A stretch of DNA of 47,528 nt from a virus. The stretch lies in IMG/VR virus record IMGVR_UViG_3300009370_000048, positions 1-47,528 of that record, one strand, 5' to 3'. Both the position numbers and the translations under genes were made by a program. A model generated the notes under the pieces. That model did not search any database. It saw nothing but the letters and a program-made list of their open reading frames with translations, and had not been told where the DNA came from. Every line of letters starts with the position of its first letter. The stretch's first letter is position 1. Below, in pieces: positions 1-47,528 of this stretch.

Positions 1-35
1 GCTTTTTGAAAAAATAAATGTAAAGGAAAAACACA

Positions 36-419
36 ATGAAAAACACAAGCGTTTTGGATAGAAAAGAACTTGAAAAGAAAATGGGTGTTAAATTGGAAAA
101 GGTAAAGAAAGATAACACTAAATTATCCTTGAAAGCTCAAATTATGAGAAAGATAAACGAGAAAGTACATGAAACACTATGCAATGAATTTTCCGAGTAC
201 TACAAGGAAATTGAAACCGATGTAATAGTGACAAGCAAAGAAAAAACAACGTTGGAAAGTGTTAAAGGCTATAGATTGTTAATTCCAAAAGAAGATGTAC
301 AAGTAGGAACTGAAAAACACAAAGGTTTTAGTGTTGGAAAGCCTACTTTATATGTGGACGGGATTAACACAAATGATTGTTTATATTTTAAAGAAGTAGG
401 TAACACAAAAACAAAATAA
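36..419 (+). CDS. Hypothetical early protein, 127 aa
   Basis: I do not recognise this protein. It is soluble and lysine-rich, with a charged helical N-terminal half and a more beta-like C-terminal half; it has no membrane segment and no cysteine motif. The ATG follows AAAGGAAAAACACA, a leader repeated almost exactly in front of the gene at 522. A good intrinsic terminator lies just downstream, so this is probably its own transcription unit at the head of the early region. Confidence 0.7.
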   Translation: MKNTSVLDRKELEKKMGVKLEKVKKDNTKLSLKAQIMRKINEKVHETLCNEFSEYYKEIETDVIVTSKEKTTLESVKGYRLLIPKEDVQVGTEKHKGFSVGKPTLYVDGINTNDCLYFKEVGNTKTK

Positions 420-447
420 TCATAATAACATAAAGTAAAAACAAAGA

Positions 448-479
448 CCCTAATCAATTAATTTTGGTTAGGGTTTTTT
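448..479 (+). terminator. Intrinsic terminator after the first gene
   Basis: An 8-bp stem, CCCTAATC (448-455) with GGTTAGGG (466-473), includes one G-T wobble and encloses a 10-base loop. It is followed directly by six T (474-479). It lies 29 bases past the stop codon of the first gene. Confidence 0.85.
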
Positions 480-521
480 GTTATCCTAAACATTTATTGA
501 AAACATAAAGGAAAAACACAA

Positions 522-755
522 ATGAAAATTGAAATTGATAGTAAAAAGTATAAAATAGAAAAAACACAAGATGATGGTGTTATTAGAATTGTAGCAATAC
601 CAAAGAAAAGGAATTGCAAATATTGTACAAAACAATTTGAAAGTATGAATCAGGGAAAATTGTATTGGAAAGATTCAAATGGATATCAGCGAAGCGATTG
701 GTTTTGTAAAGAACATTATAAAACAATTAGAGATTTATTAATAGAAAACAGATAA
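522..755 (+). CDS. Small zinc-ribbon-like protein, 77 aa
   Basis: This small protein has CxxC (NCKYC, about residues 32-35) followed by a C-x2-H pair near residues 61-64 (FCKEH), a plausible four-ligand zinc site. The N-terminal 30 residues look like beta strands. The start is set by the AAAGGAAAAACACAA leader. Function is unknown; such mini zinc ribbons are common among phage early proteins and may bind nucleic acid or a host protein. It sits between a terminator and the first structured RNA candidate. Confidence 0.7.
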   Translation: MKIEIDSKKYKIEKTQDDGVIRIVAIPKKRNCKYCTKQFESMNQGKLYWKDSNGYQRSDWFCKEHYKTIRDLLIENR

Positions 756-779
756 GATTTATGGTGGGCAAGTGTTTTC

Positions 780-805
780 CACTATTGTTGTGATAGTGTT
801 TTTTT
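780..805 (+). terminator. Possible intrinsic terminator nested in the RNA
   Basis: CACTAT (780-785) pairs with ATAGTG (793-798) around a 7-base loop and is followed by seven T (799-805). The stem is short and AT-rich, so it would be weak. It lies inside helix A of the structured RNA candidate, so the two structures may be alternatives or may stack. Confidence 0.45.
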
Positions 806-872
806 GTCCACCAATAATTGAAAAGGAAAAGGAAAAGGAAAAGAATTGTGGGAGCCAATAACTGGTCCAAGT

Positions 873-898
873 AAGAAGCATCTGTGAAGAAGCATCTG
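873..898 (+). repeat. 12-base direct repeat inside the RNA candidate
   Basis: AAGAAGCATCTG occurs at 873-884 and again at 887-898, a 14-base period, in the interior of helix B. No ORF explains it. Confidence 0.7.
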
Positions 899-950
899 AA
901 ATCAGGAATATGTGAGGCTCTCACAGAATTGAAAAGAAAAGGAGAAGTAA

Positions 951-1211
951 ATGAAGAAAACAGACAAAAATATAGAAGCGAGACAGCAGAAGCTAGAATG
1001 GAAATTAATCAATGTGGTTGAATTTTTTATTGATTGGAAGAAAGACTACAAGGGTACAAAAGAGGGCTGGGATTTAGCAGAAGAATTTATTAATTCGTGG
1101 AAGAAGAAAAGCGACACAGGTGGGTTTGCTAATTGGTTCAGAATAAAAAAACAAGATGTTATAGATTTTATTGAAAAGAAAGGAGAAGTAAATGAAGAAA
1201 ACAGCAAGTAA
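951..1211 (+). CDS. Hypothetical early protein, 86 aa
   Basis: A small, tryptophan-rich, highly charged helical protein without recognised motifs. The start follows AAGGAGAAGTAA, an excellent ribosome binding site. Its last codons overlap the start of the next gene by 20 bases, and that junction copies the initiation region of this gene almost exactly (928-963 against 1170-1204). Function unknown. Confidence 0.7.
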   Translation: MKKTDKNIEARQQKLEWKLINVVEFFIDWKKDYKGTKEGWDLAEEFINSWKKKSDTGGFANWFRIKKQDVIDFIEKKGEVNEENSK

Positions 1212-1536
1212 GAAAACTAAAATAGAAAGTATATGTGATTTGGTAGACTGTTATATTGAAAATGAAATATCACAAAATGAATTAACACACAAGTTAATGA
1301 AATTTGTTGATAAGCCAATCATAAGAATATCAGAAATGGAATGGATTGTTCAAGAATGGAAAGATAATCTGTATTTAGAATGTAGAGCAATATGTTTAGA
1401 CGGAACAAGAGATGAGTGGTGTCAGGTAGAGGATTTGACTGATTTTACTGTTGGTGAATACAATTCATTGGTAGAAGAACTACATAAGCATTATCCTGAT
1501 TATCCAATTGAATATCTTGAAGGGAGGTTTGTGTAA
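1192..1536 (+). CDS. Hypothetical early protein, 114 aa
   Basis: Acidic soluble protein rich in Trp, Glu and Tyr, with no recognised domain. Its ribosome binding site (AAAGGAGAAG) lies within the end of the preceding gene, and its stop overlaps the next start by one base, so translation is probably coupled along this run. Function unknown. Confidence 0.7.
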   Translation: MKKTASKKTKIESICDLVDCYIENEISQNELTHKLMKFVDKPIIRISEMEWIVQEWKDNLYLECRAICLDGTRDEWCQVEDLTDFTVGEYNSLVEELHKHYPDYPIEYLEGRFV

Positions 1537-1739
1537 TGAAAAAATGCAAAGTATATCTTGAAAATAAAGCTGGAATGGTGCATGGTATAGAAATATGGGA
1601 TTATAAAGACAGATATCATGCTGTAGGTAAGGCTGTATTATCATTCCCTCATTTATTTTGTAGGGTTAAAGCAATTAAAGAAAACAATGAAACAGAAAAT
1701 TTGGAGTATATACATAATGCAAACAAGGAGAGCAAATGA
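1536..1739 (+). CDS. Hypothetical early protein, 67 aa
   Basis: Small protein beginning MKKCKVYLE with a predicted beta-alpha-beta character. It starts on the stop codon of its neighbour (TAATG) after GGGAGG, and ends in an ATGA overlap with the next gene. No recognised motif. Confidence 0.65.
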   Translation: MKKCKVYLENKAGMVHGIEIWDYKDRYHAVGKAVLSFPHLFCRVKAIKENNETENLEYIHNANKESK

Positions 1740-1939
1740 AAGAAAAACAAGTAAAGCTAAATGCAAATGGAATAGTTGCAGACAGAGATACAATTCCAGA
1801 GGCATTAGAATATTTTAACAAAATGTTAGAAACAGTACAAGATAATAGTTCAAAAATGGCTGTTCATACAGGATTTAATGTATTTTGGAACACACTAGCA
1901 AACAATTACAGAATATATAAAAGAGAGGAAATCAAATGA
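1736..1939 (+). CDS. Hypothetical early protein, 67 aa
   Basis: Short helical protein with the run DRDTIPEALEYFNKML near residues 16-31, which suggests an amphipathic helical core. AAGGAG precedes the start, and it shares four-base ATGA overlaps with both neighbours. Function unknown. Confidence 0.65.
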   Translation: MKEKQVKLNANGIVADRDTIPEALEYFNKMLETVQDNSSKMAVHTGFNVFWNTLANNYRIYKREEIK

Positions 1940-2325
1940 GTGATATGAATATAATAAACAGAAGAATAGAGATATCAGATGAGTTGATTGAACACCTGTT
2001 ATGTGGAGCATTTGAAGGAGGTATAACATATTGGGCAAACAATGTAAGCTGTCACGATAGTGAAGATATGAAAAAGGTTGGTGGCTGGAAACACGAATAT
2101 CTTACAAAAACAAAGAAAAAAGATGCAAAGTTGATTATACACGGAACAGATGGTGGAGAGGTTGCAATGTCAAAGAAATCAATCATTGATGCATTACAGA
2201 AAATGGACGACCCAAAAAATGGCTGTACAAAAGCACTTGGAAGAATATTAGATGAAACATATGATGCAGATGATTGTGATATAGTTGTACAGATGGCGTG
2301 TTTTGGGGAGGTTGTGTATGGATAG
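1936..2325 (+). CDS. Conserved phage protein, 129 aa
   Basis: The pattern, ISDELIEHLLCGAFEGG at the N-terminus and a C-terminal D-x-x-x-x-x-VVQMACFGEVVYG, is one I associate with a widespread phage hypothetical family. No catalytic motif is evident. The start overlaps the previous stop (ATGA) after GAGAGG, and the end overlaps the next gene by 8 bases. The family resemblance is from memory and was not searched. Confidence 0.7.
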   Translation: MSDMNIINRRIEISDELIEHLLCGAFEGGITYWANNVSCHDSEDMKKVGGWKHEYLTKTKKKDAKLIIHGTDGGEVAMSKKSIIDALQKMDDPKNGCTKALGRILDETYDADDCDIVVQMACFGEVVYG

Positions 2326-2548
2326 AGAATATTATGAGAGTTTTGAATGGTTTTGGGACAAAATAACATACAACTGTAGAAGTTGCAAGAAAGAAACAGA
2401 CCATAAGATTGAATTTGAAAGATGTGATGCTTATGGGATATATACTGGATTATATTGTGATGATTGCTATGAAAATGATTATCCATACAAAAAACACAGA
2501 TACCACGATGAAGCATACTGTGGTGAAAGATTAGAGGAGGATTACTAA
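2318..2548 (+). CDS. Zinc-ribbon protein, 76 aa
   Basis: Two cysteine pairs, CRSC near residues 19-22 and CDDC near residues 47-50, form a classic zinc ribbon, and the tail is rich in Tyr, His and Glu. The start is taken at MDREYYESF because GGGGAGG lies just upstream; an upstream in-frame ATG has no such site. One of a series of small zinc-binding early proteins; role unknown. Confidence 0.7.
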   Translation: MDREYYESFEWFWDKITYNCRSCKKETDHKIEFERCDAYGIYTGLYCDDCYENDYPYKKHRYHDEAYCGERLEEDY

Positions 2549-2549
2549 A

Positions 2550-2702
2550 ATGGATAAGGGATTAGAGAGAATGGCTGTAGGCTTGATTATAAACAGTGTA
2601 ACAAGACTACTGCACGAAGATAAACATAAATTTGTAAGCATAGAGAGGCCTGATGGGGTTATTGAAATGCTGTTTATACCAAAGGAGAAAACAGATGTTT
2701 AA
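2550..2702 (+). CDS. Hypothetical early protein, 50 aa
   Basis: Starts after AGAGGAGG with a 9-base spacing and ends KEKTDV. It is mostly helical with a short hydrophobic stretch (AVGLII). Its last eight bases overlap the start of the next gene, and that junction is repeated exactly at 2834-2859. Function unknown. Confidence 0.65.
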   Translation: MDKGLERMAVGLIINSVTRLLHEDKHKFVSIERPDGVIEMLFIPKEKTDV

Positions 2703-2856
2703 AGACGATGCATTTGTAGACAGAATAATGAAATTTGAAATCTATGACAGAGTACAGACATTTGAACTGATGTTGGCTATGTTCATTGTATGTGGTGTAG
2801 CAGTAATAGTTATAGATATAATAGATGAGATAACAAAGGAGAAAACAGATGTTTAA
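2695..2856 (+). CDS. Single-pass membrane protein, 53 aa
   Basis: Begins MFKDD and has one strong hydrophobic segment (about residues 25-42, MLAMFIVCGVAVIVIDII), so it is probably a small inner-membrane protein. The start is placed at the ATG after AAAGGAG; a longer version would overlap further with no binding site. Like its upstream neighbour it ends KEKTDV. Function unknown. Confidence 0.65.
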   Translation: MFKDDAFVDRIMKFEIYDRVQTFELMLAMFIVCGVAVIVIDIIDEITKEKTDV

Positions 2857-3025
2857 AGAAGATTGGGGCAACTGTCCAAGATGTAAAAAAGAAATAGAAA
2901 CATTTCCAGCATTATCAAGAAGGGATAATAGAACAGATATATGCTCGGATTGTGGAGAAGTTGAAGCACTTGAAGATTATTATGGAGAAAGGTGGACTGA
3001 TAAAATATATTGGGAGGAGAAATAG
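2849..3025 (+). CDS. Zinc-ribbon protein, 58 aa
   Basis: CPRC near residues 9-12 and CSDC near residues 35-38 give a four-cysteine zinc ribbon, followed by an acidic, tyrosine-rich tail. The start MFKED lies in the second copy of a 26-base junction repeat. The stop TAG abuts the next ATG directly. Function unknown. Confidence 0.65.
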   Translation: MFKEDWGNCPRCKKEIETFPALSRRDNRTDICSDCGEVEALEDYYGERWTDKIYWEEK

Positions 3026-3289
3026 ATGAGTTACGAAACAAATCAATACGAAATAAGAGAACTGATAATACTGAACTTTATTGAATGGTATGCATCAGAG
3101 GAAGAAGATAGAGAGCCTTTAAGACAATCTATGCAACTATACTTACAGCAAGAAATATGGATTGAATTAGAAGGTATGGAATTAAAACAGATAGGTCAAT
3201 TTATTAATCTTAAAGATGATGGTGTTGCTGATGGATTAGAGTTAGATTCAGAAACAAATTATCTAAACAATAAGGAGAAAAATAAATGA
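3026..3289 (+). CDS. Hypothetical early protein, 87 aa
   Basis: Acidic, mostly helical protein with aromatic residues and no recognised domain. GGGAGGAG precedes the ATG, which follows the previous stop with no gap. It ends in an ATGA overlap with the next gene. Confidence 0.7.
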   Translation: MSYETNQYEIRELIILNFIEWYASEEEDREPLRQSMQLYLQQEIWIELEGMELKQIGQFINLKDDGVADGLELDSETNYLNNKEKNK

Positions 3290-3576
3290 AGATAATAATA
3301 ACAACAATAGGAATAATATTTATTCAGTCAACAGATATATATGATTCACACACGAGACAGGATAGATTTTCACAAACAATGACATATATAAGACAGGAAG
3401 ATATTGTTTCTATAAAAGCAGACAAATACATAAAAGGTGGAGAGTTTCAGTTTCATATGACAAACACAATGACAGATAGTGTTGGTGTTAAGCCAGTTGT
3501 AGTTAACTGTTATACAGATAAAGAATATGAAGAAACATTCAGACTGTTACTTAAACACTTGGAGAAAATGAAATGA
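3286..3576 (+). CDS. Hypothetical early protein, 96 aa
   Basis: The N-terminus, MKIIITTIGIIFI, is hydrophobic but short and looks more like a buried beta strand than a membrane span. The rest alternates strands with a C-terminal helix. Ribosome binding site AAGGAG. No recognised family. Confidence 0.65.
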   Translation: MKIIITTIGIIFIQSTDIYDSHTRQDRFSQTMTYIRQEDIVSIKADKYIKGGEFQFHMTNTMTDSVGVKPVVVNCYTDKEYEETFRLLLKHLEKMK

Positions 3577-3713
3577 AGTGGACTGATAAAAGAGTAAAGG
3601 AATTTATAAAGATAGCAACATCAGGTTCTTGGGGCGATTACAGTGGTTGCATCAGTCTTGATTCAAAGATGAAGAAATTCAAAAAAATAAAAGGAGGAAG
3701 AAATGGAAGTTAA
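3573..3713 (+). CDS. Hypothetical small basic protein, 46 aa
   Basis: Lysine-rich protein with one aromatic Gly/Ser patch (SGSWGDYSG). It starts in an ATGA overlap with the previous gene (GGAGAAAATGAA upstream) and overlaps the next by 11 bases. Real but uncharacterised; the overlap pattern fits the surrounding coupled genes. Confidence 0.5.
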   Translation: MKWTDKRVKEFIKIATSGSWGDYSGCISLDSKMKKFKKIKGGRNGS

Positions 3714-4041
3714 AGAAAAAGACTATCAGTTAAGTGATTTAGTCATTGATGCCTGTGCTATATTTGATGAAGAAGCAGAGCATTATGATGAACACGATGA
3801 TGCTGTGCATGAAATTGCAGACGGAGCTATTCCTATATACTATTGGGACATTGCTCAATATGCAGCGTACAACCATTGGTTAATGACAGAGGTTCCAGAA
3901 ATAAATTCTAAAGGAACTGCACATGACCAAATACAAGCAAACATATATCAATATGTTGTTGAGGGACTGTATGAGCACATAGAAGAAAGAAGAAAAGAAA
4001 TAGACAGAAAAAACAAACAAATAATAAATAAGGAGAAGTAA
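3703..4041 (+). CDS. Hypothetical acidic protein, 112 aa
   Basis: Strongly acidic and rich in His and Tyr, with a long charged C-terminal helix (EHIEERRKEIDRKNKQ). A very strong ribosome binding site, AAAGGAGG, precedes it. The acidic N-terminal half could be a DNA-mimic-like surface, but that is speculation. No recognised family. Confidence 0.7.
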   Translation: MEVKEKDYQLSDLVIDACAIFDEEAEHYDEHDDAVHEIADGAIPIYYWDIAQYAAYNHWLMTEVPEINSKGTAHDQIQANIYQYVVEGLYEHIEERRKEIDRKNKQIINKEK

Positions 4042-4042
4042 A

Positions 4043-4315
4043 ATGCAAAACGTAAACATAATAACAATAGAGAAAAATATACCGATACCACCAGTGGTTT
4101 GGGAGAGAGCAAATCCAGAGAAATATAATTTTATACATTCTATGGAAGTGGGTGATAGTTTCAAAGTAAATGGAAACACACCTAATTTTTTTCCAACTAC
4201 TGTAAGGTCTCACATATATGGAATCAATAGCAAGGGTAAAAAACAGTTCACTATTAGAACATTAGAAGGCTGTTCACAAAATCCTACAGCAATAAGAGTT
4301 TGGAGGATAAAATAA
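4043..4315 (+). CDS. Hypothetical early protein, 90 aa
   Basis: Begins after AAGGAGAAGTAAA. Contains IPIPPVVWERANPEKY and then a basic beta-rich half ending in a short Trp-Arg motif. It may be a small nucleic-acid-binding fold, but there is no diagnostic motif. It ends TAATG, coupled to the next gene. Confidence 0.65.
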   Translation: MQNVNIITIEKNIPIPPVVWERANPEKYNFIHSMEVGDSFKVNGNTPNFFPTTVRSHIYGINSKGKKQFTIRTLEGCSQNPTAIRVWRIK

Positions 4316-4488
4316 TGAGAAGAAGAATAAACATAAAAACAGCAACACTTGATGAACTTGAAGAAGAGTGTATGGAACTTATGGGAACACCATATGGACA
4401 CAACATGATTGGGATAATCTGTAATGTGGTGGAAGATAGATTCGGCAAAGAAGATGCTGAAAGACTATTTAACTTTTATCAAATATAA
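4315..4488 (+). CDS. Hypothetical early protein, 57 aa
   Basis: Starts MRRRINIK on the stop codon of the upstream gene (TAATG), with TTGGAGGA just before. Acidic and helical after a basic first strand. No recognised family. Confidence 0.65.
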   Translation: MRRRINIKTATLDELEEECMELMGTPYGHNMIGIICNVVEDRFGKEDAERLFNFYQI

Positions 4489-4499
4489 GGAGAAATAAA

Positions 4500-5162
4500 A
4501 TGGGAATGGATGTACACGGATTAAATCCGAAACAAAACAAAACTCTTGAAGAGTTTCCTATATTGAAGAAGTACAAGGAAATGGATTTCAAGGAAAGATG
4601 GAAGAAGTTAGACTCTGATGATACGCTTCAAAAAATGTATTGGAAGGAACAGACAGATTGGGAAGAAGCAAATCCTGGAGTATATTTCAGAAACAATGTG
4701 TGGTGGTGGAGGCCTCTATGGAACTACTGTTGGTATATAGCTGAAGAGCTACTTGAAAGAAACCTTCGAGTAAAAGAATATGGGACAGATGAGGATGGTG
4801 ATACTGACTTTGAGAAATATGAATGGAAACCTGCAATATACGATGAGGGACACGGAAATAGCGGAGTGGGTTTAGATGCAGAACACGCAAAGGAGCTTGG
4901 AGAAATGCTTATGGCTACTGTCGCAGATGGTTCTGCTCTTCAATATCAAGCAGATTATATGCAAATGCTTGAGGACATGCCACTTGAAACCTGTACATAT
5001 TGCAATGGGAATAATAGAGGACACAACAAAATGAAAGATTGTAATGTGTGTGGAGGAACAGGCAAGGTAAAGAACTTCAATACACAATATCCGTTTGATG
5101 TAGATAATGTTGAAGAGTTCGCTAAATTCTGTATTGAAAGCGGAGGATTTGAAATATGCTAA
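4500..5162 (+). CDS. Conserved phage protein with DnaJ-like zinc finger, 220 aa
   Basis: The N-terminal MGMDVHGLNPK and the aromatic block VYFRNNVWWWRPLWNYCW (about residues 61-78) match a conserved phage hypothetical type I have seen often. Near residues 164-184 it has CTYCNG and, 10 residues later, CNVCGG: half of a DnaJ-type cysteine-rich zinc finger. A DnaJ-like finger suggests protein or RNA contact, but no J domain is present. Ribosome binding site AAGGAGAAATAAAA. Function unknown. Confidence 0.75.
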   Translation: MGMDVHGLNPKQNKTLEEFPILKKYKEMDFKERWKKLDSDDTLQKMYWKEQTDWEEANPGVYFRNNVWWWRPLWNYCWYIAEELLERNLRVKEYGTDEDGDTDFEKYEWKPAIYDEGHGNSGVGLDAEHAKELGEMLMATVADGSALQYQADYMQMLEDMPLETCTYCNGNNRGHNKMKDCNVCGGTGKVKNFNTQYPFDVDNVEEFAKFCIESGGFEIC

Positions 5163-5458
5163 CAACTAAAAAGATGATGGCCGACCTTAACAGACTAACA
5201 GATGGAGATAAATTTGTTTGTGATGTTTGTGGGTCTGATAAAATAACAGAGAAAGTATGGGTAGATGTGAATAATTATATCGTACTTAACGGAGAAACAT
5301 ATTGCAAGTTTGACACAGAGGTTAACGATGAATCGTTTTGGTGTGGAGACTGTTATGATTTAGCACTACCAACAACAATAAAAGAATATAAGGAGAGAGA
5401 AGATGCCGAACAGAAAAGCGAAAGAACGAAAGATGGCGAGAAAAAGAAAGAATCTTGA
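5156..5458 (+). CDS. Zinc-ribbon protein, 100 aa
   Basis: CDVC near residues 22-25 and CGDC near residues 63-66 form a zinc ribbon; the last 30 residues are a highly charged Lys/Glu tail. It overlaps the previous gene by 7 bases and the next by about 56 bases. Function unknown. Confidence 0.7.
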   Translation: MLTTKKMMADLNRLTDGDKFVCDVCGSDKITEKVWVDVNNYIVLNGETYCKFDTEVNDESFWCGDCYDLALPTTIKEYKEREDAEQKSERTKDGEKKKES

Positions 5459-5516
5459 AATAAAAAGATGGAAACGACAACAGAAGAAACTGAAAAAGGA
5501 GAAAAATGATAAATAA
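5403..5516 (+). CDS. Tiny Arg/Lys-rich protein, 37 aa
   Basis: Begins MPNRKAKERKMARKRKN and is almost entirely basic, like tiny conserved phage proteins thought to bind nucleic acid. It lies in another frame across the end of the upstream zinc-ribbon gene, after AAGGAGAGAAG. Overlap with both neighbours lowers confidence, but start, spacing and composition fit. Confidence 0.5.
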   Translation: MPNRKAKERKMARKRKNLEIKRWKRQQKKLKKEKNDK

Positions 5517-5667
5517 AGTAAACAAAAAGGATGTTATGGATGCAATAGATTATTTTTTTGTAGAGGGTTTTATTGATGAATTAACAACAGATAAAAAATA
5601 CTACACAAAAGTATTACTAAACAAAGTAGCAAACGATTATAAGATTAAATTAGAATGGGAGGAGTAA
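5506..5667 (+). CDS. Hypothetical early protein, 53 aa
   Basis: Starts after AAAAAGGAGAAAA. Helical, with a Phe-rich centre (YFFVEGFIDEL). It ends TAATG, coupled to the next gene. No known family. Confidence 0.6.
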   Translation: MINKVNKKDVMDAIDYFFVEGFIDELTTDKKYYTKVLLNKVANDYKIKLEWEE

Positions 5668-5816
5668 TGAAATACAGAGATATTGAAACAATAATAAGTA
5701 TTCTCTCTACAACAGAAGGGTTGGGAGAAGCAGAATTTCGGAAATATAAAAAACTGATACTTGATTTAGTCAGGCTATCAGGATATTATATGGAAGAAAA
5801 AACAAGGGAGGCATAA
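5667..5816 (+). CDS. Hypothetical early protein, 49 aa
   Basis: Translationally coupled through TAATG after GGGAGGAG. Two predicted helices separated by a Gly-rich turn. Followed with no gap by the next ATG. Function unknown. Confidence 0.55.
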   Translation: MKYRDIETIISILSTTEGLGEAEFRKYKKLILDLVRLSGYYMEEKTREA

Positions 5817-5885
5817 ATGGAGTGGGTTGTTTTCCTAGCAGTAATATTATTCGGAGTATTACTTGATATAATTTTTAAAAGATAA
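5817..5885 (+). CDS. Tiny membrane peptide, 22 aa
   Basis: MEWVVFLAVILFGVLLDIIF followed by Lys-Arg is essentially one transmembrane helix with a positive tail. AGGGAGGC precedes the ATG with good spacing and the ORF fills the gap exactly. Its size invites caution; it could be a membrane-active early peptide. Confidence 0.45.
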   Translation: MEWVVFLAVILFGVLLDIIFKR

Positions 5886-5895
5886 GGAGAGTAAA

Positions 5896-6219
5896 ATGAA
5901 CAAAAAAAGTGTAGTATGGCCAGTAGTCTCATTAATTATCATATGGGCATCAATAAATACTCATATGATTTTAGAGGCTGATAAAGATAGTAAAAAAATA
6001 ACAGAAAAAAACAAAGAGACTGAAATTCTCATGAAAAATATGGTACATGAGATTAAAAGAGAATATAGGAAATCAAAGAATCTTTTAGTAAATTCTCAAA
6101 AATGTAAAGATACAGACTTTGACAGAATCTTTAGAGAGCAAAGAAACATCAAGGGAAGTGGAAAAACATTTCTGTTTAACGGAAAGAAATACACAACTGA
6201 TTATTTGGAGGAAAAATAA
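5896..6219 (+). CDS. Membrane-anchored coiled-coil protein, 107 aa
   Basis: N-terminal hydrophobic segment (about residues 7-25) followed by a Lys/Glu-rich helical region. The topology is a single anchor with a charged domain behind it. AAGGAG ribosome binding site. It resembles phage spanin or Rz-like topology only superficially and lies in the early region, so no lysis role is assigned. Confidence 0.65.
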   Translation: MNKKSVVWPVVSLIIIWASINTHMILEADKDSKKITEKNKETEILMKNMVHEIKREYRKSKNLLVNSQKCKDTDFDRIFREQRNIKGSGKTFLFNGKKYTTDYLEEK

Positions 6220-6221
6220 TA

Positions 6222-6365
6222 ATGTTGAAAAGTACGGCTAAAATCGTTAAATTGCTGAAAGGGTTACCAAAGTATAGGGTAATCAATAATAATCGATTTA
6301 TGAGGCAATTAAACGCTAAAATAAGGGAGTTTAAAAATGGACGACTTGATAAAAGTTCTGATTGA
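6222..6365 (+). CDS. Hypothetical basic protein, 47 aa
   Basis: Basic small protein (MLKSTAKIVKLLKG start) beginning two bases after the previous stop, with GGAGG upstream. It overlaps the next gene by 29 bases. Possibly nucleic-acid or membrane binding; no family recognised. Confidence 0.5.
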   Translation: MLKSTAKIVKLLKGLPKYRVINNNRFMRQLNAKIREFKNGRLDKSSD

Positions 6366-6480
6366 GCAAGATACAAGGGAAATTTCATCTGTTTATATCA
6401 GAGAGATTGCTCTGTTAATGGAAGAAGTAGAATCACTGAAAATAAGAATAAAGGAACTTGAAAATGGCAAAACTAATTAA
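6337..6480 (+). CDS. Small coiled-coil protein, 47 aa
   Basis: The C-terminal half has heptad-like spacing (MEEVESLKIRIKELEN). AGGGAG precedes the start. Overlaps both neighbours by less than 30 bases. Function unknown. Confidence 0.5.
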   Translation: MDDLIKVLIEQDTREISSVYIREIALLMEEVESLKIRIKELENGKTN

Positions 6481-6616
6481 AGACATTGAAGAGTGTTTTA
6501 ATATTCTGAAAGATGTGAGACGAGTGTTCAGCAACTTGAGTGGAGACTCTGTTGTTGAGCGCTCTGAAATGCACAGAATATGTATGAGGATTGATAAACT
6601 AATTGAGGAAAAATAA
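6464..6616 (+). CDS. Small helical protein, 50 aa
   Basis: Begins MAKLIKDIEECFNIL after an AAGGAAC site within the previous gene. Two amphipathic helices, no motif. The stop abuts the next ATG. Confidence 0.5.
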   Translation: MAKLIKDIEECFNILKDVRRVFSNLSGDSVVERSEMHRICMRIDKLIEEK

Positions 6617-6748
6617 ATGGACGTTGTAATTATACTAATAATAACAGTATGTTCTGGGTTTTTTATGGTAATGGCTGTTTATAATCTTATTGAAGCGATA
6701 CGTGAGACACATGAGGAATTAACTAAAAGAAAAAATAAAATAAAGTGA
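6617..6748 (+). CDS. Small membrane protein, 43 aa
   Basis: N-terminal transmembrane helix (about residues 3-25) and a basic C-terminal tail. GAGG upstream, no gap from the previous stop. Last gene before the promoter at 6757. Function unknown. Confidence 0.55.
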   Translation: MDVVIILIITVCSGFFMVMAVYNLIEAIRETHEELTKRKNKIK

Positions 6749-6756
6749 AATATATC

Positions 6757-6785
6757 TTGATATAATGATTTATATAATTTATATT
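6757..6785 (+). promoter_or_regulatory. Sigma70-type promoter before the regulator gene
   Basis: TTGATA (6757-6762), a 17-base spacer and TATATT (6780-6785) lie in a 60-base AT-rich gap. The predicted start is near 6792, giving a leader of about 17 bases that contains AAAGGGG. The region is very AT-rich, so chance matches are easy, but placement and spacing are good. Confidence 0.55.
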
Positions 6786-6808
6786 TTATATATTACAAAG
6801 GGGAAAAT

Positions 6809-6964
6809 ATGAGTAATAATACTAAAACTATTTGCATACAGAATGTAGATGTTGAATCTTGGAAACAGTTTAGAGGCAGAGCATTAATTCAAGGCTTTGA
6901 TTCGGGTTCTGATTTCATAAGGCATCTCATAAGTGAACATGCAAAAGGCAAGAATGAAAAGTAA
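6809..6964 (+). CDS. Ribbon-helix-helix-type regulator, 51 aa
   Basis: The short N-terminal strand (KTICIQNVDVESW) followed by two helices (FRGRALIQG and SDFIRHLISEHAK) is the Arc/CopG ribbon-helix-helix pattern, in which the paired strands contact DNA. It is the first gene after a promoter, so autoregulation is plausible. Strong AAAGGGG binding site. Overlaps the nuclease start by 11 bases. Fold assigned by pattern only. Confidence 0.55.
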   Translation: MSNNTKTICIQNVDVESWKQFRGRALIQGFDSGSDFIRHLISEHAKGKNEK

Positions 6965-7736
6965 CAGTCCTGTAGATATAGAAAAAATCTACAATGATTA
7001 CCTTGATAACAAACAGGAAGAGAATTATATAAATAGATACGAAGGGAAGGAGCATTTTTATCACGCAAGTGGTGCAGGCTCTTGTTCAAGAAAGTTATAT
7101 TTTGAATCTGTTATGCAAGCAGAAGCATCGGAAGATATGGACAGCAATACAAAAAGGCTTTTAAGACTTGGAAATGTTGTTCACGATGATATTCAGCAAT
7201 CTCTAGAGATATATAATAGAGATATATATAATAGAGAATATAATAATCAAGATAAAGAAAAAGAAATTAATAATAAAGAAAAAGTTTTTAAATTTCATAC
7301 CGAAGGAGAGATACAAATCGAAGAACTAAAAGTTAGAGGGTTCTATGATATTGTTGCTGAAAAGAAAGATACAGAGGTTTATCTGTATGATATCAAAACT
7401 TGCGCATCATATTCTTGGTCAATGAAATTTGGTCGAAAGAAAAACTTTAATCCGTCTATCCATTATGAACTGCAATTAGGTACATATGGGTATGCGATTA
7501 AGCAACAAATGGGAAGACTTGATGGTATGTATCTGTACTACTATAACAAGGACAATTCAAGGATGAGATGTGTAGAAGTACCGCTTACATTTGTATCAAG
7601 AGCCTATTTGTTTTGGAGAAACATAAACGATGAACATGAACAAGGACTACCACCCTTTAGAAAAGGCGTTTCTCCAGTTCAAGATTGGCAGTGTAAATAT
7701 TGTCAATTTAACGGGGTGTGTAATCCACCAAAATAG
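6954..7736 (+). CDS. Cas4/RecB-like PD-(D/E)XK exonuclease with Fe-S cysteines
   Basis: Shows the RecB/Cas4 nuclease layout: His77 in VVHDDI, Asp132 in GFYDI, the D-x-K site Asp146/Lys148 in LYDIKTC, and Gln174 in YELQLGTY. Cys44 (GSCSRKLYF) and the C-terminal Cys247, Cys250 and Cys256 match the four-cysteine Fe-S cluster of this family. Likely role: 5'-3' or flap exonuclease that makes single strands for the annealing protein next door. Start chosen at the ATG after AAAAGGCAAG; a GTG 21 bases earlier is possible. A low-complexity YNRD/YNRE insertion (about 87-112) is encoded by the TAGAGA repeat array. Confidence 0.85.
   Translation: MKSNSPVDIEKIYNDYLDNKQEENYINRYEGKEHFYHASGAGSCSRKLYFESVMQAEASEDMDSNTKRLLRLGNVVHDDIQQSLEIYNRDIYNREYNNQDKEKEINNKEKVFKFHTEGEIQIEELKVRGFYDIVAEKKDTEVYLYDIKTCASYSWSMKFGRKKNFNPSIHYELQLGTYGYAIKQQMGRLDGMYLYYYNKDNSRMRCVEVPLTFVSRAYLFWRNINDEHEQGLPPFRKGVSPVQDWQCKYCQFNGVCNPPK
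7199..7237. repeat. TAGAGA repeat array with 12-bp palindrome
   Basis: Contains the palindrome ATCTCTAGAGAT (7199-7210), with TAGAGA at 7204, 7217 and 7232. A matching set, three TAGAGA plus a TAGAGA-A-TCTCTA palindrome, occurs in the late leader at 46878-46914. It lies inside the nuclease coding sequence, where it encodes a non-conserved-looking loop. Confidence 0.6.
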
Positions 7737-7745
7737 GAGAGTGAA

Positions 7746-8336
7746 ATGAGCAAAACAACACAAAACACATTCACGAAACTCTTCAAGACAGACGTAAGTA
7801 AATACGTTAAACAAAAAGGTAATTACAATTATCTGTCTTGGGCATATGCAGTACAAGAACTGAAAAAAGCTTGTCCAACTGCTAGGTGGGGTGTAACAAA
7901 AGCGGAGGATGGTTCTCCATTCTTCAAAACAGAATGTGGTTATTTTGTGGAAGTATGGGTTGACGTAGATGGTTTATCTTTGTCACAAGTACATCCTGTG
8001 TTAGATAATAGAAATAACCCAATCGAAAAACCAAATGCTTTTCATATAAATACAAGTTTACAGAGAGCTTTAGCAAAAGCTATTGCATTACACGGACTTG
8101 GATTATATATATTTGCAGGTGAGGATTTACCAGAACCTGATGCATTGACTCCAAAAGAGGAAGAAGAGTTACTTGCATTAGCAAAACCTTTAGGTGAAGA
8201 GTTCTGTAACGATTTACTTGGAAAGGTAAGGCAGATGGAAATAAACGCACATAACATTGATGCGTGTATTGAGCGATTAAACAACATGAAAAAAGAAATA
8301 AAAGACAATACAAAAAAGGAGGCTAAAAATGGCTGA
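7746..8336 (+). CDS. DUF1071 (Sak3-type) single-strand annealing protein
   Basis: The motifs YNYLSWAYAVQELKKACP (about 27-44), a central VEVWVDVDG strand and FHINTSLQRALAKAIALHGLGLYIFAGEDLP (split over about 98-128) are the signature of DUF1071, the family described as Sak3-type annealing proteins. The expected role is annealing of complementary single strands in phage recombination-dependent replication. It lies between an exonuclease and an SSB-like protein, the usual partners. The basic tail (about 175-196) may contact DNA. Confidence 0.85.
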   Translation: MSKTTQNTFTKLFKTDVSKYVKQKGNYNYLSWAYAVQELKKACPTARWGVTKAEDGSPFFKTECGYFVEVWVDVDGLSLSQVHPVLDNRNNPIEKPNAFHINTSLQRALAKAIALHGLGLYIFAGEDLPEPDALTPKEEEELLALAKPLGEEFCNDLLGKVRQMEINAHNIDACIERLNNMKKEIKDNTKKEAKNG

Positions 8337-8964
8337 TGTAAATGATGTATTTGGAGATATAACTAAAAATCAAAGTTATTATAATCCAAAAGATAAAAAG
8401 AAAAAGAAAGAGTACACTCCTTACACAAAAGGAGAGTATCTTTGCCATATCATTGATGCAGAATCAAAAGTAGTTGATGTTGGTAAAGGTAAACATAGAG
8501 CCGAGTTATTCACTTATACTGTAGAAGTAGCGGATGAAAACAGGACTCAAGACTTCCAATATTCTGATATTAACGGAGATAGAATAAGAACAAAAGGAGA
8601 CGTTTATATAGGATATAAGTTCAAAGGAAAACTTTGGAGGTTTTTAGAGCCAGGAGAAAAGGATACTTTTTCTTCAAACTCTTCTGGAAATGCTAATTAT
8701 ATGCGTTTCTGTGAGACTATAGGCATAGAAAAAGTGATGGAGAAAAAGGAAATAAACGGAGAGGTTATAGAAGTTCAACTACTCCCTTCATTATCTCCAA
8801 GTGAGATGCTTGGTAAGGCTGTTGTTGCGTTTGTTGATTTAGGCAGACCTTGGACAGACAAAGAAGGCAAAAGAAGACAATTCTGGGATTGTAAATTCTG
8901 TAAGCCTTGGAAAGATGGAAAAGATAAAAAGGTAGGAGAAGGAAATGACTCTATTCCGTTCTAA
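8329..8964 (+). CDS. SSB-like protein with DSIPF C-terminal tip
   Basis: A 211-residue protein, probably the phage single-strand DNA-binding protein. The central part is beta-rich and the protein ends NDSIPF, closely matching the E. coli SSB tip DDDIPF, which docks SSB-interacting partners; the preceding linker is basic and glycine-containing. Position between the annealing protein and replication genes supports this. It overlaps the upstream gene by 8 bases and the downstream HTH ORF by 20. No OB-fold motif can be proven by eye; a DUF669-like relative is possible. Confidence 0.7.
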   Translation: MADVNDVFGDITKNQSYYNPKDKKKKKEYTPYTKGEYLCHIIDAESKVVDVGKGKHRAELFTYTVEVADENRTQDFQYSDINGDRIRTKGDVYIGYKFKGKLWRFLEPGEKDTFSSNSSGNANYMRFCETIGIEKVMEKKEINGEVIEVQLLPSLSPSEMLGKAVVAFVDLGRPWTDKEGKRRQFWDCKFCKPWKDGKDKKVGEGNDSIPF

Positions 8965-9091
8965 ATCAAAAGTAGGAAAGGGCAAGAGGCTCTTAATAAA
9001 TGTTCTGTATAAACTTGGTGTTAAACCAAATAAATTAGTTTCTTTGATGGGAGTATCAAGAGCGACTATATACAGACATATTTCTAGGTAA
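8945..9091 (+). CDS. Tiny helix-turn-helix protein, 48 aa
   Basis: Contains KPNKLVSLMGVSRATIYRHI (residues 27-46), a good helix-turn-helix of the resolvase-tail type, and a very basic N-terminus. It starts within the SSB-tip codons. Probably a DNA-binding regulator; a resolvase catalytic domain is absent. Its 3' end contains a promoter-like sequence facing the structured RNA. A GGAGAAGGAA site precedes the ATG. Confidence 0.6.
   Translation: MTLFRSKSKVGKGKRLLINVLYKLGVKPNKLVSLMGVSRATIYRHISR
9044..9072 (+). promoter_or_regulatory. Candidate promoter for the second RNA
   Basis: TTGATG (9044-9049), 17-base spacer, TATATA (9067-9072). The predicted start near 9079 falls about 20 bases before the first helix of the RNA. 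It lies inside coding sequence, so codon choice could also explain it. Confidence 0.35.
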
Positions 9092-9098
9092 AAACAAT

Positions 9099-9330
9099 GG
9101 AGGGCAGTATTTCTTCACATCGCAACACAACTATACTGTCCTCCCACTCCCAAAGATTTTTGATATTTTGAGAACCAACACTTGCCAATCGCATGAAACA
9201 GGGCGTTCAACGAACCGTGGTTGAGGTTCTCAATATTTAGGGTAAACACACGACAGCGGTGTTCAGCTGTATAAATCGTTGGTGGTTTAGAAATCTTGAT
9301 GCACAAGGTTAATCTCTAGTTTACCCTATA
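9099..9330 (+). ncRNA. Structured RNA candidate, copy 2, with cloverleaf-like domain
   Basis: A 265-base gap, visibly richer in G+C than its flanks. Helix A: 9099-9110 with 9133-9144 (12 bp, one G-T). Helix B: 9168-9176 with 9225-9233 (9 bp), enclosing hairpin TCAAC/GTTGA (9207-9211, 9220-9224). A third domain is closed by TAGGGTAAAC (9238-9247) with GTTTACCCTA (9319-9328) and holds three hairpins: 9253-9257/9266-9270, 9272-9277/9284-9289 and 9292-9298/9304-9310. Helices A and B match copy 1 with compensatory pairs. Loop sizes (8, 6, 5) and a 10-bp closing stem do not fit a tRNA. Function unknown. Confidence 0.7.
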
Positions 9331-9356
9331 ATTTTAATAATAAAAAGGAGAAGTAA

Positions 9357-9638
9357 ATGGGTAGAGCAATAGATATGGAAAAAGATATTGATATGCTAAA
9401 AATGAAAGTTGAAAAGCTTGAAAATACTGTAAGAGGAATGACACATACAATAGATGAAATAGATGAAAAGGCATCGAAGACTAAAAAGGTAGATTTGGTT
9501 GATGATGTAAAAACAGAGGAGGAAGATGTCAAAAAAGAAGCCGACAATAAGACAAGTAGCAACAGCGGTAAACGAAGCAATGCAAAGAACAGAAATTCTA
9601 AAGGAAAGACTGATTCAGATGGAGATAGTTCTAAGTAG
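9357..9638 (+). CDS. Coiled-coil protein, 93 aa
   Basis: Residues 8-45 form heptad-like repeats (DIDMLKMKVEKLENTVRGM); the C-terminal half is low-complexity Lys/Ser/Asp. AAAGGAGAAG precedes the ATG. The disordered tail overlaps the next gene by 113 bases, so that part may be constrained by the other frame. Function unknown. Confidence 0.6.
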   Translation: MGRAIDMEKDIDMLKMKVEKLENTVRGMTHTIDEIDEKASKTKKVDLVDDVKTEEEDVKKEADNKTSSNSGKRSNAKNRNSKGKTDSDGDSSK

Positions 9639-9747
9639 CTATATAGAATTTAAGAAAGATGACAAAAAACTTGGAAAATTCATTGAGAAGAAAGCTACTG
9701 AGTCTACTAAAGACAGAGATTCAGAGAGTGTATCTGACAACGGATGA
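9526..9747 (+). CDS. Small helical protein, 73 aa
   Basis: Begins MSKKKPTIRQVATAVNEAMQ after GAGGAGGAAG, one of the best ribosome binding sites in the window. A helical core is followed by a charged tail. It overlaps the upstream gene heavily in another frame. Function unknown. Confidence 0.6.
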   Translation: MSKKKPTIRQVATAVNEAMQRTEILKERLIQMEIVLSSYIEFKKDDKKLGKFIEKKATESTKDRDSESVSDNG

Positions 9748-9751
9748 TAAA

Positions 9752-10060
9752 ATGTTTCTTGATGTTGAAGATGCTCTACAGCACGAGGAATCACTAGAAA
9801 AAAAAAGAGCAATAATAAAAAAAAAGGAAGAAACAGTGAATAAGATAAATGAACTATTTCTCAAGGTTCTCAATAATAATAACTGGGGACTTTACTTCAA
9901 GGGAGAGCCAATGCAATCGATACCTATGAGTGATGGTGGCAAGGTATATAAAGTGAATGAAGTCAAAGTCGAACAAGTGTATGAAGAGATACAGAAGGAG
10001 ATAGAATCAGATTGGCAGAAGCAAAACGAACAGACGAACAACAAGTCATCGAATGGTTAG
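9752..10060 (+). CDS. Coiled-coil protein, 102 aa
   Basis: Residues 1-50 are a long charged coiled coil (ESLEKKRAIIKKKEETVNKI), then a small beta section and another helix. The start is uncertain: ATG at 9752 is five bases past the previous stop, with GTG at 9728 and ATG at 9659 as in-frame alternatives and no strong binding site for any. Function unknown. Confidence 0.55.
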   Translation: MFLDVEDALQHEESLEKKRAIIKKKEETVNKINELFLKVLNNNNWGLYFKGEPMQSIPMSDGGKVYKVNEVKVEQVYEEIQKEIESDWQKQNEQTNNKSSNG

Positions 10061-10218
10061 AAGAGGATTTAGCCTACTATAAAAAGAATATAGGTAAATT
10101 AACCGAATTTGATGTTTTAATAACAGAAGATTTAATTGACTTTGTGACTGTAAAATTAAGGAAATTGAAGGAAAGAGAAAATGATAATAATGGGAGATTG
10201 TCTAAAGTCTATATCTAA
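10012..10218 (+). CDS. Small acidic helical protein, 68 aa (TTG start)
   Basis: Reads through an acidic helical protein (EWLEEDLAYYKKNIGKL). The likely start is TTG at 10012, 11 bases after AAGGAG; no ATG is suitably placed. It overlaps both neighbours, the methyltransferase by 38 bases. Function unknown. Confidence 0.5.
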   Translation: MAEAKRTDEQQVIEWLEEDLAYYKKNIGKLTEFDVLITEDLIDFVTVKLRKLKERENDNNGRLSKVYI

Positions 10219-11008
10219 AATAGACAAAGGCAGTATCCAATCAGTTATTACATCACCTCCATATTGGGGTCTTCGAGACTATGATAATGAAAATCAGCTA
10301 GGACAAGAAGACACTCCAGAGGAGTTCGTGTCTAAATTAGTAGAAATATTTAGTGAAATTAAGCACGTTTTAAGAGATGATGGTACTGTTTGGGTAAACA
10401 TAGGGGATACATACTTTGGAGCTAAAGGCGGTCATTTTGATAGCGACAACAGTATAACAAATAATGTTAGTGGTTCTGAATTTAGGATGCAAAGAAAAGC
10501 GCCGCCAAAACATAAATATTTAAAAGTAAAAGATTTATCTGGAGTTCCTTGGATGTTTGCATTTGCTATGCAGAAACAAGGATGGTATTTAAGACAAGAT
10601 ATAATATGGCATAAACCAAATCCTATGCCCGAAGCTGTTAATGATAGGATGCAAAAATCACATGAACATATTTTCTTGTTCTCTAAAAAGAAAAAGTATT
10701 ACTTTGATGCTGAAGCTATAGGTATTAAAAAGAAAGACGGAGAAGGATGGGTAAGAAGACAGGATGTATGGGATATACAAACATCAAGTTTTCAAGGTGC
10801 TCATTTTGCAGTGTTTCCTGAAAAGTTACCTGAACTTTGCATTAAAGCCTCAACAAAAGAAAATGACATAGTTCTTGACCCTTTTATGGGAAGTGGAACA
10901 ACAGCATATGTCGCCCAAAGGTTAAGTCGTAAATGGATTGGTATTGAACTAAATCCAGAATACGTGAAAATAATAAACAAACGAACTGCTCAACAAGAGC
11001 TGTTTTAA
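10181..11008 (+). CDS. Beta-class DNA methyltransferase (SPPY type)
   Basis: Motif IV SPPY (25-28, within TSPPYWGLRDY) precedes motif I DPFMGSGTT (233-241), the permuted order of beta-class amino-methyltransferases. SPPY is most typical of N4-cytosine enzymes, though N6-adenine cannot be excluded. No restriction partner is present, so protection of phage DNA from host restriction is the likely role. Target-recognition sequence probably lies in the central 70-200 region. Start ATG at 10181 follows AAGGAAAGAGAAA. Length 275 is normal for this group. Confidence 0.9.
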   Translation: MIIMGDCLKSISKIDKGSIQSVITSPPYWGLRDYDNENQLGQEDTPEEFVSKLVEIFSEIKHVLRDDGTVWVNIGDTYFGAKGGHFDSDNSITNNVSGSEFRMQRKAPPKHKYLKVKDLSGVPWMFAFAMQKQGWYLRQDIIWHKPNPMPEAVNDRMQKSHEHIFLFSKKKKYYFDAEAIGIKKKDGEGWVRRQDVWDIQTSSFQGAHFAVFPEKLPELCIKASTKENDIVLDPFMGSGTTAYVAQRLSRKWIGIELNPEYVKIINKRTAQQELF

Positions 11009-11022
11009 AATAGGAGAAATAT

Positions 11023-12348
11023 ATGGGAGTAGAACCGTATGATAGAGATACGGAAAATGTTGTATTGGGTTCAGTTATATTTAATCCTGATGAGTATGAT
11101 AATATATCTAAATACTTTACAGACATTGAAGTTTTCTATCAGCCAAAAGCAAGACTGTTATGGAAAAAAATAACAAAAATGAAAAGAAGTGGAGAGAAGA
11201 TAAGTTCAGTAACTGTTGCATCTACTATAACAAAGCAAGATATAAAAGAGGGAGTGGATAATCTTTATGTAGCTGATTGTGTGGGTGTTGCATGTGTGGA
11301 TGGTATGGCAACTATATATGCGAATAAGGTATATGAAAAATATCTAATGAGAAAGATAATTGTTAAAAGTGAAAAGATAAAAGAAAGTGCATTAGCAAAT
11401 TCAAGTAATATATATCCAGTAATAAGCGAGGCTCATAGTCTGTTTGGAGAGTTACTTAATTCACGTCCATCTGTATCTTCAGATATTGAAGAAGTAATAA
11501 GCGATACTCTTGAATCTATGAATAACAAAGAATCAAAATTGATAAAAACTGGATATGATAATTTGGATAAGTTTTCGGGTGGATTGACAAGAGGGGAGAT
11601 TACAATTGTTGGAGGAAGGCCAGGACACGGAAAAACAACAGTATTAATTAATATGTTAGCGAATGTTTTGGATGCTGGATATAAAGCAATGTTTTTTAGT
11701 AGGGAGTTGCCTAATTCGGAATTACTTAAAAAGATTATTTGTTTAGAATCGCAGGATTTATCTTATTCAATGGTAAGAAAGAATGTGTTTACTGAAAATG
11801 ATTTAAAAATAATCAATGCAACTCTTTCACAAATCAAAAAGAAGTATGGTTCAGATAGATTCTTAATGTTTGATAATGTTAGGGATTTTGCTGTGTCAGC
11901 GGGAGAGATTAAAAAGTTTAAACCTGATATTATATTTGATGATTATATTCAATTAATATCATACGAAGGAAAAGAAGAACAAAGGCGATTACAGATAGAG
12001 CAATTAGTTAATGATTATAAATGGTTAGCTAAAGAAACAAATGCAGTTGTTGTTCTTGCATCACAATTAAATAGAGGTGTTGAATATAGGAATCCAAAAT
12101 CTTATGAGCCTCAACTATCGGATTTAGCTGAAAGTGGCGCAATTGAACAAGTAGCAGAGAATGTGTTTTTTACTTATTATGATTATAAAGTAAAAGGAGA
12201 AAGTGGTAAAGGAAAAAATGTCCTTACAATATCAGCAGGTAAAGTTAGGTATGGAGATTCAGGAACCGTTGATTTAGGATATATGGGAAATAAATGTAAA
12301 GTATATAATTCACCAGAGGAGATATTAGATGACAAAATCCCGTTTTAA
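11023..12348 (+). CDS. DnaB-type replicative helicase
   Basis: N-terminal DnaB-like domain (EPYDRDTENVVLGSVIFNPDEYD at the start, split), then a RecA-type motor: Walker A GGRPGHGKTT (197-206), Walker B DIIFDDY (302-308), and the DnaB-family ASQLNRGVEYR and LSDLAESGAIEQ motifs. It unwinds the fork 5'-3' as a hexamer. No primase is encoded nearby, so host primase is probably recruited. Unusual: it ends LDDKIPF, an SSB-like acidic tip. It overlaps the RuvC gene by 20 bases. AGGAGA ribosome binding site. Confidence 0.92.
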   Translation: MGVEPYDRDTENVVLGSVIFNPDEYDNISKYFTDIEVFYQPKARLLWKKITKMKRSGEKISSVTVASTITKQDIKEGVDNLYVADCVGVACVDGMATIYANKVYEKYLMRKIIVKSEKIKESALANSSNIYPVISEAHSLFGELLNSRPSVSSDIEEVISDTLESMNNKESKLIKTGYDNLDKFSGGLTRGEITIVGGRPGHGKTTVLINMLANVLDAGYKAMFFSRELPNSELLKKIICLESQDLSYSMVRKNVFTENDLKIINATLSQIKKKYGSDRFLMFDNVRDFAVSAGEIKKFKPDIIFDDYIQLISYEGKEEQRRLQIEQLVNDYKWLAKETNAVVVLASQLNRGVEYRNPKSYEPQLSDLAESGAIEQVAENVFFTYYDYKVKGESGKGKNVLTISAGKVRYGDSGTVDLGYMGNKCKVYNSPEEILDDKIPF

Positions 12349-12829
12349 ATATATAGGAGTTGACCCTGGAGTTAGTGGGGGTTTAGTAGTAATACAAGAA
12401 GATGGATTTATAACCGCAGAAAAATGTCCAAAGAAAGTTGTAGATATGGCCGCAGTATTTCAAGCGGCGGTAGGTAACACAGATACGGATAATGTGAAGT
12501 TCTTAATGGAAAGAGTGTGGGCGAGACCAAACAATGCGTCAAGTAGAGCATTTACATACGGAGTTAATTATGGTCAATGGCTTGGAATCGCAGCATCACT
12601 TGAAGTCAAGACATATACAGAGCTTCCAAATAATTGGATGAAATGGTTCGGCTGTCCCAAGGGAATGATATCAAGAGACAGAAAGAATTGGCTCAAGGAT
12701 AAAGCAAAAGAACTGTATCCTCAATTAAAGAAAATAACATTAGCAACGGCTGATGCTATACTGATAGCACATTATGCAAAAGAGGAATATTTCAATACAC
12801 AAATATGGAAGAAGCATTTCAATGAGTAA
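12329..12829 (+). CDS. RuvC-like Holliday junction resolvase
   Basis: An RNase H-fold nuclease: Asp12 in YIGVDPGVSGG, Glu61 in FLMERVWARP, and Asp142 in ATADAILIAHYA are the expected acidic residues of RuvC-type enzymes, and length 166 is typical. It would resolve branched recombination or packaging intermediates. The start lies inside the helicase C-terminal codons (20-base overlap), with GGAGATATTAG upstream. Confidence 0.85.
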   Translation: MTKSRFKYIGVDPGVSGGLVVIQEDGFITAEKCPKKVVDMAAVFQAAVGNTDTDNVKFLMERVWARPNNASSRAFTYGVNYGQWLGIAASLEVKTYTELPNNWMKWFGCPKGMISRDRKNWLKDKAKELYPQLKKITLATADAILIAHYAKEEYFNTQIWKKHFNE

Positions 12830-13004
12830 AAGTAGAAAAAAGTTTGAAAGAATACAGAAAAAGAAACAAGCGAATAAAGATAAGAGCGAGAAGAGACGTT
12901 TAAAAAAGCAAATAAAAAGATTGATAGAAACAAACAAAATATCAGAAGCTGGTTTTCTTATACAAAGATATAAAAATAAGTTTGGAGATTTAAGTGAACG
13001 GTAA
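12822..13004 (+). CDS. Tiny basic coiled-coil protein, 60 aa
   Basis: Starts MSKSRKKFERIQKKKQ and is strongly Lys/Arg-rich in one long helix. It overlaps the RuvC stop by 8 bases. Probably nucleic-acid associated; no family recognised. Confidence 0.55.
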   Translation: MSKSRKKFERIQKKKQANKDKSEKRRLKKQIKRLIETNKISEAGFLIQRYKNKFGDLSER

Positions 13005-13188
13005 AGGAGATAAACAGCGAGTAAGATGGAGCAAGAAATACGCTGATAATTACAATAAGATATTTAAGAAAAGGAGTAAAGATGGCAAGAACAATGAGCG
13101 AAGAGCAAAAGAAAAGAACAATGATGGCTGTAAAAAAAGCAACAAAGAAATACAAAAATCCAAAGGAAAGAGCAAAGAAATTACGTGA
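12994..13188 (+). CDS. Conserved tiny phage protein (GKGDKQR type), GTG start
   Basis: The beginning, MNGKGDKQRVRWSKKYADNY, matches a tiny conserved phage type with GKG-K-R near the start and YxxNYxxIF after it. Starts at GTG with TTTGGAG 9 bases upstream. The second half is read in another frame by the 13082 ORF and looks low-complexity. Function unknown. Confidence 0.55.
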   Translation: MNGKGDKQRVRWSKKYADNYNKIFKKRSKDGKNNERRAKEKNNDGCKKSNKEIQKSKGKSKEIT

Positions 13189-13231
13189 TGATAGACAGAA
13201 AAGATTGAAAGAATGGAGAAAGTGGTTTTAA
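13082..13231 (+). CDS. Tiny basic protein, 49 aa
   Basis: MARTMSEEQKKRTMMAVKKA start, Lys/Arg-rich helical protein ending in an aromatic WRKWF. AAGGAG five bases upstream is a better initiation site than that of the gene it overlaps. No recognised family. Confidence 0.5.
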   Translation: MARTMSEEQKKRTMMAVKKATKKYKNPKERAKKLRDDRQKRLKEWRKWF

Positions 13232-13705
13232 GTGATAAAATTAACAGATATTTATAACAAATTTGAAGGTAACCTATACATAGAAAAGGGGGGTAGATGG
13301 ATGCCAATAACTGAAGGATATTGCAAAGAGTTTGACCTCGATTTAAAATTCGGGAAGATGGGAGAAAAGTTTACTGAAGAAGTATTTGAAGGTAAGTCTC
13401 TTGTAGAAACAAAAACAGAAAGAGATATATGGAAATCAACAGGAAATTTAGCATTTGAAATAAGATATAAAGGACAGCCATCAGGTGTGTCAACAACAGG
13501 CTCACATATATGGATTCACTTATTGGCTTATAATAACGAGATTTTAGGGGGATTTATTTTTAAAGTACCCAAGTTAAAGCAAATGTTAAAAGAGGCCGTA
13601 AGGGGCAAAAGAGCTAAAATGGTGATGGGTGGCGATGATAATATGAGTCAAATAATACTTATGCCGATGAATGATTTAAAGGAATTTTATAGTTCTGTTA
13701 TTTGA
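13232..13705 (+). CDS. PD-(D/E)XK nuclease-like protein, 157 aa
   Basis: Residues 40-72 read FGKMGEKF ... VETKTERDIWKSTGN: Glu45, then a strand bearing E-x-K (Glu59/Lys61), then W-x-STGN, followed by E-IRYKGQPSGVSTTGS. This is the arrangement of small phage PD-(D/E)XK endonucleases, some of which resolve junctions. The canonical Asp before E-x-K is not obvious. Starts at GTG straight after the previous stop. It ends the rightward operon and its last 8 bases overlap the convergent virion gene. Confidence 0.65.
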   Translation: MIKLTDIYNKFEGNLYIEKGGRWMPITEGYCKEFDLDLKFGKMGEKFTEEVFEGKSLVETKTERDIWKSTGNLAFEIRYKGQPSGVSTTGSHIWIHLLAYNNEILGGFIFKVPKLKQMLKEAVRGKRAKMVMGGDDNMSQIILMPMNDLKEFYSSVI

Positions 13706-16700
13706 TTTTAAAGAACTCTGGCAGAAATTTAAAATCTTTATGAATTTTGATTCCAAAACTATTAAGGTCTTTCTCAAGATTGTTTTCTTTTAGATATTCA
13801 ACAATACTTTTTTCTAATAGTTCTATTCTTTCTGCATATAAATCTTGAAGTTTAGGAACAAGTAAATAAGAAGGTCTTTCTTTGGGTGGTAGATGCATAC
13901 TATTTCTATCTAAATACTCTTTGAATCTTAAAGCTTTTTTAAGTTGTGTTTTTTTACCTTTTTTATCTTTAGCGGTTATCAGCATTTTGCTTTTATTCAT
14001 GTTTGTCAACATTGTTTGATGTTGTTTAACAGCCTCTTTCATTGAATTTGTAGCAGATTCTTCAGGATTATTTCCACGTGTAATAATTCCACTTTCTGTT
14101 ATTCCTTTATAATGATAGTTGTTTGCTCTTATAAACATTGTCATCATATACCATTTCCCTAAAGAATTTCCAAATAAATCCTCATCATATCCAGAATTAA
14201 ATAAATCCCTAAAAGCTCTGTTTGATGGACTTTGAGAAAATGTTATTTCAGTGCTATTTTCTTCTACAATTTCATCTGCATCTTCAATCTCTTTCATCAT
14301 ATTTTTGTATTCATTGTTAAGTTTAGCTGTGAGGTAAGCATAAGAATCTTTTGAAACTAAACCCTTTTCTCGTAATTTATTTATACCATTAAATAAGCCA
14401 GTAGCACCTGTCATTAAATCTTCAATAGTTTGAGACGTATATTTTTCTCCTTGTGCCCAAGATAATAAAGTATTACCAGTCAATGCTACAGTTGAAAGAA
14501 CAGATGGATAAATTGAATTTCCTAATCCTTCAAAGAAATTGCCTTCATATAAATTTGTATTGAAAAATTCCGATGCTAATCCAAGAAATTCACCTTTCCA
14601 TAATAAGGTTTGTAAGTATTTCCAAAATGATGAATTTTTATCAGGCATAGGTGTTCCTAATACTTTATCATAAAATTGTAATAACACCTCACCAGAAACC
14701 ATTGTTCCAAGTCCAAATGCGATTAATCTAAATGGGCTTCCATTTTTTAATGCTAATTTTCCGTTTTTATAGGTGTTCACTGAAGCTGCATAAGCCATTC
14801 TTTTATAAAGTAATGCTGATTGAGCTAATGGTTTAGATGCCCAGTCTGGCATGAATATATCAATTGCTGCACCTTGTGTATTTATATGGGCATATGTATT
14901 CATCTTCTGATATAAATTATCAATAGCTCTTTTGTTTATACCAGCTTCTTTTGCACTTAATGCTTTAGTTCCTTTCATTCCAACTTTTTTAAATAATTGT
15001 ATTTCAGCATCAGATAGCTTATAAAGTGTTTTGAGAGTTCTTACAGCATTTTGATAGCTTCTAGATGTCTCAGGCATACTAGCAAGCCTGTCTGCTAAAT
15101 GAACTTGTTGTCTTTTACTTGCCAATACAGAAACATATCTATTTAAGTTTTCACTTGGCTTCATTAAACCAGCTCTAAAGAAACCTTTATCAAGAACTTT
15201 GTCCATTTTTCCAAAAATACCACTAACATCAAAATGTTTCATTCCTATTTCTGTTGCTCCTGTTCCTCTAACGAAAGCTCTATTGTCTTTATGTATAGAA
15301 TCGAAAAGGCCTCCCCAAAAATATTTTGTTCTCCAAGCAAGCATAGATTGAGTACTTCCTATAAGAAAGTTTTTCAAACCAGATGTTGGAAACGATAATC
15401 TTAATTTTGCTAATGATGATGTCAGTTTTCTTGTAAACCTGATACCACCAGGATAATCTGTAGATTCCCTATTTATTTTTAAATGATTTTTAAGATGTCT
15501 ATCAACCCAGTCTCCTAAATGTTTATTTTTTCCTCTAAGCTCTGTGATTAATCTTTTTTCTCCAGTAATATTAAAACCTTTTATTTTTACAAATTCAGGA
15601 AAAAATTCAATATTTGCTAAAAATTGAGCTTGATTAATTGCATAATCTTTAGTTGTTGGGTCAAATCTTGTTTCATATACCTTAACTCTTTTTCCATCTA
15701 TTGTTAAAAACTCTGGAAGTTTTACATGTCTTTCTTTAAGAAAAGATGGAGAATATTTTCCAGGATTAAAGTCAAATAGTTCATAGAGTTCTGAATGAGC
15801 AATAGAACGTGCATCTTCTCTTAACTCTATTGCTTTATTTGCTAGTTTTTCTTTAGTTGGATTTTCTATTTTTCTTTCCTTGAACCACCTTTTTGCTAAC
15901 CTAAAAGAAACAGCATCGGTTTGGTCGTCTACCAATTTTTCAAAATGTTTTTCCGATGGTCTGTAATGTTCTTTGAACTCTCTTGTTAACCTTCTTTGAA
16001 CATACACATTGTTTTTCTCACTAATCCAATTAATGTTTTTATCATTCATAAATTTTTCAAATTCGGCTTCATTTAGTATCTCTCTTAATATACCTTTATC
16101 GCCAACAAGTTGGTCTTTGTAATATTTCATTAATTTTTTATGCTCTTTAACAAGCATTCCTTCTTTTGTATTTTTAGGAGTCCAAGTTTTGGTATCAAGA
16201 GCATTATTTATAAATTCTTTTTCAGCTGGTTTAAGCCATCCGTTATCTTTTCTTTCCATGTATCTTTCTTTATCGAAAAGGTACATCATGTCTCTTATTT
16301 TACTCCATTTTGGTCTTCCAAAAGCATTTCTCATATTTCCTTCAAATACTTTAAATTTACCAATATGTCCTAACATTGCAGGCACATGTGAGTTTAATTT
16401 ATCTGCTAATGTTGTTAGGCCAAGTCCTTCAATAACGTCAATTACTGGCATTCCATATTTCATTTTAGATAATTTTGTGAATTTTGCAGCAACATCTTGA
16501 TTCACAATACCTTCTGATATTTGCCTATCAATCCAAGATTCATTTTGCTTAACATCATCCATTGTATTTAATATATTAATAAAGTCTTTCATTTGCTCTG
16601 AACTTGCAGAAAAAATCTCTCCATCTTTAACATTTAAATTTTTCAATATCTGTTTTCTTTCTGCTTCTGTGATGTTTTTAACTAATCTAAGATTTTCTGA

Positions 16701-19700
16701 ATTTTTATATAGCTCAAATTTTTCATGTTTTGTAATAGCCATATTAATCATTCTTTTATCCATTGAATTTATTGTTGCAACAAACTGTCTCATTTCAGGA
16801 ACTTCAGTTTTATTTGTGAGCTTGAAGTTTTCTCCTAATTCAGCTATTTCTCCAATCCAGCGTATAATATCTTTTTGTTTTGATTCGGGAAGTTTGTTTT
16901 CTTTGAATAACTCTCTTACCATAGATTTTGTATATTTATAAGCAGAATCTTGAGTCATAGTATCGGGCATTATTTTATATTTTATTTGCCCTTTAGCAAA
17001 TTGAACACCTTCTGTTGAAAACCCTCTTTGTATTCTTTTTGCTAATACTCTTGCAATATCATTGAAATTACCTTTACCAAAAGCCACTTTGATTCTTGAA
17101 ACTAATTGTTTTACAAAATTTCCTACTTTAGTTACAAAACCTTTTGAAAATTCAATCCTTGATGCCTTGCCTCCAGCAATATCAGATAAAAATTCCTCAA
17201 CATCTCTTCCTTTATTCTTTCTTTTCCAGCTTCTATATTCTTTGGTATTTACTGCAAGTTTTTCTCCACGCTGAATTAACTTCATTAAGCTTTTATTATT
17301 TGATGCTTCTGCGAATTGTTTCAATCTGTGCATATTTTCATGATAAAAATCAGCAGGTTGCCATAATCCTTTTTGTAATTTTATTATTCCTTCAGAAAAT
17401 TCACCAAGAACTCCTTTTTCAAGACCTATTCTTTTAAGAGATTCTTCAGTCATATTATTTTTCTTCATAACTTTTTCAATGAATTTATCTCTCGCAGCTT
17501 TATCTCCTTTGGTTTTAAATATTACTTCCTCAGGGAGTCGTTCTGCTTGTTTTTTCTTTTTAATAACAGGAGTCCCCTCTGTTTCATATTGCTTAGTTGC
17601 AATCTCTGAAGTCCCCCTTCTGGCTGCACTTTCTTTGGTCTCACTATCTCCTTTAAATAATGCTCTAAATACTCTTCCATATTCTCTTCCTTTGCCCATC
17701 GGAGAGGGAACACCATCAATTCTTAATTCTACTTTTGTTCCACTATTATCAGATAGCCATTTAGTAAATGCGTTAAATTCTTTTGCAGATTCAAATGGGA
17801 ATATTCTATCATCAGCTCCTTTGTTATTTTTCTTAGCATATTTAATTAACTTTCTTGCAAGAGATTTATCTACATATACACTTACTTTTTGAGTAGCACC
17901 TTTTTGTTTACTTCTAAAAATTCTAATTTCACCAGTATTGGGGTTTACATGCTTAACTTTCAAAAGAGTCATTTCAGTAGGTCTAACCTCTCCTAATAAA
18001 GCTGTTTTTATAGCGAGTTCTGCTCCTTCTTTTGATATTGTTTTAGCCTCTCCACCTTTTAGTATTCTTCCTTCAGGATATTTTTTTGTTTTTACTTTAC
18101 CACGTTTTTCAGCAATAAATTCAATAACATCGTCTGCTTTTGTTTTGACATAATCAATCCATTTATCAAAACCTTCTTTACCACCTTGTATTGTGATTTT
18201 TTCTCCAGTTCTTGTAGGGATTTTACCTATTTTAGCTACGATGTTATCACCGACAATTTTATCTAATTGTCCAAATTTAAATGATTCATTTAATGAATCT
18301 CTTATATAGTTTGCTTTCCTATAAAAATCTTTTATTTGTTTATCTGAGTATTTTTCTTGTAATTTAATATGAGTTAAATCATATACATCTGCTCCAACTC
18401 GCTCTTGTATATAATCCCTACCAAGATTTACAAGTTCATCAGCAGTAAGCTCGTGTAAATTTCTCTTATATTTTTTTTGAATATATTTAGCAAGTTTGTT
18501 TGCTTCTTTTGCGGCTCTTGTATGATATCTATTTTTAGGTAATCTATCCAATATATAGGTTAATATATTCTTATTTACATCGGATATTCCTGATAATTCT
18601 TTTGTGCCCTTAATATCTTTTTTTAGCAATTTTTCTTTTAATACTATGTTTTCAATTTCTGGATAAGTTCTCCTTCCAGTAATTTTACCAGCAATAGTAT
18701 CAGCTATTTTTTCTCCTTCTATTTCTGCAAGTTTTTCAGCTTTTTTATCTTTACTTTTCTGTTGATTAAATATATCTTCAATAACTTCTTTTCTATTTTT
18801 AATCTTGTTTGCTTTAGTGTATTCAAAGGCAACACCCAATTCTTTTGCTTTTTCGGCTATATATTCAGGAGTCCATGTTTTTGATGCAATAGCTTGTTCT
18901 CTTGTTTTTCCACCTATAATGGTTCTTTCTCTAACCACAGGTTCAATTGCATTAATCTTTGATTCAGCTCCAGTAGTCCCATCAGAGCCATAAATACCAC
19001 CATTCACATATTCGTTTACAGCTTCCCTTGCTTCAATTTGAATATCATGAATACTTTTTAAACTTGCTTTAAATTGGGTTAATTGAGAATCATTTGGATA
19101 TTCTCCATAATATTCCTTATATACTTCTTTTAATTTAGCGGTATTATTTTCAACTAATAAATCTGCAATAATTCCAGTAGTACCTAAACTATATATATTT
19201 GAAAGTTCTGCGTGTTTTGCAACTTCTTTATTTTGCCTACTTCCTAATACTTGTGCCTTTTTACGATATTCTGGGTCTCTAAGTTTTTGATTGATTTCTT
19301 GTATAAATTCAATATCTTTTTTAGCTTGAGATAAGCTTACTTCCAAGTTCTTTTCTTTTATATATAAATCTGTACTTAAATCACTTAAATCTTTTGGAAT
19401 TTCTTTTGTTGATTTTAGAAGGTCATTTTTGACATTTTCAATATGCGCTTTTGTACCTTTATTTAATTTTGAATCTACTTCAATTGCTGATTTTATAAAT
19501 TTGAATGCTTCTACTTTAGGTGATTCTGCAAATCCTCCAAATAGCCTCATTCCTCCAATCATTGTTGCATTTGATATAGCGTGTCCCCAAAACTCAGCAG
19601 GATTTTTAAATATAGATGGAGCACCCTCGTGTCCAAACACAGATGGAAGAGACGTAAATAATAAAGCTTCTTCTCCAACTCTTGTTACTGGATGGGATGC

Positions 19701-20669
19701 AATAATCGCAGCGTTCCTTGCAGCCGTTCCTTTTTTCATAAATGCATTAGCATATCCATATAGAGGGCCCATTATTCCATTTGTAATGCCACCTGTTAAT
19801 GCAAATAAAGGTAAAGAGTGAAGAAATTCATCTGATGCTACTTTCAAAGCATTGTTTATATTAACTTTTCCAACACCTATTTCTTCTCCGTTTTCATTTA
19901 ATTGAGTTTCAGACATTCTCTGATTTGCTACATCTCTTGTAAGAGCATGCGCTGCTACGAAGCCAGAACCACCTATACCAAGATTTACTGCATTTTCTAC
20001 TGCTTGTTTAGCAAATACTCCAATTTTAGGTGTTTTAGCTAAAAGAGAGCCGAATATTCCATTTTTTATATATGCATTTGCAGTAGAACTTCCAAATAAT
20101 GTAGTTCTAGATAAGGCTTGCGCTCCTTTACCAACAAACCCAGTTGCAGCCATAACAGATAAATCTAAAGGTTTAGCTAATGAAAATAGCATTTGAGCAC
20201 CTTGGGCAAAATATGATGGGTCATAGCCCTCTGGAAGCCCTGTATTTGGGTCGGTTTTATACTTTTCTTTTCCGTTTAAATATTTATAAGTTTGACCAGC
20301 CATAGAATTAATATATTGACTTTGGAAAAATTCTGGAGATATGCCCATAAATCCTTTTTCTGCAAAAGATTCTGGTATAAAATCAGCAGTAAGAAACCAA
20401 CTACTAATAGAATCTGGGTCGGTTTTTACATTATTTAAATTTTGAGTATCTTGATAATTTTTTTCTGGTGGAGAAATAGGTATTTTATTCGGATTATAGC
20501 TTCCAATATGTGTCTGTAATGCTTCATCATATGACGGAATGCCAAATTGAGGATATCTTTGTCTTACATCTCCAATAATATATTCATCTGTCTTGTCTTT
20601 ATATATTGAAGGAAGTTTTTCTCTCCAATAATCAGTAAATTCATTAATATTGGTTATTGATTGTCCCAT
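13698..20669 (-). CDS. Giant internal virion protein with recombinase-like and zincin-like domains, 2323 aa
   Basis: Last gene of the late operon. The N-terminus (about 1-360) has small-residue hydrophobic segments typical of ejection proteins. About 720-1030 resembles a tyrosine recombinase: Arg896 in GEVRPTEM, a Lys-bearing beta hairpin (SKQKGATQKVSVYV), Arg1002 in RVFR (His of HxxR replaced by Arg999) and Tyr1028 in ATKQYE. An HExxH site (His1110, Glu1111, His1114) with Glu1158/1159 downstream suggests a zincin peptidase-like domain. The C-terminal 1200 residues are long helical regions. This fits the polyvalent-protein concept: enzymes injected with DNA. No binding site precedes the ATG. 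Confidence 0.85.
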   Translation of the reverse strand: MGQSITNINEFTDYWREKLPSIYKDKTDEYIIGDVRQRYPQFGIPSYDEALQTHIGSYNPNKIPISPPEKNYQDTQNLNNVKTDPDSISSWFLTADFIPESFAEKGFMGISPEFFQSQYINSMAGQTYKYLNGKEKYKTDPNTGLPEGYDPSYFAQGAQMLFSLAKPLDLSVMAATGFVGKGAQALSRTTLFGSSTANAYIKNGIFGSLLAKTPKIGVFAKQAVENAVNLGIGGSGFVAAHALTRDVANQRMSETQLNENGEEIGVGKVNINNALKVASDEFLHSLPLFALTGGITNGIMGPLYGYANAFMKKGTAARNAAIIASHPVTRVGEEALLFTSLPSVFGHEGAPSIFKNPAEFWGHAISNATMIGGMRLFGGFAESPKVEAFKFIKSAIEVDSKLNKGTKAHIENVKNDLLKSTKEIPKDLSDLSTDLYIKEKNLEVSLSQAKKDIEFIQEINQKLRDPEYRKKAQVLGSRQNKEVAKHAELSNIYSLGTTGIIADLLVENNTAKLKEVYKEYYGEYPNDSQLTQFKASLKSIHDIQIEAREAVNEYVNGGIYGSDGTTGAESKINAIEPVVRERTIIGGKTREQAIASKTWTPEYIAEKAKELGVAFEYTKANKIKNRKEVIEDIFNQQKSKDKKAEKLAEIEGEKIADTIAGKITGRRTYPEIENIVLKEKLLKKDIKGTKELSGISDVNKNILTYILDRLPKNRYHTRAAKEANKLAKYIQKKYKRNLHELTADELVNLGRDYIQERVGADVYDLTHIKLQEKYSDKQIKDFYRKANYIRDSLNESFKFGQLDKIVGDNIVAKIGKIPTRTGEKITIQGGKEGFDKWIDYVKTKADDVIEFIAEKRGKVKTKKYPEGRILKGGEAKTISKEGAELAIKTALLGEVRPTEMTLLKVKHVNPNTGEIRIFRSKQKGATQKVSVYVDKSLARKLIKYAKKNNKGADDRIFPFESAKEFNAFTKWLSDNSGTKVELRIDGVPSPMGKGREYGRVFRALFKGDSETKESAARRGTSEIATKQYETEGTPVIKKKKQAERLPEEVIFKTKGDKAARDKFIEKVMKKNNMTEESLKRIGLEKGVLGEFSEGIIKLQKGLWQPADFYHENMHRLKQFAEASNNKSLMKLIQRGEKLAVNTKEYRSWKRKNKGRDVEEFLSDIAGGKASRIEFSKGFVTKVGNFVKQLVSRIKVAFGKGNFNDIARVLAKRIQRGFSTEGVQFAKGQIKYKIMPDTMTQDSAYKYTKSMVRELFKENKLPESKQKDIIRWIGEIAELGENFKLTNKTEVPEMRQFVATINSMDKRMINMAITKHEKFELYKNSENLRLVKNITEAERKQILKNLNVKDGEIFSASSEQMKDFINILNTMDDVKQNESWIDRQISEGIVNQDVAAKFTKLSKMKYGMPVIDVIEGLGLTTLADKLNSHVPAMLGHIGKFKVFEGNMRNAFGRPKWSKIRDMMYLFDKERYMERKDNGWLKPAEKEFINNALDTKTWTPKNTKEGMLVKEHKKLMKYYKDQLVGDKGILREILNEAEFEKFMNDKNINWISEKNNVYVQRRLTREFKEHYRPSEKHFEKLVDDQTDAVSFRLAKRWFKERKIENPTKEKLANKAIELREDARSIAHSELYELFDFNPGKYSPSFLKERHVKLPEFLTIDGKRVKVYETRFDPTTKDYAINQAQFLANIEFFPEFVKIKGFNITGEKRLITELRGKNKHLGDWVDRHLKNHLKINRESTDYPGGIRFTRKLTSSLAKLRLSFPTSGLKNFLIGSTQSMLAWRTKYFWGGLFDSIHKDNRAFVRGTGATEIGMKHFDVSGIFGKMDKVLDKGFFRAGLMKPSENLNRYVSVLASKRQQVHLADRLASMPETSRSYQNAVRTLKTLYKLSDAEIQLFKKVGMKGTKALSAKEAGINKRAIDNLYQKMNTYAHINTQGAAIDIFMPDWASKPLAQSALLYKRMAYAASVNTYKNGKLALKNGSPFRLIAFGLGTMVSGEVLLQFYDKVLGTPMPDKNSSFWKYLQTLLWKGEFLGLASEFFNTNLYEGNFFEGLGNSIYPSVLSTVALTGNTLLSWAQGEKYTSQTIEDLMTGATGLFNGINKLREKGLVSKDSYAYLTAKLNNEYKNMMKEIEDADEIVEENSTEITFSQSPSNRAFRDLFNSGYDEDLFGNSLGKWYMMTMFIRANNYHYKGITESGIITRGNNPEESATNSMKEAVKQHQTMLTNMNKSKMLITAKDKKGKKTQLKKALRFKEYLDRNSMHLPPKERPSYLLVPKLQDLYAERIELLEKSIVEYLKENNLEKDLNSFGIKIHKDFKFLPEFFKIK
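13704..13736. terminator. Weak hairpin at the convergent junction
   Basis: GATTTTAAA (13704-13712) pairs perfectly with TTTAAAATC (13728-13736) around 15 bases, just past the stop of the rightward operon and inside the end of the leftward one. It is AT-rich with no clean T-run, so it is only a candidate transcription boundary. Confidence 0.25.
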
Positions 20670-20686
20670 TAAAAATTTAATTAATT

Positions 20687-23167
20687 TTAAGTACCACCTG
20701 CTGCTTTAAACCTTCTTGCTTCTTGGAGATTTTTATTTACTCCTTCATCTAGTTTAATTTGTTCTTCGATTTCATCAAGACTTTTTCTACCAGAAAAATA
20801 ATCAAATAAATCCTTTGCTACTAAAATGCCTCCAATAGTTAGCATTAATATTTTTGTTCTTGCATCTCCTTTTGCAGACATGAAGCTTGAAGCCATTCTA
20901 GGACTAACAATATTAATTAATCGTGAAGCTTTTTCTATCATTGCTGGATTGTTGATAAATCTTCCTGTGAGCCACTTTGCAAAACCCGTAGCTGCAATTG
21001 TTCCTCCTACGTCTCCTACAAGTCCAGGTTCATACCCAGCAGTATCAAATACAAAATCAGAAATCTCACTTCCTACTTCATATTGTAAATAACCACTTGC
21101 TACACTTTTTGTGAAATTTACCATATTATTTTTTGTGAAGAAATTTTTAACAAGTTCTGGAAAATCTCTACTTAAAAGTCTCTTTAATCCAATCATATTC
21201 CATTTACTTTGATTTTCAAATCTCCATAAACGATGTATCATTTCAATTTGTGATTTTGTTGGATTCTTTGTATTGAATAATTGTTTGGCCATATTCAAAT
21301 ACATAGAAGGATTAACTTTTTTAATTTTATCACTTATAAGTTCGGGTTTGTTTGCTAATTGATTCCATCGATAGAAAACATCCTTTGCTGATATAAAATC
21401 TCCTTTAAATATTCCAGCTTTTTTTAGTATATCAAAAACCTCTCTTGCTTTTGTTGTACTTAAATTTTTAAGTTGCTTTGGTCTTAGTTTTAATTCATCT
21501 TTTAAAGTCTCTTTTGCTTTATTGAACATATCAACTGCTTTGTCATATGATTTTTGTTTTGTCTCTAAATTTTTAGTAGTCCTTTCAATCATAGCCTTGA
21601 ATTTTGGACTTTTGAAAGCATCTATTTGTTCATTTGTTAAGTTCATAGCACTTGTAAGCCATTCTTTTTGGTTTAGAAAGGCATTAGCCATAGCCTTTCC
21701 AAATGCTTGTGCTTTATCAGTTTTAGAAAGGCCGTATGCAGATGCTAATCCTACTACTGTAAGCGTCTCACCCCACATGCCCCCTTCTTCATCTTTGGGA
21801 ACATTGTTTATTTGATTGTCTAATTCTTCGTTATCGAGTTGAATACCGCTTTTTATATCGCTTGAAATTGCATTATTATCAGTAGTATCTACTACTGTAG
21901 TGTCCTTAACAGAGTCATCTTTCTTTTTAAGGACTGCTTTACCATCAATAAGCTCATAATTTTCTACTTTAAGACTTCCAGGATTAAGGCCTGCTTGTGA
22001 TTCTAACTCAGCTAAAAGGTCAGGTAATTTTGCTTTATTAGTAATTTCTTGTTCATTTAATAATAAATTTCCTCTAGAGTCCATTGTGTAATCTTCTACT
22101 TTAAGACTACCAGGGGTAAGATTTTCATTTTTCTCTTTTTCTCGCAATAATTCCTCTAAAGTTTTATCTCCTTCGTCTTCATTGAAACCAGGAATTTGCT
22201 CAGGTTTCCATAATTCGCCTTCATCGTACCAATCATTTGTTAATAATCTATGTTGGTTGTTGTAAGTTTTAGCTGCTAATTCATATTGACCCTGCATTGT
22301 TTTTAATTCCGAAATTTGTTCTGGAAGCAGCACTTCGCTTGGGTCAAAGTTATTAAACTTTATTATATCGCTATTGACATCAACACCTGAATCTCCTACA
22401 GTGTTCCCAGCGGATGCACCTGATAGCAAATTAGCTATATTATTATATGATTCTTGATTATATCTAAATTTAGTTGAAGCATTTGAAATCATAGATTTAT
22501 AATTAGTCTTAAAACTTTGTACATCTCCCATAAGCATATTGCGTTTCACATCATTCATTAAATCAATTGTATAATGGTCAAGTTCGCCAGTTGTAGGGTC
22601 AAATACCTGCCAAGTTCCTTCACTTTCTTGTAATACTGTTGAAGCATTTGTCAAATTCATCAATCTTCGATTTACAGCATTTTTTAAACTTTTTGGAGTA
22701 TAGCCTTTTGCAAGATTTTGTGGATTATATTTATTTAATTCTCCTTGTTCAATATGATATAAAAGATTATTCATTTCATTCATTTTGCCTACAATTTCTT
22801 CTTCACTTAATGAAGTCAAATTAGCAAACAGCTCGTCTTGATTTCCTAAAAGTTCATCTTGTATTCCCGCTGCTTTTATAAATGCATTATCAGCTTCTTG
22901 AAATGTTCTAGTTTTTTGCTCATATATAGGCATAAGATTATATTCTTCAAAACCAGACAAGCCTGTTTCTGTACTATAATTAGTAATCAATGATTTCATA
23001 TTACGAAGCTCATTTAAAGAACTCGCATTTTCTATTCTACTCCCCAATGCTATATATTTATTAGTTAATCTTTTTTCTTCTCTTGCTTCATTTTGTTGCT
23101 GAATATTTGAAGCTTGCATCAACATGCCTATAGCACGATTAAATTCGTCTAAGTTTCCATTACTCAT
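20687..23167 (-). CDS. Internal virion / ejection-type protein, 826 aa
   Basis: Helix-rich protein with a coiled-coil N-terminus (ASNIQQQNEAREEKRL), an internal repeat (PGSLKVEDY and PGSLKVENY about 45 residues apart) and small hydrophobic stretches near the C-terminus (about 725-800, including IGGILVAKDLF). Size, order after the fibre genes and adjacency to the giant protein suggest a DNA-ejection or internal core protein of a short-tailed phage. No enzymatic motif seen. AGGAAAATAA precedes the ATG. Confidence 0.6.
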   Translation of the reverse strand: MSNGNLDEFNRAIGMLMQASNIQQQNEAREEKRLTNKYIALGSRIENASSLNELRNMKSLITNYSTETGLSGFEEYNLMPIYEQKTRTFQEADNAFIKAAGIQDELLGNQDELFANLTSLSEEEIVGKMNEMNNLLYHIEQGELNKYNPQNLAKGYTPKSLKNAVNRRLMNLTNASTVLQESEGTWQVFDPTTGELDHYTIDLMNDVKRNMLMGDVQSFKTNYKSMISNASTKFRYNQESYNNIANLLSGASAGNTVGDSGVDVNSDIIKFNNFDPSEVLLPEQISELKTMQGQYELAAKTYNNQHRLLTNDWYDEGELWKPEQIPGFNEDEGDKTLEELLREKEKNENLTPGSLKVEDYTMDSRGNLLLNEQEITNKAKLPDLLAELESQAGLNPGSLKVENYELIDGKAVLKKKDDSVKDTTVVDTTDNNAISSDIKSGIQLDNEELDNQINNVPKDEEGGMWGETLTVVGLASAYGLSKTDKAQAFGKAMANAFLNQKEWLTSAMNLTNEQIDAFKSPKFKAMIERTTKNLETKQKSYDKAVDMFNKAKETLKDELKLRPKQLKNLSTTKAREVFDILKKAGIFKGDFISAKDVFYRWNQLANKPELISDKIKKVNPSMYLNMAKQLFNTKNPTKSQIEMIHRLWRFENQSKWNMIGLKRLLSRDFPELVKNFFTKNNMVNFTKSVASGYLQYEVGSEISDFVFDTAGYEPGLVGDVGGTIAATGFAKWLTGRFINNPAMIEKASRLINIVSPRMASSFMSAKGDARTKILMLTIGGILVAKDLFDYFSGRKSLDEIEEQIKLDEGVNKNLQEARRFKAAGGT

Positions 23168-23175
23168 TTATTTTC

Positions 23176-23634
23176 CTATGCTTTTAATTCTAACGCTGTT
23201 TGTCTATATTGGTCAATTGCGCTTTGTAAACCACCATATGATTTATCTCTACTTGTTAATTGTTGAGATAGTAAATCTGACATACTTTTTCCATATACAT
23301 CTCTTGCTTTTCCAGCAAATCCTTCTTGGCCAATACTTCCTGCAAATCCTCCGAATCCTTTACTAGCAGCTGCGCCTGCCATTGATTGAATAAGCTCACT
23401 AGCTCTTGATGATGAACCGTAGTCCATTAGTGGAGAATAAGTCGAAGGTAATATTGACTGCAATAAAGAATCTGAAGGCGGTGAAAACATACCTGGAGTA
23501 ACATCCACTCCATATGTCGCTCCTATACCAGACGAAATTGCCTCTGGAGTCAAATTTTCCAAATCCTTAAATGTGGCATCTTCACCAATAGTTCCTGTTT
23601 GTCGTAACATTTGTATTAATTCTTGAAAGTTCAT
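23176..23634 (-). CDS. Small Gly/Ala/Ser-rich virion protein, 152 aa
   Basis: The middle (about 75-110: ELIQSMAGAAASKGFGGFAG) is rich in small residues and the C-terminus is helical, as in small ejection proteins. CGGAG ribosome binding site. It lies between two larger candidate ejection proteins. No family recognised. Confidence 0.6.
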   Translation of the reverse strand: MNFQELIQMLRQTGTIGEDATFKDLENLTPEAISSGIGATYGVDVTPGMFSPPSDSLLQSILPSTYSPLMDYGSSSRASELIQSMAGAAASKGFGGFAGSIGQEGFAGKARDVYGKSMSDLLSQQLTSRDKSYGGLQSAIDQYRQTALELKA

Positions 23635-23646
23635 TCGTTTTCTCCG

Positions 23647-24663
23647 TTATATTCTAAATTTTTCACCTGGGTCTGTAAACATGCTTCCTATTGCTTGTTG
23701 AAACATTGGCATAATACCAACCCAATCCATTAGGTCTAAATCTTTTAAATCAAGAGCCTTTCCTTCTTGTAGATTTTTTATCCAAGATGCTAGCTCTGGT
23801 TTATATGAATCTGTGGGCGTGATACTTTGTGCTAAAGAAACAGGTTCAGTTCTTGTCGATGCATCTTTTATTATTGATGTAAAATCTTGATTTCCAGAAA
23901 ATGAAGGAATATTCGTTTTTGGAAAATTAATCTTCCCTCCACTTGGAGTAATAGCTAAAGTTTTGCTATAATCTATTATTCCTTTAGGTGATTGAGTAAA
24001 ATTAACATTGCCACTTGAAGGTTTTATATTTGGAGGCGTATATTGCGTTATGGGCTTAGTAGTCTTGAGGTCGAATCCAAAATCAGTTTTAAATTTTGGA
24101 GCATCAGTCAAACTTTCAGTTAAACTTTTGCCGCCTTCAACTAATTCTTCACCTTTAATTATATCTTTTCCTTTTTCTATTCCTCCAAGAGAATCTGCTA
24201 TTGTGCCTATTGCAAAGTTTGAGAGCGCTTTAGTCCCTGCTTTTAATGCGATATCTCCTGTGCCTACTTTTTTACTTCCAGCTTCAGCAAGATGCTCCTC
24301 AAATGTTGCTTTTTTATATCCTTTTTGAGTACCTGTTAGTCTTTTTAATTTGCTTATTAATTTATCATAGGCTCTTTTTTCATCATATCCTTCTATAGTT
24401 CCACTAACTGCTCCTATAATTCCAGAAGTAATTGGGTCAGTAAGCATAGAAATTACATTTAGAGTATCAGTAACTGGCTTATTTTTAGTGGCTCTTTTTT
24501 CAGAACCATACCAAACTCCACCAAGTAGCTCTTGTAATGATTCTAATCCTATTGCTTTTTGAAGCCTTGTTTCCGAAATAGTTGGCATTCCTAATCCCTC
24601 TAGCCCTGCTTTTAAATTTTGTTGAGGCCTTCTCATTTGATATGCTGATAGGTAATTCGCCAT
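23647..24663 (-). CDS. Putative internal virion protein, 338 aa
   Basis: The N-terminal half contains small-residue hydrophobic segments (SGIIGAVSGTIEG; FAIGTIADSLGGIEKG) and the second half is Pro/Ser/Thr-rich and probably extended. This composition resembles ejected core proteins. AAAAAGGAGAG precedes the ATG. First of a run of four such genes (24.7 to 13.7 kb). Function inferred from composition and place only. Confidence 0.55.
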   Translation of the reverse strand: MANYLSAYQMRRPQQNLKAGLEGLGMPTISETRLQKAIGLESLQELLGGVWYGSEKRATKNKPVTDTLNVISMLTDPITSGIIGAVSGTIEGYDEKRAYDKLISKLKRLTGTQKGYKKATFEEHLAEAGSKKVGTGDIALKAGTKALSNFAIGTIADSLGGIEKGKDIIKGEELVEGGKSLTESLTDAPKFKTDFGFDLKTTKPITQYTPPNIKPSSGNVNFTQSPKGIIDYSKTLAITPSGGKINFPKTNIPSFSGNQDFTSIIKDASTRTEPVSLAQSITPTDSYKPELASWIKNLQEGKALDLKDLDLMDWVGIMPMFQQAIGSMFTDPGEKFRI

Positions 24664-24739
24664 TTAATCTCTCCTTTTTTCTAAAATTCTTCTCTTAAAT
24701 ATATTAAATAATATCGTTATATACAAATCGGTTGCCATT

Positions 24740-25426
24740 TTAAAAATTGCACCCAAAAAATATTGAATTATCTGTTGCTGCTACACCTGCCCCATAATTT
24801 AATCTTGGGTCTCGACTTGTTCCTGATTGAGCATCTGTATACCAACCACTTACTGCACTATCTCCTAAACTTGCAATATCTAAAAAATCGTGGTCATATT
24901 CCATAACACATACCTTAAAGGTGTCTAAACTTACCATATCTGCTAAAGCAGTTGCATTAAAAGTAATAGCATTATATCCACTTGTAGTCCAAGTTGATAT
25001 TTCTGAAGAATATGCCAATCCACTAACTCCTGCAAGTGTACCTGTGCCACTAGCATCTGAAGCTGCAAGTTCTGTTGAAGCATTATATATAGCATCATAA
25101 TCAGCAGTAGACATTCCACCATCTGCATCAGCAGTAAGAGTGCTTTTCACAGCAATAAGGTCGCCTGAAGTCCATAGCCTTCCATATAATTCAAGTTTAC
25201 AATAAGTAGGTGTAACTGATATGCCTGAAGTATCAAATTCAAAAAAAGCTCTTGCTATTGCTCCAAGCGATGAACCTCTCGCTGATATGTAATCTATAGC
25301 AGCTCTTCCAATAGTGTTGGATGTATTAATTGTTGTGCCTGTTGTTGCTGACCTTGCATCTACAAAATTATTCCCAAGTCCAACCCATTGAATCCCTGCA
25401 TCTCTTGTAGGATATATATATGCCAT
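24740..25426 (-). CDS. Fibre-tip or adhesin-like virion protein, 228 aa
   Basis: A beta-rich Ser/Thr/Gly/Ala protein with almost no Lys. A core of ARAFFEFDTSG and CKLELYGRLW strands and a DPRLNYG ending recalls the DNRLRE-like jelly-roll arrangement of surface carbohydrate-binding modules. It directly follows the fibre and methyltransferase genes with a one-base TAATG overlap. Likely a tail-fibre tip or adhesin. Domain call is by pattern only. Confidence 0.55.
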   Translation of the reverse strand: MAYIYPTRDAGIQWVGLGNNFVDARSATTGTTINTSNTIGRAAIDYISARGSSLGAIARAFFEFDTSGISVTPTYCKLELYGRLWTSGDLIAVKSTLTADADGGMSTADYDAIYNASTELAASDASGTGTLAGVSGLAYSSEISTWTTSGYNAITFNATALADMVSLDTFKVCVMEYDHDFLDIASLGDSAVSGWYTDAQSGTSRDPRLNYGAGVAATDNSIFFGCNF

Positions 25427-25986
25427 TATAACTCAACCTTTGGCATATAATAACTAGAAGATATATTTGTATATGAATTATTATCAGGATTTACAGATAT
25501 TTGTTCATAACTAACTGAATCAAATGAATTTGGATTATATTCTTCTTCATTATTATTCCAATAAGTTATCTTTGCTCCATCTTTAGCTTTATCTAATACA
25601 AATGATTTAAAATTATTTAAATTATTATCTCCAAATGTGTCTAAAAAGATTCCATCATAAATAGATAATCCATCTACATCATACCAATCTCCTTCAATAA
25701 TAACAACATTAGGTTTATCTTCTGCCCACACTTTTAACTTTTCAATAATCTGTGGGTGTATTTCAACTATTGTATGAGAATTAACATCCTGTGCCTGTAT
25801 ATAATCTGCACAAATACCCATACCAAATCCTATCTCAAGTATATCACCTTTATTGTGACATATAAATTCTGCACTCTTTTCCATAATAGGTGCTTCCCAA
25901 TCCATCATCACTTCAAGTTCCAAATAATTACTTATATCTACTATTTTATTATCAAAAAACTCTAATATATTATCTTTAAATGCCAT
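25426..25986 (-). CDS. Guanidinoacetate N-methyltransferase-like enzyme
   Basis: A SAM-dependent methyltransferase with features of the GAMT/Rmt2 group rather than a generic one: VMMDWEAPIM (26-35) before motif I, SAM-binding ILEIGFGMGI (49-58), acidic IVEIH (73-77), and FLDTFGD (114-120). In GAMT the equivalent Glu (here Glu31) and Asp (here Asp116) bind the guanidino group. Substrates in the family are guanidinoacetate or protein arginine side chains. Coupled by TAATG on both sides to fibre genes, so it may modify virion or host-surface arginine/guanidino groups. Substrate is inference. Confidence 0.8.
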   Translation of the reverse strand: MAFKDNILEFFDNKIVDISNYLELEVMMDWEAPIMEKSAEFICHNKGDILEIGFGMGICADYIQAQDVNSHTIVEIHPQIIEKLKVWAEDKPNVVIIEGDWYDVDGLSIYDGIFLDTFGDNNLNNFKSFVLDKAKDGAKITYWNNNEEEYNPNSFDSVSYEQISVNPDNNSYTNISSSYYMPKVEL

Positions 25987-27356
25987 TAGAATTGAAAGTC
26001 CAAAGTTGCAACACCATAAGCTATTTCATTATCTGCATCCCAAAATATTGAAATAATATCAACGTGATTAGCATCTGTTGTTAATGTGGGGTTACTTCCA
26101 CCTGCAAATTTAACTGTTGAACTACCATTTGCTGCTGCACCACCACTATCATATGCTAAATAATTAGTTATAAGCCTACTTCCTGTTCCATCTTGTTTTA
26201 ACATTAATACAAAATTCCCTGAAGTTGCAGGAAATGAAAGATTTAAATTAGTTATGTTTCCACTTCCAAAAGTTACAAATTGTTTATTACCATCTTTAAA
26301 ATATACATTAGTATTAGTTCCATTATAAGTAGGTGTAACTAAATCAAAACCTACACCACATCCATCAAACTCAACGTGACCATCAGGTTCTATATTTAAA
26401 TGCCCAGCAGAAGCAGCAGTATCTTTTGTTTGTATCGTTGTTTCAGCATTTGCTCTTACATCTATAAGAAAATAGTCATCTGTACTTGCACCACCTGCTT
26501 CAAACATCCACATTCTTGATTTTGAAGCTGTGGCATCAAGTTTTATAAATGTATCGCCATCTGTTTTTAGATGTATCTCCTCTCCTGCTACATCTAATGT
26601 TATATCTCCACTTGAATCAAATGTTAAATCACCTGATATAATTGTATCTAAAGATGATATAGTTAAATCCCCACTTGAATATGTAACATCTGATAAATCA
26701 TTTAATGCACCGACATTACTTGTTCCTGCTCCTATATCTGACCTTACTTCTGATGCACTTCTTCCTTCAAATGTTGTTCCGTTAACTCTAATAAAATCAT
26801 CATCTACTATACCAGCCCCACACTTAGTAATATTAGTATCAGATATTCCAAATGTTAAAGAAGCCTGACCACCTATATAAGATAATAAATTAGCACCTGT
26901 AACATATTTAACAGTTCCGCTATCACTTGTTAAAAATTTATCAGTATCACTCCCTACTTCAGATATATTATTTATTGTTAAGCCACTACTACTTAAAGCG
27001 GCTAAATCAGCGGAATCATCTTTAAATGCAATATCACCCCCACCTGCATTTAATTCTATATCTCCATTAGAATCTAATGTAAAATCTTTATTAGTATTAT
27101 ATTCTTGTTTTGTTAATGTAGCATCCCCTAATCTTAATTTATTAACAGATAAATCTCTTATTGATGTTTTCTCTAATTTTCTTAATTCTTCAAGTTTGCT
27201 TGTAGCATACCATTCTCCCCTTGATTTAACACAAAGATACGAACCCTTTCCTTGAATAGTAGATAAAACAATATCTCCGTCTTTTCCTAATGATTTAGAT
27301 GGAAGGCTTGATAATACTCTTGTTCTCGAAGCCTTATTATAAAGCTCTCCTGACAT
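25986..27356 (-). CDS. Tail fibre-like protein, 456 aa
   Basis: A repetitive beta-strand protein: repeats such as LTISSLDTIISGDLTFDSSGD and short Asp/Gly/Ser-rich strands occupy about 90-270, as in trimeric fibres of environmental phages; the C-terminal part (about 320-456) looks like a compact receptor-binding or decoration domain (VKFAGGSNPTLT). The N-terminal 80 residues probably attach to the tail. TAATG coupling with both neighbours. Confidence 0.7.
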   Translation of the reverse strand: MSGELYNKASRTRVLSSLPSKSLGKDGDIVLSTIQGKGSYLCVKSRGEWYATSKLEELRKLEKTSIRDLSVNKLRLGDATLTKQEYNTNKDFTLDSNGDIELNAGGGDIAFKDDSADLAALSSSGLTINNISEVGSDTDKFLTSDSGTVKYVTGANLLSYIGGQASLTFGISDTNITKCGAGIVDDDFIRVNGTTFEGRSASEVRSDIGAGTSNVGALNDLSDVTYSSGDLTISSLDTIISGDLTFDSSGDITLDVAGEEIHLKTDGDTFIKLDATASKSRMWMFEAGGASTDDYFLIDVRANAETTIQTKDTAASAGHLNIEPDGHVEFDGCGVGFDLVTPTYNGTNTNVYFKDGNKQFVTFGSGNITNLNLSFPATSGNFVLMLKQDGTGSRLITNYLAYDSGGAAANGSSTVKFAGGSNPTLTTDANHVDIISIFWDADNEIAYGVATLDFQF

Positions 27357-30300
27357 TATTTTACTCTTTTTGTTCTGTAAATAATAGAAAAATCATTGAT
27401 TTCAAATCCACTAAGAAGCGTTGCAGTTCCTGAAAATTCTAATTGAAATGAATATATATTATTAATAGATGATGGTGGTTTTAATATTGCTGTCGTCCAT
27501 CCGCTTGATGCGGTTAGTCCCGTTGCTGCTGCGTAATTCGTACTATTATCACTAAATGCCGTATAAGATGTCCCTCCATTTGTTGTATATTTAACAAGAA
27601 TATTTGAATTACTTCCAGAGCCAGTTTTATAAGTAACGTAAACTTTATATATCTTTTTTCTTACAGATGGTTGACCAAAATCATAATCTTTTGTTTTGAA
27701 ATTAAAAACATCATTTGTTCCTGCACTATTTACAACAGGAGAATCATCCCATTTATATATAGCGTTAACAACTGGAGATGATTCATTTTTTGAATAATAT
27801 AACACATCTCCATTTTTATCATTAATAAGATTGGAATGAGTTATAGTACCTCCTGCACCTGTATCTGATAATTCTTTTTGGAAACAAAATGTCCATCCTT
27901 GTGAAACAAAATCATATTGCCACACAGTAGGGAAAGAAGTATTAGCATAACTATGAACTCTCCAAAATACTAATAATTTTTTTGTTGATTTAATATAAGC
28001 TATTGCTGGAATATCTGAATCAGATACAAGCCAATAATTATTACTAATAGCTGATTGAAATGATTCTGTTCCTATTTTATTATCAATAAGATTTATTATT
28101 TTTTGCCCATTATATATATAACATCCACTTGAATTTGCCCAAGCAATACCAAATGGAGTTTTTGTTACTTGACATTGTTTTGCAACTCCAACATTATCAA
28201 ATATGTCTTCAAGAAATTCATATTCTCCAGATGTATTAATAACGAATACTTTTCGCTTTTTAAACTGCAATAATTTATCTTTATAGTATTCGAGAGCTGT
28301 TATTTCATCTCCATCATTAATTTCAACATCAATAAAATTTGTAGATGGGAGTACATTGTATTTGCCTATTACGGATTTAATCATTCTATCACCATAAACA
28401 ACTCCATTTTGCTTTATATTTCCAACATATAACTTATTATTAGCGACAACTGATGTTTTATATCTACATGTTAATAGATTGTTATTAGTTAATAATCCAT
28501 CATCTTGCGATACAAAAGTTTGAGATTCATAGCTATCAATTTCATTATAATTAGCCAAATGTTCTCTTTCTAATGTCCACATTCTACATTGCTCATTTGG
28601 TTTGCTTGCTCCATCTACCTTTTTATTTGATGTAGTTGAATGCAATAATCCAGTTTCGTGGTCTACAAAAAATTGTAAATACCATACATCAGATTCATTG
28701 CTCTTCATATAAAATTTTGTTTTTTTAATAAATTTATTATGCAATATACTATGAGCAATATCAACTGTTATTGTAGGAGAATATCCTAATGTTATTGAAC
28801 CAGCCCCACTAGCAGAAGAACCTATTTCATCATTTTTATTTTGATTTAATGCTGATTCTTCATCAAATATATTCACACTTGTTGTTGCTATTCTAAATAC
28901 TCTTTCACCCCATCCAAATGCCTCAACTCCAGAAGGAGCTGCAAAATTAAAATTAACAATACAGTTATCATCAACTGATATTTGGTCGGTTTGTGTTCCA
29001 GTATCATAACTTGAATCATAAAATTCAACATTAAGCTGCTCAACTATAATTCTTTCCCATCTTGCTGCCGTTGGTGCGTGATTGTCTCCTGGTTGCCAAG
29101 TAGTATTTCCTGAGGTTCCGCCAGTGTAATGAGCCGCACTACTATTTCCTATTTTTCGAAAACATAATTTTGTTGTATTGCTAAAACCAAGTGGTTCTAC
29201 TGTGACTATTAAATCATCCGTTGATTTGATGTTGTCACTTTCTGGAAAATCGATAGTTGTTTCACATATAGCTGTAGCTTTTGCCATTTTTTCACCTTCC
29301 CCTCCTTCTTCAAGTGGAGAATTAAATGTTCTTGGAATAGTGCTAGAAGAAGATTCATGATATTTAACCCCACCTTCATGGTCTCCTTTGCCTATTTCAA
29401 CACTTTTAAAAGTGCCTTCTTGTTGAGGGAAATTACCAGCTGGATTAGACGATGGTGTATGACCTCCATCACATGCTATTTGCTGATAACTTATATCTTG
29501 ACTGCTTGTATTAAGGTAAGTTGTATTTATAGTTCCATTAGTTATAATTTCACTATTAATGGGATTTCCATTTTCATCTTCATTCTTTAATTTCCAAGCT
29601 TTAATCTCAAAATAATGAACAGTTTCATTTTTTAATTTATTATCATTGCTATCTGAAAATCTGCATTGAAACTCGTGACGAAATCTTAAATTCACTTTTG
29701 CAACATTTCCAGCTCCTGAAAAAGTATCATTCATTCCCGCAGTTGTATTTACGGCATCGTTTCCTTGAATCCAAAATAATGCAACAGGGATTCTTCCAGT
29801 AGCACTTCTAAAGCCATTATTATCATCACCATCATCTCCAATACCTCTTGTAGTTGGATGAGTTGTAGAATAATCGGTTTCTGTATCTAGCAAGGCATGA
29901 ATCCCGCCAATTGTATCTGAGGGGGTTCTTGCAGTTGTTCCTGAATTTATATCAGTCGCATATTGCAAAAGTATTCCAAAAGTATCTATTCTATCCATAT
30001 CCCAATTTGTAGAACGACCATCAACAACTATAGCTCCTTTTCTATGTAATCCAGAATACAGTGTATTTATATATCCAACACCATCAAAAACACTTCCAGA
30101 AAATCCATCAACACCCTCACTTTTAGCTATAACACTAGGAGCTGTTGGAAGACTATATTGCTGAAACCTCCAACCATAATCAAAATATTTATTTAATAAT
30201 CTTCTACTATATCTATATATCAATAAATTGGGATTATCATTTGCAAAATTTGAATCAGATATTTTGAGCATACCATTTATATAATCATACACAGGTCTAG

Positions 30301-32155
30301 AATTTAATCCCGCCCACACTATTGATTTCTTATCCCAATTTTCAGTTGCCTCAGAATACATATTAATAGAAGAATTAGATGCATTATTATCTGTTAATAA
30401 TACAATATTATCTGTTTCTTCTGCCACAAGTCTTATATTATCCACATACACAGTTTGGCTATTTGCAGATGTTGTACTTCCATCGGTTGCTACTGCACTT
30501 GCTCTATGTGCGGCATAACCAAAATTAATTCTTAATTTCCAATTAGCACTATCAGCAGTTCCTTCTGGCACTTTAAATCTCATTGAGTAAGTGCTCCAAT
30601 TTTTGATACCCTCTGATAAATATGGATTAGCTCCAGTTCCATTATAAGACATAGTAACTAAATCATTTACTGCTCTTCTAACCCATGCCCCAGAAACCCT
30701 TGCTGTGGAATTTGCCTTAATTGGAGCAAATCTTATTTCGGTATCTATCTCTGTTCCTGTAGATGTAGGAACAGTAAAATTCACATATTTAAATTGTTTT
30801 TTGCCAAATACTTCAAAATTATCAACTTCTTCATTTACAAATTTATATGTTGTTTCTCCTCCTGTTCCTGGAAGAATCTGCCAATCAATTATGGGAACAT
30901 CATTATCTGCATCATGAACAGAATAAGCTATTCCATCAGTTGATGCATATACAAATGAAAAATGATGAGGGGTATCTTCTAATAAATCCATCTCTGTACT
31001 TTTCATATATGCAGATGGGCCACTTTCATCAAATGTAAAACCTTCAGCTGATACCATCTTTAATGTTCCATTACTATCTCCTCCAAAGCAGTTTGCAGAT
31101 GTGTCTTCTGTCGGTGTTAAATGACTAGAACTATCTACTTCAGTCCATTCATGATTTATATCATCATCAAAATCTCCATTAGCAAGATAATTATGCCCTA
31201 ATTTAAGATATGAAGCAGATGTTGTAGATAATAAAACAGGTTTTTCTCCATCTGAAAATAATCCTAAATCTACATCATCATTATATAAATATACCCACGG
31301 AACTATGTCAAGTATTGATGTTACAGTACCATCAGACACAACGCCATCAGATACATGTCCGTGCCATTTTCTTGCTGCTGCAACATCAAAAGAGAATGAA
31401 TATTCAACCCCTGCTTTAAGTGTTAATGATGAAGAATCGTTAGCTTTGCCTCTATATTGTATCCATCCTAATGCTGCGCTGTTTCTTGATGATATTGTCG
31501 CTGTTTTTGATATTAGATAATTATTTGTTTCATATTCGCCACTACTAGATATGCCTGCTGGATAATTTGTTGTACTTCCATCTGTAATCCAATCAATATC
31601 AGGAGCACTTGTACTTGAACCAAAACTTCCATTGGCAGCTTCATCTGGCCCCCATCTATAAATTCTATATTTAGAGTCTGTGCTTAGACCAGAAGCAAAT
31701 GCTTCGTGGCTTAAAGTTCTATCGGAATAATTATAATCTGTAATTTGTCTTGTTTGTCCAGCTTGAGTTCCTTCATATATAAATAAACTCATATTATTGT
31801 AATAATCATTAGCTAAGCTGTAAGTATCTGTGGCCTCTAATACAAAAGATGTAGAATTAGTAACACTTGAAACTGTTCCTGTTTCGATTCCTACGTTGAA
31901 ATCTGAATCAAGATAGTTGAATGTATAATCAGTTGCAAAACTAAATAAACCATATCCAGTTTCTTGATTTGAATTGCTATGAGATGTTAATGTAGATATA
32001 CTTTGCTTTCCTCCTCCTGTATACCTTACAATACCAGTTTTATCTAAGGCTGCATTCCAATTTTGAGCAAATTCATTATCTTTAATATCTCTTGCATCTG
32101 AAAAAGAATTAACACCTCCTCTAAAATCTGTTATTTTTAATACTTGTTTAGGCAT
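27356..32155 (-). CDS. Large tail/nozzle protein, 1599 aa
   Basis: The N-terminus KITDFRGGVNSFSDARDI followed by a Gly-rich strand is typical of phage tail-hub, nozzle or DNA-stabilisation proteins. A long middle (about 180-1150) is beta-rich with Ser/Thr/Gly repeats resembling carbohydrate-binding jelly rolls. The region about 1240-1450 has repeated strands (NNKLYVGNIKQNG; LLQFKKRKVFVINTSGEYEFL; CYIYNGQKI) suggesting a beta propeller as in P22 gp10-like proteins. Probably closes the tail and carries insertions for host contact. Starts inside the end of the 52-aa gene (8-base overlap). Confidence 0.7.
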   Translation of the reverse strand: MPKQVLKITDFRGGVNSFSDARDIKDNEFAQNWNAALDKTGIVRYTGGGKQSISTLTSHSNSNQETGYGLFSFATDYTFNYLDSDFNVGIETGTVSSVTNSTSFVLEATDTYSLANDYYNNMSLFIYEGTQAGQTRQITDYNYSDRTLSHEAFASGLSTDSKYRIYRWGPDEAANGSFGSSTSAPDIDWITDGSTTNYPAGISSSGEYETNNYLISKTATISSRNSAALGWIQYRGKANDSSSLTLKAGVEYSFSFDVAAARKWHGHVSDGVVSDGTVTSILDIVPWVYLYNDDVDLGLFSDGEKPVLLSTTSASYLKLGHNYLANGDFDDDINHEWTEVDSSSHLTPTEDTSANCFGGDSNGTLKMVSAEGFTFDESGPSAYMKSTEMDLLEDTPHHFSFVYASTDGIAYSVHDADNDVPIIDWQILPGTGGETTYKFVNEEVDNFEVFGKKQFKYVNFTVPTSTGTEIDTEIRFAPIKANSTARVSGAWVRRAVNDLVTMSYNGTGANPYLSEGIKNWSTYSMRFKVPEGTADSANWKLRINFGYAAHRASAVATDGSTTSANSQTVYVDNIRLVAEETDNIVLLTDNNASNSSINMYSEATENWDKKSIVWAGLNSRPVYDYINGMLKISDSNFANDNPNLLIYRYSRRLLNKYFDYGWRFQQYSLPTAPSVIAKSEGVDGFSGSVFDGVGYINTLYSGLHRKGAIVVDGRSTNWDMDRIDTFGILLQYATDINSGTTARTPSDTIGGIHALLDTETDYSTTHPTTRGIGDDGDDNNGFRSATGRIPVALFWIQGNDAVNTTAGMNDTFSGAGNVAKVNLRFRHEFQCRFSDSNDNKLKNETVHYFEIKAWKLKNEDENGNPINSEIITNGTINTTYLNTSSQDISYQQIACDGGHTPSSNPAGNFPQQEGTFKSVEIGKGDHEGGVKYHESSSSTIPRTFNSPLEEGGEGEKMAKATAICETTIDFPESDNIKSTDDLIVTVEPLGFSNTTKLCFRKIGNSSAAHYTGGTSGNTTWQPGDNHAPTAARWERIIVEQLNVEFYDSSYDTGTQTDQISVDDNCIVNFNFAAPSGVEAFGWGERVFRIATTSVNIFDEESALNQNKNDEIGSSASGAGSITLGYSPTITVDIAHSILHNKFIKKTKFYMKSNESDVWYLQFFVDHETGLLHSTTSNKKVDGASKPNEQCRMWTLEREHLANYNEIDSYESQTFVSQDDGLLTNNNLLTCRYKTSVVANNKLYVGNIKQNGVVYGDRMIKSVIGKYNVLPSTNFIDVEINDGDEITALEYYKDKLLQFKKRKVFVINTSGEYEFLEDIFDNVGVAKQCQVTKTPFGIAWANSSGCYIYNGQKIINLIDNKIGTESFQSAISNNYWLVSDSDIPAIAYIKSTKKLLVFWRVHSYANTSFPTVWQYDFVSQGWTFCFQKELSDTGAGGTITHSNLINDKNGDVLYYSKNESSPVVNAIYKWDDSPVVNSAGTNDVFNFKTKDYDFGQPSVRKKIYKVYVTYKTGSGSNSNILVKYTTNGGTSYTAFSDNSTNYAAATGLTASSGWTTAILKPPSSINNIYSFQLEFSGTATLLSGFEINDFSIIYRTKRVK

Positions 32156-32306
32156 CGTTTAATGCTTTTTTAACTTCGTTCCATATCTTGTCATCTAAGT
32201 CATTTTCACTTCTTCCAACGACCCAGTCACCTAATTTTAATAAAATAGCTATTAAAACTTTTTGACTCAATAACCTTGTTGCTACGGCTGTTAATATTGC
32301 ACTCAT
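32148..32306 (-). CDS. Small membrane-active protein, 52 aa
   Basis: Residues 3-27 (AILTAVATRLLSQKVLIAIL region) are hydrophobic or amphipathic and the C-terminus is charged (DDKIWNEVKKALND). ATAGGAGAAAGT precedes the ATG. Last member of a five-gene cluster of tiny membrane proteins; holin or holin-accessory role inferred from company. Not recognised. Confidence 0.55.
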   Translation of the reverse strand: MSAILTAVATRLLSQKVLIAILLKLGDWVVGRSENDLDDKIWNEVKKALNDA

Positions 32307-32314
32307 ACTTTCTC

Positions 32315-32440
32315 CTATTTTTTATTATCATTTTGATACATCATGTATCCTAAAGCAAATGTAGTCATAAAACCTGTCATAAAATAAATTAAGTCTCTTA
32401 TTAGGCCCATTAAATCAAACTCTAATAAAAGACCTTCCAT
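32315..32440 (-). CDS. Tiny membrane protein, 41 aa
   Basis: One long hydrophobic segment (about residues 10-35, rich in Met, Leu, Phe and Gly) and a polar QNDNKK tail. It starts on the stop codon of the XhlA-like gene (TGATG). Probably part of the lysis set. Not recognised. Confidence 0.5.
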   Translation of the reverse strand: MEGLLLEFDLMGLIRDLIYFMTGFMTTFALGYMMYQNDNKK

Positions 32441-32652
32441 CAGAGTAGTATTCCTACTAATGTAATTGCAACACTTAATATTGAAAATAGTGTTGCTCCT
32501 ATTGCTTTTAATTTTGTTATATTATTTTCTGCTTCATTTAAGCGTCCATTAACTTTTTCTAAATGTTCAAAATTTGCATCAACTTTTTCTTTTATATACA
32601 TAAGATGTGTCATTACACCATCTCTATAATCATTAATATTTTTTGTTTTCAT
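32440..32652 (-). CDS. XhlA-like lysis protein, 70 aa
   Basis: An N-terminal coiled coil (KEKVDANFEHLEKVNGRLNE) with a C-terminal membrane helix (AIGATLFSILSVAITLVGILL, split) and very short end is the layout of XhlA, a haemolysin-type protein that helps holins in phage lysis. Overlaps the upstream gene by 20 bases. Assignment by layout and coiled-coil pattern, not by search. Confidence 0.65.
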   Translation of the reverse strand: MKTKNINDYRDGVMTHLMYIKEKVDANFEHLEKVNGRLNEAENNITKLKAIGATLFSILSVAITLVGILL

Positions 32653-32941
32653 TTCTCTCTTGCATTCTTAAAAATTTGTCTTTGAGTCCATTTCCACTTA
32701 AAGCTGCTATGATTTCGACTAATGTTCTATAGCTGTTTTCTAATCCTTTTTGCTCTAACTGCATTTTTTTCTGTTGGTCTATTAACTTTACAAGTATTCC
32801 TGTGAGAGTATCAAAGGAACTTCTCATTTCTTTAGCTAGTTCATCTTGAATAAACTTATTCTGTTTCCATATAAAGAAACCGAAAGCTATTGCAACTACT
32901 ACGGGAATACCATATTGCTCTAGTATGTTTAACCAATCCAT
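32633..32941 (-). CDS. Holin-like membrane-anchored protein, 102 aa
   Basis: An N-terminal transmembrane helix (about 9-25, YGIPVVVAIAFGFFIW) is followed by Lys and a long helical domain with small C-terminal basic tail. This is the topology of BhlA-type small phage holins. GGAG six bases before the ATG. Holin is the most likely role given adjacency to the XhlA-like gene; a different membrane role cannot be excluded. Confidence 0.6.
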   Translation of the reverse strand: MDWLNILEQYGIPVVVAIAFGFFIWKQNKFIQDELAKEMRSSFDTLTGILVKLIDQQKKMQLEQKGLENSYRTLVEIIAALSGNGLKDKFLRMQERNENKKY

Positions 32942-33021
32942 AATCTACTCCATAAAAATAATCCAAGCATTACAAGCTTATCTAATAGCCATAAAAATAC
33001 TATAAGAGCATTTGTTTTCAT
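32929..33021 (-). CDS. Possible 30-aa membrane peptide
   Basis: ATG two bases after the previous stop opens MKTNALIVFLWLLDKLVMLG and ends within the next gene's start. It is almost all hydrophobic and fills the only gap between two genes. No clear ribosome binding site, so it may be translated by coupling or may not be a gene. Confidence 0.35.
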   Translation of the reverse strand: MKTNALIVFLWLLDKLVMLGLFLWSRLWIG

Positions 33022-33023
33022 TT

Positions 33024-33476
33024 TTAACTTGCTATTATTATTTCTAAATCACATGCACCTGTATCAGCTGTTGCCTCCATACTTACTATATCTGCATTAA
33101 CAGCTCCTGCATCTGCTGCATCTGCTGCGCTAAATGCCGTTTTGTGTCCCCATATAACAAAGCTATCACCTGCTGCTAATTTTAAAGCAACCTCATCAGC
33201 GTTAGCATCAGTTATTCTCAAGGTCACAAAATTACTACTATCGTGATTTGATACTCTTACATATTTAATTAAATCTTCATCGAAAGTACTTCCAGCCACA
33301 TTTGATGCATGAGTAGTATATAAAGTAATTTCAGATGTAGGACATGAAATAACTCTTTTAAATATATCATTTACAGTTATTGTTTGTGCTATAGATGTAG
33401 CCGTATCCATCACAGTTGTTCCAACATCAAGGGATTCGGTTATAGTTATAGTCATTGTTCCTGTGGCTATTGCCAT
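33024..33476 (-). CDS. Small beta-rich virion protein, 150 aa
   Basis: Ala/Thr/Asp-rich strands throughout (TMTITITESLDVGTTV; VTLRITDANADEVALKL) with no catalytic motif, similar in composition to the decoration-like proteins near the capsid gene. Strong AAGGAGAAATAA site. Likely an abundant structural protein; role unknown. Confidence 0.6.
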   Translation of the reverse strand: MAIATGTMTITITESLDVGTTVMDTATSIAQTITVNDIFKRVISCPTSEITLYTTHASNVAGSTFDEDLIKYVRVSNHDSSNFVTLRITDANADEVALKLAAGDSFVIWGHKTAFSAADAADAGAVNADIVSMEATADTGACDLEIIIAS

Positions 33477-33486
33477 TTATTTCTCC

Positions 33487-34269
33487 TTATTTACCATCTA
33501 TTAATTCACCCCATAAAGAGGTTTTACCATTTATTATTTCTACAACTTCAACTTTATAGTCTCCGTTCTTATAAAAATCAATTATTGCGAATGCATGATT
33601 CCAATTAGTTAGCCTTCCGCTAAGCCAATCTTCATCAGCTTCTATATCTTTCAAACAACCCAAACTCCAAGCACTTATAGTTCCTCCTGCGGTTGTTTTG
33701 GTAAATCTTTGCAAATCGTGTGTATGTCCATACATTATACTTTCTCCATACATATCTAAATGCTTAAAGGCGTGATATTTAGGAACATATTTGCCGTGTG
33801 TGAAATTAAGTTTTCCAATCTTTAATAACTTCTTTCTATTGTAGGGATGATATTCATATCCTCTTTCTTTAATTTTTAAAGCATTTTCAGTTTTGTATTG
33901 CTCTAAATAAGGATACCTTACTACAAACTTATCAAGCCAAACTTCGTGATTACCTTGAACAAAATGTCTTTCTTTACATTTGACTTTATCAAGGGACTTA
34001 TCTATTATATCCATACCCTTATTAACATCTTTTACATCTTTGTTTAGCAAAGGAATTAAATCTTCCATAGGTTTAGCACTTCTTCCCTTCCAATAATGAG
34101 AACTGAAATGTTCCCATTCTCCAGTATCTCCTAAATCAATATATATATCTGGCTTTACAATTTCAATAGCCTTACAAACTATCTTTATTGCCTTTTTATC
34201 GTGAATTGGAAAATGTTTATCTGGCGTAACAATTGCTCTTTTAATAGCACTTTTTTGTCTATTGCTCAT
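33487..34269 (-). CDS. Calcineurin-like metallophosphoesterase
   Basis: All the metal-binding blocks are present: D-x-H (Asp17, His19), GD (47-48, IDLGDTGEW), GNHE (106-109), His158 in NFTHGKY, and GHTH (181-184). These coordinate a two-metal centre that hydrolyses phosphomono- or diesters; substrates range from nucleotides to DNA. At 260 residues it is close to a single domain. Its place among structural genes suggests expression late in infection. Substrate cannot be told from sequence. Confidence 0.9.
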   Translation of the reverse strand: MSNRQKSAIKRAIVTPDKHFPIHDKKAIKIVCKAIEIVKPDIYIDLGDTGEWEHFSSHYWKGRSAKPMEDLIPLLNKDVKDVNKGMDIIDKSLDKVKCKERHFVQGNHEVWLDKFVVRYPYLEQYKTENALKIKERGYEYHPYNRKKLLKIGKLNFTHGKYVPKYHAFKHLDMYGESIMYGHTHDLQRFTKTTAGGTISAWSLGCLKDIEADEDWLSGRLTNWNHAFAIIDFYKNGDYKVEVVEIINGKTSLWGELIDGK

Positions 34270-34290
34270 ATTTACCTCTATTTCAAAAAA

Positions 34291-34419
34291 CTATTTTTTA
34301 TCTTTTTTTTCTTTAAGCACCTTTTCACATAATTCGATTTTGCCTTGAAGCTTAATAAAGAGTTCCTTAACTTGCTCTTGTTGTTTTTTATACAACTCGA
34401 GTTCTTTTTTAAAATCCAT
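34291..34419 (-). CDS. Tiny coiled-coil protein, 42 aa
   Basis: MDFKKELELYKKQQEQVKEL followed by a further heptad-like stretch and a Lys-rich end. AAGGGGAAATA precedes the ATG. Fills the gap between two structural-region genes; function unknown. Confidence 0.6.
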   Translation of the reverse strand: MDFKKELELYKKQQEQVKELFIKLQGKIELCEKVLKEKKDKK

Positions 34420-34432
34420 TATTTCCCCTTAT

Positions 34433-35023
34433 TTATGATAAATGGTATTTTATTGTTACAGAAGCAGAATAATCAGATGCTACTGACGAATCTACTCTAA
34501 AAAATGCTAATATAGCTTTTCCTGATGATACACTTGAATAACTACTATCAATTGTAAAAGTACTTAAATATGTTTGCTCATTTCCAGCATTTGTAACATC
34601 TGAATTTGATGCAATAATTTGTCCATTTGCTAAAGTAGATGTTGAACCAGAAGTATAATCAAATGACATTAAATGCATTCTTGTTGTTCCTCCAGTAGCA
34701 TTATCTGCTCCCTCTAAAGAATATACAGCATCAATAACTATATTATCAGGGACATACCATATCATTGGTGATATTTGTCCAGCATATTGAGTATCTGTGT
34801 CTGCAGTTGTAAACGAAGTATCTGGATTAGTTCCTGTACCAAAATCTACATCGGATTCTGAACTTGTTATATAAGGCGAACCTTGAAATGGTAAAGGATA
34901 ATGAGTATCATAAGTATAATGAGATGCTCCGCTATATCCTATTCCAAAATAAGCATACAAGCTATATCCACCAGTAGTATTTGTATTTCCATCTGTTGTC
35001 CATGCTGTTGAATTGTAAGCCAT
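34433..35023 (-). CDS. Beta-rich virion protein, 196 aa
   Basis: Ser/Thr/Tyr/Gly-rich with many short strands and no Lys-rich regions, composition like the fibre and decoration proteins. It follows three connector-type genes. Possibly a tail or head-surface protein. AGGAGATATAT precedes the start. Confidence 0.55.
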   Translation of the reverse strand: MAYNSTAWTTDGNTNTTGGYSLYAYFGIGYSGASHYTYDTHYPLPFQGSPYITSSESDVDFGTGTNPDTSFTTADTDTQYAGQISPMIWYVPDNIVIDAVYSLEGADNATGGTTRMHLMSFDYTSGSTSTLANGQIIASNSDVTNAGNEQTYLSTFTIDSSYSSVSSGKAILAFFRVDSSVASDYSASVTIKYHLS

Positions 35024-35032
35024 ATATATCTC

Positions 35033-35431
35033 CTATAATCTTGGTACTGCTAAAGAACGCACACCTGTTTTTCTTAATGGATATTGTTTTATCATTTTAT
35101 CATACATTGCTCTAAAATATTGAGCTTTTTCTAAATCTCCTAAATCTTCAAACAATCTTGATTTCATATAACATACTACTGCTGGATGTAATCCAGAATC
35201 AAGTCCTCCATCTGTTTTTAAATCATCTGTTTGAGCATCAATTGTTTCATACTTAGAATGAAATGTTATTCTTAATCCGCTTGAAACATCACTTCCTTGA
35301 TAAGTATCATATTTTTCTTTAGTTCTTTCGCCTGATGTGCTAGTTGTATCTTGAGCTAATATTGCAACTCTACTATCATCATTATACCAAGCAAAATAAG
35401 TATTTGGATATGTTCTTTTATTTGTTGCCAT
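35033..35431 (-). CDS. Connector-region protein, 132 aa
   Basis: The C-terminal LHPAVVCYMKSRLFEDLGDLEKAQYF pattern (split over about 80-108) is one I associate with conserved connector-region proteins of environmental phages. Mixed fold with N-terminal strands. AAGGATTAAT precedes the ATG. Head-tail joining role inferred from position. Confidence 0.6.
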   Translation of the reverse strand: MATNKRTYPNTYFAWYNDDSRVAILAQDTTSTSGERTKEKYDTYQGSDVSSGLRITFHSKYETIDAQTDDLKTDGGLDSGLHPAVVCYMKSRLFEDLGDLEKAQYFRAMYDKMIKQYPLRKTGVRSLAVPRL

Positions 35432-35440
35432 AATTAATCC

Positions 35441-35746
35441 TTATGTTAATGAATCATCAGTTGATTCAGTATCGTTTCTTAATAATCTATGAGGGTCTGC
35501 AAGTTTAGGTATCATTATATATCTATCATTTGTATCTTTTATTTCTACTTTTGTAATATCAATTACTTTATCTGCTAATTCATACCATCTCTTATAACCC
35601 TCTAATGTAGATGTTGATGATACCATATAATTTCTTTTATTTGATGCAATATCATCCATTGCATCATTAATCAATTGAAACATATATTGTTCTGATTGTC
35701 TTCCAAACATTTTTTCAATTTGTTCAATAATATTTTTAGTTGTCAT
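35441..35746 (-). CDS. Small connector-region protein, 101 aa
   Basis: Helical N-terminal part (IIEQIEKMFGRQSEQYMFQL) and an aspartate/arginine-rich end (DPHRLLRNDTESTDDS). Shares a TAATG junction with the adaptor gene upstream. Probably part of the head-tail interface. Not otherwise recognised. Confidence 0.55.
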   Translation of the reverse strand: MTTKNIIEQIEKMFGRQSEQYMFQLINDAMDDIASNKRNYMVSSTSTLEGYKRWYELADKVIDITKVEIKDTNDRYIMIPKLADPHRLLRNDTESTDDSLT

Positions 35747-36462
35747 TATTTATCTCCTTGTTGCTTTGGAGGAACTATACTTCCATGCTGTAAGGCAATA
35801 ATTCCTTCTTGATATTCAGCTTTCAATGAAGATAGTATCGGAATATATAATTCAACATCTTCTTCAATCGCTAATTGATATTCAGTTGCTATAATAGCCG
35901 CCCTTAATAAAACTAAATTTTCAGCTTCATCTGGGAAATTGGTAATCGATGTTGCAGTTTTAACGTTTATATTTGACCCACTTCCATCTGCATCAAACAC
36001 AGGGTAAGATATATGCATTATTTTAGCAGGCTGATTTGAATCGGGAGTAGGCTTCACAAATAATGTTGGATTTCCTGAAGAATTGCTTTCAGTCCAATAG
36101 ACTGGGTCTGTCGCTGTCGCATAATGAAGACTACTTGAATCATTAGCTGAATCTGCTAACAAAGGAGATATTTCTCTACATCCAATATAGTAACCAGAAT
36201 TAGCATTTTCACGAGTTACATAAAGTATTTCTCCTACTCCATCTAAATCCATAGTTGTATCTGTATTTCCAATATATAAATTAGTAACTTTGCAGCATTT
36301 TTGTTTTAATTTAAAAGGAAGGATATTAACAACTTCCTTTACTGCCACATTCATCCATTCAGCTGTAACGTCATCGTAATTCTCGCCTATTTCTGATGCG
36401 CTTGCACTATCTCCATCAAATCCTGTTAATGCGTGTATTCTTTCTCCAAAACTTACAGCCAT
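35746..36462 (-). CDS. Head-tail adaptor-like protein, 238 aa
   Basis: Helix-strand-helix layout with a C-terminal INVKTATSITNFPDEAENLV followed by a hydrophobic helix (LLRAAIIATEYQLAI), the form of gp6-type adaptor proteins that bind below the portal ring. The long central strand region carries FVKPTPD. Start shares TAATG with the zinc-ribbon gene. Assignment is by pattern plus its position after the capsid genes. Confidence 0.65.
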   Translation of the reverse strand: MAVSFGERIHALTGFDGDSASASEIGENYDDVTAEWMNVAVKEVVNILPFKLKQKCCKVTNLYIGNTDTTMDLDGVGEILYVTRENANSGYYIGCREISPLLADSANDSSSLHYATATDPVYWTESNSSGNPTLFVKPTPDSNQPAKIMHISYPVFDADGSGSNINVKTATSITNFPDEAENLVLLRAAIIATEYQLAIEEDVELYIPILSSLKAEYQEGIIALQHGSIVPPKQQGDK

Positions 36463-36665
36463 TATCTACTATTCCTTTCTGCTATATCTTGGTCGATTGT
36501 TGTTTGACTAAATTCAACCTTTGTTTGTCCACTCCAAGTTGTCCTCATATTTATACTATCAGATAACTTACCACCTGCGCCAAACAACTTACCACACTTA
36601 CATTCACCAATGACATTTTTAATAACTTCAATCTTATCACCACATTCACAATAATATGTTCTCAT
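36462..36665 (-). CDS. Zinc-ribbon protein, 67 aa
   Basis: CxC (CECG, residues 6-8) and CKCG (23-25) give a rubredoxin-like zinc knuckle near the N-terminus; the rest is polar. It sits among head genes, where such small zinc proteins occasionally occur. Function unknown. Confidence 0.6.
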   Translation of the reverse strand: MRTYYCECGDKIEVIKNVIGECKCGKLFGAGGKLSDSINMRTTWSGQTKVEFSQTTIDQDIAERNSR

Positions 36666-36670
36666 TATTT

Positions 36671-36796
36671 TTAAGCCTTTCCAATTTCAGAATATCCAGT
36701 TTTACCATTACCTGTATACTCTGTTTTATTTCTTTTTTTTGCATTTTTGGGAGGTCTTCCCTTCTGCTTTCCATATGTTCCTTTTCCGTATGGCAT
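36671..36796 (-). CDS. Tiny conserved phage protein, 41 aa
   Basis: Begins MPYGKGTYGKQKGRPPK, a pattern seen repeatedly as a tiny gene in the structural region of environmental phages, with an AT-hook-like GRPPK. CAAGGAGGTAAATA is the strongest ribosome binding site in the late operon, implying high expression. Function unknown. Confidence 0.7.
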   Translation of the reverse strand: MPYGKGTYGKQKGRPPKNAKKRNKTEYTGNGKTGYSEIGKA

Positions 36797-36867
36797 TATT
36801 TACCTCCTTGCTTGTTAATAATTTACGATTTTCATTTATATATTTCAACACCCTCTCTGCAAATTAC

Positions 36868-37569
36868 CTACCATGGAACTTCTCCTGAATGCTTGATATG
36901 AACTTCGCTTTCTATTGTCGCATTATTGCTTCCAGCTTCATCATATATTGTTGTACCACTTCCTTGCTCCTTACCATCTCCCATTCTCCACCAATGAATT
37001 AAATCTCCAGCAAATGGGCCTTCCTTATGATTAAATGGCTCTCTACCATTATAAATAGTTCTAACTTCAGATGCATTTAATTCTCTTTCATATATAGCAA
37101 AATCATTTATTTCTCCTATAAAACTAAATCCAAAATGAGAGGGCTTCATAGCTGAATCCAGAGTGCCACCACTTGTCGTCATAGATAAAGGAACTCCATC
37201 TTGATAAAATTGTCCAGTTCCATCTGACACAGTTGTAAATGCAAAATGATACCACTTATTTACAACTTGTTCAGTTAATGTTCCAACTTGGATTTTATTA
37301 TCTGTGTCTCCTTCCATATATATGGTATTATTATTATCATGGAATATAAACCAATTATCATTACTATCTACATCATGAAAAACTCTATCCCAATGGTCAA
37401 GTGAAGTTCTTCTTGACCACCATGAAAATGAGTAATATCCATCATGTGTATCCAAACTTAATGCTGACCCTAATTCTAAAAGTTGATTATCGCCTGGAGA
37501 ATTAAAGTTTAATGAGCGATTATCTTGGAAGCCAGTTCCACTTGTTGATATTCTTCTTGATGTAAACAT
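36868..37569 (-). CDS. LamG/concanavalin A-like lectin-domain virion protein
   Basis: The strands DGYYSFSWWSRR, KWYHFAFTTVSDGTGQFYQDG and the FIGEINDFAIYERELNASEV ending (about 40-172) form the LamG jelly roll, which usually binds carbohydrate. A further Trp-rich tail follows. On a capsid or neck it may help the particle stick to polysaccharide. TAATG junction with the upstream gene. Confidence 0.8.
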   Translation of the reverse strand: MFTSRRISTSGTGFQDNRSLNFNSPGDNQLLELGSALSLDTHDGYYSFSWWSRRTSLDHWDRVFHDVDSNDNWFIFHDNNNTIYMEGDTDNKIQVGTLTEQVVNKWYHFAFTTVSDGTGQFYQDGVPLSMTTSGGTLDSAMKPSHFGFSFIGEINDFAIYERELNASEVRTIYNGREPFNHKEGPFAGDLIHWWRMGDGKEQGSGTTIYDEAGSNNATIESEVHIKHSGEVPW

Positions 37570-38093
37570 TAATCTTTAACTAAACCTAATCTAATATCAA
37601 TATTAGTCGCAACTGAATGGTCTCCACTTGCTGCTCCTCTGCATACACCTGCACAATATATACTTTGAGTACCAGAAGCAGCCTTTAAAACAAGACCTAT
37701 ATTATTTTTTGTTGCAATTTGAACATCAACTAAATCAGACCAATTTGATATAGAAACATGTCCCAATAATACTGCTGCATCTGCATTATCTGTTTCAGAG
37801 CTTCCACCCCAAGTTAATGCTGCTCCAGCTGTTCCAAGGTCTTTAGTTACCTGGAAGAATAATAAATCAAATGATACAGTTTGGTCTCCTTTATGAAAAA
37901 CGCTTACTGATTGCAATATTGATGAACCTCCACTAACTGCTACTGCATTTTCTATTTCTAAAGAATCAAATAATAAATCTCCATCAGCATCTGTAGAACC
38001 TGTTGATACTGTTGGGGTTACTGTTATTAAATCAACATCCATTTTGTTGAGTTTTTCTGCTACGGTATATTTGTGTAATTCTGTTTGTGCCAT
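37569..38093 (-). CDS. Decoration-like virion protein, 174 aa
   Basis: Beta-rich with Val/Thr/Ser/Ala repeats (LQSVSVFHKGDQTVSFDLLF), Lys-poor. It resembles small head-surface proteins encoded after the capsid gene. AAAGGAGAATAAA gives strong initiation. No domain can be named. Confidence 0.55.
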   Translation of the reverse strand: MAQTELHKYTVAEKLNKMDVDLITVTPTVSTGSTDADGDLLFDSLEIENAVAVSGGSSILQSVSVFHKGDQTVSFDLLFFQVTKDLGTAGAALTWGGSSETDNADAAVLLGHVSISNWSDLVDVQIATKNNIGLVLKAASGTQSIYCAGVCRGAASGDHSVATNIDIRLGLVKD

Positions 38094-38174
38094 TTTATTC
38101 TCCTTTATTGAGTGTACTTAAAGCTCTGGCTTGAGCGTGAACGTACTCTTATTATTAAAATTTTTAGTAGATTC

Positions 38175-38202
38175 GGGAGTCGCCCTTTATACGACAACTC
38201 CC
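38175..38202 (-). terminator. Hairpin between the capsid genes and downstream genes
   Basis: On the minus strand GGGAGTTGTC pairs with GGCGACTCCC (10 bp with two G-T wobbles) around a 7-8 base loop. It is followed by an A/T run rather than a clean T-run. It lies in the 146-base gap after the capsid and its companion gene, a likely place for partial termination or RNA processing that raises capsid expression. Confidence 0.5.
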
Positions 38203-38239
38203 ATAGTTCTACAAGACTATTAAACCTTATTGATTCGGT

Positions 38240-38815
38240 TTATAAATACATGAACACAGCAGTAAATTTAACTGTTGTAGCTGCAGTTGCAAGGTCATTA
38301 GCAAGAGGCTTTAAACTAGCGTATAAAGTTCTTTCAGATGCACTATACAATGTAGCTTCAATAGCTATAGCTTCACTTGTTGCTGGTCCTCCAATAACAC
38401 CTGCGTCTTCTACAGAAGTAGAAAGAAACGCATTTGCAGCATGTCCATTAGAATTTGCAATAAGTCTTAATGGAGCATTGGCTGCCCATGTTACTGCTGA
38501 ACCACCATCATCAAGTATAGCTTTCTCGTTTACCAACTGACCACCATATGCTGATGTGCCTAAATCAAAATCAACGTCATCACCACTAGCTCCTGCTGTC
38601 ACAATATTACCTGCTGGAACCGCCCATAGGTCTTTCAATATTGTTCCTGCTGGCTGTTTGATTTCAACAGTTGTTACTGCCGCAGCTGTAACTGCAATTG
38701 TGCCAGTAGTTTTAGATACTGCAGTTAATTTATAAGCACCATCTGGCCCAAATTGAATAAAATCTGGGTCTATTTGATAGTCATTACTACTCTTATTATT
38801 TACATCGCTTCTCAT
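38240..38815 (-). CDS. Capsid-companion (decoration or stabilising) protein, 191 aa
   Basis: Directly downstream of the major capsid gene (3 bases apart), Ala/Thr/Val-rich and beta-rich, with no catalytic residues. Its start follows GGAGGGATTC. A capsid cement or head-fibre role fits its place and composition. Not recognised as a named family. Confidence 0.6.
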   Translation of the reverse strand: MRSDVNNKSSNDYQIDPDFIQFGPDGAYKLTAVSKTTGTIAVTAAAVTTVEIKQPAGTILKDLWAVPAGNIVTAGASGDDVDFDLGTSAYGGQLVNEKAILDDGGSAVTWAANAPLRLIANSNGHAANAFLSTSVEDAGVIGGPATSEAIAIEATLYSASERTLYASLKPLANDLATAATTVKFTAVFMYL

Positions 38816-38817
38816 GA

Positions 38818-40185
38818 TTAGAATCCCTCCACATTAAACAATGCGTGAGTTTCAGGAAGAGATACTTCAAGACCAGCTTCGGTCAATATCATATCTTTTC
38901 TTAAATCCTCATCAGCTTGTTGTACGTTAGTTGTAATTGAAGTGTCTCTATTAACACCATTACCAACAAGAGGTCTATATGAAACATGGTCAAGGTCAAT
39001 TAACGCTAAATGACCAGATGCATTAACTCTAAACAACGGTTCTTTAACTAATGATAATGAACCATGAATAGTATCAATTTTCATAATTTGATGTCCAAAT
39101 TGACCATTACTCTTTTCAAAGTTATATCTCTCTTCGCCTGCCATTGAACTTGATACAAATCCACCAAGTTTATTAAAATGAGATACTACTGGAAGACTAG
39201 CTAATCCAAGTTTATTTGAAGTGCCACCCCTTGCAGGGTCATATATAACTTCAAATGCACTTAACAAGTTATCATAAGTCAACTCACTTGATGCAAATGT
39301 TGCCAAATAAGGCAATTTTTCAGTATAACTCAATGAAGCAGATGATATATTAACAGGTGTTCCACCATTCTTAATAATATGACCTACAACACCATCAGTA
39401 TATTGAATACCACCAGTCGAACCTTGCATACCAAAAAGCATTGCTCTTTCAATGTCAACTTTATGTTCTCTTAATTTAAGATTCCATAATCTTGCCCATT
39501 CATCAGCATAACCACGATATACAGTTGCTCTAGCTGTATTAGTCATTTCACAAGCTGTTTTAAAGATTTGAGTATATCCATATCTATTATCAAGCTCTTG
39601 AGACCATACATCTGGAGCACCTGAACCCTGTTCATATGATGTTCCTATTACAACACCCTTACCTTCATCATCAAGTGCAGTTGTTGACCCACTTGAAGCA
39701 GCAATAGTTGTTACATTAATCGTAGTATCAGCTGCATTATGTTGAACTGAATTAATCCTAGCTGTAGCTTGTGTTATAGCTTCAACATCACCAGCACCAC
39801 CACCTTCACTATTGATATTCGTAGCGAATTGAACAACCATTCCTTTAATAAGCCATTTAACATTTCCATCTGTGTCACTACTACCTGTTGCTAATTCAAC
39901 AGTAATATTTCCACTGCTTTCTGCGGCTGGTAATGTTTGAACTCCATCAATAAAAAAACTTCTATCAGTAATAGATGTTTTTGTTCTATCTTCCAAAAAT
40001 CGGAATTGACTATCCGAAGTTGGAACTTTTCCTACTTTTGACAGATATGTAAAAAACGGAGACTCTTCTGGAGCTAAATCAGCGACCCTATCACTAAAAT
40101 CATACAGTCTTCTTGATGGGACTGTGCTATCAATAACTGCACCAGGAGTTCCGAATTTTACTTGTCCACTATTATAAGTAGCCAT
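38818..40185 (-). CDS. Major capsid protein, SU10-like (DUF5309) type
   Basis: Forms the procapsid shell. Diagnostic stretches: DFSDRVADLAPEESPFFTYL (about 29-48), FEDRT-like FLEDRTKTSITDRSFF, and YTQIFKTACEMTNTARATVY with WNLKLREHKVDIERAMLFG (about 204-250). These match the DUF5309/SU10-type HK97-fold capsid family. Length 455 is normal. It follows the scaffold gene and has an AAGGAGAAATAA site for strong expression. Confidence 0.85.
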   Translation of the reverse strand: MATYNSGQVKFGTPGAVIDSTVPSRRLYDFSDRVADLAPEESPFFTYLSKVGKVPTSDSQFRFLEDRTKTSITDRSFFIDGVQTLPAAESSGNITVELATGSSDTDGNVKWLIKGMVVQFATNINSEGGGAGDVEAITQATARINSVQHNAADTTINVTTIAASSGSTTALDDEGKGVVIGTSYEQGSGAPDVWSQELDNRYGYTQIFKTACEMTNTARATVYRGYADEWARLWNLKLREHKVDIERAMLFGMQGSTGGIQYTDGVVGHIIKNGGTPVNISSASLSYTEKLPYLATFASSELTYDNLLSAFEVIYDPARGGTSNKLGLASLPVVSHFNKLGGFVSSSMAGEERYNFEKSNGQFGHQIMKIDTIHGSLSLVKEPLFRVNASGHLALIDLDHVSYRPLVGNGVNRDTSITTNVQQADEDLRKDMILTEAGLEVSLPETHALFNVEGF

Positions 40186-40212
40186 TTATTTCTCCTTAGT
40201 TTATATTATTAT

Positions 40213-40923
40213 TTACAATACGTTAGCTCGACTACCAGCTTTTGTAATAGCATTCCACATTTCATCTTTTTCGCCTTTTCTCTCAGGTTGCTCTCCAGTT
40301 AAAACACCTGCTTGTTGAGGGGCACTCTGATTCTGACGAACTGCATCTAATGGATTGTTATTAACAGCTTGAGGATTTGTTACAGCTTTCCACATATTAA
40401 TTGCTCCATCAACACCATATTCTGCAGGATTCTTTGCTGCAAACTCCATGAATGATTCAACTTCTTCTGGATTTAGTCCTTTTTGACTAAGTTCAGTTTT
40501 TAATTGACTCACTCCTGCTTGCTTTTGAAATCCTTGCATTTGTTGACTTACACCTTCATTGATAGACTTCTGTAGTTCCTGTTGTCGAAACTTATACGAT
40601 TTAGATGCTGGGTCATTATAGGCTTCCCAAGGGTCGAACTCATCCTTATCCATAGAAACTTCATTAACAGTACTTGGCTGACCACTTGCCATTGATTGTA
40701 TATTTTCAACAATGTCTGGACGTGATTCCAATAGTTGTCCTATTTGTTCATATTTCTTTAGATTTTGATTTTCAGCATATAGTTTATCCTTTTCAGATTG
40801 ATGGTATTTAGCTTGCGCTTCCCAATCTTCAGAACTCTCTTGCTGTTGCTCACCGTTATCTTGCCCTACATTATCATTAACTTGACCTTGTTCAAGATTG
40901 TTATCTTCTAATGCATTATCCAT
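40213..40923 (-). CDS. Scaffolding protein, 236 aa
   Basis: Acidic, Gln/Asn-rich and mostly helical, beginning MDNALEDNNLEQGQVND and ending in a basic stretch, the profile of phage scaffolds; located between portal and capsid genes. The start is placed at 40923, right after the portal stop, with AAAGGAGAGTAAA upstream; an in-frame ATG at 40974 would overlap the portal end. No protease gene was found nearby. Confidence 0.75.
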   Translation of the reverse strand: MDNALEDNNLEQGQVNDNVGQDNGEQQQESSEDWEAQAKYHQSEKDKLYAENQNLKKYEQIGQLLESRPDIVENIQSMASGQPSTVNEVSMDKDEFDPWEAYNDPASKSYKFRQQELQKSINEGVSQQMQGFQKQAGVSQLKTELSQKGLNPEEVESFMEFAAKNPAEYGVDGAINMWKAVTNPQAVNNNPLDAVRQNQSAPQQAGVLTGEQPERKGEKDEMWNAITKAGSRANVL

Positions 40924-40924
40924 T

Positions 40925-42949
40925 TTACTCTCCTTTTCTTTGCAATTTCTCTTGTTTTTCTTGAGTTTGACCACGCAAATGTGATTTCTCTATTTCGAGT
41001 TTAACTGCATTTTCTAGTTTATTAACCGCTTCTTTTGAAGCAGATTTTGAATTTAATTCTGTTTCTTTTAACTTACCTTTAAATTTCTCAACTTCAGTTC
41101 TCTTCCTTGATTGTATAGATTCTCTATGAGCCGTTTGTAAGTCTCCAGATAAATTTTTGATTTGTTCTTGAGCACCTTGTAATTGTTGTTGTAATTGTGC
41201 CACAATATCCATTCTTTGCAATATACCTTCTTTGTCGAATATATCTGTCTTTTTCAATGCTTCAGTTCTATCAATTAATCCAGCTTGATAGGCTTCCATA
41301 TATATAGACCATTCTCCCCATCTATTTGAAGGCATTGTAGAATTACCAATAACATTAATATCATATTGACCAATAGTTAAATCGTTATGCATTTCTCCTA
41401 TAGCTTGACTTTTATCATCATAGTAATTGACCATATATTCAGACATATCATTATTTGGTTGAACAACTCTAAATGTTTTTTGATAAGTATAATGTTCTTT
41501 TGCTAAATTATATACAACTTTCCCTAATCTTTTTAAACTTCCTTCAATATCTCTTAATTTTGATTTACTTCTTCTTTGTCCAAAATCTTCAAGCATCATA
41601 GTTGCTGATGATGTTTTTGGAGCAACTTCAGTATTTCCTTGCATCATTTCAAATATACCCATATTTAAATCAATATATTTCTCAATCATGGGAGGTAGAT
41701 TCAATATTGAATTAGACAATGGAGATGGTTGCGGAAAATGAGGCTCCCCCATTGATGGGTCATATTCAATTGTTGCATTAGGATTTGCCCAATCTCTTTC
41801 TAATTCTTCAAGATTGTCAACACTTCCTTGCGGAACTAACAATTTCAATCCAGCAGACGATTGTGCGTGAGAAGTAATTAAGGACATAACTTTATTTAAA
41901 TATCTTTGAAAATCTTTATTTTTCCTAACATCACTCATTGGATAAGGAGTATTTGTCCAAATATTTGGAATTGGTACAATTGGATATTTATCAGTATTTA
42001 AAATATATTCATATAATATTATTTGACCTAATACACAAGTAAGTTTAATTCTTGTTTGAAGAACTTCAACAATATCAATTAATCCTCTTTCGGCAGCCTC
42101 AACAACTTCTGGTTTTTGAATGAATATTTGCATATTTTTTTCATCAAGTATTCTTTCACTTCCATCTTGTGTGTTTAATATTCTGTAATATGGAACTTTT
42201 ACTTTTGAGAAATATTCTATTAATTGATATTTTTCAGAACCTTCTCCGTGGTCATAATCTTTTATAACATCAGGGGTAAATGAACCTTTTGTTCTTGAAT
42301 TTAATGCAGATGGATATGTTTCGTCTTCACTGTAACCTTCAATTTCATCAATTAGCATTTTACCATTTTCTTCATTCACTTCTCTTAATTGAGGATATAA
42401 ATCTAATACTTGAAATTTTGTAAATATTGTAGATAACATCATACCAGATGCATCATCAAACCATCTGTTTCTTGCATTTGGGTCTACTACAACTCGAAAA
42501 GGGTCTGCGTAAGTAAATTTAACCTCACCTCTTCCGTAATCAGCCTCTCTATCTACATATGCATAAAAATAACCAAGTCCAGTCACAGTATAGTCATGTA
42601 CGGCTTGCTTGAACACCTCATTACCATCAGAAACATCCCAAACATATTCCATTACAGATTTCCACACATTTGCAAGGTCACTATCAGAGTCCTCTCTTGG
42701 TGTTGCTGAAAATTTAGGAGGTTTAGATGTTATAATAGCTTTAAATTGCTCTATTGCAGAATAAAGCCTATCCATAGGAACAGATGTTTGATTCCTTGAT
42801 TCAAGTTCATCAACTTCACTTTCTGAAAAATGATTTCCTAAATAAAAATCAATATCTTCACGTGCATGGTTTTCCCATTCTTTGCGGGCATCAGACCATC
42901 GTCTCCACATTTCTTTTATATATTCTACTTGTTTATTGGTCTCTATCAT
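40925..42949 (-). CDS. Portal protein, 674 aa
   Basis: Forms the dodecameric DNA gate. Fits large P22/SU10-type portals: N-terminal helices (WRRWSDARKEWENHAREDIDF), FRVVVDPNAR and YPIVPIPNIW motifs, a middle PQPSPLSNSILNLPPMIEKY segment, then QGNTEVAPKTSSATMMLEDFG. The C-terminus is a long coiled coil (about 575-674), a barrel-like extension. Gene order terminase, portal, scaffold is canonical. No clear binding site at its start. Confidence 0.88.
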   Translation of the reverse strand: MIETNKQVEYIKEMWRRWSDARKEWENHAREDIDFYLGNHFSESEVDELESRNQTSVPMDRLYSAIEQFKAIITSKPPKFSATPREDSDSDLANVWKSVMEYVWDVSDGNEVFKQAVHDYTVTGLGYFYAYVDREADYGRGEVKFTYADPFRVVVDPNARNRWFDDASGMMLSTIFTKFQVLDLYPQLREVNEENGKMLIDEIEGYSEDETYPSALNSRTKGSFTPDVIKDYDHGEGSEKYQLIEYFSKVKVPYYRILNTQDGSERILDEKNMQIFIQKPEVVEAAERGLIDIVEVLQTRIKLTCVLGQIILYEYILNTDKYPIVPIPNIWTNTPYPMSDVRKNKDFQRYLNKVMSLITSHAQSSAGLKLLVPQGSVDNLEELERDWANPNATIEYDPSMGEPHFPQPSPLSNSILNLPPMIEKYIDLNMGIFEMMQGNTEVAPKTSSATMMLEDFGQRRSKSKLRDIEGSLKRLGKVVYNLAKEHYTYQKTFRVVQPNNDMSEYMVNYYDDKSQAIGEMHNDLTIGQYDINVIGNSTMPSNRWGEWSIYMEAYQAGLIDRTEALKKTDIFDKEGILQRMDIVAQLQQQLQGAQEQIKNLSGDLQTAHRESIQSRKRTEVEKFKGKLKETELNSKSASKEAVNKLENAVKLEIEKSHLRGQTQEKQEKLQRKGE

Positions 42950-42982
42950 AACTGTTAATATAATATATTTTTAATATAATAA

Positions 42983-44545
42983 TCAATACCTTGCTCCAGT
43001 CATCCAATTATATCGTTTTTTATTTCTTAAATTGCCTTTTGAATTATTCTTTTTTACAGTTCCAGCTGTTTTATTTCCCTTTGCAAATTGTGTTGATAAC
43101 CAAAATGCATCTATAGTGTCATCGTGTGTTCCTTTTGGAAAATCGAGAAGTTCTCCAATAAATTCATGCATATCTTTCTTTAAATGCACAGCTCCAGCTT
43201 TAAACATTGGTTGCAATCCTTCAAATAATCTATCTTTTTTCTTTTGATTACCATATCCTTTAATTCCTTTTTCAATACCAGGTAAAAACTTTCCTTCCTT
43301 TTTGCTTCGTTTATAAACATAATCCCTTAACATTTCTTGATATGATATTGTTTCAATATTTATTCGTTTGATTTTTTTATATCGTTCAGCGATTTTAAAT
43401 ATTTCATCTGCGCATTCCATCGGTAATACCCTTTTTCTCCAATATTCAAGCACGTAATAATCAAATTCGCTAGTAACACCAATAACCATAATGACGCTAT
43501 AATCATTCCTAGTCCCAAGAGTCGAAGCTGGGTCGACACCCATATATATATTAACATATTCAGTCCTTCCGTCTTCAAGTTTTATATACCATGATTCATA
43601 TTCATCGCTAAATCTTATTTGACCTTTATAAAAGTTTTCAGTTATATCTTCTTCACTAAATATTTGGTCTTCAGGAGATTTTGCTTGGTTCATATACTCT
43701 TGATAGAATTTACTTGGAGTACCAGAGTCAATATAAAATTGCTTACGTTCTTCAAGTTTTTTAATAGGCCAACGTGAAGGCCATAATGTAGTACCATCGT
43801 CAAGAATAGCTTTATGTGTTTCAACTTTCCATGAATAATCTTCTCCAGTTTTTTCAGCAGCTTGTGAATTTCTTACCAAACCATTTAAAAATGAATCATA
43901 ATGCACAATAGTCCCATTACACCATAAAAATCCACCTTTATCAAAATCAATAGCAGGATATACAGCAGCAGTTACCCAATTCTTTATATGTAATCTTGCT
44001 TCAGGAGTTTTAGTATTTAACTCTGATTCAAAGTCATCAAGTATAATTCCAGTATATCTTGTAGATAGTTGCTTTTTACCTCTAAGTCTTTGCGATGCAC
44101 CCTTAGCAATCATTCTGCAATTATTACTTAATACAATTTCGTTTTTTGTCCACTTATCTCCTTGAAGGTCTCCGAAATAGTAATGGATTGCAGGATTAGA
44201 GTAAATATGGTTAGATATCCAATTAAGATTATCAATAGCTTGGTCTTGTGCCTCGCCAACCCAAGCGATAAATTCTGGACTTTCTTTTTTCGCAAATAAA
44301 AACCTATGTAATACTGCGGTTGCCGCTAAAGTTGATTTTGCGTGGTCACGAGGCAACACAAGAGCCAATTGTTGTATTTCTCTATTTAAAAGTAATTTTC
44401 CAACATTTACGTGGAAGTCGGGAGTTGCTGATGCTAAAAAGTCTTGTGGGGAGAAGAGTTTACCGAAAACGATAAGGTCATTAAAGGCCATTTCAAGTAT
44501 CTTTTCATTTTGAGATACATCGCCATTAAGATTTAAATTTGCCAT
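42983..44545 (-). CDS. terL: Terminase large subunit
   Basis: Packaging ATPase and nuclease, 520 residues from the MANLNL start. Walker A LPRDHAKST (64-72), Walker B IILDD (Asp170/171), nuclease Asp338 in MGVDPAS and the C-terminal HDDTIDAF (Asp475/476 and Asp479). The start shares bases with the upstream stop (TAATG); 26 further in-frame residues upstream fall inside the neighbouring gene and are not needed. Confidence 0.95.
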   Translation of the reverse strand: MANLNLNGDVSQNEKILEMAFNDLIVFGKLFSPQDFLASATPDFHVNVGKLLLNREIQQLALVLPRDHAKSTLAATAVLHRFLFAKKESPEFIAWVGEAQDQAIDNLNWISNHIYSNPAIHYYFGDLQGDKWTKNEIVLSNNCRMIAKGASQRLRGKKQLSTRYTGIILDDFESELNTKTPEARLHIKNWVTAAVYPAIDFDKGGFLWCNGTIVHYDSFLNGLVRNSQAAEKTGEDYSWKVETHKAILDDGTTLWPSRWPIKKLEERKQFYIDSGTPSKFYQEYMNQAKSPEDQIFSEEDITENFYKGQIRFSDEYESWYIKLEDGRTEYVNIYMGVDPASTLGTRNDYSVIMVIGVTSEFDYYVLEYWRKRVLPMECADEIFKIAERYKKIKRINIETISYQEMLRDYVYKRSKKEGKFLPGIEKGIKGYGNQKKKDRLFEGLQPMFKAGAVHLKKDMHEFIGELLDFPKGTHDDTIDAFWLSTQFAKGNKTAGTVKKNNSKGNLRNKKRYNWMTGARY

Positions 44546-45099
44546 TATTTGTTTAGATTTTTCTTTATATCTTTTGAATAATTTTGAACTATTACATTTG
44601 TTTTTGGCAAACCTGTATACCAAGAAGTAAATTGCTCTATATTACCTTTAGATTTTTTTAATAGATTGCTTATTACATATCTAGTAGCAAACATAGCATC
44701 ATCAGCATTATTAAAATCAGCTGTATAATAAGTTCTATTATCAGCTCCTTTAAATTTATCACCTTTCATAAATTCAATACCATAAATATCATACATTTTT
44801 TCAGATAAATTATCACTATAAATAATAGCTCCAGGATTTAAATGTCTTTTCGCTCTATCACTTGATTCAAATTTTAATATTGACTCCAATATAGCATTTG
44901 TGGAATCTGTTGGAATATTTGCAAGTTTATCTGATGCCGACCAATCCATTGAAAGAAGTTCTAAAAAATTTTTATTATATGAGTGTAATCCTTCTTCATG
45001 TTCGCTTAGTTGGTTAAGATAATCATTATATTCTTTGGAATTTAAATAATTCAATTCTTGTTCTTGTTTCTTTAAAAATTCTTCTAATAAATTTGCCAT
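44545..45099 (-). CDS. Lytic transglycosylase-like virion protein, 184 aa
   Basis: Residues 70-175 resemble SLT-like muramidases that open peptidoglycan during infection: ILESILKFESSDR with Glu78, then HLNPGAII (86-93), an aligned F-x(4)DAMFA segment (134-140) and a FTSWYTG...Y ending. Such NPG-type domains are common in phage virion proteins. The N-terminal 65 residues are helical and probably attach it. Its place next to terminase rather than in a lysis cassette supports an entry rather than exit role. Confidence 0.6.
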   Translation of the reverse strand: MANLLEEFLKKQEQELNYLNSKEYNDYLNQLSEHEEGLHSYNKNFLELLSMDWSASDKLANIPTDSTNAILESILKFESSDRAKRHLNPGAIIYSDNLSEKMYDIYGIEFMKGDKFKGADNRTYYTADFNNADDAMFATRYVISNLLKKSKGNIEQFTSWYTGLPKTNVIVQNYSKDIKKNLNK

Positions 45100-45477
45100 T
45101 TACTTCCCAAATAAGGAAACAATCTTATTTATAAGTCTATCAAAGATATCTGGAGCTCCTAATTGGGAAATATTTTTTTTAACTTGTGGCAAATCTTCAA
45201 CTCTTACTGTGTCTGAAAAATCAGGCTGATGTTTAATTTGAAGCCTAAGAAGGTCATCCATTAATCTAAAATTTTCTTTCGTGCCAATACTTGGCATTAA
45301 TCTCTCAATATATCTTTTATCGCCACCTTTTGTGAAGGCCTCATAAAGACGTGCTGAAAGATTGCCATGAGATGCCTGCATTATACTGTTAATTGTACTT
45401 TTGTCAATTTGATTCTTTATATTATTTTCTGTAATAAGCGAATCAATTATCGAATGTCCATTTTCTTCATTTCCCAT
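45100..45477 (-). CDS. Hypothetical virion-region protein, 125 aa
   Basis: Contains GHSIIDSLITENN near the N-terminus, which parallels AHSMIDGLISQNN in the gene upstream; the rest is helical. The shared motif suggests paralogues or a common binding partner. 11-base overlap with the upstream gene. Function unknown. Confidence 0.55.
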   Translation of the reverse strand: MGNEENGHSIIDSLITENNIKNQIDKSTINSIMQASHGNLSARLYEAFTKGGDKRYIERLMPSIGTKENFRLMDDLLRLQIKHQPDFSDTVRVEDLPQVKKNISQLGAPDIFDRLINKIVSLFGK

Positions 45478-45706
45478 TATTTAGTCTCCAAAATTTCTTT
45501 AAATAACTAAAAGCTATATCTTTTTCTGAAGGTCTTAAATTTCCTTTAAGACTTATTAATTTAGGTATAGCTGTTAATCCACCATAACCAATTTTCATGC
45601 CACGCCGCTGTTTAGTATTATTCTGTGAAATTAATCCATCAATCATTGAATGTGCATTTTCTTTCTTAACTCCTAATATCATATCTAATATTTGCGCCGC
45701 TGTCAT
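45467..45706 (-). CDS. Hypothetical virion-region protein, 79 aa
   Basis: Carries AHSMIDGLISQNN (about residues 18-30) like its downstream neighbour, then a basic region (QRRGMKIGYGGLTAIPKL). Starts on the stop of the 46-aa gene (TAATG). No known family. Confidence 0.55.
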   Translation of the reverse strand: MTAAQILDMILGVKKENAHSMIDGLISQNNTKQRRGMKIGYGGLTAIPKLISLKGNLRPSEKDIAFSYLKKFWRLNNGK

Positions 45707-45846
45707 TATCTAGTCTCCAAAATAATATCAGCCTCAGAAAACGTGCTAATGTTGCTATACGAGTAACACATGGGGATGTAAAGGGGACTTGCGGACACAT
45801 TATCCGAAGCTGATAAATTGTTTAATATAATTTTATAATTTTTCAT
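45706..45846 (-). CDS. Hypothetical protein, 46 aa
   Basis: ATG directly after the stop of the zinc-ribbon gene opens MKNYKIILNNLSASDNVSAS and ends with TAATG onto the 79-aa gene, filling the gap exactly. Strand-rich with several Tyr/Ser; no motif. AGGAAAAGC lies upstream. Confidence 0.5.
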   Translation of the reverse strand: MKNYKIILNNLSASDNVSASPLYIPMCYSYSNISTFSEADIILETR

Positions 45847-46083
45847 TTATGCTTTTCCTGTCTTAGAATCAGGTAGGCTAATATACGTAATATTTTCTTC
45901 AATATCAAATGTTGACCTACAGTATGGGCACATCCAGCCTTCAACTTCATTTTCTGTGTCAAGCAATCCTATTCTTTGTGTTACTTGGTCATCCCAATAT
46001 AAGTCCTCGGCACATACAGGACATGGGTCGTCATTCTTCTTCGGAGTTTTCTCCGTGTGCCAATAATGTAGTTTCTTTTCCAC
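45847..46083 (-). CDS. Zinc-ribbon protein, 78 aa (GTG start)
   Basis: CPVC near residues 21-24 and CPYC near residues 52-55 form a zinc ribbon. It overlaps the small terminase gene by 53 bases and starts at GTG nine bases after GGAGG. Immediately beside the terminase, so a packaging accessory role is possible but unproved. Confidence 0.65.
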   Translation of the reverse strand: MEKKLHYWHTEKTPKKNDDPCPVCAEDLYWDDQVTQRIGLLDTENEVEGWMCPYCRSTFDIEENITYISLPDSKTGKA

Positions 46084-46801
46084 CTTGCAATGCCTCCAGT
46101 TGTTTAGGAGTGAATCCTTGAAATACAGTTAATTGTTCTTGTTTTTTCTCTGTATCGAACAATCCAGCTATTTTTGATAGTGCTTCTAATGAACGAAGTC
46201 TATTTGCATCCCTGTCAGACACCTCGGCAATTGTTTTATATTGTCCAATAATCCATTCAGGCGAAACTCCTTCATCTTCTAGTATCTTTTTGATTTCTTC
46301 TTTAACCATTGTACGAATTTCCTCTTTTTGTAATAAAATATTTGATTTTTTCTTAATATATCCTTTATCCTTAGCCTGAGGGTAGGCTTTTTTATAGGCA
46401 GTTAGCACATCTTCACCCGATGCAACATATCTTGCAAATAAAAACTCTCTATTGTTCATCTTTCTATCTTTTGAACGTGAATATATCGCTTTATAGTTAC
46501 CCGAAAAGGTATAAATGTTCTCAACAACACCGCCTTCACCATACATACGATGGCTCTTTTGTTCAACAATGAATGAACCGCACACAGTACGCATCATTGT
46601 ACGCATCTGCTTGTAATTTGGGTGACTAATCATACTTTTCTTCAATATTTGACAAATATAATCATCATCAGTATATATCCAGTCACCTTCATCCCCCTCA
46701 CGCCAATTACCCTTAACGCTATTCCCAGGATTCAATGCTTTGAACTCCTCTATGTTGTCATAGAGGTAATGATTAATTCCTTTGATAACTTTTAAATCCA
46801 T
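46031..46801 (-). CDS. terS: Terminase small subunit
   Basis: The C-terminal two thirds contain the small-terminase helix-turn-helix region: MNNREFLFARYVASGEDVLT, AYKKAYPQ, then a repeat-like helical KSNILLQKEEIRTMVKEEIKKI. The N-terminal 110 residues (WIYTDDDYICQILKKS; TVCGSFIV) form an extra domain. It recognises phage DNA and feeds it to the large subunit. First gene of the late operon. No ribosome binding site precedes the ATG, which is unusual here. Confidence 0.8.
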   Translation of the reverse strand: MDLKVIKGINHYLYDNIEEFKALNPGNSVKGNWREGDEGDWIYTDDDYICQILKKSMISHPNYKQMRTMMRTVCGSFIVEQKSHRMYGEGGVVENIYTFSGNYKAIYSRSKDRKMNNREFLFARYVASGEDVLTAYKKAYPQAKDKGYIKKKSNILLQKEEIRTMVKEEIKKILEDEGVSPEWIIGQYKTIAEVSDRDANRLRSLEALSKIAGLFDTEKKQEQLTVFQGFTPKQLEALQGGKETTLLAHGENSEEE

Positions 46802-46874
46802 AAATAAATATAAACAAAAATATCCAAAAATAAAAATACTTGCAAAATTGATATATTTGATTATATTATATATT

Positions 46875-46914
46875 TAATAGAGATAATATAGAGATACATA
46901 ATAGAGAATCTCTA
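46875..46914. repeat. TAGAGA repeat array in the late leader
   Basis: TAGAGA at 46878, 46889 and 46902 (spacings 11 and 13), the last within a palindrome TAGAGA-A-TCTCTA (46902-46914). It lies between the predicted late promoter and the small terminase start. Repeats of the same core occur at 7199-7237. Candidate operator or replication/packaging site. Confidence 0.55.
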
Positions 46915-46943
46915 GTGAATATCTACCCTTAAATAAAAGAAAA

Positions 46944-46971
46944 AATATATAAAAAAGAAAAGTTAAGTCAA
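46944..46971 (-). promoter_or_regulatory. Predicted late promoter
   Basis: On the minus strand TTGACT (46971-46966), a 16-base spacer and TATATT (46949-46944). This is the best promoter match upstream of the structural operon; the transcript would start near 46937 and have a leader of about 135 bases that contains the TAGAGA array. The surrounding 46802-47115 stretch holds no gene that I can support. Confidence 0.55.
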
Positions 46972-47115
46972 AAACCCAAAAAATAGCATTAGAATGTGTG
47001 TGAGTGTTTCTTTATGCGGGTGTCCCCCCTTGATTACCCCGTTAGAACTTTGATTTGGTTGAAATTATAATTTGAATTGAATTTTTAATTATTGTGTAGA
47101 AAAGGTTAAACAAAT

Positions 47116-47152
47116 AAAAAAACCCCCCACTAATACAATTAATGAGGGGTTT
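47116..47152 (-). terminator. Strong intrinsic terminator
   Basis: On the minus strand AAACCCCTCATTAAT pairs with ATTAGTG-GGGGGTTT (15 bp with two G-T wobbles, 3-base loop) and runs into four more T. It ends the two small genes to its right. It could also work weakly on the plus strand. Confidence 0.85.
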
Positions 47153-47178
47153 CTATGCTACGCATTGCGGATATTTAC

Positions 47179-47355
47179 TTAATCATTACAAGCTTCTTCA
47201 AACCTACTATAATTAAAATTAATATTATCTTTCTTTAATTCATTAGATAAATCTTTTATTAATGAACTCTTTAATATTAAATCATTAGGCATTAACTTGA
47301 TACTATTATCTTTTATTACACGTGCTAACATTATATAATACTTTCTACTTAACAT
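47179..47355 (-). CDS. Hypothetical small protein, 58 aa
   Basis: Begins MLSRKYYIMLARVIKDN after AAGGGGGTGAATA, and starts on the stop of the upstream gene (TAATG). Helical, Lys/Asn-rich and without known motif; a small DNA-associated or host-interaction protein is possible. Ends shortly before the terminator. Confidence 0.6.
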   Translation of the reverse strand: MLSRKYYIMLARVIKDNSIKLMPNDLILKSSLIKDLSNELKKDNINFNYSRFEEACND

Positions 47356-47528
47356 TATTCACCCCCTTTCTTACTTAAGTTAATATATCTACTTATTATG
47401 TTTTTTATTCTCATACCATTAATTTCACCGCCATATAATGTTTCAATAAATTTAACTATTTCCTCCGAACATTTATCAAGGTTATCATAATTTGTTTTAT
47501 TTTTCAACCATTCATAATAACCCTCATT
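47355..47528 (-). CDS. Partial hypothetical protein, cut by the window edge
   Basis: 57 residues read through to the last base of the window without a start codon in frame, so the 5' end lies outside (or across the join if the molecule is circular). Contains YEWLKNKTNYDNLDKCSEE and KFIETLYGGEING. Its end couples by TAATG to the 58-aa gene. No family recognised. Confidence 0.5.
   Translation of the reverse strand, partial: NEGYYEWLKNKTNYDNLDKCSEEIVKFIETLYGGEINGMRIKNIISRYINLSKKGGE

Follow-up and report, generated by a model that had tools for sequence, protein, structure and literature searches.

Two intergenic regions of one phage genome raise the question whether both carry the same structured RNA and what such an RNA may do there. 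The window analyzed is a virus record of 47,528 bases from a tailed phage, with genes for a portal protein, a large terminase, a DnaB-type helicase, a Sak-type annealing protein, a Cas4-type exonuclease, and a methyltransferase. The original prediction described two helices, A and B, that recur in the same order at both places with compensatory base changes. Read directly from the sequence, all four helices and every listed change (765/810, 771/804, 768/807, 854/918, 851/921, and their counterparts) were present as claimed. In copy 1, helix A pairs GGTGGGCAA (763-771) with TTGTCCACC (804-812) and helix B pairs TGGGAGCC (849-856) with GGCTCTCA (916-923). The corresponding arms of copy 2 are GGAGGGCAG (9099-9107) with CTGTCCTCC (9136-9144) for helix A, and TGAGAACC (9169-9176) with GGTTCTCA (9225-9232) for helix B. 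All were longer than first noted, helix A spanning 762-772/803-813 and 9099-9110/9133-9144, and helix B 846-856/916-926 and 9168-9176/9225-9233. The four helices ranked within the 17 strongest perfect stems on the plus strand of the 47.5 kb. Folding z-scores were -3.15 for positions 756-950 and -3.53 for 9090-9356, and in each case 1 of 200 shuffled sequences folded as well. A third stem in the copy 2 region (9238-9247/9319-9328) had been overlooked.

Copy 1 follows a gene for a CxxC-type protein of 77 aa (522-755, plus strand; homologues in seven loci), whose stop lies 6 nt before the first hairpin, helix A. The Shine-Dalgarno sequence (GGAG, 941-944) and ATG (951) of the next gene (941-953, plus strand) are found 24 nt past the copy 1 helix. 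AAAAGG runs that resemble tandem Shine-Dalgarno sequences are repeated on both sides of copy 1 (824-845 and 927-944) and are also present at the same junction in relatives. Upstream of copy 2 lies a conserved mini-gene for a 48-aa helix-turn-helix (HTH) protein (8945-9091, plus strand), with a weak Pfam match to HTH_29 below the cut-off. The downstream gene (9357-9638, plus strand) encodes a protein of 93 aa starting MGRAIDMEKDID, which served as the query that fetched 73 related phage loci. This gene and 9526-9747 overlap in different frames, and both are conserved in more than 60 loci. By eye, an ORF resembling 2OG-Fe(II) oxygenases was seen directly upstream of the MGRAIDM gene in four relatives (L014, L023, L027, and L028), at the place where other relatives have folded elements. 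Elsewhere in the window, a very large gene on the minus strand (13698-20669) encodes a protein of 2323 aa; L003 has a 1942-aa ORF at the corresponding place.

Positions 846-926 (plus strand) belong to an RNA family that is absent from Rfam and is here called the X frame. It consists of a covarying outer helix (P1), a nearly invariant internal loop, and an exchangeable interior. The loop is 9 by 8 nt, with the 5′ strand AAYAACUGG and the 3′ strand AUAUGUGA. In copy 1, P1 is formed by 846-856/916-926 and P2 by 866-868/905-907, the loop strands AATAACTGG (857-865) and ATATGTGA (908-915) match those of the family exactly, and the interior comprises 869-904. A covariance model (R1) of 22 X elements, with copy 1 among them and copy 2 left out, gave copy 1 a score of 61.7 bits.

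At least 119 stretches of viral contigs contained a 17-base pattern, GAGCCAAYAACTGGTCC, and nearly all of the matches listed were closed by AGGAATATGTGAGGCTC. Among them we recognized about 107 X elements in 55 gene contexts, all in sequences of uncultured phages. In the genomes of 84,980 prokaryote species the same pattern gave 30 matches, no more than expected by chance, and all of these lacked the closing strand with the sole exception of L220, a phage-like contig in a Flavobacteriales metagenome-assembled genome. The loop occurred as AATAACTGGTC in 72 and as AACAACTGGTC in 15 of 88 X elements among the matches listed, a near-invariance that is partly by construction because the search required most loop letters. 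A variant of the frame, GAGUCAGUGACUGGUCAC...GGGAAUAUGUCAC...AAAACAGGUAGAGCUGAUGGCUCUC, was noted in L030, L049, L051, L016, and L074.

Covariation in the outer helix was pronounced. Among the matches listed, the pair at -6/+6 was paired in 100% of 87 distinct elements, compared with 50% after shuffling (shuffled maximum 69%), and was realized as A-U in 47, U-A in 37, G-C in 2, and U-G in 1. In alignment A5, 92.3% of the cells were paired, a value reached by 0 of 500 shuffles. G-U combinations outnumbered A-C combinations by 37 to 3. Part of P1 is prescribed by the pattern itself, and for this reason a second test used loci that had been retrieved by protein. There, the otherwise fixed GCC/GGC was replaced by GAC/GUC in L282 and L285 and by GUC/GAC in L251, and all three keep the X loops despite these changes. 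The selected sense-strand RNA structure of the original prediction is thus upheld for helix B: the outcome named there as refuting, a lack of further covarying homologues, did not occur, as many such homologues were found. No named Rfam family matched. For 846-926, the covariation of the outer helix in the 87 elements listed refutes a chance hairpin or terminator.

At the copy 1 junction, three related phages (L024, L031, and L039) have an element whose loops are those of 846-926. Copy 1 is thus kept in place across related phages, and this speaks against a duplication that arose recently in this genome. Together with the strong divergence of copy 2, these orthologues suggest that the two copies belong to a widespread family and are each maintained on their own; the term duplicated, as used in the original prediction, is not supported. 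Copy 2 itself (9165-9236, plus strand; P1 9168-9176/9225-9233) is probably a diverged member of the X frame and a distant relative of copy 1. R1 ranked it second in the window (21.5 bits, E = 0.0015, R1 E-values being rough), with both loop strands aligned. The loop match is partial, with AACACUUG on the 5′ side and UGA on the 3′ side. When R1 was applied to 918 kb of related loci, the matches scoring 19-26 bits included recognizable X variants, with the remaining weaker matches starting from about 18 bits. Most phages that keep the HTH mini-gene carry a folded element at the copy 2 junction, of very different types.

The overlooked stem closes a second element, module C (9238-9328, plus strand), with an outer helix (9238-9247/9319-9328) and an inner hairpin (9253-9257/9266-9270). 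Across seven sequences, 99% of its cells were paired; eight pairs differed at both positions, and there was no one-sided change. Module C is a family separate from the X frame. A candidate third element on the minus strand (45726-45815) was rejected, as relatives show a conserved small ORF there. The ORF concerned (45706-45846, minus strand; 46 aa) contains a strong inverted repeat within its coding sequence (ASD...SEA region); relatives encode a comparable small protein at this junction, several of them with the pairing preserved. A further strong stem (6522-6564) was likewise set aside, being part of a small conserved ORF.

Helix A behaved differently from helix B. In copy 1 it is a real hairpin (762-813, plus strand; 762-772/803-813) with an inner hairpin at 780-786/792-798, separate from 846-926; no recognizable sequence relative of it was found among the related loci. 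In copy 2 it forms a purine/pyrimidine hairpin (9099-9144, plus strand; 9099-9110/9133-9144), and similar hairpins occur at this junction in related phages. The arms of the two copies are identical at 14 of 18 positions, a likeness that 1.5% of unrelated hairpin pairs, and 6% of purine-rich ones, also attain. Helix A as a family shared by both copies is therefore not supported, the likeness being not significant and the alignment ambiguous. Of the predicted recurrence of both helices, the part concerning helix B stands, since the two copies are probably homologous there (E = 0.0015), and the part concerning helix A is unproven. Nor do A and B appear to form a single RNA, as had been proposed: because the X frame occurs without helix A in most contexts and the homology of helix A is not significant, they are best treated as separate elements.

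The interiors of X elements proved to be modular. Among the matches listed, 75 of the 107 X elements contain an inner frame, Y (UGUAAG / CAAA), 18 contain Y together with a side hairpin, and 14, copy 1 included, have no recognized Y; the interior of copy 1 (869-904) reads AAGUAAG...AUCA instead of UGUAAG / CAAA. Y is thus common in X elements and not defining. About 20 core families were near-identical in different gene contexts (among the matches listed). One module, CCTGGAACAACAGCATACAAATAAGTCTGGCGGCGAAGG, serves as a side hairpin in L091, L093, and L124 and as the core in L039 and L153, and frames nested in frames were seen in L144, L146, and L186. A single type of junction, represented by eight contigs (L234-L240 and L258), carried eight different interiors. 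One interior (L113:1681-1820) has a tRNA-like T-arm, GGGTTCGAATCCC, closed by TGTAAGA/TCTTACA; a tRNA was not called there by ARAGORN. Tentatively, uncultured phages may carry a combinatorial RNA system in which constant frames (X and Y) between genes exchange dozens of nested RNA modules, a non-coding counterpart of gene cassettes that is perhaps driven by conflict with hosts or with other phages.

X elements have a characteristic position between genes. For the 107 elements among the matches listed, the nearest upstream gene was on the strand of the element in 91 of 97 cases and the nearest downstream gene in 92 of 102. The helix starts a median of 16 nt from the upstream stop and ends a median of 21 nt before the next start (matches listed), a spacing that, from general knowledge of ribosome footprints, would put it just outside those of the terminating and the initiating ribosome. 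The elements seen so far are mostly located in early or replication gene blocks read in one direction. Their flanking genes represent at least two lineages of phages: the lineage of the window and another that has DnaB-like primase-helicase, ThiF-like, ThiS-like, and DUF932 genes. In this second lineage, ThiF-like and ThiS-like (ubiquitin-like) genes adjoin X elements in L086, L087, L103, and L115. The junction between an SSB-like gene and a primase-helicase gene is empty in L288, L293, and L295 (gaps of 22, 20, and 26 nt) and is filled elsewhere by X or by quite different folded elements. At the SSB-like gene junction we also noted two unrelated folded families, TCTGTTGGGAATC...GTGTCGTGTCAGA (L241, L246, L252, L254, and L257) and GAGATAGGCTATATT...AATATAGCCTTCTC (L264, L268, L269, L271, and L272); the members searched had no match in Rfam.

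Searches for known relatives were negative throughout. Rfam (release 15) gave no match for the window, for the related loci (about 141 kb), or for the junction loci (85 kb), and none for 41 kb of X loci even at E ≤ 0.5. Permissive thresholds yielded no credible match for the window or the X loci, and no ribozyme class of Rfam matched either of them. BLASTN with both copies and a consensus X element against annotated phages and plasmids returned short chance matches only. The literature searched, in which preprints and subscription papers were scantly represented, held no description of such elements. The X frame with its exchangeable nested interiors is a new form of structured phage RNA that is missing from RNA annotation.

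Several known systems share individual features with it. Like X, families in Rfam include intergenic phage RNAs with covarying helices and conserved loops. In the early region of phage T7, RNase III sites are hairpins between early genes, located just upstream of ribosome-binding sites; in contrast, the minimal X element (L187) combines a long internal loop of fixed sequence with an upper helix of just about 4 bp. The attC sites of integrons have constant folded ends around exchangeable contents and flank gene cassettes, whereas the contents of X are non-coding RNA; no integrase was noticed. In the PeSL cassettes of T4-type phages, which shuffle genes, an early promoter is joined to a terminator-like stem-loop, according to the passages on them in PMC4503421 (Arbiol 2010, Comeau 2014, as cited there). 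As far as those passages go, PeSL and X are both phage intergenic stem-loops tied to modular shuffling, but PeSL shuffle genes while the shuffled cargo of X consists of RNA modules and no U-run is evident (PMC4503421). The short spacing around X also argues against a joined early promoter of the PeSL type. Mitochondrial repetitive hairpin elements are palindromic, intergenic, present or absent between relatives, and sometimes compound (PMC2800124). In those of sponges the stems are conserved and the loops differ, whereas in X the stems covary and the loops are fixed (PMC2800124). Neither these hairpins nor PeSL, in the passages concerned, are described as a fixed internal loop in a covarying frame (PMC4503421, PMC2800124).

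For the function of copies 1 (846-926) and 2 (9165-9236), we propose cis-acting RNA elements in the spacers of polycistronic phage mRNAs, a reading inferred from sequence and position to which we give a probability of about 0.45. Members of the X frame lie in sense direction and take up the spacer from a stop codon to the following Shine-Dalgarno sequence. The invariant loop may be a recognition or cleavage site for a factor (a protein, a ligand, or an RNase) that would set the processing or stability of the mRNA between cistrons. The outer helix could hold the insert folded and clear of the ribosome footprints upstream (termination) and downstream (initiation), so that both flanking genes would stay translatable. 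Recombination within the conserved strands that flank the interiors may exchange these between phages.

Against this reading, X is optional, as the empty junctions show, and the cassette-like exchange of interiors also fits a selfish element. The main rival is accordingly that of mobile RNA or hairpin cassettes that insert between stop and Shine-Dalgarno sequence and into each other's loops, and whose structure would be selected because it does little harm and favours their spread, not because the phage benefits. The occurrence of one junction in both empty and filled form speaks for such cassettes, as do the use of the same module in different structural positions, the nesting of modules, and the approximately 20 core families that are near-identical across gene contexts (among the matches listed). 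The near-invariance of the loops over many contexts and at least two lineages nevertheless suggests a selected recognition function, sense-only orientation is unexpected of a plain DNA element, and no transposase or intron machinery was noticed beside X elements. We regard selfish cassettes as possible though rather unlikely; the data do not separate them cleanly from a cis-acting mRNA element.

The diversity of the interiors within a constant frame suggests diversifying selection and could also point to a small RNA or decoy acting in trans, e.g. against host defence, that is cut from the mRNA and whose interior is the variable active part. This appears improbable, given that the median gap of 16 nt leaves little room for a promoter, that no U-run terminator follows, and that Rfam gave no match for the interiors even when searched at E ≤ 0.5. 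Slightly more doubtful still is a folded single-stranded DNA recombination site of the attC kind, whose conserved strands would be handles for a recombinase or a phage annealing protein. Interiors swapped between conserved flanks and the Sak-type annealing protein and Cas4-type exonuclease of the window phage are in line with it, and the bias for G-T over A-C is also expected if one DNA strand folds. As the gene blocks are read in one direction, the sense-strand bias does not fully distinguish a role as RNA from one played by a single DNA strand; the position tuned to stop codon and Shine-Dalgarno sequence, together with sense orientation, points to RNA. Chance hairpins or ordinary transcription terminators are very improbable and have their remaining scope in helix A at 762-813. 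Real terminators do exist nearby (443-478), but the covariation, the conserved loops, and the covariance-model matches contradict this explanation, and A/G-rich sequence without the U-run of an intrinsic terminator follows both helices.

Although phage genomes are compact, these phages maintain 40-190 nt of folded RNA where close relatives have almost nothing between the genes, and the X loop is conserved across at least two phage lineages while the interiors are swapped intact. If functional, the X frame would be a new class of phage mRNA element, pointing to an unknown host binding or processing factor; if it is selfish instead, phage genomes would harbour a parasite with an RNA structure.
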